NCBI GenBank assembly: GCA_030037355.1
Contig: JASHRL010000301.1
Location: 1-45,776, forward strand
Reading direction: 5' to 3'
DNA length: 45,776 bases
DNA from: Candidatus Acidiferrales bacterium
GTDB lineage: Bacteria; Acidobacteriota; Terriglobia; Acidiferrales; UBA7541
How positions within the stretch are numbered: the stretch's first letter is position 1; every line of letters begins with the position of its first letter. Of this stretch, positions 1 through 45,776 are shown in pieces. The notes beneath the pieces are model-generated. The model saw only the letters and a list, made by a program, of their open reading frames with translations. It was not told the DNA's origin and searched no databases. The translations under genes and the position numbers were made by a program.

Positions 1-50
1 CCGCAAAAGTTCACGCCGGCGGGTCAAAGCACGAGAAACCGCAAGACAAG

Positions 51-833
51 CTATGCGGAATTCCATTCCTTGCGGATCCGCGCGCGTTCCGTTTCGCTCA
101 GACTGAACCAAGACTCAGCGATGTCACGCACGCGCTCGAGCGAAGCTTGCATCTCGGCGTGCTTCTGTTCCATCACTTCGCGCGAAGCATCAGGCGCAAC
201 GTAAATCACTGGCGCGACAACCATCACGGCACGTGAGAAGAGATGCGGGACCTGAAAAAGATCCCAGGATTTTTCGAATGTCGTGGCGCGCTGAAGGCCG
301 ATGTGAAACATGAAAATCGGCTGGCCGGTCTTTCGCGCGAGCATGACGGGGCCGGGCTTGGCGATGTAGCGCGGGCCGCGCGGGCCATCAATCGTAAACG
401 CAACATCTTTTCCTTCTTCGAGGCGCTGCGCCATCACAACCAGGCCCTTCAGACCGCCGCGCGATGAGCTGCCCTGCGCCGTGCCGAAACCCAGACGCTC
501 GATAACCCGGCGCGTCCATTGGCCATCAAAGTTTGTGGTGTTCATGACGACGACGCCACGATTGCGCCACCACCAGATGGCCGAGAAAATCGAGCGATGC
601 CAGAATGTGCCAATCAACCGCTCGCCTCGGTCGTAAGCGCGCTGGGCGTGCTGCCAGCCGAGTACTTCGAAGCGCAGCGTGGGGCCGATGATACGCAGGG
701 CGAAATACACAACCCAGGCGATGACGGGAATTTGCATCTGACGCCAGCGGGACAGTTTTGGCAGACGAGTGTCGTAATGAAGGTTAACGGATTCCGGCTC
801 GCGCTCGAGGCCGGATGTGGCTGGCTCGCTCAT
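51..833 (-). CDS. lysophospholipid acyltransferase family protein (DUF374-like)
   Basis: 260-aa ORF; GTFWHRS..., DGPRGPRYIAKPGPVMLARKTGQPI motifs typical of the DUF374/LPLAT family. Confidence 0.8.
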   Translation of the reverse strand: MSEPATSGLEREPESVNLHYDTRLPKLSRWRQMQIPVIAWVVYFALRIIGPTLRFEVLGWQHAQRAYDRGERLIGTFWHRSIFSAIWWWRNRGVVVMNTTNFDGQWTRRVIERLGFGTAQGSSSRGGLKGLVVMAQRLEEGKDVAFTIDGPRGPRYIAKPGPVMLARKTGQPIFMFHIGLQRATTFEKSWDLFQVPHLFSRAVMVVAPVIYVAPDASREVMEQKHAEMQASLERVRDIAESWFSLSETERARIRKEWNSA

Positions 834-882
834 TCACGTATAGTATAGCAACCGTGCGCACGGCTGATTCACAGCTCGTGAA

Positions 883-1989
883 ATGCGGATGAAAAAGATA
901 AACGCGGCGACGTGCAAAGGCGGGATATTTGCGGCGGGGCTCGTTTTTTTTCTCTCGCTCACCGCTACGAATGCGCGCGCTCAAGACATGAGTGCGACGC
1001 AAGCGGTGACGCTCGGGCAAGTGACCGGGAGCGACGTCACTGTAACAGGGCCAGCAAGCGCGGCGGCAGAAACTGCCGAGAGTGGAGCGCCGGATGTGTA
1101 TTCAATTATCGATGGAAGTACGATTGTGGTGCATTCTGGGACCGCGCGGCTGGATTTCGCTGGTGGAGGCGAGGCCGATATTTGCGGCCCGGCGAAACTT
1201 ACCGTGCTAGCTTCGGGCGAAGCCCTCACAATAGCGCTCAGCTTCGGACGCGTGCACGTGAAGATTGATGCGCTGCGACCTATCACGGTCTACACACCGG
1301 CCATCCTGGCGACGCCGATCTCCATTCAAGAACAACCACGCGAGATGACGCTGGGTCTCGCGAATACGGGAGCGATGTGCGTGGCGGCGATGCACGGCGC
1401 CGTGCAGGTACAGCAGCAATTGAGCGGCGAGACGCTGATGATTCCTGAGCCGAGCGCCGTGCAGTTGGAAGACTCGCCATTTGGCGCCCGTCCGATGACG
1501 ACGGGATCATGCACATGCGATTACGAGCAGACGGTTGCGCAACGAGAGGCGACCTCGCCAATCACTGCGGCTCAGGGTCAGACGACAACAAGCTCGCCCG
1601 AGGCTTCTGCGCCATCAACACCAGTGAAAACGGCAACGCCAACGGCGGCAGAAACGCCTGCACCGTCCCCGAGCAAGACGGCACCACAACCGCCTTCTGC
1701 GAGGCGCGAAGTTGCCACGTACACAGCCACAAATCCGACTCTTAAGACGTCCTATATGCGGATCGGGGATGATGTGGAAAGTGGAACGGTCTCCGCAGTG
1801 CCGCTTAGTGTTGCGACACTCATGCTGGCGAAGGAAGTAAATGTCCAAGCGGGATGGACTTTTCAGGGAACAGTGATCGGCCCACCAACTGCCGTGAATC
1901 AAGCCACACAACCGCAGAGCGCAACACAACAAAACAAGCGGGGATTCTGGAGCCGGTTGCGATCATTTCTCTTTGGAAGCAAGAGTTGA
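883..1989 (+). CDS. FecR-like domain secreted/anchored protein
   Basis: N-terminal hydrophobic signal segment; beta-rich FecR-like region followed by a Pro/Thr-rich linker. Confidence 0.5.
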   Translation: MRMKKINAATCKGGIFAAGLVFFLSLTATNARAQDMSATQAVTLGQVTGSDVTVTGPASAAAETAESGAPDVYSIIDGSTIVVHSGTARLDFAGGGEADICGPAKLTVLASGEALTIALSFGRVHVKIDALRPITVYTPAILATPISIQEQPREMTLGLANTGAMCVAAMHGAVQVQQQLSGETLMIPEPSAVQLEDSPFGARPMTTGSCTCDYEQTVAQREATSPITAAQGQTTTSSPEASAPSTPVKTATPTAAETPAPSPSKTAPQPPSARREVATYTATNPTLKTSYMRIGDDVESGTVSAVPLSVATLMLAKEVNVQAGWTFQGTVIGPPTAVNQATQPQSATQQNKRGFWSRLRSFLFGSKS

Positions 1990-2038
1990 GAATGAGAGGC
2001 TCGCGGAGGGGAGGTTGATTGCGCAGCGCCGCGAGCAT

Positions 2039-3706
2039 CTACATACCCTCGTAGTTCGGGCCGCCTCCGCCCTCCGGAGGAATCCAGGTGATTATCTGAT
2101 AGGGATCGGCTATGTCACAGGTTTTGCAGTGCACGCAATTGGACGCGTTGATTTTCAGGCGCGGCTCGCCTTTGTCGAGAACCATTTCGTAAACTGCAGC
2201 GGGACAAAAATACTGGCAGGGGTTGCCGTACTCGCGAACGCAGCGATCCGAGCAAATCGCCGGATCGGAAACGACAAGATGGCAGGGCTGATCCTCCTCG
2301 TGACGCGTGCCGGAGTGATAGACATCCGTAAGCCGGTTGAATGTCAGCGTGCCGTCGCCTTTGAATCGCGTGGATTGATCGACGAGTTCGCGAGGACGGT
2401 CGAGTTTGCAATAATCCTCGTAGCCCGGCTGGCAATGCATCGGATCCATCAGCCCTCGCCCGCCGCTGATGAATTGCAAACCGGCATGAAAAAGGCCTTT
2501 CCACATGCCGCCATGAAAGCTCTGGTGGAAATTTCGAATGGGCCAGAGTTCATCTCGAATCCAGCTTGATTCCAACCTGCGCGAATAGGAGCTGAGCGCT
2601 TTTGCAGTTGTGTCGCCGGCGACGAGCGCGTCGTAAATTGTCTCCGCTGCGAGCATGCCGCTCTTGAGCGCGGTGTGGATGCCCTTGAGGCGCTGCGAAT
2701 TGAGCAGACTCGCGGAGTCGCCGATAATCAATCCACCGGCAAAATTATTTTCTGGGCGCGAATACCAGCCGCCATAGGGCACAGTCTTTGCGCCGTAGCG
2801 GACAAGCTTGCCGCCCTCGAGAATGCGGCGAACCCACGGGTGTGTCTTGAATCTCTGAAAGGCTTCATGTGGATCGAAGAGCGAGTCCGCATACTCGAGG
2901 CTGATGACCATGCCGAGGGAGACGCGATTGTCGCGCATGCCATAGGCCCATCCACCGCCATATTTGTGCGAATCGAGCGGCCAGCCGGCGGTGTGCGCGA
3001 CGAAACCCGTTTCGATGCGGCCCGGCTGCACATCCCACAATTCCTTGATGCCGATGCCGTAAATTTGTGGATTTACGCCCTCGAGATGAAAATGATTGAC
3101 GAGGTCTTTGGTGAGCGAGCCGCGCGGGCCCTCAGCGAGTACGGTGATTTTCGACCGCAGTTCGTAGCCCGGCGTGAAATTGTCCTTCGGCTTGCCGTTC
3201 TTGTCGACGCCCTTGTCTTCCGTGATTACGCCCGCAATTCCGTGGCCTTCATAAATCAGGGAAACCCCGGCGAATTGTGTGAAGATGTTTATGCCGGCTT
3301 TCTCAACGAGCCCGCCAAGCCATTTGACCAGACGATTGAGAGAGACCACATAGTTCCCGTAATTCTTAAAGGGAGGTGGCGTGATGGGCAATTTCCATTG
3401 GCGATTTTGGGTCAGGAAATAAACGGCGTCGCCAGTGACTGGAGTGTCGAGCGGCGCGGATTTTTCGAAGTCGGGGACGAGTTCGCGAAGTGCGCGTGGG
3501 TCCATAATGGCGCCGGAAAGCTGGTGTGCCCCGAGCTCGCGCGCTTTCTCAAGGACATAAACATTTTCAGGCGAGAGCCTTGGCGTATGTCCGGCGGCGT
3601 TGTGCTGTTCGATCAGGCGCGAGAGGTGAAGAGCGCAGGCAAGCCCAGCAGGGCCGGCGCCGACGATAAGGACGTCGGCTTCGAGCGTTTCGCGTTCGAC
3701 GGGCAT
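2039..3706 (-). CDS. electron transfer flavoprotein-ubiquinone oxidoreductase
   Basis: N-terminal FAD motif DVLIVGAGPAGLACALHLSR; C-terminal ferredoxin-like CVHCKTCDIADPYQIITWIPPEGGGGPNY typical of ETF-QO; next to etfA/etfB. Confidence 0.93.
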   Translation of the reverse strand: MPVERETLEADVLIVGAGPAGLACALHLSRLIEQHNAAGHTPRLSPENVYVLEKARELGAHQLSGAIMDPRALRELVPDFEKSAPLDTPVTGDAVYFLTQNRQWKLPITPPPFKNYGNYVVSLNRLVKWLGGLVEKAGINIFTQFAGVSLIYEGHGIAGVITEDKGVDKNGKPKDNFTPGYELRSKITVLAEGPRGSLTKDLVNHFHLEGVNPQIYGIGIKELWDVQPGRIETGFVAHTAGWPLDSHKYGGGWAYGMRDNRVSLGMVISLEYADSLFDPHEAFQRFKTHPWVRRILEGGKLVRYGAKTVPYGGWYSRPENNFAGGLIIGDSASLLNSQRLKGIHTALKSGMLAAETIYDALVAGDTTAKALSSYSRRLESSWIRDELWPIRNFHQSFHGGMWKGLFHAGLQFISGGRGLMDPMHCQPGYEDYCKLDRPRELVDQSTRFKGDGTLTFNRLTDVYHSGTRHEEDQPCHLVVSDPAICSDRCVREYGNPCQYFCPAAVYEMVLDKGEPRLKINASNCVHCKTCDIADPYQIITWIPPEGGGGPNYEGM

Positions 3707-3826
3707 GAGCGGCTATTGTAACAGAAGAGGAGTGGCGGTCTTTTCTGCTGCGATGGAAAGACTGTAAGAAATTAAATGTGAGCATCCCGGAATACAGAAA
3801 AAGGACGAATCGCGGGCTGCAGGAGG

Positions 3827-4816
3827 CTAGCTGGACTTCGTTTTTTCGACCTCTTCTGTTAGAGCAGGAACGATTTCGAAGAGATCGGCAACGACGCCGT
3901 AATCAGCGATTTCAAAAATCGGAGCGTTCTGATCTTTGTTAATCGCAGCGATGCAGCGGGAGCCCTTCATCCCAACGACGTGCTGAATCGCGCCGCTGAT
4001 ACCAAGAGCGAGATAAAGCTTGGGCGAAACGGTCTGCCCGGAACTACCGATTTGCCGCTCCATAGGCAGCCAGCCTTCGTCGCAAATCGGACGAGAAGCG
4101 GAAAGTTCCGCGCCAAGGGCTTTGGCGAGCTTTTCAGCTAAGGGAATGTTTTCGGGAGCTTTGATTCCTCGGCCGATGGAAACCAGAATCGGGGCCTGCG
4201 TCAAATCCACGGCCTGCTTCGCCTCGCGGAAAAGTTCGAGCGGCTTGGTGCGAATCTGCTCGAGCTTTAATTCGACGCTGACCGGCCTAATCGCCACTTT
4301 GCCGTCTTCTTTCCTGCTGGCGAGATCCGCGCGAAATGCGCCGGATTGAAAAGAGACGAACCACGGAGCGGCGCCCTGAAAAACAACGTCGGCGGCAGTG
4401 CGACCCTGAAACATCTGGCGCACGAAAGTGAGCTTGTTGTTCTCGTAGCGATAGCCGACGCAGTCGCCGATCATGCCCTTGCCCAGCGACGCGGCGAGTT
4501 TCGGAGCGAAATCGCGAACCTGATATGTGTGCGGGAAAAGGACAAGGTCAGGTTTCGCTTGCTCGATCACTTGCTTGAGCGCGATGGAGTATGCGTCAGG
4601 AGTGTATTTATCGAGGAGGGCATCTTCGACGAGGAGAACTTCACCGAGTTTGAACTCAGCCAGTTCATCTGCGAGACCAGCGATTCCCTGGCCAATTACA
4701 ACGCCCGAGAGTGACCCGCTCGTCTGCGAGGCGATTTGCTGCGCCGCAGCAAGCGTCTCAAAACTGATCTTGTTCCATTTGCCTTCGCGCTGCTCGGTAA
4801 TCAGAAGAATTTTCAC
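3827..4816 (-). CDS. etfA: electron transfer flavoprotein alpha subunit
   Basis: 329 aa; C-terminal FAD-binding signature LYLALGISGAIQHVVGMKGSRCIAAINKDQNAPIFEIADYGVVADLFEIVPAL. Confidence 0.95.
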   Translation of the reverse strand: MKILLITEQREGKWNKISFETLAAAQQIASQTSGSLSGVVIGQGIAGLADELAEFKLGEVLLVEDALLDKYTPDAYSIALKQVIEQAKPDLVLFPHTYQVRDFAPKLAASLGKGMIGDCVGYRYENNKLTFVRQMFQGRTAADVVFQGAAPWFVSFQSGAFRADLASRKEDGKVAIRPVSVELKLEQIRTKPLELFREAKQAVDLTQAPILVSIGRGIKAPENIPLAEKLAKALGAELSASRPICDEGWLPMERQIGSSGQTVSPKLYLALGISGAIQHVVGMKGSRCIAAINKDQNAPIFEIADYGVVADLFEIVPALTEEVEKTKSS

Positions 4817-4856
4817 TTTGTCTCCAATATCAACTGTGCAGAACCTTGGTACAGAG

Positions 4857-5513
4857 CTACCTCGCGTCCGCGTCTGACTCGAGATACTGAACTCTTCCGC
4901 TCAACTTCCAGTCTTTTGACTCGTCTAAACGAACAAGAAAATAGTTTCCAGTCCACGGAACGCGCTCGGTGTTTGATGCGAAGACAACAAACACGATAGC
5001 CTCTGTTCTTTTCGAATTGAAACCCACTCGCGAAAAGAAAAATGTACCACCATGCGAATCTTGTTTTTTGATATCGCTACGCGAAATATCTTCGCCAACG
5101 ACATCATGCTTTAACAAAGTGTTGAAATGATCTTGTAGCTTGGTGCTCTTCGCATTCACCCTTTCAAAGTCATCCCACGTTTCCTGTTCCATTTTCGGCC
5201 AGCTCTGTCGAAGCATCTGGTTGATCGTTTTCGGCGTGTCGGGCGGCATTATCATTCCGCCGCATCCATTGAAGTAGATGGGATTCCCGGAGTCCATACC
5301 GCACTTGAAATTCAATGTCTTGTCATAAATCGCAGCTGGAGCGTCCTGGGGGAGGTGAACAACGTTCAGCACAGCATCATAAACATTGTAATCCGTTGCC
5401 GTGACGTCGTCAGTGTCGGCAGCTGCAAGAGGAGATGGTAATGTTGCGACGATGATGATGAATAGGGTCAGCGTGCTACATATCGCTACCAGTTGCGTTG
5501 GATTTCGCCTCAT
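4857..5513 (-). CDS. hypothetical secreted protein between etfB and etfA
   Basis: 218 aa with N-terminal signal-like segment; start overlaps the etfB stop by 1 nt. Confidence 0.65.
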   Translation of the reverse strand: MRRNPTQLVAICSTLTLFIIIVATLPSPLAAADTDDVTATDYNVYDAVLNVVHLPQDAPAAIYDKTLNFKCGMDSGNPIYFNGCGGMIMPPDTPKTINQMLRQSWPKMEQETWDDFERVNAKSTKLQDHFNTLLKHDVVGEDISRSDIKKQDSHGGTFFFSRVGFNSKRTEAIVFVVFASNTERVPWTGNYFLVRLDESKDWKLSGRVQYLESDADAR

Positions 5514-6283
5514 CAGAGCACTCGCGCTTCGTGCTGCAACTTTTCCACGAGCTTTGCGGCGATCTCCTTGGGCGATCCGGTGATGAATTCCGTCTTCTTC
5601 GTTTTCTGCGGCAGGTAAATGCGCTCGACGCGCTGCGTAAGTTCGCTCGAGACACCGAGCGAATCGCGCGCAATTGTCGCGATCTCTTTTTTCTTGGCGG
5701 CCATAATGCCTTTGAGGGTGGCGTAGCGAGGCTTATTGATGCCGGATTGAATCGTCAGAACAGCGGGAAGCGGCAGCTCAACCCACTGAAACCAGCCGGC
5801 CTCGAGTTCGCGCTTCAAGCGCAGATGTTCTCCCTGCACTTCGATCGACATGATGATGGTCGCATGCGGCAGGCCGAGCAATTCCGCAAGCAGCACACCC
5901 GTCTGGCCAAAGCCGTGGTCATCACTCTGGAGGCCCGTGAGGATCACATCGAATCGTTCTTTCTGGATTGCCGCGGCAAGCGAGCGCGCCGAGGCCAGTG
6001 GATCGAGCGCAAAAAATTTGTCGTCTGCGACATGAATGCCGCGGTCCGCGCCCTTTGCCAGCGCCTCCTTGATCGTTTGCTTCACACGCTCCGGCCCCAT
6101 CGAAATGGCGACGACTTCGCCGCTGTGCTTTTCCTTCAGCCGCAGTGCTTCTTCGAGCGCGAAGCTGTCCGGCTCATTTGTTTCAAAACTGATGTCCGTT
6201 TCGCGGATCCACGATCCGCTTGCGTCGATAACTAGCGGCGCGTCCTTCGCCGGAACCTGCTTCACGCAAACGGCGATCTTCAC
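5513..6283 (-). CDS. etfB: electron transfer flavoprotein beta subunit
   Basis: MKIAVCVKQVPAKDAPL...; GLQSDDHGFGQTGVLLAELLGLPHAT motif. Confidence 0.95.
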   Translation of the reverse strand: MKIAVCVKQVPAKDAPLVIDASGSWIRETDISFETNEPDSFALEEALRLKEKHSGEVVAISMGPERVKQTIKEALAKGADRGIHVADDKFFALDPLASARSLAAAIQKERFDVILTGLQSDDHGFGQTGVLLAELLGLPHATIIMSIEVQGEHLRLKRELEAGWFQWVELPLPAVLTIQSGINKPRYATLKGIMAAKKKEIATIARDSLGVSSELTQRVERIYLPQKTKKTEFITGSPKEIAAKLVEKLQHEARVL

Positions 6284-7524
6284 TGCCCCTCCCAGGTCTT
6301 GAAAACGAGCGAGGCGTTGGTGCCGCCAAAACCGAAGGAATTTGAAAGCGCATACCGCATATTCACTTTGCGCGCCTGGTTCGGAACATAGTCGAGGTCA
6401 CATGCCGGATCGGGGTTTTCATAATTGATTGTGGGCGGCAAGATTTGATCGCGCAATGCGAGTACGCAGATGCCCGCTTCGATTCCACCAGCTCCGCCCA
6501 GCACGTGTCCGGTCATCGATTTCGTCGAACTGACCGGAATTTTCTTCGCGTCTTCACCAAACGTGCGCTTGATGGCCAGCGTTTCGAGCGCGTCCCCGAT
6601 GGGCGTGGAAGTGCCGTGTGCGTTCACGTACCCGACTTCGCTCGGAGCAATTCCAGCATCTTTCAGCGAAGCGCGCATCACGCGATAGGCCCCATCGCCA
6701 TCTTCGGAAGGCTGCGTCATGTGATACGCATCTGCAGACATACCATAGCCCACGATTTCGGCCAGGATCTTCGCGCCGCGCTGCTGTGCATGGTCCAACG
6801 ATTCCAGAATCAGCATGCCCGATCCTTCGCCGATCACGAAGCCGTCGCGCTGGGCGTCAAACGGGCGGCTTGCGCGCTCCGGCTCGTTGTTGCGCGTGGA
6901 GAGGGCCTTCATTGCTGCGAATCCACCGACGCCCATCGGCGTGATGGCCGCTTCGGAACCGCCAGCGATCATCACTTCCGCGTCGCCACGCTCGATGATC
7001 TTGAAAGCGTCGCCAATCGCATGGGCCGAAGCAGAGCACGCCGTCGCGGTGGCTGAGTTCGGGCCCTTCGCGCCCAGCCGAATAGAGACTTGTCCGGAAG
7101 CCAAATTGATAATCGCGGACGGAATGAAAAAAGGGGAGATCCTGCCTGGGCCGCCTTGAATCAGCTTGCTGTGCTCGCGTTCGATGACGTCGAATCCGCC
7201 GATTCCCGAGGCGATGTATACGCCGGTCGAGGTCCCGTTTTGCTCATTGATTTCCAGTCCTGCCATCTTCACGGCGAAATCCGTTGCCGCGATTGCGATC
7301 TGGATGAAGCGGGCCATCTTTTTGATTTCTTTTTTTTCGATCCACTGCAGAGGATCAAAACCCTTTACTTCACCCGCGAACGTGCAGTCGAATCCTGTGA
7401 CGTCGAATTGGGTGATCGGCGCGATGCCGCTTTTGCCCGCAATCAGGTTTTTCCAGACTTCCTCTGTCCCAATGCCGCAGGCGCAGACCAGTCCGACTCC
7501 CGTAACGACAACTCGGCGATTCAA
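6280..7524 (-). CDS. fabF: beta-ketoacyl-ACP synthase II
   Basis: MNRRVVVTGVGLVCACGIGTEEVWKNL; TACSASAHAIGDA active-site region; VNAHGTSTPIGD. Confidence 0.96.
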   Translation of the reverse strand: MNRRVVVTGVGLVCACGIGTEEVWKNLIAGKSGIAPITQFDVTGFDCTFAGEVKGFDPLQWIEKKEIKKMARFIQIAIAATDFAVKMAGLEINEQNGTSTGVYIASGIGGFDVIEREHSKLIQGGPGRISPFFIPSAIINLASGQVSIRLGAKGPNSATATACSASAHAIGDAFKIIERGDAEVMIAGGSEAAITPMGVGGFAAMKALSTRNNEPERASRPFDAQRDGFVIGEGSGMLILESLDHAQQRGAKILAEIVGYGMSADAYHMTQPSEDGDGAYRVMRASLKDAGIAPSEVGYVNAHGTSTPIGDALETLAIKRTFGEDAKKIPVSSTKSMTGHVLGGAGGIEAGICVLALRDQILPPTINYENPDPACDLDYVPNQARKVNMRYALSNSFGFGGTNASLVFKTWEGQ

Positions 7525-7564
7525 TGCGGAGTTTTCTCCTCGTGGGATTTCTGAGGCCGACGAA

Positions 7565-7810
7565 TTACTTCTTCGCCTGGGCGTGTTTGTCGATGTAGGC
7601 GATGGCGTCTTTCACCGTGGCGATCTTTTCCGCGTCCTCATCGGGGATTTCAATGCCGAACGCCTCTTCAAATGCCATCACCAGCTCAACGATGTCGAGC
7701 GAATCAGCGCCCAGGTCGTCCACAAAGGAAGCCGTTGGCGTCACTTCGCCCTCATCCACACCCAGCTGCTCGACGATAATCTGCTTCACGCGTTCTTCAA
7801 CGCTGGCCAT
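7565..7810 (-). CDS. acpP: acyl carrier protein
   Basis: 81 aa; [33 protein letters not shown] phosphopantetheine motif. Confidence 0.98.
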
Positions 7811-8054
7811 TCTCTCTCTTCCTCCGGTTTCGGCGTTCGGTGAATCTCCTGCGAACTACTGCGCGGCTGCCCCGACTCTTACTCCAGGTTCATTCTATGC
7901 GGGCTGCGAAATCAGGTCAACCAAAGAGAGCCAAAGATGCCCGACCGGGACGAGCCGCACGAGACATCCTTATCTGGCCGCGTTTTGAGCCCACATTTCT
8001 TACCGCCACTCGGCCCCGCGCGTCAATCCTCAGACGACGACTCTTGCTCGCAAA

Positions 8055-8801
8055 TCACGCTGCGGTAAGCAGAATTGGCTCGCTATCGGTGATGACGAGC
8101 GTATGCTCGTAATGGGCGGAAAGGCCTCCATCCACGGTCTTCACCGTCCAACCGTCCCCGCCGTCCACCGGTTTGCCCGAGCCCATAGCAATGATCGGCT
8201 CGACGGTGATGACCAAACCCTTGGTCAGAAGCTGACGCGCCGAGGGATCATCAAAATTGGGTACCGTGGGCGTCTCGTGAATCGTCCGGCCGATGCCGTG
8301 GCCGCCGAGCTCACGAATAACGCGAAAGCCGCTATCGCGTACCTCGTGTTCGATCGCGCGGCCAATTTCGTTGACGCGGCAATTTGCGCGGGCGAATTGC
8401 ATCGCCTTCCCAAAAGCGCGTTCCGCGCAGGCCGCGAGGCGGCGGGCATCTTCCGAAACGGGCTCGACGGGAACGGTCAAAGCGGCGTCGGCCATATAGC
8501 CGTTCTTCTCAAAGGTCACGTCCAGTTTCACCAGGTCACCGGCGTGGATCGTTCGCGAATACGAAGGAATACCGTGCACCGCCTCATCATTGAGGCTAAT
8601 CAGCACATCTCCCGGAAAGCCGTAAACCATGCGCGGCGCTGAACTCGCTCCATTTTCGCGCATCACTTTGCCACCAATTTCAGCGAGCTTGCCGGTGGTG
8701 ATTCCTGCCCGCACGCGGTGCGCCATGGCCGTGAGCGCGAGGCGCACGATGCGTCCAACTTCCTTCAAGGCCAGCAAATCGTTCTGATTCTCGATCGACA
8801 T
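8055..8801 (-). CDS. map: type I methionyl aminopeptidase
   Basis: NDEAVHGIP, KLDVTFEKNGYMADAALTVPV, GGHGIGRTIHETPTVPNF, FTVEPI-type motifs. Confidence 0.95.
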   Translation of the reverse strand: MSIENQNDLLALKEVGRIVRLALTAMAHRVRAGITTGKLAEIGGKVMRENGASSAPRMVYGFPGDVLISLNDEAVHGIPSYSRTIHAGDLVKLDVTFEKNGYMADAALTVPVEPVSEDARRLAACAERAFGKAMQFARANCRVNEIGRAIEHEVRDSGFRVIRELGGHGIGRTIHETPTVPNFDDPSARQLLTKGLVITVEPIIAMGSGKPVDGGDGWTVKTVDGGLSAHYEHTLVITDSEPILLTAA

Positions 8802-8861
8802 TCACTTTCCTTGCGCAGCGATTATGAAATCGTGGGGCTCACGAATCGAATGCCGCTGGAA

Positions 8862-9608
8862 CTAGCCCATGTGCATGCCGCCGTTGACATCGAGCACATG
8901 TCCGGTGATGTATCCTGCCTCTTCGCTAGCGAGAAAGACAATCGCGGCGGCAACATCGTTTTCGGAGCCGAAACGCCCCAGCGGAATGCGGGATTTCATT
9001 TCTTCCTTCACTTTGTCGGGCAGCGGATCCGTCATGGGCGTGGCGATGAAGCCGGGCGCGACGGCGTTGACGGTGATATTTCGCGAAGCCATTTCCGTCG
9101 CAATGGCGCGTGTCAGGCCAATCAGACCCGCTTTTGCCGCGACATAGTTTGCCTGGCCGGCGTTCCCCGTCTCTGCGACAACGGAGGTGACGTTGATGAT
9201 GCGTCCCCAGCGCTGTTTCATCATCACGGAAAGAGCCTGCTGTGTGCAAAGATGCGCGGCGGTCAGATTCGTGCGCAGGACGGTTTCCCAATCTTCGAGC
9301 TTCATGCGCAGGGCAAGACCGTCGCGCGTAATCGCCGCGTTGTTGACGAGAATGTCGAGCCGGCCAAACTTTGCCAAAGCCTGCTGGAAGCCCGACTTGA
9401 TTTGTTCCGGTTCGGCTACGTCCATTTTCACGGCGAGTGCTTCGCCACCTACAGCTTCAATTTGCTTCACAACTTCGACCAGGTTTTGTTCGTTGCGCGC
9501 CGCAGCAGCAACGCGTGCGCCAGCGGCCGCCAGGGCGATTGCCGTCCCTCGGCCGATTCCCTGGGACGCGCCCGTAACCAATGCAACTTTGCCTTGAAGT
9601 GAAAGCAT
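8862..9608 (-). CDS. fabG: 3-oxoacyl-ACP reductase
   Basis: MLSLQGKVALVTGASQGIGRG; NNAAITRDGL; YVAAKAGLIGLTRAIATE; start placed at internal ATG 9608. Confidence 0.95.
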   Translation of the reverse strand: MLSLQGKVALVTGASQGIGRGTAIALAAAGARVAAAARNEQNLVEVVKQIEAVGGEALAVKMDVAEPEQIKSGFQQALAKFGRLDILVNNAAITRDGLALRMKLEDWETVLRTNLTAAHLCTQQALSVMMKQRWGRIINVTSVVAETGNAGQANYVAAKAGLIGLTRAIATEMASRNITVNAVAPGFIATPMTDPLPDKVKEEMKSRIPLGRFGSENDVAAAIVFLASEEAGYITGHVLDVNGGMHMG

Positions 9609-9636
9609 TGTAGTCTTCAATTCCTCTTGGATGAAA

Positions 9637-10596
9637 TCACGCTTCGGCCGTCTCAGAACGCGCTTGCGCGATTTTCTCGATCGTGGATTGCAAGCTCGTT
9701 GAATCTTCGACATTTAGGCAACGCACGGAGCGGTCAATCTGACGGAGCAAGCCACTCAGGACGCGCCCGGGGCCGACCTCAACGAAAATGCGCACGTCTT
9801 GTGCAATCATCTCGCGAATGGAATCTTCCCAGCGCACCGGCGCACACACTTGGCGAATGAGCGCGGCGCGGGCCTCGTCGCCTTGGGTAATCGCCTCGGC
9901 GTCCACATTGGTAATCAGAGGAAAACGCAAATTGCTGAACTTCGCTGCCAGCAGGTCCGCTTCCAGACGCTTCTCGACAGGCTTCATCAACTCGCAGTGG
10001 AAGGGAGCAGACACAGCCAGGACGACGGCGCGCTTCGCTCCACTCTGCGAGGCTATCTCGACGGCGCGCTTTACAGCGGCGGCGTGTCCGGAGATGACCG
10101 TCTGCTCGGGCGAATTCAAATTTGCAGGGATGACGACCTCGTTGCCGGCAGCTTTCTTGCAGATGTCGGCAACTTCCGCCGGGGCAAGTCCGAGGACTGC
10201 GGCCATTGCACCGTCGCCGTGCGCGACAGCTTCCTGCATGTATTGCCCGCGGTTGCGGACGAGCTTGATGGCAGTGGAAAACTCGAGGCTCCCCGCGGCA
10301 ACGAGCGCTGAATACTCGCCCAGACTGTGGCCCGCGACGTAATCGGGAACAACGCCATTCTCTTCCAACACGTGTTCAGCAGCGACCGATACCGTGAGGA
10401 TCGCCGGCTGCGTGTTTTCGGTGAGCTTCAGTTCGTCTTCCGTGCCCTCAAAACACAGATGGGACACGGAAAAGCCCAGAGCGACGTCGGCGGACTCGAA
10501 AATGCGGCGCGCCGCGGGAAATTTCTCCGCAAGATCGCGCCCCATGCCGGAATATTGGGACGCTTGGCCTGGAAATAAGAATGCGAGCTTGCTCAT
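9637..10596 (-). CDS. fabD: malonyl CoA-ACP transacylase
   Basis: MSKLAFLFPGQASQYSGMGRDL; GHSLGEYSALVAAG. Confidence 0.96.
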   Translation of the reverse strand: MSKLAFLFPGQASQYSGMGRDLAEKFPAARRIFESADVALGFSVSHLCFEGTEDELKLTENTQPAILTVSVAAEHVLEENGVVPDYVAGHSLGEYSALVAAGSLEFSTAIKLVRNRGQYMQEAVAHGDGAMAAVLGLAPAEVADICKKAAGNEVVIPANLNSPEQTVISGHAAAVKRAVEIASQSGAKRAVVLAVSAPFHCELMKPVEKRLEADLLAAKFSNLRFPLITNVDAEAITQGDEARAALIRQVCAPVRWEDSIREMIAQDVRIFVEVGPGRVLSGLLRQIDRSVRCLNVEDSTSLQSTIEKIAQARSETAEA

Positions 10597-10689
10597 GCGC
10601 AGTTCCGTTCTCGATGCATCTCGGCCGCAAAGCCGATTGCGGTTCTAACTCTCTTTGGGAGGAAAGTCCAGCGCGTCGCCGTCTGAGAT

Positions 10690-11703
10690 TCAAGCGCGAG
10701 CGCTGGCAACCGCCGCGGAAAGTTCCTGTTCGATCTTCTCGTTTGCTTTGGCCCGGCAAAGCTCAGACGCGACGCGAATCGCGTTCTTAATCGCGTTCGA
10801 GTTGGAGCGGCCGTGGCCAATAATGGTGATGCCTCGGACGCCTAACAAAGGCACGCCGCCATACTCGGAATAATCAATCTTCTTGCGAAATTCGGCGAAC
10901 GCGTGCCGCGAGAATACGTAACCTACCTGTGCGCTCAGGCTGCTTTGCAACGCCTTCTTCAGCATTCCACCGACATGTTCAACAAGGCCTTCGCTGATCT
11001 TTAGAACAATATTGCCGACGAAGCCGTCGCACACGATGACGTCTACGTTGCCCTTGAAGAAGTCTTTGCCTTCGACGTTGCCGACGAAATTCAGCGAACT
11101 GTGCTTGAGACGATTCGAAACCTCGCGCGTCAACTCGTTGCCCTTCATTTCTTCTTCGCCAATCGAGAGTACGGCGACGCGAGGCCGCCGGACGCCGAAA
11201 ATTGTGCGGCAGTAAATCTCCCCCATGATGGCGAATTGCTCGAGATGTTCAGGTCTGGAGTCCACGTTGGCGCCGACATCCAAGAGAACCGCCGCGCCGC
11301 CCTTCGCTGTCGGAAAGGGCGCGGCGAGCGCCGGGCGGTCAACAGAAGGCAGCGTACCCAAGATAAACCGCGCGACGGCCATCACAGCACCGGTATTTCC
11401 AGCGCTCACAATCGCGTCCGCCTGCCCCTGACGCACCAATTTGGCCCCAACATGCACCGAACTGTCGCGCTTCTTGCGGAAAGCCAGGGAGGGCGAATCG
11501 TCCATGGTGATTACTTCCGTTGCGTTCACGACTTCAAGGGGAAGGCCGCGCCACGACTGACGGTTGAGTTCAGCGCGCACCTTTGATTCCACGCCGACGA
11601 GGAGAATGCGCACACCGTATTGGCGCGCCGCAAGCACGGCTCCTTCGACTTCCGCACGAGGAGCGTGGTCGCCACCCATGGCGTCCAACGCAATGGTTAT
11701 CAT
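10690..11703 (-). CDS. plsX: phosphate acyltransferase PlsX
   Basis: MITIALDAMGGDHAPRAEVEGAV; GVPLLGVRGITIIGHGRSN. Confidence 0.95.
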   Translation of the reverse strand: MITIALDAMGGDHAPRAEVEGAVLAARQYGVRILLVGVESKVRAELNRQSWRGLPLEVVNATEVITMDDSPSLAFRKKRDSSVHVGAKLVRQGQADAIVSAGNTGAVMAVARFILGTLPSVDRPALAAPFPTAKGGAAVLLDVGANVDSRPEHLEQFAIMGEIYCRTIFGVRRPRVAVLSIGEEEMKGNELTREVSNRLKHSSLNFVGNVEGKDFFKGNVDVIVCDGFVGNIVLKISEGLVEHVGGMLKKALQSSLSAQVGYVFSRHAFAEFRKKIDYSEYGGVPLLGVRGITIIGHGRSNSNAIKNAIRVASELCRAKANEKIEQELSAAVASARA

Positions 11704-11759
11704 CGGCTCGTACCCGCTCAAATTGACTTGGGAGACTCCGAGATTCCCAAGCTCGGAGA

Positions 11760-11939
11760 TCAGGCTTCCGTGTCCACAACTGCCCGGCCCTTATAATACC
11801 CGCAATGGGGGCAAGCGCGATGCGCGAGCTTCGGCTCGTGGCAGTGCGGGCACTTCGCGATGGACGGTGTTTTCAGATGGTCGTGCGCACGCCGCGTACT
11901 GGTGCGTTTCTTCGAGTGTCGTCGCTTTGGATTCGGCAT
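11760..11939 (-). CDS. rpmF: 50S ribosomal protein L32
   Basis: MPNPKRRHSKKRTSTRRAHDHLKTPSIAKCPHCHEPKLAHRACPHCGYYKGRAVV. Confidence 0.95.
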   Translation of the reverse strand: MPNPKRRHSKKRTSTRRAHDHLKTPSIAKCPHCHEPKLAHRACPHCGYYKGRAVVDTEA

Positions 11940-12000
11940 TCTAACTCCTCGCGCGGAGGACGCACGGCGCCCTTCCGCCAAATTTGGATCTCAATATTTT

Positions 12001-12534
12001 TTATTGCTTTTTCGACCAGTCCTGCTTGAGACGTGCGAGCGGCGCCAGGCGCGGGTCGGCGGCATGGGTTTCGCAGCGGCACTCTTCCTGGTTCAAATTC
12101 ACCCCGCAGTGCGGACAGAGCCCCCGGCAATCGCTGCGGCAAATCACCTTCATGGGAAGCGACAAATTGACCTGTTCGGCGAGGACGTCGGCAAGGAAAA
12201 GACCGTCTCCTTCGAAAAATGCCACGTCCGTATCATCCAGGTTCAACCGGACTTCCTCTTCCCGGCTGATGGAAGTCATCGGCCTGTAAAAAAGGTCGAA
12301 ATTCTTGCTCACTTCCTCGACCACTGTCTCCAAGCAGCGCGCGCAATTCAGCTCTAGACGAGTGTGAAACGCGCCGTAGATGCGAATCTGGTTGTCGACC
12401 AGCTCCGCCGTGGCACGTACGTCCAGCGGCTCGATTTGGCGGAACTCACCAGAATGGAAATCGAGGGTACCCGGAGCGTAATTCCGCCGGATACGAATCT
12501 TGCGCGTGGCCAGTTCGTGTACGTCGAGAAACAT
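12001..12534 (-). CDS. DUF177 (YceD-like) protein
   Basis: C-terminal CRSDCRGLCPHCGVNLNQEECRC signature; upstream of rpmF as is usual. Confidence 0.85.
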   Translation of the reverse strand: MFLDVHELATRKIRIRRNYAPGTLDFHSGEFRQIEPLDVRATAELVDNQIRIYGAFHTRLELNCARCLETVVEEVSKNFDLFYRPMTSISREEEVRLNLDDTDVAFFEGDGLFLADVLAEQVNLSLPMKVICRSDCRGLCPHCGVNLNQEECRCETHAADPRLAPLARLKQDWSKKQ

Positions 12535-12712
12535 GAAAATCCCAGGGAAAGCGAATGAAACCTCATTATAAGGTGCGGTCAGGCAATGTCAAGGAAACGA
12601 CCTGGAAACCATAGGAATGGTGCGAATCGGATACTTACCCTTCCAGACAGAGGATCAGGACAGGTCTCGCCTCCCCTGTTCTAGATCAGGAAACACTGAA
12701 CCGACAATCGGC

Positions 12713-13861
12713 TCAATTCGCAGGCTTTGCTTGCCTACCGATCTGTATTCGATGCTGTTCGAGCAAGAAATGATCGGTCATGCCGGCAATGTACTCGCAG
12801 ACGACGCGGTGCCGGGGCTCCCTGTGGGTCTTTTCGGCATAAGCGACGGGCATTCTTTCCGGATATTGCAGATAAAACAGAAATAACTCATCGAGGGCCG
12901 CCACGGAACGTTCGCGATCCTCCGTGATCACCGGGTTTTCATAGAGCCGCATGCTCAGAAAGCTCTTGAGCGCCATGTCCTGCGCAGCGACTTCAGATGA
13001 AAAGCTTGCAAGCCTTCTGGCATGGCGGCGGACATCTTCGACGGTCGTAACCCCTGCGCGAGCTACCTCGGAGCGCGTATGTTCGATCAAATCCGTGGCC
13101 AGAGTGTCCAAAACTCGCTTGAGAGCTTCGTTGAATTTCAGTTTCTTGCGTCCGTTTGGATGCAAACGGTCAACGTCGCTATAAGCGCGTCCAAATATAG
13201 GTACCGTAGACACAAGATCATCGAGCTGCAAAAGGCGCGCTTCAAAGCCATCGTCAAGATCGGCAGTGTTGTACGCGATCTCGTCGACCAAGTCGATGAG
13301 CTGTGCTTCGAGCGGAGGATGCTGATCGAGAAGGTATTCGGAAAGCTCAGGAAACTCCGCTTCGGAATAGTCGCGGGAATGTTTGATGATTCCCTCGCGC
13401 ACTTCGAAAGTCAAATTCAAACCCGGAAAATCCAAATAGCGCTGCTCGAACTGTTCGACGATATAAAGCGCGTGCAAATTGTGATTAAACCGATCGCCAT
13501 GCTCGCGCATGCGGCGATCGAGCTGGCGTTCACCGGCATGGCCAAAGGGTGGATGGCCGATGTCGTGCACAAGGGCCAGAGCTTCAACGAGATCGGTGTT
13601 CAAGCCTAGCGCACCCGCGACCGTTCGGGCGATCTGGGCGACCTCGAGAGTGTGCGTCAATCGATTGCGGAAGTGATCCGAATAGCGCGTGGTGAAAACC
13701 TGCGTCTTCGCTTCCAGACGCCGGAAAGCGCGCGAATGTACTACGCGATCGCGGTCACGAGCGTAATCGTTGCGATAGGGATGCGGGGGCTCGGGATAGC
13801 GCCGACCGCGCGTTTGGCTCACATCCATCGCATAAGGGGCCAAATTCAAATCAGCGTCCAT
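12713..13861 (-). CDS. dgt: deoxyguanosinetriphosphate triphosphohydrolase-like HD protein
   Basis: RVVHSRAFRRLEAKTQVF, NRLTHTLEVAQIARTVA, LVHDIGHPPFGHAGE. Confidence 0.9.
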   Translation of the reverse strand: MDADLNLAPYAMDVSQTRGRRYPEPPHPYRNDYARDRDRVVHSRAFRRLEAKTQVFTTRYSDHFRNRLTHTLEVAQIARTVAGALGLNTDLVEALALVHDIGHPPFGHAGERQLDRRMREHGDRFNHNLHALYIVEQFEQRYLDFPGLNLTFEVREGIIKHSRDYSEAEFPELSEYLLDQHPPLEAQLIDLVDEIAYNTADLDDGFEARLLQLDDLVSTVPIFGRAYSDVDRLHPNGRKKLKFNEALKRVLDTLATDLIEHTRSEVARAGVTTVEDVRRHARRLASFSSEVAAQDMALKSFLSMRLYENPVITEDRERSVAALDELFLFYLQYPERMPVAYAEKTHREPRHRVVCEYIAGMTDHFLLEQHRIQIGRQAKPAN

Positions 13862-13968
13862 GGCCGCTATTGTAGCGGAACACCGCAGCGCTTCCCATTG
13901 CCGCTGTTCCCGGGCGCCTTCGATGTTAGAATCGCGGCCCGGCGCCCAATCGTACTTGCGATCTCACG

Positions 13969-15588
13969 ATGCCTCTTGCACTCGCTTTCATTTGGCCGCA
14001 GCCGCTTGACCCGCTGCATTCGCTCGGGCTCTCCGCGCTTCTGGCGATTATTCCGCTGCTGGTTGTTCTGTCGCTGATGGGTGGATTACGCAAGAGCGGC
14101 CTTTTTTCTTCTGCCTGCGGCCTAGTCGTGGCTGGGGCCCTAGCGATCATGGTCTGGCGCATGCCGGTCGTGCTTGAGGCTTGGAGCGTTGTATACGGCG
14201 TGATCTATGCGCTCTGGTCGATCCTGTGGATCGTGTTCGCTGCGCTCTGGCTCTATAACCTCACGGTCGAAACAGGCCACTTCGAATTGCTGCGACGCTG
14301 GATGACGCAGAATGCGTCCGGGGACCCTTGTATTCAGGCCGTTCTCGTGGCATTTTGCTTCGGTGCGCTGCTGGAAGGCACGGCTGGTTTCGGCGCGCCG
14401 GTTGCCATCACAGCTTTTCTTCTTGTCGGCATGGGATTCGCACCTCGCCGAGCCATTCTGGTTTCCCTTATCGCCGATACGGCGCCTGTGGCGTTCGGCG
14501 CGCTTGGCATTCCTATCGTCGCGCTGGCCGGTGTCACTGGGATTGACTTGATGAAGCTTTCCTCGATGGAGGGCCGCCAACTCCCCTTCCTCTCCGCTAT
14601 CCTGCCTGCATATCTTGTTTGGGTCGTGGCGCGTGGCAAGGGGTTGAAACGTGCCTGGCCGGCGGCTTTCGCGGCAGGAATCAGTTTTGCTCTCGCGCAA
14701 TATTTCGTCTCGAATTTCTGGGGTCCTTGGGCGGCAGATATCATCGCCGCACTAGCGTCGATTGCCGCTGTAGTCGCCTTGCTCCGTTTCTGGAAACACG
14801 GTGCGGCATCCGATTCCGACACGGCGAACCCTCCCGGCGGGGAGAGCGTTTCTGTTTCCTCATCTGAAGCGTTCATTGCTTGGCTGCCGTGGATTCTTCT
14901 TTCCGGCGTGATGGTTCTGTGGTCGTACCTGAAGGTTTTTTCGAAAGGCCAAGTTACCTTCGAAATCCCTCATCTCCATAATGCGATTCTCATTACACTC
15001 TATGGCCAGCCTTACGCGGCGCGCTATTCCTTTCAGCCGCTGGCCACAGGTACTGCGGTTCTCACGGCAGCTATTCTTACAGCGCTGTGCCTTCGTGTGC
15101 GGCCCAAGACGTTCGCCCTAGCTGGTGTGAAAACGCTGCGCCAGCTTCGCGTCGCGGGTCTTACCGTGCTTCTCATCGTCGCGCTGGCCTATCTTTACAA
15201 CTATTCTGGGATGGCCTACACGCTCGGCGCTGCGGTCGCCCATGCAGGCAGCTTCTTCCCGTTGCTCAGCAGCTACCTCGGCTGGGTCGCGTGCTTTCTG
15301 AGTGGGAGCGACACGGCGAGCAATCTGCTTTTCGGCAATTTGCAAGTGGCTGCTGCGCATCAATTGCATTTGAATCCTGTGCTGATGGCCGCGACCAATT
15401 CCTCCGGCGCGATTACCGGTAAAATGATCTCGCCGCAAAACATCGCGGTGGGCGTCACCACCGTCGGCCTCATCGGCGAAGAGGGCAAAGTCCTTCGCTC
15501 CACGTTCTGGCACAGCTTGTTCTTCGCCCTACTGATCGGTCTTTTGGCGCTCGCGCAGGTCCACTGGCTTGGCTGGATGGTTCCATAA
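13969..15588 (+). CDS. L-lactate permease family protein
   Basis: 539 aa polytopic; GALLEGTAGFGAPVAI and GWVACFLSGSDTASNLLFGNLQ LctP motifs. Confidence 0.92.
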   Translation: MPLALAFIWPQPLDPLHSLGLSALLAIIPLLVVLSLMGGLRKSGLFSSACGLVVAGALAIMVWRMPVVLEAWSVVYGVIYALWSILWIVFAALWLYNLTVETGHFELLRRWMTQNASGDPCIQAVLVAFCFGALLEGTAGFGAPVAITAFLLVGMGFAPRRAILVSLIADTAPVAFGALGIPIVALAGVTGIDLMKLSSMEGRQLPFLSAILPAYLVWVVARGKGLKRAWPAAFAAGISFALAQYFVSNFWGPWAADIIAALASIAAVVALLRFWKHGAASDSDTANPPGGESVSVSSSEAFIAWLPWILLSGVMVLWSYLKVFSKGQVTFEIPHLHNAILITLYGQPYAARYSFQPLATGTAVLTAAILTALCLRVRPKTFALAGVKTLRQLRVAGLTVLLIVALAYLYNYSGMAYTLGAAVAHAGSFFPLLSSYLGWVACFLSGSDTASNLLFGNLQVAAAHQLHLNPVLMAATNSSGAITGKMISPQNIAVGVTTVGLIGEEGKVLRSTFWHSLFFALLIGLLALAQVHWLGWMVP

Positions 15589-15681
15589 ACACCGCGCCCT
15601 AAACATCGCGAGACTTCAACACCTATGGCGCCAGACGGCGTTCTCGCCTTACACTATCTGCGCAGTTCTGAGGAGGAAATC

Positions 15682-16125
15682 ATGGCAAGAAAAGCTACGG
15701 CAGTCTGGAATGGCATGCTTCGCGACGGCAACGGCACGATTTCGACGGAAAGCGGCGTGCTTTCGAAGGCGAATTATTCCTTCACTTCGCGGTTTGAAAA
15801 TGGCAAAGGAACAAATCCGGAGGAATTGATTGCGGCGGCGCACGCAGGTTGCTTCAGCATGGCTCTCTCCGCGCAGCTCGGAAATGCTGGGCTTAAGCCA
15901 GAGACGATTGAAACGACCGCTGCAGTCACGCTTGAGAAGCAGGGGGACAGTTTCTCGATTACGAAGATTCATCTCGACGTAAAAGCGCGTATTCCCAATG
16001 CCGACCAGGCCGCCTTCGAGAAAGCCGCTGAGGCAGCCAAGGCGGGTTGCCCGGTCTCGAAAGTGTTGAAAGCGAATATCACGATGACGGCGCAACTCGA
16101 AAGTCAGCGCGCCAGCGGAGCGTGA
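15682..16125 (+). CDS. OsmC/OhrA family peroxiredoxin
   Basis: [21 protein letters not shown] and [12 protein letters not shown] cysteine motifs; start placed at internal ATG after GAGGAGG. Confidence 0.92.
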
Positions 16126-16167
16126 ACCTCAATGGGGCTGCGGCACAGCGTTGAGATTCCAGATTAA

Positions 16168-16626
16168 TTACTTCAGATATTTGTTGTATTGGACGAAGCC
16201 GGAACGTTGTGCAATGCGATCGTAAAGCAGCATTGCGTCAGTGTTTGTTTCGTGGGTCAACCAATAAACGCGCGAGCACCCAGCCGCGAGCGCGACGGCG
16301 TATACATGCTCAATGAGTTTGCGCCCGATTCCCATGCCGCGCTTGTCTTCGACGACAAAAAGATCCTGCAGATAGCAATAATTTTCCACGGTCCAACAGG
16401 AGCGATGGAAGATCCAGTGGACGATACCAACAGCACTATCACCGCTCAATGCAATGGCACCGAACATCGGCTCACGCGGGTCGAGAAGCCTTCTCCAGGT
16501 CATGCGAGTCGTTGTCTCAGGAATCTGCTCCTTATAAAACTTCTGATAGCCGTGCCATAGAGGGAGCCATGCCTCGTGATCGGTGATCTGCAGCGGCCTC
16601 ACTTTGAATACGTCTGCGGAACTCAT
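16168..16626 (-). CDS. GNAT family N-acetyltransferase
   Basis: LQDLFVVEDKRGMGIGRKLIEHVYAVA acetyl-CoA motif. Confidence 0.9.
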   Translation of the reverse strand: MSSADVFKVRPLQITDHEAWLPLWHGYQKFYKEQIPETTTRMTWRRLLDPREPMFGAIALSGDSAVGIVHWIFHRSCWTVENYCYLQDLFVVEDKRGMGIGRKLIEHVYAVALAAGCSRVYWLTHETNTDAMLLYDRIAQRSGFVQYNKYLK

Positions 16627-16961
16627 CCATTCGTCTCCTCGGCAGGCTCCGCCAAAAGGCGTTCTCGCTCGTTCGGTGGAAGCAAATCCTGATCCTCAGC
16701 ATGTTTGCGGATGTAGCTTGCCACAAATGGGCACAATGGAACGACTCGAAGATGATTCGAGCGTGCAAAATCTAGCGCTGCCCGAACAAGCTTTCCGGCA
16801 ATACCTTTCCCCTCGAATCCGATCGGCACCTCCGTATGCAGAAGAACAATCCGATCGCCTCTGCGCCGATAAGTGATCACGGCAACTTCATCGCCGAGCT
16901 TCGCTTCGAAACGATGGGCTGCCTCGTTGTGTGTGACAAGCACTTGGTCCAGAGACTTCAT
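16623..16961 (-). CDS. GNAT/NATD1-like N-acetyltransferase
   Basis: LLHTEVPIGFEGKGIAGKLVRAALDFARSNHLRVVPLCPFVASYIRKH; 4-nt overlap with the downstream GNAT gene. Confidence 0.85.
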   Translation of the reverse strand: MKSLDQVLVTHNEAAHRFEAKLGDEVAVITYRRRGDRIVLLHTEVPIGFEGKGIAGKLVRAALDFARSNHLRVVPLCPFVASYIRKHAEDQDLLPPNERERLLAEPAEETNG

Positions 16962-17361
16962 TGTGCGCTCATTTTCTTCGCAAACTTCTCCTGTAGAACA
17001 TGGACTTACGGAATCAGCGCAGAAGGTACGAACGCTGGAAGAATTGCCGTCTCCTCAGAGGATTCATTCTCTTCGATGTATGCCGATCCGGTTAACAACA
17101 TCAGTCCGTGAATTGTTACCTCACCCAAGGCGCTTCGCAGCGGGCAGAGTATACCCGAAACGAGTCCGAAACCGGGGGCATGCAATTTGCAAAGTTTTGC
17201 ACGATGCGGGAAACCGACAGGCAGACGAGCCAAGTAAATTTCGGCTAACTGGTTATATTTCAGTTGATTAGATTGGCATGTTGTGTGCTCCATTAAGGAC
17301 AGACCTCGCTGAGAGGCAAAGTAATGCCCGGCGCAGAGCGTACAGTTTGGGAGAGATTTGC

Positions 17362-17757
17362 ATGGGCTTGGGAGTTAATCAGCAGAACCAAGACTCAGTG
17401 TTTTCGACGCCTCAGCTGCGTTCCGAGCGCAGGCGCACACGGCGCGTTCGCGTCGGAGTCTACGCACGCGTTCGTCGCTACAACTCCAATGACAACACGG
17501 AAGAAGTTCGGCCCGCAGTCAACGTCTCGCGAGACGGCGTATATTTCATTGCAAATCGGCTCGAGTACAAAGAGCACATGCATCTTTATGTCGTCTGTCC
17601 AGATTCCGAATCTCGCGGAGATCTTGAGAAAGAGATAGGGCGCGTCGTCCGCGTCGATCCACTCGCGAACGGAATGTGCGGCGTTGCAGTGAGTTTCCTT
17701 CGCAGCCCCACATTTCATAGCAGGAGCGGGCTTTCCACAAGGGGACGAGAACGATGA
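17362..17757 (+). CDS. PilZ-like domain protein
   Basis: RRRTRRVRVGVYARV...VNVSRDGVYFIAN...LYVVCP; start chosen after the GAGAG upstream. Confidence 0.65.
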   Translation: MGLGVNQQNQDSVFSTPQLRSERRRTRRVRVGVYARVRRYNSNDNTEEVRPAVNVSRDGVYFIANRLEYKEHMHLYVVCPDSESRGDLEKEIGRVVRVDPLANGMCGVAVSFLRSPTFHSRSGLSTRGRER

Positions 17758-18116
17758 CAAACATGAAGAGCGCAATCTTCACATTCTCGTTATTGCTGTT
17801 TGCTATGCCAGCGCACGCGCAGAAGCACGCCGATGTTGGCGGCGGTGCGTCGCCCTCGTCGGCTCTGAATTATTCCGGTGGAGGCAGTGCCGGGGCGGGG
17901 GCGGGAGGGATGGGGTTCGGATTCGGCTTTCTCCAGCCCACAAACCCCACCAGGTTTCAGATTGTCAGCGCGCACGGCTCCAGCACGTACCAACCTTCTA
18001 CTTTCGTTCCTTACAAGGAAGCAGTCGCAATGGGAATCGCAGCTATGACCTTCAAGCCAAAGAGCATTGTCGAAATTGCTGCGGAGTGCCGCGCGAGCAA
18101 GCAGAGCACGAAATAA
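17754..18116 (+). CDS. hypothetical secreted glycine-rich protein
   Basis: N-terminal signal peptide-like region ending AHAQ; Gly-rich segment; ATGA overlap with the upstream gene. Confidence 0.55.
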   Translation: MTNMKSAIFTFSLLLFAMPAHAQKHADVGGGASPSSALNYSGGGSAGAGAGGMGFGFGFLQPTNPTRFQIVSAHGSSTYQPSTFVPYKEAVAMGIAAMTFKPKSIVEIAAECRASKQSTK

Positions 18117-18208
18117 CCACACCTTTTGAAGATCTGGTTCGGGATCTGGATTCCCGGAGACACGCCAAACCCCAAGGGAATCAATCGTCTTAAATGGGGG
18201 ACGTATCT

Positions 18209-18225
18209 TGGTAGCGATACCGGGA
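18209..18225 (+). repeat. att direct repeat, distal copy (displaced tRNA-Glu 3' end)
   Basis: TGGTAGCGATACCGGGA, identical to 44773-44789. Confidence 0.9.
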
Positions 18226-18354
18226 TTGGTATGCGCCACTTTCAGAAAACCAAGCAAAACCGGGGAAGTTCTGCTTTTTCCATCGCTTCAGTCGGTGACG
18301 GTTTAGCTTAGTTTAGCCTGCAATCGTCGCCAAAACGGCGGAACTCTATCGAAA

Positions 18355-18374
18355 TTGGCAACACTTGGCAACAC
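18355..18374 (+). repeat. tandem TTGGCAACAC x2, putative integrase arm-type sites (left end)
   Basis: two perfect 10-bp copies 18355-18364 and 18365-18374; motif TGGCAACA(C) recurs inside the right end. Confidence 0.55.
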
Positions 18375-18526
18375 AAATTGGTATCGAATCGCCGATACGA
18401 GCCATAGGGGAAATTAGGCGGATGTTGCATTCCTGCGCTCGAATTCCTCGACGGTCGCGATTGGGATTTTCCCGTTCTCATCGAAACGTAGGAGCCTTGC
18501 ACTTCGCGCATGGACGACACGATATA

Positions 18527-20707
18527 CTACGCACCACACGGCTTGAGAAACACTTCAAATGCCTCGCGCAACATTTCACGGTATCGTCGCCGGTCATATC
18601 CATGCCATCCTTCCCACCGCGAGTACGCACGCACACGGTCGTTGGGAATCCGCGCCTCTGAGTCCGTAATGATGTACTCGACCGTCTGTCCGGGGCGGAG
18701 TCGGACGCCGCTGCCGTAAAGCTGCTGCGCGGCAATCGCCGTATGGCAGGCTTTCCGATAATCGCGCACGGGGCGCGTGAGGCGCTTGCTAACAATCAAG
18801 TCCTCGACGGCAATCGCGCCATTTTCAAGGTTCTCTTCGTATTTCCGTTCCACGGCACGGGCCTCTTCAACCTTGCGGCAATAGCTGTCGTAGTCGTGAG
18901 CCTCCGCGAGAATGTCCAAGACCTGCCCCTGCATACGTGCAATCAACGGGGGCGTGTCATGCCTACGCAGTTCGAGGCCACGAACTTTCAAGCTGCCACC
19001 GTTGCTCACAGCAAAGAAGCGATTGGGAACTGGAACATCCTCAAACTGCCGCGAGGGAAGGAAAACGATGTAGCGATAAACGGCTTCGATTGCCAAAGGA
19101 AGCCGCGTCTGCCGCTCAATCTCCCGCGCCAGTTGCTCGTAGTCTTCACGGCTGGCTTGGTCTTTCCAGACATAGAGCGAGTCTACGAGCGCGTGGAGCA
19201 ACTCGAATCCACGGGTTTCGGCGATTTCTTTCGCCACGAGCAGCGTCTCCCGCGCCACGGCATTGATGGCTTCGTGAGCCTCGATTTTGCCGAAGCGGGC
19301 GTTCTTGTAGCCTGTGTACCCAAAGCAGCAAACGAGCAGCCACTTCAAGGCATCGCGCTGCAATTTGTATCGCTGCGCTGTCGATGAAGACACTTCGGGC
19401 TGGCGCTGCTTCAATTCGGTTCTCTTCGAAATGAGCCGCTCCACCACGCGGCTCGTGATGCCGCGCCGTTGCTGGCAAATGCGGTAGCCGAGTTCGGGGA
19501 CGCGGGGCGCGTCCGGGCAGCAGGGGCAATTGACCGTCTCGGGTGAAACATTGAAGCGGGCCATGATGGACGGATACTCGCTGACAAAATCGAGTTCGGC
19601 CACGTTCGTGAAAAAGCCTAGTTTCGGCGTGAATACCAACCCGCCCCTATCGGCGGAGAGAAGCGCGTCGGGCGGCTTTGGGTCTTCCGGTTCCGCCTTT
19701 TGCGATGGAATGAGAACGCCGTCACGGTAAGCGAGTTCCATTTGCATGTACGAGATGCCCGTTCCGGTCGTTGTCCTTGCGCAGTACTGCACCGGCAGCT
19801 TAGTGACGCGTGCCAGTTCCCACAATCCCGCAAGGTCGCACTTGTTGGCGATGAAGGAGTTGCGGGTGTCCACATGCAGGCGGCCAAACAAAGTTGTCGC
19901 ACTATTCTTGAACAAGATGCGGCCATAGCTCATGAAACTTCGTGCTTTGCTCTGCTGCACTTGTGCATCGGGGTCGCGATTGAACTGCAACGCAACGCCA
20001 AGCTGTGCAGCCTGCTGGCGCAAACGCGGCAAGATAGCGGCATCGCCCCAATCCGTCAGGATAAGGTCGGGGTCATGCCATTTGAGGAGGCGCTCAAGAG
20101 CCACGGCAGCAGGCTCACCGGATTCATCCAACTCATATTCCCGTTCGCCCACTTCGACTTCGAGCGCAGTCTGCCGTCCGTGCACCGGGTCTATGCGCGG
20201 CAATCCGCCTAGCCGCACGTGCATGATTTCGAGCGGCGGGAGTTCGTAGTCGAAAGACCATTCACTGTCCCGGCATTCGATGTGTTGCACCTGCCCATCT
20301 TCATCCGCGTCAACTTCGACGAGAGCGAGTGGGAAGACGTTCTTCTGCCAGCAGTAGAGAGAGGCGAGCATGAGGTCGCTGTTATACAGCCGCAGTGCAG
20401 AGTCGAATCTTTGCACCCATCGTGTCCAAGAAGAGTATTGCGTGGGGTGCTGCACGGAAATTTCCAAGACCTCACGCGATTCTCTTTCCCAAATGTCCGT
20501 GCGTTCCGTCATGCGGCACACGAGCGCCGAGTGTTTCGGCTCAAGCGCACCATGAAGCCGCCGCAAACTATCGGGCGAACCGGAAACGTAGAAGGCAGGC
20601 GTGAAGCTGTCAATCAGCCGGTGGCGGTTCTGGTTCACTTCCATCAGCCACAATTTCATCCCCTGTGGAGATGGGTAGAGGTCGAGAATCCATCCCTGTA
20701 GTCGCAT
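18527..20707 (-). CDS. family B DNA polymerase, PolB2-like
   Basis: ELDFVSEYPSIMARFNVSPETV (motif A), LKWLLVCCFGYTGYKNARFGKIEAHEAINAVARETLLVAKE (motif B), HALVDSLYVWK (motif C variant); ORF extends upstream but likely start is ATG at 20707 (MRLQGWILDLYPS). Confidence 0.88.
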   Translation of the reverse strand: MRLQGWILDLYPSPQGMKLWLMEVNQNRHRLIDSFTPAFYVSGSPDSLRRLHGALEPKHSALVCRMTERTDIWERESREVLEISVQHPTQYSSWTRWVQRFDSALRLYNSDLMLASLYCWQKNVFPLALVEVDADEDGQVQHIECRDSEWSFDYELPPLEIMHVRLGGLPRIDPVHGRQTALEVEVGEREYELDESGEPAAVALERLLKWHDPDLILTDWGDAAILPRLRQQAAQLGVALQFNRDPDAQVQQSKARSFMSYGRILFKNSATTLFGRLHVDTRNSFIANKCDLAGLWELARVTKLPVQYCARTTTGTGISYMQMELAYRDGVLIPSQKAEPEDPKPPDALLSADRGGLVFTPKLGFFTNVAELDFVSEYPSIMARFNVSPETVNCPCCPDAPRVPELGYRICQQRRGITSRVVERLISKRTELKQRQPEVSSSTAQRYKLQRDALKWLLVCCFGYTGYKNARFGKIEAHEAINAVARETLLVAKEIAETRGFELLHALVDSLYVWKDQASREDYEQLAREIERQTRLPLAIEAVYRYIVFLPSRQFEDVPVPNRFFAVSNGGSLKVRGLELRRHDTPPLIARMQGQVLDILAEAHDYDSYCRKVEEARAVERKYEENLENGAIAVEDLIVSKRLTRPVRDYRKACHTAIAAQQLYGSGVRLRPGQTVEYIITDSEARIPNDRVRAYSRWEGWHGYDRRRYREMLREAFEVFLKPCGA

Positions 20708-20963
20708 GGCGGTTCTCCGCAATATGCAATGCGCATTCGAGCGCATCGAGGCGCTTTTCTTGGTTAAGGACGATGGACAGCAGAACGGACTCCATCGGGT
20801 TGTCGCTGGCTTGATACGTGGCGGCCTGCGTGTAGCAACGGGCATGACGAAACAAACGGTCGAAGCATTCTTGGTCTTCTCGCCGCAATGCACGGCGGAA
20901 TTTCGACCACCTTGCGGCGGTCTCTTCGAGAAGCTGACGGAATGTGGGAACCGTGCGGCCCAT
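20610..20963 (-). CDS. small conserved-looking protein of the PolB2 cassette
   Basis: MGRTVPTFRQLLEETAARWSKFRRALRREDQECFDRLFRHARCYTQAA...; overlaps the PolB start by about 98 nt. Confidence 0.7.
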   Translation of the reverse strand: MGRTVPTFRQLLEETAARWSKFRRALRREDQECFDRLFRHARCYTQAATYQASDNPMESVLLSIVLNQEKRLDALECALHIAENRHATTGMDSRPLPISTGDEIVADGSEPEPPPAD

Positions 20964-20974
20964 GATGTTCTCGG

Positions 20975-21631
20975 TTACGGCAATGCGCGTGGTTTTGACG
21001 CCGTACTTTTCTCGCTGTTTAGGTAGAGTTTGCCTTCTTCGTTCTCCGCGAACTTCCACACATGATTCGCCTGCGCTTTGAGTTGCTGGAAGAACTTACG
21101 ACGCTCCGTCTGGAAGAAATCCGCACCCGAAAATACGGCCACAACTAAGCGAAGCGGCTCAAGCACACGCAGGGCTGCAAGTGCTTGGCGAAAGGAAGCG
21201 GCTGCCTCGACCTCACGCACGTCTTCATCGAAATACAAATCCGGGAGGGCCGTGACGATGAGCGCCTCGGCAGGAAAGTCCCGCAGCAAGCGCGGGGCAC
21301 GCACGAGCAGTTCCGTCAACTGAAAGCATGTGAACGCTCGTGCGACGCGCAATTGCTGGTGAAAAGGGAGCGATTTAGTTCGACGGGCAAAGCGGGCAAT
21401 CAGTAAAGGGTCAAATCGGTTCGCGCCGTCCAGACAGAGAATCCTCTTGCCCTGTCTGACCAATCCGGGAAGAAAATAATGGAACAGTCGCGGTGTCTCT
21501 GGGTGCCCGTGAAATACGCTGAGACCCAATTCTGACAACGCCCAGAGCTTCGGCGGCGACGCCGAAGATACGGCCAATGCATCCGTGCTTGAAGGGACGG
21601 CCATGACAGTGGGTGCGGATAAGCGGGTCAA
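20975..21631 (-). CDS. RecA-fold protein with degenerate Walker A
   Basis: GLSVFHGHPETPRLFHYFLPGLVRQGKRILCLDGANRFDPLLIARFARR resembles the RecA/Rad55 N-terminal core, but GHPETPRL replaces GxxxxGK[ST]. Confidence 0.6.
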   Translation of the reverse strand: MTRLSAPTVMAVPSSTDALAVSSASPPKLWALSELGLSVFHGHPETPRLFHYFLPGLVRQGKRILCLDGANRFDPLLIARFARRTKSLPFHQQLRVARAFTCFQLTELLVRAPRLLRDFPAEALIVTALPDLYFDEDVREVEAAASFRQALAALRVLEPLRLVVAVFSGADFFQTERRKFFQQLKAQANHVWKFAENEEGKLYLNSEKSTASKPRALP

Positions 21632-21675
21632 TGGTAGGCGAACAAAAGGCGAATGTCAAATCAGGGGTGAAGGCC

Positions 21676-22593
21676 TTATCTCGCCTTCTTCGGTGGAGGA
21701 AATAAGGACGGCTCGCGCAGCGGTTGGGTGGAGATTTCTTCCAGTTCTGGGTAGCGTGCCAGCAATGGCTCAGGGATTTTCTGTTTTTGACGAGTGAGCC
21801 GATAAAGAATCTGAAACGCATTCACCAGAGCCTTCGCTTCGGGGTGATTGTTCAGGATGACGAAGATTGTGGAGGCATCTTCTTCCAATCTTCGAATCCG
21901 CTCCAGCCAAGGCTCAAGCTCTTCGCTTGAGTACAAATAGTTGTACCGCTCGAACGACAGTTTCTCAGGTTCATCCGCAAACCATGTGTCGTAGCGCCGC
22001 CCGTGCAGGCGAACGTAGCCGATTGGCCCAGTTGTTTTTTCCGAAGGTTTGAGCGAGCGCCCGATGATGGGCTGGTCGATGTTGCAGAAGCTGACACCCC
22101 GCTCTGCAATCAGTTCATGGAATTTCGGCTCATTCCACGTGGCATGGCGTACCTCCACGACTAGCGGATAATCGGCGAATCTCTGCATGAGCTTCTTCAA
22201 ATAAGCGAGGTTCTCCTTTGTGTGGTGAAAGGAGAACGGGAATTGAAGCAAAACAGCGCCCAGTTTTCCGGCTTCGCGGAGTAGGTCGAACCCGACACGG
22301 ACAGCACGCTCGTCCTCCGCGTTGGAACTTAGTTCATGCGTGAATTTCTGCCAGAGCTTCGCCGTGAAAAGGAATCGTGGGTTGGCAGACACTTGCTCCA
22401 GCCATTGCTTGCAATTCTCCGGTCGAAGTGGCTGGTAGAAAGACGTGTTGATTTCAATCGTGTCGAAATATCCGGCGAGGTACGCCGCTTCGTGAAATTC
22501 AGGCGGCTTTCTCTTAGGGTAAGCGATGCCGTTCCAATCCGCATACGACCACCCAGCAGGCCCGATGCGAATCTTGGTCACTCCCATGAGCAT
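21676..22593 (-). CDS. DUF72 (YecE-like) protein
   Basis: IRIGPAGWSYADWNGIAYP...FDTIEINTSFYQPLRPENCKQWLEQ...FLFTAKLW...GAVLLQFPFSF...EVRHATW, YVRLHGR. Confidence 0.93.
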   Translation of the reverse strand: MLMGVTKIRIGPAGWSYADWNGIAYPKRKPPEFHEAAYLAGYFDTIEINTSFYQPLRPENCKQWLEQVSANPRFLFTAKLWQKFTHELSSNAEDERAVRVGFDLLREAGKLGAVLLQFPFSFHHTKENLAYLKKLMQRFADYPLVVEVRHATWNEPKFHELIAERGVSFCNIDQPIIGRSLKPSEKTTGPIGYVRLHGRRYDTWFADEPEKLSFERYNYLYSSEELEPWLERIRRLEEDASTIFVILNNHPEAKALVNAFQILYRLTRQKQKIPEPLLARYPELEEISTQPLREPSLFPPPKKAR

Positions 22594-22769
22594 ATAATCC
22601 CCGCAATCCGATGAAACCGCAATTTGACGAAACTCTCATCGAAGTCTGGCGGCAGACTCTCATCGAGAACGCCAATGCGCTTAGCAAGGGAATGAGCGTT
22701 ATCCTGTCCGGCAGATTCCCAAGCGTGGCCTGCGATAAGTAGGAGACATTCGCAGCGAGAAAGGCAAAC

Positions 22770-23513
22770 ATGGACAGGACGAGTTCGTTTCCAAAGCAAG
22801 ACTTTGAAGGCATGGCGGCCGAAATTTGGCAAGGGCTGAACATCTGCCTTTACCATGCGGCATACGTAAGGATTTACGCCAACACGACTGCAATGCACTT
22901 AGCCGGTAGCAAGCCTCGCCAAACAGTCATCCAACAAATGTCACAGGCTGACCGCGACTGTCTTCAGGAAGACGTGGACGTATTTCGTGCGCACTTCGCG
23001 GGCGTCCTGTGGCAGCTTCACCATCTTGCGGATGAGCTTCTGCGGGTGACGTACAGACGCTGCAAGGAAGAAGACATCGTGACAAAACAGCGATATGACG
23101 ACCTCGTCAGGGCACTGGACGATGACCCGCTCCTCCAAGAGATTCGCGCATATCGAAATTTGTCTCACCAACTTGCCGGAGTAATCGTCACTTACCACGA
23201 CCAATCTGACGCATTTATAGCCCATGCTTTCCCACCCTTGGATGAGCATCCAGAACGAAGTCAAGCGGAGGTTTCTCTCGACAATCCGGGGATAAAGGAA
23301 CGAGAAGTAAACACGAAGTTGCAGGCGTATTGCAATCGTCTCGGAGGATATTGCGAAGGTCTTTTCAAAATCATCGACACCAAATACGGCAAGACCATGC
23401 TTCCTCGCAGTCGCGGATTTGTACTCACGATTCCGCACTCCTATCAAGGACAACTGCCGGAAGGGGCGAGGGAGGCCATTTACGTGAGAATTGACGGTTC
23501 AACTGCTCCCTAA
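22770..23513 (+). CDS. hypothetical protein with HEPN-like Rx6H motif
   Basis: 247-aa ORF; helical composition; IRAYRNLSHQLAG motif. Confidence 0.55.
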   Translation: MDRTSSFPKQDFEGMAAEIWQGLNICLYHAAYVRIYANTTAMHLAGSKPRQTVIQQMSQADRDCLQEDVDVFRAHFAGVLWQLHHLADELLRVTYRRCKEEDIVTKQRYDDLVRALDDDPLLQEIRAYRNLSHQLAGVIVTYHDQSDAFIAHAFPPLDEHPERSQAEVSLDNPGIKEREVNTKLQAYCNRLGGYCEGLFKIIDTKYGKTMLPRSRGFVLTIPHSYQGQLPEGAREAIYVRIDGSTAP

Positions 23514-23543
23514 TATCAGAATTGGTGCGACGATTCGTGAGCT

Positions 23544-23894
23544 TTAAGAGCGGCTAAATTTGGTTCGGGGGACGATGTCCGTGGCTTTCCGATTCTTCGC
23601 CTTCCTGATGACCCGACCTATTATCGAATCTTCGCCTTCGAGAAGCCTCTGAGCTTCCGTGAATGCCGCGACGGAACGGTTCAGCACGTTAGCCCAAACG
23701 AGCAGCATAGCCACCTTTTCTTCGAAGTCGCCTTCAGCCCAAGGACTCGGTTCATAAACGGGCCGACCAGAACTGTAGTGCTCAGAACCGAAAAGGCGAT
23801 TCTTGTCGGAATCATGGAGCGAGAAGTCCGTCTCGTGATATGCGGCGTAATTGATGCCTTCGATGACCAAGTGGCGAGCTTCATCGGGCGTCAT
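23544..23894 (-). CDS. hypothetical protein
   Basis: 116-aa ORF, convergent with the preceding gene. Confidence 0.4.
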   Translation of the reverse strand: MTPDEARHLVIEGINYAAYHETDFSLHDSDKNRLFGSEHYSSGRPVYEPSPWAEGDFEEKVAMLLVWANVLNRSVAAFTEAQRLLEGEDSIIGRVIRKAKNRKATDIVPRTKFSRS

Positions 23895-24030
23895 ATAAGG
23901 CAGGACTTTACACTCGTGACGACCAAGTTTCCATGCCCCATTTCTGCGTTTTCAAAACCCTTGTTGGTATAATTACGATGGGGCAATCTCGGCTTTCCCC
24001 GGCGAAGCGCACAGGGAGCGAGGACTCGGA

Positions 24031-24318
24031 TTGGACGAGGAACAAAGCAGGCCCAACAGGCACGACGCCGCCAGCGAGCTAGAGGATGCACGGCTTCGAG
24101 TCATCGTCGCTTTTGCTTATTGGTTTTGGTGCCAGAGGCGATTGAAGGACTTGGTGAAGTCGTTCGATTCGTTCGAGGACAGTGCCATGTGGCTGGCATC
24201 GTTTTCGCAACTACGGCGAGCGGCAAGGAACGCAGAAGTCAGGTGGGTCGCCGCCATTTACGCCTTCAAGCGACTCGTGGAAACGGCGGTCGAAAATTCA
24301 AACAGATGGGAGCACTGA
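24031..24318 (+). CDS. hypothetical small protein
   Basis: 95-aa ORF ending in TGATG overlap with the next ORF. Confidence 0.4.
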   Translation: MDEEQSRPNRHDAASELEDARLRVIVAFAYWFWCQRRLKDLVKSFDSFEDSAMWLASFSQLRRAARNAEVRWVAAIYAFKRLVETAVENSNRWEH

Positions 24319-24566
24319 TGGAGGAACAACGCCGCAGCGAATCAAGTGCCAGAGAAACTCGCGGGAGTAGCTTACGAATACTGCATTTCACGGCCCACCT
24401 CGATGAGAAACGAGGACTCTACCGATTTGTTTGCGACTCGCAGCCGCTGATGACCCTGACAAGTCACGGACTTCCGAAACGCTGTCCCCTGTGTGGACAG
24501 CATTACCCGATTAAAAGTGAAGGACTAAGCATGAGAGGAGAACAAGATGCTCGTCAGCAGAGATAA
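24318..24566 (+). CDS. small protein with CxxC zinc-knuckle-like motif
   Basis: MEEQRRSES...LPKRCPLCGQHYPI; starts in the overlap with the preceding stop. Confidence 0.45.
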   Translation: MEEQRRSESSARETRGSSLRILHFTAHLDEKRGLYRFVCDSQPLMTLTSHGLPKRCPLCGQHYPIKSEGLSMRGEQDARQQR

Positions 24567-24747
24567 CGGCGGCAACGTGATTGGTTGGATGGAGACCTAT
24601 TTCGGCGACAACAGAACCGTGACCGTGAATGTCAGTCCCAATTTCACAACGATTTTGACGCAGGACAGGACGACGGGACAGGTGAAGTCCGAGACGTTCG
24701 TCGGCAAGCCTCCGCTGCCGGGCGCATTCGAAGCAGGGAACAAATGA
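24547..24747 (+). CDS. hypothetical 66-aa protein
   Basis: preceded by GAGAGGAGAACAAG; ATGA overlap with the next ORF. Confidence 0.45.
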   Translation: MLVSRDNGGNVIGWMETYFGDNRTVTVNVSPNFTTILTQDRTTGQVKSETFVGKPPLPGAFEAGNK

Positions 24748-24995
24748 ATACCGCCAAGGAACTAATCGTTCAGCAGAAGGCAGAGGCGCTCCATGAACTT
24801 GCTCGGACTACGGTCGCCTTGGCTCGACTCCGAAGACTGATTCGAGAACAGGAGAGCTACGAGCCTGCCGCATTCGAGGAAAGTGCCAAGGCTTTGATGG
24901 GCACTTTGGGTGAGCGAGGCCGAAGATTTGCGGCACACGTCTCCATTCTTGTTGCTTTGCGATGTGGGCGGGTGAAAGGTGTTCAAAACGAATGA
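24744..24995 (+). CDS. hypothetical small helical protein
   Basis: MNTAKELIVQQKAEALHELARTTVALARLRRLIREQE...; ATGA overlap with the preceding gene. Confidence 0.45.
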   Translation: MNTAKELIVQQKAEALHELARTTVALARLRRLIREQESYEPAAFEESAKALMGTLGERGRRFAAHVSILVALRCGRVKGVQNE

Positions 24996-25012
24996 ATCTC
25001 AGGGAGGCGATT

Positions 25013-25615
25013 ATGAAAAAAGCGGTTCTCTATGCAAGGGTGAGCACGCCCGACCAGCACCTTGAGACGCAGCTTTACGACTTGCGAAAGCTCGCGGTGC
25101 AGCGCGGCTTTGAAGTCATCCGCGAGTACACCGACCGAGGAATTTCTGGCAGCAAGGCGAAGCGTCACGGCCTCGACGCCATGATGGCCGACGCAAGGCG
25201 AGGAGAATTCTCGGTCGTGCTAGTCGCAGCATTCGACCGCATCGCCCGGAGCACTAAGAGCTTTCTTGAGGTCGTGGATGAACTCAACAGTCTCGGCGTT
25301 GAATTCATCAGCGCCAGAGAAGCAATCGACACGAGCGGGCCGATGGGGCGCATGTTCATCACGATGGTCGGCAGCATCGCCGAACTCGAACGGAGCCTAA
25401 TTGTCGAGCGCATCAAGGCGGGCATGAGAAGGGCAAGGCTGGAAGGTCAGCGCCTCGGTCGTGTGCCGCTCGACATCGACCGCGACGCGCTCGTGCGCGA
25501 CCGTGTGAGCGGGTTGAGCCTCACCGAGACCGCAAGGCGGTACAAGGTTTCACGCGCAACAGTCGTGAGACTAGTGCGACAAGCAAGCCAACAACAGACA
25601 GTCGCAGCCGCGTGA
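25013..25615 (+). CDS. serine recombinase (resolvase/invertase family)
   Basis: MKKAVLYARVSTPDQHLETQLYDLRKLA (catalytic Ser), FDRIARSTKSFLEVVDEL, IAELERSLIVERIKAGMRRARLEG, C-terminal HTH; AGGGAGG RBS. Confidence 0.95.
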   Translation: MKKAVLYARVSTPDQHLETQLYDLRKLAVQRGFEVIREYTDRGISGSKAKRHGLDAMMADARRGEFSVVLVAAFDRIARSTKSFLEVVDELNSLGVEFISAREAIDTSGPMGRMFITMVGSIAELERSLIVERIKAGMRRARLEGQRLGRVPLDIDRDALVRDRVSGLSLTETARRYKVSRATVVRLVRQASQQQTVAAA

Positions 25616-25681
25616 GCCGCACAAGCTCGCATCCGAGGCATATAGAGACCCCCATTTCTCGATAGCCACGAGAGGAGACGA

Positions 25682-25912
25682 ATGAAGACCCGAATCAAAG
25701 TTCCACCGCCGCACAAGGTACGCCGAGCGTTTCGCCGCGCAGTACGTCCGGGCTTCGGCGCTGCTTGCATTTGGTGTGGGCATGGCTATCGTCTCGGGCA
25801 ATACACTCACGCGGCGGAAGACGCCCACTTGCTCAAGTGCCCCGGATTCCCGGAAAAGGGGAAGCAGCAAATTCGTGACATGCAAGAGCCGAAGCGAGAA
25901 TCAAAATGCTAA
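25682..25912 (+). CDS. small hypothetical protein with CxxC
   Basis: ACIWCGHGYRLGQYTHAAEDAHLLKCPGF, AGGAGA upstream. Confidence 0.4.
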   Translation: MKTRIKVPPPHKVRRAFRRAVRPGFGAACIWCGHGYRLGQYTHAAEDAHLLKCPGFPEKGKQQIRDMQEPKRESKC

Positions 25913-26079
25913 GTTGTTGAAAACAGGTTCTGGTCAGAAAGGGTCGTTGCGCAGCAGGCCGTAAGTCTTGAATTTGTAGCGTCGGTTTTTCGTGCAGTGC
26001 ATGGTTCGGAGACTAATGTCTAGTGACCACACGCCGTTGTGAAGCAAGCACGGAGGCCCAAAGACGGTCAGATTACGAA

Positions 26080-27198
26080 CTATGCGAAGAGTGGTTCGGG
26101 TTCAGGAATTTTGATTTGAATGCTCGAATCCACATGACCTTGTAGATTTCTCAGAAGCCTCGCAACTGTGTTTCCGCAAGCCTTCGGGGCGAGATAAACA
26201 CGCATGAAGTGGGGAGCAAGGTCAAATCTAAGACGGCTTCCCGTGTGCAGGTCTACGCCCTCTATCTGAACTTGCTGTTTTCCAACGTCCTCGACGATGC
26301 CCCAAGTCTTGAGCGGCTCCCTGCAAGAGACCAATTCCTTGACGAATGTTTCAAAGTTCCGCAGAGGCTTGGGAAATTCCAGCACTAAAGGCTCGCCCAA
26401 AAGGGTCTTTCCATGTTCGGAGATACCGGGCCGTATTCGAGCGAACTCCTCGATGGCCAATATCAAAGACTTGTATTCGTGAAGAAGCGTGGACACAACT
26501 TGCAGGTGCAGATTGATGGAATTACCGGCAGCCTTTAGTCTTCCCCACTCGTTCAATTCCTGAATAATGTATGACCGTGTGTTCTTGTCCTCATGGGCAA
26601 ATTTAACCATGGAGAAAGCCAAAGCGTTCGGTGCAAATTTCTCCAGTTGGTTTATCCAATTTTCAGCCCCCGTGCCCGAATGCCGGATTCTGACAACCGT
26701 GTTCGGCTCATCAATCAAATTCGTTTCCGACGCAGGCAAGAATTCGGTTTCATCAAAATCAACTCCAAAACCCATAGACCGACCGTTCCGCTGAATTGAA
26801 CGCATCATGTCAGAGGGCGGCCAAGCGTAGTCGAGGTTGTGGTTTTCTTCCACCACCGTACCGAGCACTTCTTGCGCCACATCCACGTTGGACATCGTGT
26901 GCGCCACCCAAAATCGAGCGTCCAACAGGTCGAAGAAAAAGCCGACATCACCCTTGGAGGCTTCGAAGAGCCTTTTGTCCTGAGTCTCCCGAACCTTCAA
27001 ACCAACCTTTTCTGTTGCTTCGGACAAAATCTCAGGTGCAGTCTTGGAGTTGAGCGTATCGCCGTTTCCGGCGTGGGCCTCCAAGAGGTAAGTTTTCAAA
27101 GGCCCGCGCCCCTTGGGGAACTCTCTTTCCCGGTCGAAATACACGTTTACGTTCCGTAGATGCTCTTCCAAATGTAGGGCCATCTCTTTTCTGTCCAT
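26080..27198 (-). CDS. hypothetical protein paired with a PD-(D/E)XK-like nuclease
   Basis: long ORF; start placed at MDRKEMALHLEEHL; 14 nt after the upstream stop. Confidence 0.6.
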   Translation of the reverse strand: MDRKEMALHLEEHLRNVNVYFDREREFPKGRGPLKTYLLEAHAGNGDTLNSKTAPEILSEATEKVGLKVRETQDKRLFEASKGDVGFFFDLLDARFWVAHTMSNVDVAQEVLGTVVEENHNLDYAWPPSDMMRSIQRNGRSMGFGVDFDETEFLPASETNLIDEPNTVVRIRHSGTGAENWINQLEKFAPNALAFSMVKFAHEDKNTRSYIIQELNEWGRLKAAGNSINLHLQVVSTLLHEYKSLILAIEEFARIRPGISEHGKTLLGEPLVLEFPKPLRNFETFVKELVSCREPLKTWGIVEDVGKQQVQIEGVDLHTGSRLRFDLAPHFMRVYLAPKACGNTVARLLRNLQGHVDSSIQIKIPEPEPLFA

Positions 27199-27211
27199 GA
27201 TGCCGCCCCCT

Positions 27212-28135
27212 CTAGGAAATGGACTCGGGAGGAAAGAGCCAACCGCTTTCCGGTTCTCTTGCCGGTTCAAAGGGCCGATTACTTTCCAATCGCTCGACAA
27301 ATCCGTAAGCGAGTCGCTCGAACTTCTGAAACGTTTTGGTGCGTGCGCTCGCATCCCGTCCGAGCAGTCCCGCCGTAAACTCTACGAAGAATTCTTTCGG
27401 GCTGTGCGTTGCCCTCACTATCTGTGCGAACTCCTGAAGTTCATTCTTGCAGACTTCGAGCAGGATTTCTTTGACCATTTCTGAAAGGTATCGTCTCAGG
27501 TCGGTGCCCATACAGGCCCAATCGTTGAAAGTCTCTTCCAACACTTGATGGGGTGAAACTCGGCCCACCTGCCGCCGCAACAATGAGACTAAGGTTGGAA
27601 ACACCAACCGCGCCAACTCGGGCTTCTTTGTCTGCGTATTCGCCAGCAAGAACCGGGGAACTTCTTCCAACGGCGGCAAAGCCACTCCAGCCATAAACTT
27701 CTTGGAGAGCGCCGTGTCTTTTACTTGCCCGAAACTGAGTTCCGCGTTAGTTCCCAATGAAACCACCGGAATGGGCAATCCCATTTCTCTAATCGCAGTG
27801 GAGACAGTCTTTGAGTCCCCTGCCAAGCAACAATAAACGACCTCGACAGATGCTGAGTCTGGCTGCGGAAACGTCACGTTGCCAGTCCGCTGTACGTCGG
27901 TGGCTGAAATCGCCGCATACACCCGAGCCTGTTTCTCCTCAACTGTCCGCCCGGATTTGCACTCCCAAATAATTGCGTGGTTTCTTGCCCGGTTTAGGCA
28001 AATGATGTCTGCCTCGACGATTCCTACGTTTGGCACGGAAACGGGTTGCTCTATCATTGTCAACCGATACCCGCTTTCATACAAGATGGATGGCCAGTGA
28101 GTATCGCGCTTTAGGAAACCAAGCACCGCGTTCAC
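27212..28135 (-). CDS. predicted PD-(D/E)XK nuclease-like protein
   Basis: NVGIVEADIICLNRARNHAIIWECKSGRTVEEKQARVYAAIS fits E...D...ExK nuclease core. Confidence 0.6.
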   Translation of the reverse strand: MNAVLGFLKRDTHWPSILYESGYRLTMIEQPVSVPNVGIVEADIICLNRARNHAIIWECKSGRTVEEKQARVYAAISATDVQRTGNVTFPQPDSASVEVVYCCLAGDSKTVSTAIREMGLPIPVVSLGTNAELSFGQVKDTALSKKFMAGVALPPLEEVPRFLLANTQTKKPELARLVFPTLVSLLRRQVGRVSPHQVLEETFNDWACMGTDLRRYLSEMVKEILLEVCKNELQEFAQIVRATHSPKEFFVEFTAGLLGRDASARTKTFQKFERLAYGFVERLESNRPFEPAREPESGWLFPPESIS

Positions 28136-28369
28136 GGGAATGAGGTCTCGTTGCAGGGTCTAATTTCCTTCGAGGCGAGGCTCGGACATGCTCCTCCTCC
28201 CCGCAAACTGATTTCGGGATTATCTCCGCAACGAACCCGCACGGCAAGGTCTTGCTTTCGCCGCACTGCGTACATAACGGGTAATTGTCCGAGGCTTAAT
28301 GGGCGTCACCGACGACGAGGGTGATAGAATTGCGCCCGTAATTCTTCATTTACTGAGGGAGCGGGACTG

Positions 28370-31090
28370 ATGGCAGCGAGGGCAAAAGCTCCAAAGACGA
28401 AGTCTGCCAAGAATTACCACCATCCTGAATCCGAAAGCCCGATGCGGCCCGAGGTGGGGACGCAGGCGCAATTCAAGAAGAAGCTACCTCCCAAGACCTA
28501 CCGCTACGATTCGTCGCTCTCGCCTGCGCTTGATTGGGACGGAAAAAACTCGGCGCGAGAACAGGGCGAGGCCCAACTCGCAATCGCCGAAGCCGAACTC
28601 AAAGGACTGCATTCCAAGCTCAGCGTGAAGGCGGAAGTCTGGAAAGAGGTCGCCGGGCAAGTCGGGAAGGCGCAGGAGTCGGTACGGAAGTTGAAAGCGA
28701 TGAGCAAGCCGTTCCTGAATTGGGCTGGCAAAGCGGAGCGGCTTTCTTTTGATGTGCCGTCGCTGCCGCTATTCATTCACGAGCGGCTCTCGACCAAAGC
28801 CATTCTCGAAACGCTCAAGGGGCATCGCTTCAACCGCAATCAGGCGACGATGTTCGACCTTTGGGGCGACCCGCAGCACTCGGTGACCGACCAAGTGCTC
28901 CGCGCCTACGAACACAGGGACAAATGGGTCAATCGGATGATTCTGGGCGATTCGCTCGTCGTCATGAACTCGCTCCTCCACTATGAGGGCCTCGGTGGCC
29001 AAGTCCAGATGATTTACATTGACCCGCCCTACGGAATACAGTTCGGGTCAAATTTCCAACCCTTCATCCGCAAGAGAGATGTTGGCCACAACGATGATGA
29101 GGATATGACCCGTGAGCCGGAGATGGTACAAGCCTACCGCGACACTTGGCAGCTTGGATTGCACTCATACCTGACCTACCTACGTGACCGGCTTCAAATT
29201 GCACGCGACCTACTGACTCCGTCCGGGAGCATCTTCGTGCAAATTGGAGATATGAATCTTCATCATCTTCGAGAGGTCATGGACGAGGTTTTTGGCGCTG
29301 ACAACTTTTGTGCACTCATCGCCTTTAGAACCTCTGTTCCCTTGAAATCCACCGGGTTGGCCAGCATCGCTGACCACATTATGTGGTATTCGAAAGACGT
29401 TGAGCGTGTGAAATACAGGGACATGTTTGTCCCGAGAGAAATCGGCGAGGGAACTGTCTATACATCCGTTGAGTTGTCAGATGGCACGCGGCGGAAGATG
29501 ACCTCAGAGGAGCGTGCGGAGCCATCGTTGCTCCCGAAGGATTCGCGGGTTTTCTGCACAGAAAACTTGGTGTCGAGTGGCTACACGCCGACATGCATCT
29601 TCGAGTTCGAATACGAGGGGGAAAAATACAATCCGACCTCCGGTAAGAGCTGGAAAACAAATTTAGATGGTATGAAAGTATTGGCGACAAAACGACGGCT
29701 CGATGCGTCTGGCGATACTCTCAGATATGTCCTCTACCTCGATGATTATCCAGTCATGAAGCTAACCAACCTTTGGACAGATGTTAAGGGCGAAACGGAC
29801 AAACTCTATGTCGTCCAGACCCCGTCCAAAGTGATACAGCGATGCATCCTTATGACGACGGAACCCGGTGACCTAGTGCTTGACCCGACCTGCGGAAGCG
29901 GAACCACAGCATACTGTGCGGAGCAATGGGGTAGGCGTTGGATAACCATCGACACCAGCCGCGTGCCCCTCGCCCTTGCTCGGCAGCGTATTCTAACTTC
30001 GACATTTCCATGGTACGAACTGCAAGACGAGTCTCGCGGGCCAATCAGTGGTTTTGTCTACGAGCGCCCTCGGAGACGCGAAGAAATCGGCGGCATTGTA
30101 CCTCACGTAACATTGAAGTCCGTCGCGCACAGCGAACCCTCTGAAGAAGTTGTTCTAGTGGACAAACCAAGGGAGAACTCCAACGTTACACGAGTGACCG
30201 GCCCGTTCTGCTTTGAGGCGACGATTCCTACCCCTCTGGATTTCGAGGAGCGGAAGTCGGAGACCGCTGCGACCGAGAAGGAAGCAGAACTCTCTTTTGT
30301 TGACCGAATGCTCGAAGTTCTTCGCAAGTCACCTGTACTGCGCCTCGAAGGCAACAAAACTGTCACACTGAAAAATGTTCGGCCACCGGCAAAAACCCTT
30401 TCACTCTCAGCCGAGGCGATGGTGCCGAACGGAGCGGAGAAGCCGGTGGCTTTTGTATTCGGCCCGGAGAACGGCGCGGTGAGCGAGAAGCTGGTGTATG
30501 AAGCCGCTCGCGAGGCGCACGCCAAGAGCTACTCGCATCTGTACGTCATTGGCTTTGCCGTTCAACCGAACGCACGGATGCTCATCGACAAATCTGCCGA
30601 AGTCGTCGGCATTCCCGCTACCTATGTGCAGGCGACGCCAGACCTGATGATGGGCGACCTGCTGAAGAACATGCGCTCCAGCCAGATTTTCAGCGTGTGC
30701 GGATTGCCGGAAATCGAAGTGCGAAGACTCAAGTCGAAGAACGGCGCAGCGAAACAATATGAAGTGGAATTGCTGGGCCTCGACGTGTTCGACCCCGTCG
30801 AGATGGTGAACCACAAGAGCAAGGGCGATGATGTGCCTGCGTGGTTTCTGGACGTGGATTACAACGACCTGTGCTTCCACGTGAGCCAAGCATTCTTTCC
30901 CCGGACGGGCGCATGGGAAAGCCTAAAAAAGGCGCTGCGCGGGGAATATGAAGAGAACGTATGGGAGCATCTGGCGGGAACGGTCAGCGCACCATTCGAG
31001 GCAGGCGACCAAGGCCAAATCGCCGTCAAGGTGATTGACGACCGGGGGAATGAATTGCTGGTGGTGAAGAACCTGAAAGAGGCGAAGTAA
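28370..31090 (+). CDS. type III-like site-specific DNA methyltransferase (Mod)
   Basis: IDPPYGIQFGSNFQPF (motif IV) then LVLDPTCGSGTTAYCAEQWGRRWITIDTSRVPLALARQRI (motif I): beta-class amino-MTase order. Confidence 0.93.
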   Translation: MAARAKAPKTKSAKNYHHPESESPMRPEVGTQAQFKKKLPPKTYRYDSSLSPALDWDGKNSAREQGEAQLAIAEAELKGLHSKLSVKAEVWKEVAGQVGKAQESVRKLKAMSKPFLNWAGKAERLSFDVPSLPLFIHERLSTKAILETLKGHRFNRNQATMFDLWGDPQHSVTDQVLRAYEHRDKWVNRMILGDSLVVMNSLLHYEGLGGQVQMIYIDPPYGIQFGSNFQPFIRKRDVGHNDDEDMTREPEMVQAYRDTWQLGLHSYLTYLRDRLQIARDLLTPSGSIFVQIGDMNLHHLREVMDEVFGADNFCALIAFRTSVPLKSTGLASIADHIMWYSKDVERVKYRDMFVPREIGEGTVYTSVELSDGTRRKMTSEERAEPSLLPKDSRVFCTENLVSSGYTPTCIFEFEYEGEKYNPTSGKSWKTNLDGMKVLATKRRLDASGDTLRYVLYLDDYPVMKLTNLWTDVKGETDKLYVVQTPSKVIQRCILMTTEPGDLVLDPTCGSGTTAYCAEQWGRRWITIDTSRVPLALARQRILTSTFPWYELQDESRGPISGFVYERPRRREEIGGIVPHVTLKSVAHSEPSEEVVLVDKPRENSNVTRVTGPFCFEATIPTPLDFEERKSETAATEKEAELSFVDRMLEVLRKSPVLRLEGNKTVTLKNVRPPAKTLSLSAEAMVPNGAEKPVAFVFGPENGAVSEKLVYEAAREAHAKSYSHLYVIGFAVQPNARMLIDKSAEVVGIPATYVQATPDLMMGDLLKNMRSSQIFSVCGLPEIEVRRLKSKNGAAKQYEVELLGLDVFDPVEMVNHKSKGDDVPAWFLDVDYNDLCFHVSQAFFPRTGAWESLKKALRGEYEENVWEHLAGTVSAPFEAGDQGQIAVKVIDDRGNELLVVKNLKEAK

Positions 31091-31093
31091 GCG

Positions 31094-32587
31094 ATGGCCG
31101 GTTATCCCGAGGTTGGAGAGCCAATCCAGAACTCGCCGTTCGAGGAGCCGACTCGCTATTGGTACATCCGCGAGGGCGAGCAGCCGCAGCTTGTCGAGGG
31201 GCGGCGGCGACCTGCGATTGTGTTCGCTCCTCGCGAACAGAAAAAGCCGTGGCAAACGGACGAGCGGCTGTTGCGGCCTTCGAAGCAGTACCCAACAGGA
31301 TTCGAACTCGCGTTGGTCAACCTGATTCGAGAGCGCGTAGCCGAATGGCAAAAGCAGGGCTATCCCGGCACGACACGAACAACTCTCGAACTCATGCAAT
31401 GGTGGAGGCGCGAGGGGCGCGAAAAGCGGCTCTTCTTCGCTCAGCTTGAGGCCGCAACCTCCGTAATTTTTCTGAAGGAGGCGCGAGCCGATTTCCTGCA
31501 AGGCGTTTCCATCCCGCGAGACGAGCCAAGCGACGACCGCAAGGAAAAAGACGGATACACGGGATTCGAGCGGTACGCCTGCAAGATGGCGACCGGCTCC
31601 GGCAAAACGACGGTGATGGGGATGCTGGCGGCGTGGAGCATCCTGAACAAGGTGAACAACCGAAGCGATGGACGGTTTTCAGACACAGTGCTGGTTGTCT
31701 GTCCGAACGTGACCATCCGGCAGCGGCTCGCCGAACTCGACCCGTTGCTCGAAGAGGCTAGCATTTACCGGACGCGAGACCTCGTCCCGGCGCACTTGAT
31801 GCCGCTGTTGAGCCAAGGGAAGGTCATCGTTACGAACTGGCACGTGTTCGAGCCGCAGGGAACGCAGACGGACGGCGTTAGCTCGAAGGTGGTGAAGGCA
31901 GGCAAGGAAGTGCGGGTCAAAGAGACCATCAACATCGGCTCGAAGACGACTACCGCCCACGGAAAGCGTTACCTCAGCCTGAAGGATTACGAATTGCAGG
32001 TTGCGAACGGAATGCTGACCGTATTGCCAGACGGAGAAGCACGAGACAAAGATGGCAGCCTGAAACGAGTGAAGGTCGAGTCCACGCGATACGTCGAGAG
32101 CGACACGGCCCTCATCAATCGAGTAATTGGGCGTGAGGTTGGCGGGAAGCAGAATCTTCTTGTGCTGAACGACGAGGCGCACCACGCCTACCGCATCAAG
32201 CGCGAGGAGCCTGACGAGGAAGAAGAAGACGAATTCGGCGAGCAGGAAGAGGCGGACGAATTCTTTCAAGAGGCGACCGTCTGGATTGACGGACTGGATA
32301 AGCTGCATAAGCAGCGAGGCATCAATTTTTGCGTTGACCTGTCGGCGACTCCATATTTCCTCGGTAGAGTCGGGCAAGAGTCGAATAAGCCCTTTCCGTG
32401 GGTCGTGAGCGACTTCGGTCTGATTGATGCCATCGAGTCAGGGCTGGTGAAGATTCCTCAGTTGGCCGTCCGCGACACGACCGGAGAAGAAATTCCCGGC
32501 TACCTGAATATCTGGCAGTGGATTCTGGAAAAGAAGCTCACTCCAGCGGAACGTGGCGGCAAGAAAGGAAGCCCGAAGCCATCTTGA
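31094..32587 (+). CDS. type III-like restriction helicase/nuclease, N-terminal fragment (frameshifted)
   Basis: Walker A MATGSGKTTVMGML; DEAH in VLNDEAHHAYR; VDLSATPYF; frame ends at TGA 32587 but homology-like text continues in another frame. Confidence 0.85.
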   Translation: MAGYPEVGEPIQNSPFEEPTRYWYIREGEQPQLVEGRRRPAIVFAPREQKKPWQTDERLLRPSKQYPTGFELALVNLIRERVAEWQKQGYPGTTRTTLELMQWWRREGREKRLFFAQLEAATSVIFLKEARADFLQGVSIPRDEPSDDRKEKDGYTGFERYACKMATGSGKTTVMGMLAAWSILNKVNNRSDGRFSDTVLVVCPNVTIRQRLAELDPLLEEASIYRTRDLVPAHLMPLLSQGKVIVTNWHVFEPQGTQTDGVSSKVVKAGKEVRVKETINIGSKTTTAHGKRYLSLKDYELQVANGMLTVLPDGEARDKDGSLKRVKVESTRYVESDTALINRVIGREVGGKQNLLVLNDEAHHAYRIKREEPDEEEEDEFGEQEEADEFFQEATVWIDGLDKLHKQRGINFCVDLSATPYFLGRVGQESNKPFPWVVSDFGLIDAIESGLVKIPQLAVRDTTGEEIPGYLNIWQWILEKKLTPAERGGKKGSPKPS

Positions 32588-34236
32588 AGTACGCCCACCA
32601 TCCCATTGCGATGCTAGGCGGACTTTGGGAGAAGGAAACTGTTGATTGGGCAAAAAACGAAGCTGACCCACGACCGCCTGTCTTCATTCTCGTCTGCAAG
32701 AACACGAAGATTGCGAGGGCAATTTACGAATGGCTCGCCGAGGACAAAGCACCGACTGGGATTCCATCTGCGCGTGTCGCGGGCTTCCTCAACCAGAACG
32801 GTCAGGTGAACACGATTCGGGTGGACACGAAGGTGATACACGAGACGGACGTGGAGGGCGCTAAGGGAGACGAGGTTCGGTGGATGCGGTTCACGCTGGA
32901 CACCGTGGGGAAGACTGGTTGGCCCGGCGACCGGCAGGGACGACCGCTCTATCCAGAGGGGTTCGAAGAACTGGCAAAAAAATTGGAGCGGCCACTCCAT
33001 CCTCCGGGACGGGACGTGCGCTGCATCGTGAGCGTCGGGATGCTCACTGAAGGATGGGACTGCAACACGGTCACGCACATCATTGGGCTGCGCCCGTTCA
33101 TGTCACAGCTTCTGTGCGAGCAGGTCGTGGGGCGAGGACTCCGACGAGTGAGCTACGAACTCGGCAAGAACGGGCACTTCACTGAGGAGGTTGCCAAGGT
33201 GTTCGGTGTGCCGTTCGAGGTCATCCCGTTCAAGGCGAATCCGCAGGGCGCTGCGCCGCCGCGAGTGAAGAAATATCACGTCCATGCGATTCCCGAAAAG
33301 GCGGAATACGAAATCCAATTCCCGAGAGTCGAGGGCTACACGCAAGGGATTCGGAACCACGTGACGGTGGATTGGGCGAACGTGCCGCGCATGGTGTTGC
33401 AGCCCGACTTGATTCCTCCCAAGGTGGACATGAAAGGGCTGAGCATCTCGGACACCGGGCGATTGAGCTTGGCGGGGCCGAATCGCTTGGACGAAGTCAC
33501 GCTGAAAGAGTATCGGGCACGGATGAGATTGCAGGAGCTTGTATTCGATTTGGCGAAGGGCCTGACCAAGGAATATGTTTCGCAGCCGCAGTGCCACGTG
33601 CCCGCCCACGTTTTGTTTCCGCAACTGGTCAGAATCATCCAGAAGTACATGGCAGAGAAAGTGGAAGTCCGCCCTCCTGCCGACCTCAAGGATTTGGGTC
33701 TTGCGCCGTATTACCCTTGGCTGGTCGAAATCTTGACCGAAAATATCCGGCCCGACACAGCAGGCGGTGAGGCACCAGAGATTCCCCGTTACGAATCGAG
33801 CCGAGGCCCCGGCTCCACTGCCGAAGTGGATTTCTGGACGAGCCGGGAGCCACGGGAAGTCGTGAAATGCCACCTGAACTATGTCGTTCCTGACACTCAG
33901 AAGTGGGAGCAGGCCGCTGCTTACTACATTGATTCGCACGATGCCGTGGATGCGTTCGTGAAAAACTCGGGACTCGGATTCGCAATCCCGTACCTGCACA
34001 ACGGACAGATGCACGACTACATTCCCGATTTCATAATCCGGCTCAAGAGCGACCCGCAGGTTCACCTGATACTAGAAACCAAAGGTTATGACGAGCGCGA
34101 AGAGGTTAAGGCTGCGGCGGCGAAGCGCTGGGTGGATGCCGTGAACTCGGATGGCTCTTATGGAAAGTGGCGCTACGAACTAGTGAAGAAGACCACGGAT
34201 GTTCCGAAGAAAATCAGTGAGGTTTCTGGGGCGTAG
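32518..34236 (+). CDS. type III-like restriction helicase/nuclease, C-terminal fragment
   Basis: continues as KPEAILKYAHHPIAMLGGLWEKE...; helicase motif VGRGLRR; C-terminal DFIIRLKSDPQVHLILETKGYD PD-ExK core; true junction about 32560-32590. Confidence 0.85.
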   Translation: MDSGKEAHSSGTWRQERKPEAILKYAHHPIAMLGGLWEKETVDWAKNEADPRPPVFILVCKNTKIARAIYEWLAEDKAPTGIPSARVAGFLNQNGQVNTIRVDTKVIHETDVEGAKGDEVRWMRFTLDTVGKTGWPGDRQGRPLYPEGFEELAKKLERPLHPPGRDVRCIVSVGMLTEGWDCNTVTHIIGLRPFMSQLLCEQVVGRGLRRVSYELGKNGHFTEEVAKVFGVPFEVIPFKANPQGAAPPRVKKYHVHAIPEKAEYEIQFPRVEGYTQGIRNHVTVDWANVPRMVLQPDLIPPKVDMKGLSISDTGRLSLAGPNRLDEVTLKEYRARMRLQELVFDLAKGLTKEYVSQPQCHVPAHVLFPQLVRIIQKYMAEKVEVRPPADLKDLGLAPYYPWLVEILTENIRPDTAGGEAPEIPRYESSRGPGSTAEVDFWTSREPREVVKCHLNYVVPDTQKWEQAAAYYIDSHDAVDAFVKNSGLGFAIPYLHNGQMHDYIPDFIIRLKSDPQVHLILETKGYDEREEVKAAAAKRWVDAVNSDGSYGKWRYELVKKTTDVPKKISEVSGA

Positions 34237-34268
34237 AGAGAGACATCCCGGTAAACGGAGGAGCGTGC

Positions 34269-34736
34269 GTGAAGATTGCGTTGAAATGGGAAAAGCCGCT
34301 GCGTTTGAAAGACGGTTCACGTTTGAATCAAATCTATCTTTGTTCCGGTCTCGACGATTTACCGAAAAAGCCCGGCGTCTACGTATTCGCTCGAAAGTTT
34401 GGAAATAATATCGCCCCTCTCTACGTGGGTCAGGCTTCCAAGCTGAGAGGGCGAATTGAAGGGCAATTCAACAATCTGCGACTTATGATGGGAATTAAGA
34501 ATGCCCCGGCAGGCAAGCGCATTCTGCTGGCCGCACGTCTTTACTTGAAGCGAGGACAGCAAATGAGTAAGGTGCTCGACATTGTCGAGTCTGCCTTGAT
34601 TAAGAATGCTCTCGCGCAGGGGCACGACTTGCTGAACCAACAGGGCACGAAGACCAAGGTGCACGTCATCAGGTCTGAGGGGAACAGTTCGTCGCGGCAG
34701 GTTGCGCCCCTTACGATGCTTGCGGAGCGGAAATAG
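34269..34736 (+). CDS. GIY-YIG nuclease-like protein
   Basis: PGVYVFARKFGNNIAPLYVGQASKLRGRIEGQFNN... and a downstream Glu in IVESALI match the GIY-YIG layout. Confidence 0.6.
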   Translation: MKIALKWEKPLRLKDGSRLNQIYLCSGLDDLPKKPGVYVFARKFGNNIAPLYVGQASKLRGRIEGQFNNLRLMMGIKNAPAGKRILLAARLYLKRGQQMSKVLDIVESALIKNALAQGHDLLNQQGTKTKVHVIRSEGNSSSRQVAPLTMLAERK

Positions 34737-36207
34737 TCTCACCAGTCTTGCTCTGCAACCACCGAAACACTGCCCACATCGCGGAGAGGTCTTCTTCGTT
34801 ATAAACGAGGATTTCGTTCATCAATTCCTTTCGCTTTGCCTCGTCTGCGGTTTCAGTGGCTTCAATGAATTTCGCCATCGCCCATTGACCATTGCCCTCG
34901 GTCAGCTTGCGCTCGTAGCCAACGTGTTGCTCGATGACCTTGAGACTGAAACTCGGGACAGGCAGGATAACGGATTCTCTCGTAATTGGAAGGAGGTCAA
35001 GCAAGTTCGCCATCACGCGGCACGCGACACCGTCAGGGTCACCATACCGCTGAATGTATTTCGCCAGATACGTTTTCTCGTAACTCGCCCAATGGACGAA
35101 CGGCACATCGCCGCAAGTCTCGAAGACTTTTTTCGCGTTTGCCAAGAACGCGAGCCAACCGTCGCGGTCGCCATCGGAGCCGAAGCCCGAAACTGCTGGC
35201 ATGAACTCGCTTGGGTTCTCGCCAAACACCTGAACGCCCCACAGATATATTCTGTCGAGTTCGTCGAGATGCGGCGGCATCCCTTCAAGGTCAAACATCG
35301 CGTAGTTCGGGAGCGCAGGAATTGCGGGCGTGCACAGGATTCTCTCGGTTCTTTGCTCCATCGCCTCGGCGAATTGGAGTATGCGCTCGGCCTTCTTGCC
35401 GACTCGCTGCTGCCTGTTTCCAACGGGCCGCTTCAATTCGCTTAGGCTCGCGAAATCGAAGTTGTGCAAGAGTTCCCGTCTCGTGCGAATACCGATGCTG
35501 TTGAGCGTTCGGGCAAGGCTCTGGTCAACATCTGGGACGAGGGCGACATCGCCGTTCGCTTCGGCCTGATTCCAGCATCGCTCGTTGTAACCGCAAGGGC
35601 CGCATTTAGTCCACCCGACCGGCTCGTATGCTTCCTCCTGTGTCCGTTTGATTGCAGCAATTCGTTCCAGCGCGACTAATGCCGATGCGCCGTCGTGGGC
35701 AACAGGCACGATTTCCTCCATCCCGTTAAATACTTGAAGGATTTTCGGAGCGACGCCAACGCTCTGCTCAAACAGCCAGCCGTAAAGCTGGACTTGCAAC
35801 AAAATCTCGGGGTGATTTTCCTCGTCGATTCGCCGTGCCATCTTGGCATCGCGGACGATGTAACCGTCGCTGTCGTGAATCAGGAAATCGGGATAGCCGA
35901 CAATTTCAGCTTCGATGTCACCGAATCGTTGCATCACTCGAAACGCAGGCTGATAAATGACAGGAACTCTAGTCGCAATAGCTTCGGATGTTCGTCGGAT
36001 GCGCTCTTCTTCAGCTACTCCGCTCAAATCGAGGCACTCACCCAATGTCGCGAGATGCTGCTGTTCATGCCGGTTGCCAAGCCTGCGCAGGACAAGCTCA
36101 TACTCGGTCTCCTCGCGTTCCAGTGCGTCATGATGCCGGAGCCAGACGCGCAGGTCGCAGAGGCTTGGTCGAAATCGCGTGATGAAATCAGAAGCGATGA
36201 GGCGCAT
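34711..36207 (-). CDS. TM0106-type RecB-like nuclease with RNase H-like/DEDD domain
   Basis: GYPDFLIHDSDGYIVRDAKMAR (PD-DxK), CGPCGYNERCW, FDLEGMPPHLDELDRIYLWG, VHWASYEKTYL, YNEEDLSAMWAVF. Confidence 0.85.
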   Translation of the reverse strand: MRLIASDFITRFRPSLCDLRVWLRHHDALEREETEYELVLRRLGNRHEQQHLATLGECLDLSGVAEEERIRRTSEAIATRVPVIYQPAFRVMQRFGDIEAEIVGYPDFLIHDSDGYIVRDAKMARRIDEENHPEILLQVQLYGWLFEQSVGVAPKILQVFNGMEEIVPVAHDGASALVALERIAAIKRTQEEAYEPVGWTKCGPCGYNERCWNQAEANGDVALVPDVDQSLARTLNSIGIRTRRELLHNFDFASLSELKRPVGNRQQRVGKKAERILQFAEAMEQRTERILCTPAIPALPNYAMFDLEGMPPHLDELDRIYLWGVQVFGENPSEFMPAVSGFGSDGDRDGWLAFLANAKKVFETCGDVPFVHWASYEKTYLAKYIQRYGDPDGVACRVMANLLDLLPITRESVILPVPSFSLKVIEQHVGYERKLTEGNGQWAMAKFIEATETADEAKRKELMNEILVYNEEDLSAMWAVFRWLQSKTGETISAPQAS

Positions 36208-36453
36208 GTGGAGTGCAGCCTAGCACTCGCTCCCGGAAGGCGGAATCCATCGAAAGTACTGGCTCCGACGATTCGACCCGACTTTTTGGTGCTAGTCGCA
36301 GGCAATTGGCGTTGAAAAACCTTGACAACACGCCAAGGGCTTCTGCCCAAACAGCCATTAACTCATCGTGATAGTACCATTGGCATGTTTTCGGGGGTTT
36401 CATACCCTTGGACGTAATAAGAGGGCGACCGTCCAATCTAAGGAGAGAGACCG

Positions 36454-36792
36454 ATGCCTACACTCGAACAATACAGTAAGAGCCTAACCGTGCAGCAAAA
36501 GCTGTACTTCCAAGAGAAATATGACAAGGAGAGCAGAAGCCCTTCCACAGCCTTGGTATTGGCACTGCTGTTAGGAGGGGCCGGTGCCCATCGATTCTAC
36601 CTCAAACAGTGGGGCTGGGGCATAGCCTATTTGCTGTTCGTATGGACATTCATCCCCGTTATTGTGGCGCTGGTCGAATGCTTCGTCATTAGAAAGCGCA
36701 CGCAGAAGTACAACGAAGAGGTCGCAAAACAGATAATTCAGAAGATGACTGTGGTCTTCTCGGAGCAGGTGCCAGTGGCTGCCACAGCATGA
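36454..36792 (+). CDS. TM2 domain protein
   Basis: STALVLALLLGGAGAHRFYLKQWGWGIAYLLFVWTFIPVIVALVECF; AAGGAGAGAG RBS. Confidence 0.85.
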   Translation: MPTLEQYSKSLTVQQKLYFQEKYDKESRSPSTALVLALLLGGAGAHRFYLKQWGWGIAYLLFVWTFIPVIVALVECFVIRKRTQKYNEEVAKQIIQKMTVVFSEQVPVAATA

Positions 36793-36953
36793 ATGACATC
36801 GACAAACTGATTGAACTGACGAACAAAGAGCACGAGAGGAACGAGTCGTCGGCACGGTTCTTTTGGTTTGTGTTCTTGCTGGACAAATGGCTTGGGGTGG
36901 CAGTGCTGCTGGCGGCGCTCGCCATCCTAATCCTTTGGTACCTCCATGGATGA
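36789..36953 (+). CDS. 54-aa small membrane protein
   Basis: read by hand: MNDIDKLIELTNKEHERNESSARFFWFVFLLDKWLGVAVLLAALAILILWYLHG*; ATGA overlap with the TM2 gene; below the ORF-track size cutoff. Confidence 0.55.
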   Translation: MNDIDKLIELTNKEHERNESSARFFWFVFLLDKWLGVAVLLAALAILILWYLHG

Positions 36954-37013
36954 CAAAAAGCAATCCTTGTTGTTTTCACGATTTGGAGGCTAAGACGTTT
37001 GGAATGTGAACCT

Positions 37014-37934
37014 ATGAAATCACGTTTCTCACTAATCTTGCTGACTCTCGTCGTATTCGTGACGGCGACATGCCTTGCGCAACAGCCGGACGCTTCGCAC
37101 GACAGTGCACCGGAAGCACAAATCGCTGAAAAAGACAGTCAGGGCCTCGGGACTTATCTTTGGCTGGGTCGGTACGAGACGGAAGAGCGGGCACAAGCGG
37201 TCGCCAAGAAGCTCGAAGACCTTGGGTTGCCGGTCGTCGTTCAGCCGAAACGCAGCATGGCCGGTGGCTTTTTCGTCGTCGTGTCAGGGCCGTTCGATGA
37301 ACGGCGTGCCGGGAGCGTACAGAAGTGGCTAGAATCGCAAGGTTTCGTGAACGTCCGCCCAATGAAACTACCGTCTCAGGAAGCCAAAGCCAATCCGTCA
37401 AGCCAAAACAAGGAAATCAAAGAACAGCAAGATGCGGGCAGTAGTAAGCCGTCAGTGGTGTCGGCCATTGGCTCGCCAAAGCAAAACGAGGGTCGTCCGG
37501 CAGCAACACCGCAAACACGACGCATTACATCGGTGACAAGCAAGCTAATCGCGACGATTAACAACGATTTGATACAAGCGTCTCCACACCTGCTTGAGAA
37601 TGGCTCGCTGATTTCCCAGCATTTTTCTTTGGCAGGCGGCATCATGCGGCAATCGATGCTAAGGACAATCGACGGCAACCCGAGGGAAGTGAGTTACGTC
37701 CAATCTGTGCGCGTGGACGAACTCGATGTCTCGACTGTGAATTCAATGGGTGGCATGAACGTGCAAATTCAGTGCCGGAACGGCGAGGCGTGCGTAAACG
37801 TCACGATGGACGGCGCTCCACTCCAAACAGCGCACGAACTTGTGCTCTTGGTTCCTGAAGGCAAAGCGAAACAACAAGTCGCCGATGCCCTCAGCGCACT
37901 CATTTCCCCACAGTCAGAGGCGGGTGCCCGTTAA
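37014..37934 (+). CDS. SPOR-domain secreted protein
   Basis: MKSRFSLILLTLVVFVTATCLAQQ signal; YLWLGRYETEERAQAVAKKLEDLGLPVVVQPKRSMAGGFFVVVSGPFDERRAGSVQKWLESQGFVNVRPM. Confidence 0.7.
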   Translation: MKSRFSLILLTLVVFVTATCLAQQPDASHDSAPEAQIAEKDSQGLGTYLWLGRYETEERAQAVAKKLEDLGLPVVVQPKRSMAGGFFVVVSGPFDERRAGSVQKWLESQGFVNVRPMKLPSQEAKANPSSQNKEIKEQQDAGSSKPSVVSAIGSPKQNEGRPAATPQTRRITSVTSKLIATINNDLIQASPHLLENGSLISQHFSLAGGIMRQSMLRTIDGNPREVSYVQSVRVDELDVSTVNSMGGMNVQIQCRNGEACVNVTMDGAPLQTAHELVLLVPEGKAKQQVADALSALISPQSEAGAR

Positions 37935-38340
37935 CGGCCAGCCTTGAGGAACGCGGTGCGTGCAGAGCGTGAGGCTGAGGTCGTCCGCGCAGTCGCGGGA
38001 ACGGACAAACACATCACAAGTCTTCAGTAGCTTTGTATCTGCGCAGTCAGCAACCTCTGCTCAAAAGCAATTACCGTGAAATTCAATTGAAGTGCACTTC
38101 CTAGACGGCAGAACAGGCTGGTACAAAAAGTCCGCATCGCCCTCGAACCAGCCGCCAGCGCCCGCAAGCCGATGCGCTGCCGGTGGGGCGTTCCTTGCGG
38201 CTTGTAGCGAGGATATGGCATCTCTGCTGCGTCACACACAACCTGCACCAGCAGGTCGTAACACACACCCTTGTTGCCTTGGGCATGAGAGTCCCCCTCG
38301 ATGATAGACGCCACCAACGGCTAGGTGCTCGAATGTTGCC

Positions 38341-39216
38341 ATGGACACTTATGCTTCTTTTGAGCGAGGAGATTCGCTCCGACCGTTTCACATTTTCCGC
38401 TACCCCGGAGGAAAGCGGTGGCTGTCACCTGACATCTCTTTTTTGAGTTTTACATTTGGGCGTTATATCAATCTGACCTATGCGGACGGAGGGTCGGGCA
38501 GAATCCATCTCACGCCAACTTTCCTGCTCGAACCGTTTGCTGGAGGCGCAGTCGTGGGGCTTAGTCTCCTCGACCAGAATTTGATAGAGCACCTAGTGCT
38601 GGTGGAGAAAGACCCGCGAGTTGCTTCGTTTTGGAGGACGGCGCTCTCTGACTCTCGTTTCGCAGACCGCGTAGAGAGATTTCGATGCACGAGGAAAAAT
38701 GTCGAAGCGGTCTGCGCCAATCCTGACCGAGACCCTGCATTCTGGACGCTCGTGAAGAACCGTTGCTCCGTGGGCGGAAACCTCAAAGGCGGCCTCATGA
38801 GGGACGTTTCCTGCCGGTGGAATGGCAAGGTGCACGCAGCGGCTCTTCGGAAAATTTGCAGTTTGTCGTTTAGGATTCAGTGCATCGAAGGCGACGGCAT
38901 CGATGCGCTGCGCAAACATGCCGACGACCCCAGTGCAGCAGCGTTCGTTGACCCTCCATACGTGGCGGCTGGGAAAAGTCTCTACAATCAGTGGCAGGTT
39001 GACCATGCGGCGATATTTGACGTGCTCGCAAAGTGGAAGGGCTTGTGGGTGATGAGCTACGACTCCGCCCCGGAAATCAGAAGACTCCTCAAGAAACATC
39101 GATTTGTCTATCGAGAAGCACCGATGAGAACGAACAAGGGCAAGGTGAAGAAGGAACTCATCATGAGGAGTATTCCCGTGTTGCGGCACGAAAATCCGAA
39201 GTGGAAGAAGACCTGA
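38341..39216 (+). CDS. D12-class (Dam-like) DNA adenine methyltransferase
   Basis: FRYPGGKRWL (motif X), LLEPFAGGAVVGLSLL (motif I), AAFVDPPYV (motif IV). Confidence 0.92.
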   Translation: MDTYASFERGDSLRPFHIFRYPGGKRWLSPDISFLSFTFGRYINLTYADGGSGRIHLTPTFLLEPFAGGAVVGLSLLDQNLIEHLVLVEKDPRVASFWRTALSDSRFADRVERFRCTRKNVEAVCANPDRDPAFWTLVKNRCSVGGNLKGGLMRDVSCRWNGKVHAAALRKICSLSFRIQCIEGDGIDALRKHADDPSAAAFVDPPYVAAGKSLYNQWQVDHAAIFDVLAKWKGLWVMSYDSAPEIRRLLKKHRFVYREAPMRTNKGKVKKELIMRSIPVLRHENPKWKKT

Positions 39217-39461
39217 CATGAAATCCATTCATCGACCTGCATGGCTCAGGGCGTAGCATCCGTCAGGTTCTCCGTCTTGCTTCCGAGGCTTTGATGTCGT
39301 CGTAGATTCCTTGAACCAAGTGCCGGTGCTTCACGTCAGGGTCGTGAGGGACGACGCAGCCTCTGTCACCCTTCAATCCGACCGACACAACACTTCTCGT
39401 TTAGAGCGTTTTGTCCTCCGCTTTGCGCTGAACTATGTTCGCCGAGACTTTCCATAGACGA

Positions 39462-39866
39462 CTAAAAGCTCGGGTCGGCGAAGATTCTTGCGGCCAAGTC
39501 CCGAAGGAGGCGGGACACGGTGCCGCGCACGCCGCCGTCGCCGTGGGCGTCACGATGCTCCGGGGCATACTTGAGGCGCGACTTTGCGTCGTACACCTTG
39601 CCAACCACTTCGTTTTCCTCGGGGTTGAACTCGACGATGACCATGGGACGGGCTTCCGCGACAGGGGGGCGGGCGAAGCTGAGAATCGCAATGGAATCAT
39701 TGTTGCCTGTGAAATCGAGCGCGGTCGGCACGAGGCCCTGCTCCAAGGTCTCACGCAGGGTGTCCAGCGTGCGGGCATCGAGGCCATGCAGGAAAATGTC
39801 GCTTCGGACAGGAGCGGAATTTCGGTCGAACAGCTCGGGTCTCTTGAGTTGTGGTGAGTTCATCAT
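39462..39866 (-). CDS. hypothetical protein
   Basis: MMNSPQLKRPELFDRNSAP...; GGAGAGAAGAAG RBS upstream. Confidence 0.5.
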   Translation of the reverse strand: MMNSPQLKRPELFDRNSAPVRSDIFLHGLDARTLDTLRETLEQGLVPTALDFTGNNDSIAILSFARPPVAEARPMVIVEFNPEENEVVGKVYDAKSRLKYAPEHRDAHGDGGVRGTVSRLLRDLAARIFADPSF

Positions 39867-40014
39867 CTTCTTCTCTCCTTCTATGAATCTACTGCGGTTC
39901 CACACTCGTTCGAGTTGCGCTCGATTCATCGGATTGCCGGTGCGCAATGCAGGCAGCGTGGGCGAAGTGGTTGAGGCGAGCCGCTTCAGTGAGAACTTGG
40001 CCCCACTTGGGTAA

Positions 40015-41304
40015 TCATGCTGCCTCCAGTTGCTTCCGCTTCTTGTCGCGCTTTCGACGCCACATGCGAGCAAATTCAGTCTGACAGCTCTCGCGCTCGC
40101 GACGCCAAATCTCGATGGCGGACATTTCAGCCATTCCATACTCGTCTCTTACCTTGATGAGGCCCGACTCAAAGGGTTTCCGCTGTTCGATGGTCAAGTC
40201 AACCCACCACCACATCGCGTCCTCTCGGTCTTGCTCATCGTCGGCCTGCTGTGGGGTGAGCTTCGACTTTCGAGCGAACTCGGCGCGGCGCTCCTCGACC
40301 TGCCGATGGCTGCGACCCGCGAAGGTTTCAAACTTGCAGCCCGGATTCCAGTAGGCCAAGAACTCGGGGTTGTGGTTGGCGAACGTCATGTACGCCGTCA
40401 GGACGTTGGTGCAGGACTCACCTTTGCCCTCCCCATTCAGAATAGTCGCTATGTGTGTATAGGTCTGCAAGGTCTCGATTAAGTCTCGTGGGCAGCCGTG
40501 GGCGAGAAGGGTCTCCACGACTTCCGACTTGAGCACGACCTTGCCGCCGTGGCGTGGTCGCGGGCACGCGGGAACGGACGGTGCAGGGGTGGCACTCGCC
40601 ATCTGTACCCCGTCCGACAGGACGGGGGCTGTTGCTGTTGCCTTTGGTTTTCCTTCCTTCATTGAGGAAGAAAAGGAAAAAACCGGGTTTTGACTTGAAG
40701 CACTTGTGTTCTCTTCTCCTGTAATGAAGGAAGGTACCCCACTACTGTGTATGGACTTCTTGTCGAGTGGCTTCTCGACTTCTTGTCGAGTGGCCTCTGG
40801 ACTTCTTGTCGATAAGCCTTTGGACTTCTTGTCGAGTGGCTGCTCAGGCGATGTCTTTGCGGCATCCAGATTAACCAGCGACTTCTGGCGTGATTCCTCG
40901 CTCTTGCGGGCACCACGGGACGGCAGCTTGGCGCGGATAAATTCGTCGTCCTCGTCCTTCGCCATCGCTCGGGCCTTGATGGCGGCAAGCTGTTCCTTCG
41001 TGATTGTGTACCAGCACCGCAGGTAGCCACGGTCATCGTGGAATCTCTTCACCTTCAGCCAGCCATCAGCCTCGTACATCTGCGTCAGCTTGCAGACGGT
41101 GTCCACAGAGATGCCGTGCCATGCGGCGAGCGTCTCCTGACGCGAGATACACCACCCGAGAGTGTCCTCCGAGTACTTTTGCGCCTTGACCCATTCAGGG
41201 TCATCCAAAATCAGGGAGGCAATGCGCTCTAACAGGGACTTCGCGACGCCCTTGTATTCGTAGAGATTCGAATTACGGACTGCGGCTGCGTGTTCGCTAC
41301 TCAT
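40015..41304 (-). CDS. winged-helix replication-initiator-like protein (lambda O-like architecture)
   Basis: N-terminal wHTH-like region (CISRQETLAAWHGISVDTVCKLTQMYEADGWLKVKRFHDDRGY), GGGAGGT RBS, internal 23-bp iteron array. Confidence 0.6.
   Translation of the reverse strand: MSSEHAAAVRNSNLYEYKGVAKSLLERIASLILDDPEWVKAQKYSEDTLGWCISRQETLAAWHGISVDTVCKLTQMYEADGWLKVKRFHDDRGYLRCWYTITKEQLAAIKARAMAKDEDDEFIRAKLPSRGARKSEESRQKSLVNLDAAKTSPEQPLDKKSKGLSTRSPEATRQEVEKPLDKKSIHSSGVPSFITGEENTSASSQNPVFSFSSSMKEGKPKATATAPVLSDGVQMASATPAPSVPACPRPRHGGKVVLKSEVVETLLAHGCPRDLIETLQTYTHIATILNGEGKGESCTNVLTAYMTFANHNPEFLAYWNPGCKFETFAGRSHRQVEERRAEFARKSKLTPQQADDEQDREDAMWWWVDLTIEQRKPFESGLIKVRDEYGMAEMSAIEIWRRERESCQTEFARMWRRKRDKKRKQLEAA
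40652..40734. repeat. 12-bp inverted repeat flanking a purine-rich tract
   Basis: CCTTCCTTCATT 40652-40663 and AATGAAGGAAGG 40723-40734; between them GAGGAAGAAAAGGAAAAAACC. Confidence 0.8.
40754..40845. repeat. four 23-bp direct repeats (iteron-like)
   Basis: GACTTCTTGTCGAGTGGCTTCTC / GACTTCTTGTCGAGTGGCCTCTG / GACTTCTTGTCGATAAGCCTTTG / GACTTCTTGTCGAGTGGCTGCTC starting at 40754, 40777, 40800, 40823. Confidence 0.97.
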
Positions 41305-41588
41305 CCGCGACCTCCCGCCACCGCGCGGTCGCGGCCATTTGATGAACACTGAACTGCGTGCCCCGTAGTGTTAAGCATTCGCGCTTGGCGACGTGACTGT
41401 GTTGGTATTTCATTCGTGTCCCTTCGCTTTCACCGTTGTGTCCTTTTCGCACCTTTTGGTAAGAACGGTGGGCGGCGGGTGGAACACAGAGACCCGCCGC
41501 CTAGACTCCGGGAGCAACCCCGACGTATGCGGGTATAATACGAACCCCGCCGAGAAAATTCGGAACGATTCCGGGGCTACAAGCGTCC

Positions 41589-41831
41589 TCACGGCGTTGG
41601 CGAGTTTAGCTGCGGAGTTCCAGCGTTCTCGCGATGCGCCGCCCATTTGCGCGGTCTCCCCGGAGGAGGGATTTTGCATCCTCGAATGCCGAGCAAATTT
41701 TCGAGTTCGGCGAGTTCCAGCCGGTCGGCCTGCGTTGCTTGCCCGGCCTGAGCTTTGAGCCACAGCTTCCGCGTCTTGTGCCGGTATGCCGCGATTGTGC
41801 TCGGCGCGAGTTCTGCCAACGGTCGTCTCAC
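41589..41831 (-). CDS. small hypothetical protein
   Basis: 80 aa, GTG start preceded by GGAGGGGAC; helical, charged. Confidence 0.45.
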   Translation of the reverse strand: MRRPLAELAPSTIAAYRHKTRKLWLKAQAGQATQADRLELAELENLLGIRGCKIPPPGRPRKWAAHRENAGTPQLNSPTP

Positions 41832-42047
41832 GTCCCCTCCTCAATAGCGAGGGTCGTAGACAGTTTCTTTATTTCTTAAAATGTCTATTTGCGGGCGGGA
41901 GATACAGCACGAGTCAAAAGTGCGTATCGGACGAAGTAGGGGAATCGGGCGGGTTTTGCACTTCGGAGCACCTCTGATGCCCCGAAGGAACACCGGCTTG
42001 GTCAGTCCTTCTCCTCAACCTCCCATGTGTCGTAGAGTTCCCACTCG

Positions 42048-42785
42048 TCAGAGTTTACTCTTCCGTCCTTGAGGAAGCAGGGCCCGATAGCCATCATCCG
42101 CAAGAAGTACGGCCCACGCGGCAACGTGCTCGGCGACCGGAACGACGATGCTGTTCCCGAGACAGCGATGTCTGTCCATCCGGTTGGGAACCCCATCATC
42201 CACTCGGAATACTCCGGGCTTAGGCGTCTCTTGGAAATGGCGGTGCCACGACTTGCGCAGGCCTTCCGTTGATTTGACCCACCGCATGTATCTGACGATT
42301 TCGCCGTGGGTGTCGGCCACCAAGAGCACTCTTTTCCGCATGTGTGGAGCGCCAAAGGCGCACGCGGGGAGAACCGACCACCATGCATCATACCCGAGGG
42401 CGGCAAGGCCTTTGAGGACTTCATCCAGTCCTCGACTGAGAAGGTCGGCAGAGATTTCGGCACATACGACACGAGGCCGGATTTCCTTGATGACTCGGAG
42501 CATCTCGAAGAAGAGGCCGGACTCTTTCCCCCGGATGCCCGCTTTCCTTCCTGCCGGGCTGATGTCCGTACAAGGGAATCCGCCGCTGATGACATCAACA
42601 GGCCCGAGATTGTGCAGACCAACTTCCCGGATGTCCCGGAATCTTTTCGCTTTGGGGAACCGTTTTTTGAGGACTTTCGTCGCATAGTCGTCTATCTCCA
42701 CCTGCCATTTGGTCTGGATTCCGACCCTCTCGAACGCGAGGTCAAATGCCCCGATGCCTGAGAACAGGCTTCCGTGGGTGAGCAT
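42048..42785 (-). CDS. DNA cytosine-5 methyltransferase (Dcm-like)
   Basis: HGSLFSGIGAFDLAFERVG (motif I), SGGFPCTDISPAGRKAGI (motif IV), GAPHMRKRVLLVA (motif VIII), LGNSIVVPVAEHV (motif X). Confidence 0.93.
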   Translation of the reverse strand: MLTHGSLFSGIGAFDLAFERVGIQTKWQVEIDDYATKVLKKRFPKAKRFRDIREVGLHNLGPVDVISGGFPCTDISPAGRKAGIRGKESGLFFEMLRVIKEIRPRVVCAEISADLLSRGLDEVLKGLAALGYDAWWSVLPACAFGAPHMRKRVLLVADTHGEIVRYMRWVKSTEGLRKSWHRHFQETPKPGVFRVDDGVPNRMDRHRCLGNSIVVPVAEHVAAWAVLLADDGYRALLPQGRKSKL

Positions 42786-43003
42786 GGTCTTAGGATACCG
42801 ACCGCCACGACCGACGGACGGATTTCACGAATTACTGGTCGCTAATTGGTTAGTGAAGTGTAGGAACCGCATTGTTTCGACCGAAGCAGTTGTGGACGAC
42901 CGACAGGTGCTTGAGTCTTAGTCCGCATGGCGTCCCGCACACCGCTGACTTCGACCCGGGGGGCTGCCGCCCGCCGGGCAGGGCGTGCCCCATTCCATTC
43001 GGT

Positions 43004-43234
43004 TCACGCAGCCCACCGCCAATACTTGTCTTTTGCGACCCGCTCTTCGGTCTCTCTCGTGACCAACAGGTCTGTCTTGGGAATTAGGTTCTCGATGGCC
43101 GATGCGGGTACACGAACGAGGTAGCCGATGCGCACTACCGGCAGCCGACCACGTTTAATCCATCGGTAGATAGTGTTCGGGGTGACCCGCAGGATTGTAG
43201 CGACTTCTTGGACGGTCAAGAGTTTTGGAGCCAT
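43004..43234 (-). CDS. excisionase-type helix-turn-helix protein
   Basis: LLTVQEVATILRVTPNTIYRWIKRGRLPVVRIGYLVRVPASAIENLI. Confidence 0.88.
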   Translation of the reverse strand: MAPKLLTVQEVATILRVTPNTIYRWIKRGRLPVVRIGYLVRVPASAIENLIPKTDLLVTRETEERVAKDKYWRWAA

Positions 43235-43451
43235 GACGTGCCTCTTCGGTTTGAACCTGCCCGAAGCGACACGCACTAAGATTCGACGTGAACTTCTTCT
43301 TGGCTTTTCGAGTGACGTTACACGCGCTAGCTTTCGCCGCCTTCTGTTTCACTCGACAGCGCCGGTGGTCGGCGCTTTTGTCATCAGCGAATTGCTCGCC
43401 TTCGACGATGATTCGATTCTATGCAGGAGGAGGCGGACGCGGCCCACCTCT

Positions 43452-44615
43452 CTACGCTGCCGCGTCGTTCACCTGCTTGCGTAGCGTGGGGTCGGTTCGC
43501 TTGACCGCCCGCAAATAAGACATCGTTGTTTCAATGTCGGCGTGGCCGAGCAGCTTTTGAATCGTGTAGATGTCCACGCCAGCGCGGCAAAGAGTGGTCG
43601 CGTACAGGACTCTGAAACTGTGCATCGGCTTTGTTGGAACATCGACTCCGGCACGCTTCGCCACCCGCTTCACGATGCGGTCAATATGGATGTCCGGCTT
43701 TCCATCACTTCTTGCGAAAAGCAGAGAACCGCTCAGCGTCGCCACGTAAGCTGCTAGGGTCTCAATCAGGCGGTCATTAACCGGGACGGTTCGCTCCTCG
43801 CAATCCTTCGTCTGAAATCCCAATTCGGGCTTTGACCGAGTGCGGATTGTCTTCTCCGCAAAGTTGATGTCGGACTCTTGGGAGTGAACGATTTCGCCTT
43901 TTCGGAAGCCCGACCCTCGGGCGAGCAGGATAAGGACGCGCTCCTTGTCGGCCTTGCAGACCGCCAGCATTTTCCGAATGTCTTCGTCAGTCCAAGGCTC
44001 ATATTCATGATGCTCGGCCTTTGGCCAATCGGTCTGTTTGACGAGTCCGCGTTTCCCATACCGATTCAGGAATGTGACGACGTAGGCGAACAGATTCCGG
44101 GCAGTGTAGCCGCGGCCGTGCTCGGTTTCGCACGTCGCCTTGAAATTCATGACGCAGGGTCGTTCGATTTCGTCTACGTACTCGACCTTGCATCTTCGTT
44201 GAAACAGTTTGATTGCGTGGCTGTACGCATCATAGGTTTTCGGACGCTTGTGCTCTTGAATTTCGACAAGATATTCGTTGGCCGCATCACGAAGGCGGGT
44301 TCGTTGTCCGCCAACTTCTTTCGAGTCCTCGTTGAGAGGGATGCCGAAAGACTTGGCATTCAGGGCGGCTTCCATCCGGCGCATCGCGTTCAGCGCCTTT
44401 GGCGCGTCGCTTCCGGCAGGTTTCAGGATACGCTTGCCCTTGTCGGTGTAGCGGAGGTAATAGCCAAACGTCCGCTCGACCGCGACTTCCTCTCCTCCAA
44501 TGATGGCGACTCCCGATTTGATTTTCCCGTTTTTCGTGAATGCAGGACTCACGAAGCTCGACTTGCGGTCTCCAGCGTTGACCTTTACTCTGACTTGCAG
44601 CTTGACCTTGCTCAT
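43452..44615 (-). CDS. tyrosine integrase
   Basis: RGSGFRKGEIVHSQ (Arg I), MHSFRVLYATTL (HxxR), LLGHADIETTMSYLR (H...Y); adjacent to the tRNA att site. Confidence 0.95.
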   Translation of the reverse strand: MSKVKLQVRVKVNAGDRKSSFVSPAFTKNGKIKSGVAIIGGEEVAVERTFGYYLRYTDKGKRILKPAGSDAPKALNAMRRMEAALNAKSFGIPLNEDSKEVGGQRTRLRDAANEYLVEIQEHKRPKTYDAYSHAIKLFQRRCKVEYVDEIERPCVMNFKATCETEHGRGYTARNLFAYVVTFLNRYGKRGLVKQTDWPKAEHHEYEPWTDEDIRKMLAVCKADKERVLILLARGSGFRKGEIVHSQESDINFAEKTIRTRSKPELGFQTKDCEERTVPVNDRLIETLAAYVATLSGSLLFARSDGKPDIHIDRIVKRVAKRAGVDVPTKPMHSFRVLYATTLCRAGVDIYTIQKLLGHADIETTMSYLRAVKRTDPTLRKQVNDAAA

Positions 44616-44689
44616 GTGCTTTTCCTTTCCCTGAATAGTACTGAGCGAAAGGAAAAAGCTCCGGGCCTACTTTTGAGAATCTAGCAAAG

Positions 44690-44732
44690 TGCTCGAAAAA
44701 AGTGGCAACAGTGCTCTCAAAAGTGGCAACAC
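44690..44732 (+). repeat. AAAAGTGGCAACA(C) x2, putative integrase arm-type sites (right end)
   Basis: AGTGGCAACA at 44701 and 44722 (21-bp spacing), each preceded by GTGCTC; shares TGGCAACA with the left-end repeats. Confidence 0.55.
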
Positions 44733-44772
44733 ACTTTTGTAAACCCTCGGTTCTATTGGCTTTCTGAAGATA

Positions 44773-44847
44773 TGGTAGCGATACCGGGAATCGAACCCGG
44801 ATTTGAGCCTTGAGAGGGCTCCGTCCTAACCGTTAGACGATATCGCC
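44773..44847 (-). tRNA. tRNA-Glu(CTC)
   Basis: GGCGATATCGTCTAACGGTTAGGACGGAGCCCTCTCAAGGCTCAAATCCGGGTTCGATTCCCGGTATCGCTACCA; anticodon arm GAGCC-CTCTCAA-GGCTC, T-arm CCGGGTTCGATTCCCGG, encoded CCA. Confidence 0.97.
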
Positions 44848-45051
44848 CCACGGACAATCAGCCGGCAAGGCAACAGATTTAACTCAGCCTCGCAATGCAA
44901 TGCCGCAATTTTCGCATGCCTGTACGTTAGCCGCAAGTAGGGCCAACCACCCGTCGAAGTCACGCGCATGAATCTGCCTTCTGTTATGATTCCGCGAAAC
45001 CCTGCAGGGCTGGAATCCGTCTGTCTTGGCACACGAAAAGGGGTGGATCCT

Positions 45052-45776
45052 ATGACGAAAAAGAGTTCTTTTTCGAAGTTGGTTGCCTGTCTCGCGATTT
45101 TGGTCTTGCCATTGTTTCTCTTCACGCGGAAGGGTCACGCAGATGGTTCCGCTGCGGCCAAGTCCGCCCACAAAACGTCGAAAGACACGAAAAAGAAGAA
45201 GAGTGCCGAGCCTGCGGCGCAGCCAATGGACGCGGACTACACCGCGAAGATCAAGGAGTACACGACCGAGCCTTATCTATCCACGCCGTTGGTTGACCAT
45301 CTTCCCGCATCGAGCACTGTGCCTACGCCCGACAAAGTTCTCGGCTACATCATCGGCACGCCCAACAAGCTCACACATGTCGCCGATATTTACCGCTACT
45401 ACCACGCGCTCGAAAAGGCTTCGCCGCGCGTCCGCACATTTATCACCGGCAAGAGCGAAGAGGGACGCGATTTTATGGTTGTTGCTATCAGCGATGAACA
45501 GAATATCGCGCAGCTCGATCACTATCGCGACATCACGGCAAAGCTCGCAGACCCGCGAAAGATCAGTTCTGAGGAAGCGACGGAACTCGAGCAAACCGGC
45601 AAGCCCTTTTACTGGCTGTCCGGTTCGATTCACTCGCCGGAGACCGGCTCTCCGGAAATGCTGATGGAGCTGGCCTACCGGCTTGCGGTCGAAGATTCGC
45701 CGATGATCGAACAGATTCGCAAGAACGTCATCGTGCTCATCACGCCGGTTCTCGAAGTGGATGGCCGCGATCGCGA
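45052..45776 (+). CDS. M14-family zinc carboxypeptidase (partial, runs off window)
   Basis: hand translation MTKKSSFSKLVACLAILVLPLFLFTRKG...VLGYIIGTPNKLTHVADIYRYYHALEKASPRVRTFITGKSEEGRDFMVVAIS...GSIHSPETGSPEM (HxxE); open to window end, hence absent from the ORF track. Confidence 0.88.
   Translation, partial: MTKKSSFSKLVACLAILVLPLFLFTRKGHADGSAAAKSAHKTSKDTKKKKSAEPAAQPMDADYTAKIKEYTTEPYLSTPLVDHLPASSTVPTPDKVLGYIIGTPNKLTHVADIYRYYHALEKASPRVRTFITGKSEEGRDFMVVAISDEQNIAQLDHYRDITAKLADPRKISSEEATELEQTGKPFYWLSGSIHSPETGSPEMLMELAYRLAVEDSPMIEQIRKNVIVLITPVLEVDGRDR

Follow-up and report, generated by a model that had tools for sequence, protein, structure and literature searches.

A putative replication initiator gene on an integrative island of a Candidatus Acidiferrales bacterium carries four direct repeats with a strict 23-bp period in the middle of its coding sequence, followed in gene sense by a tract of low helix stability. 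With a probability of roughly 80%, we consider that the repeats and the tract constitute an iteron origin located within the gene of its own initiator, which would work like lambda O and pSK41 Rep. Because the anatomy is the same as in these two systems, the same mechanism is likely, and we infer binding and replication by analogy. A sequence-only reading of this DNA had already proposed an iteron-type origin inside the initiator gene, with its parts in the lambda O order; this proposal is supported as the best explanation, at the level of sequence, by a distant homologue (L005), by arrays in 8 of 30 surveyed genes and by the low-stability tract 3' of the repeats.

The repeat array and the gene that contains it

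The window analyzed here is the whole stretch of 45,776 nt, and the features discussed are collected in Table 1. Exact copies of the core start at 40754, 40777, 40800 and 40823, with start-to-start spacings of 23, 23 and 23 bp, which bears out the earlier statement that four copies recur every 23 bp inside a minus-strand gene. The array has the highest Tandem Repeats Finder score in the window (125, the runner-up scoring 66). A GTGG flank had also been attributed to the repeats; it is found in the other copies but is replaced by TAAG in the third, and is therefore not universal. While the 13-bp core is identical in all four copies, 7 of the 10 spacer columns are variable; the chance that all 7 variable columns would miss the core is 4.9e-4, or approximately 0.01 when corrected for the choice of block. 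Within the 3.75-Mb assembly the array is present a single time. A pair of cores separated by 10 bp was not found at a second site in this genome or in 88 other genomes of the family, and the exact iteron pair, searched as a DNA pattern, had no match in IMG/VR or GTDB contigs.

Table 1. Positions of the proposed origin, its gene and the island features in the window
Feature	Position	Strand	Remarks
Putative replication initiator gene	40015..41304	-	429 aa from ATG 41304 (444 aa from GTG 41349)
Four-iteron array, 23-bp unit	40754..40845	-	Core GACTTCTTGTCGA (+ strand); proposed initiator-binding part of origin
Low-stability tract	40640..40750		Proposed unwinding element; directly 3' of iterons in gene sense
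12-bp perfect inverted repeat, CCTTCCTTCATT / AATGAAGGAAGG	40652-40663 / 40723-40734 (40652..40734)		Flanks low-stability tract
Small HTH protein	43004..43276	-	Excisionase-like by appearance; sequence reading only
Tyrosine integrase	43452..44615	-	PF00589 E=1.1e-23; phrog_1 E=3.5e-43
Left attachment repeat	18209..18225	+	Same 17 bp as right repeat; island left end
Right attachment repeat TGGTAGCGATACCGGGA	44773..44789	+	tRNA-Glu 3' end
tRNA-Glu gene	44773-44847	-	

The ORF around the array is regarded as a real gene because it is the sole open frame at 40015-41304, because G+C by codon position is that of coding DNA on either side of the array, at 0.57/0.42/0.74 ahead of it and 0.58/0.43/0.74 for the C-terminal part, and because a GGAGG motif lies ahead of its ATG, with the upstream GTG as a possible alternative start. 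Third-position G+C drops to 0.58 inside the array. A single-sequence AlphaFold2 model predicted, with moderate confidence, an N-terminal winged-helix DNA-binding domain spanning residues 48-102, where the pLDDT blocks are for the most part 64-82, and a linker of very low confidence at approximately residues 144-255, which holds the array-coded residues; the rest of the model was poor. The predicted order of parts is an N-terminal winged helix, a disordered linker encoded by the array and a C-terminal domain. With at least three phased direct repeats inside the gene and 3' of the predicted DNA-binding domain, the array has the layout of intragenic iterons.

Profile searches with the protein gave a weak match to phrog_428, "replication initiation protein" (E=0.0044, residues 20-149 of the 444-aa form), and no model in Pfam (E<=0.1) or NCBIfam matched. 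Fold searches with the single-sequence model returned nothing at E <= 0.001, several top viral rows of this non-significant search being named replication or lambda GpO N-terminal proteins, and a PDB sequence search with the N-terminal part found no match. The gene probably encodes a replication initiator; this label, given with no firm family assignment, was chosen because of the wHTH, the weak profile match, the genomic position and the layout.

Recurrence of the layout in other wHTH genes

No close homologue of the protein was found in GTDB contigs, IMG/VR, collections of phages and plasmids or 399 genomes of the class, and a tblastn search against phages was empty. The only credible distant homologue found with the protein is L005, from another family, which shares 22-23% identity and the same wHTH signature. 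The equivalent part of this gene contains six copies of AGCCATAGGAAC, with spacings of 18, 39, 23, 23 and 24 bp and reading frames of 0,0,0,2,1,1, so that the position and the period of the array are retained while the DNA motif and the peptide are wholly different. A homologue that keeps the 23-bp period while its peptide drifts is what the sequence-only reading had looked to, and L005, with its conserved array position and 23-24-bp spacing, agrees with it. Two of the three matches in the class, L003 and L004, were dropped, as they matched in the linker and C-terminal part, crossed stop codons and had no array. An alignment-based search of the phylum found only L039, which has no array, and L040, which has one.

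A survey of 200 genomes of the class was then made for genes encoding a phrog_428 or HTH_36 wHTH domain, with an array defined by a fixed criterion as a 12-mer with at most 2 mismatches, present in at least 3 copies at successive spacings of 20-25 bp. The scanner detected lambda O, used as a positive control, with spacings of 20, 24 and 23 bp that match its annotated iterons. Of the 30 wHTH genes with a length of 200 aa or more, 8 carried arrays (L005, L009, L015, L040, L044, L054, L055 and L061; spacing 21-24 bp), whereas none of 239 background ORFs, taken from 400 kb of one class genome (G167), did so (Fisher p = 1e-8); the other 22 wHTH genes did not reach the criterion. Two reservations apply: repeats had already been noticed in L005 and several others when the criterion was set, and all background ORFs are from one genome; the size of the contrast outweighs both. 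Like the window gene, the array-bearing genes encode a wHTH and contain, after it, at least three repeats within the coding sequence, but each has its own motif and copy number, and at the protein level they share very little or no detectable identity with the window gene; by domain and layout they represent candidate homologues. Reading by eye the genes 3' of similar wHTH genes suggested a DnaB-like helicase (L009, L015 and L020), a DnaC-like ATPase (L014) and a primase (L016). In L059 (array at about 2112-2215) and L007 (after the ORF at 1462-1836), iteron-like arrays with a spacing of approximately 23 bp lie just downstream of the wHTH gene, possibly as a variant with the origin next to the gene.

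The reading frames bear on whether the repeats were selected as a repeated peptide in the protein. The four copies of the window gene translate in three frames as PLDKKS, LSTRSP, ATRQEV and PLDKKS, exactly as had been read earlier; a repeated peptide would fit the two copies that encode PLDKKS, while the other two translate, in different frames, into peptides that are unrelated. In 7 of the 8 array genes of the survey the copies are spread over at least two frames, a layout that a peptide-level repeat could not produce, and most spacings are not multiples of three (14 of 22 in the survey genes; 17 of 25 when the window gene is included). Only the array of L009 (L009:1777-1860) is purely in frame, with a period of exactly 24 bp and all copies read as RKDSSGQE repeats, followed by the DnaB-like helicase gene; it is the sole survey case where selection on peptide and on DNA are inseparable. 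The reading frames essentially refute the repeated-peptide explanation, to which we give almost no weight. The frames and the recurrence of the layout favor selection on the DNA, and the corresponding claim of the sequence-only reading, that the DNA rather than the peptide is selected, is favored by the mixed frames in those 7 of 8 genes.

Recent slippage or tandem duplication could also have generated such an array, as a minisatellite in a disordered linker without a binding function. Disordered linkers tolerate repeats, and no close relatives were found that could date the array. Each gain or loss of 23 bp would, however, shift the frame of the C-terminus, which retains its full coding signature, and the divergence among copies is confined to the spacer, leaving the core invariant. 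Moreover, the 8 of 30 wHTH genes, against 0 of 239 controls, show the same layout with unrelated motifs and often with unequal spacing. Taken with these observations, slippage appears improbable as the origin of the repeats, and an array of binding sites is preferred.

The low-stability tract and the surrounding island

An easily melted tract lies beside the repeats: positions 40651-40710 are 60% AT in a gene of 58% G+C and reach the 98.8th percentile of instability for the island, even though the instability 3' of the array is not significant by random placement when gene 40015-41304 is considered alone (p=0.17). The peak instability of the gene falls no more than 100 bp 3' of the array. When the window gene and the eight survey genes are combined, instability exceeds that of random positions on the 3' side (p = 0.024) but not on the 5' side (p = 0.63). 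The inverted repeat that flanks the tract falls within a larger inverted pair, I1.

Iteron-like arrays can serve as copy-control or partition sites, and the repeats might be bound by the encoded wHTH protein or by another regulator, for control of its own transcription, incompatibility or partition rather than for the start of replication. Binding alone would account for all of the DNA-level evidence. Against such a regulatory site, the array is located mid-gene, at approximately 460 bp from the start of the gene, in a region where no site resembling a sigma-70 promoter was found (a weak test); it is followed by a low-stability tract, as in lambda O; and several of the similar survey genes adjoin helicase or primase genes. 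A purely regulatory role is therefore considered unlikely, though less so than slippage, and a replication origin is the preferred reading.

The gene lies on an insertion of approximately 26.5 kb (18209-44789) at the 3' end of a tRNA-Glu gene. The insertion is recognized because, in the empty site of G081, a genome of the same genus, the DNA that lies left of 18209 here is approximately 120 bp from the same tRNA-Glu, with chromosomal synteny continuing beyond it. With its integrase, its flanking repeats that match the tRNA 3' end and the empty site in G081, this region has the characters of a tRNA-integrating genomic island. The integrase and the small HTH gene are located left of the tRNA-Glu gene, as are a cytosine methylase region and the initiator gene. 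Int, small HTH and rep-like genes, considered for a possible phage-inducible chromosomal island, are present. The rest of the island includes a resolvase, a family-B DNA polymerase, a type III methylase, ORFs for restriction subunits and a further adenine methylase. Among the island proteins scanned, none could be recognized as a helicase loader or a replicative primase, and no helicase or primase gene was recognized beside the initiator gene. Contigs with related integrases (L096-L098) had no 20-25-bp array within the DNA examined.

Several other features of the island were observed. A 21-bp repeat, GCAACAGTGCTCAAAAAAGTG, occurs in 2.3 copies at 44684-44731, in the gap that separates the start of the integrase from the end of the tRNA-Glu gene; the copies resemble arm-binding sites for the integrase within the attachment region. 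The type III restriction subunit (window 31094-34236) appears to be divided between the overlapping ORFs 31094-32587 and 32518-34236, adjoining an intact type III methylase at 28370-31090, and this restriction gene is probably broken or mis-assembled. A C5-cytosine methylase seemingly extends over two frames (window 42002-42785), with the N-terminal motifs in 42048-42785 and a match to a different DNA methyltransferase family in 42002-42685, which could represent a frameshift or overlapping remnants. The family-B DNA polymerase (18527-20893) lies just within the left end of the island and is patchy in relatives, where it is found at other places (10 of 31 genomes).

Comparison with known origins and proposed mechanism

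Origins within an initiator gene are already known from lambda-like phages and RepA_N plasmids. In lambda and Stx phages, iterons and an AT-rich tract are found in the middle of gene O, and lambda O, like the window gene, has four iterons mid-gene, 3' of the DNA-binding domain and 5' of the AT-rich tract (PMC7466680). The spacing of the lambda iterons (20, 24 and 23 bp) differs from the strict 23-bp period of the window gene, which has another iteron sequence, no recognizable sequence homology to lambda O and no recognized P/DnaC-like gene adjoining it. Searches of Pfam, phage tblastn and the fold search did not place the protein in the lambda O family, phrog_428 giving the E=0.0044 match described above. 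Unlike the phage cases, the gene is located on an integrative island with no recognized phage structural genes among the proteins scanned and no recognized helicase or loader gene.

In pSK41, four boxes in the center of rep are bound by the N-terminal winged helix of Rep, the central linker encoded by the origin is dispensable, and the C-terminal domain recruits host factors (PMC5703833). The window gene shares with it the N-terminal winged helix, here predicted, and the four central repeats, but is found on a mobile island, not a plasmid, and in a different host group, and its product matches no Pfam family at E<=0.1, RepA_N included. The window gene would add a further example to these origins, with a protein that is otherwise unclassified and an island integrated at a tRNA gene as its carrier. 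The more interesting part of the result, that this layout recurs among the wHTH genes of the class, was not found described in the open-licence papers searched.

In the proposed mechanism, the island would first be excised by its own integrase. The iterons would be bound by the N-terminal winged helix of the protein whose gene surrounds them, several initiator molecules loading side by side on sites spaced 23 bp, or approximately two helical turns, apart. The adjoining tract would then open, and the C-terminal domain could recruit the host helicase or primase, such recruitment being proposed because neither was recognized beside the initiator gene. Together, the iterons and the easily melted 3' tract would make up an origin of theta-type replication within the initiator gene, from which the excised circle may replicate. 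The protein stretch encoded by the iterons would be a linker tolerant of many sequences, so that the DNA could be constrained while the peptide reads in three frames.

More tentatively, and with odds slightly below even, an origin inside the initiator gene may be common among a large, mostly unnamed set of wHTH initiators on mobile elements of the class, in which iteron and reading domain would change together as one inherited unit of private specificity, with the spacing (21-24 bp) fixed and the sequence and frame free. Phased 21-24-bp repeats in mixed frames behind a winged helix represent a signature, recognizable from sequence alone, for initiators and origins, usable for poorly studied mobile elements whose proteins match no family. 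The many natural pairs of a reading domain and its private iteron would be of use for studying how initiator-origin specificity evolves, and the result points to minimal replicons on which vectors might be built for these bacteria, for which few genetic tools exist.
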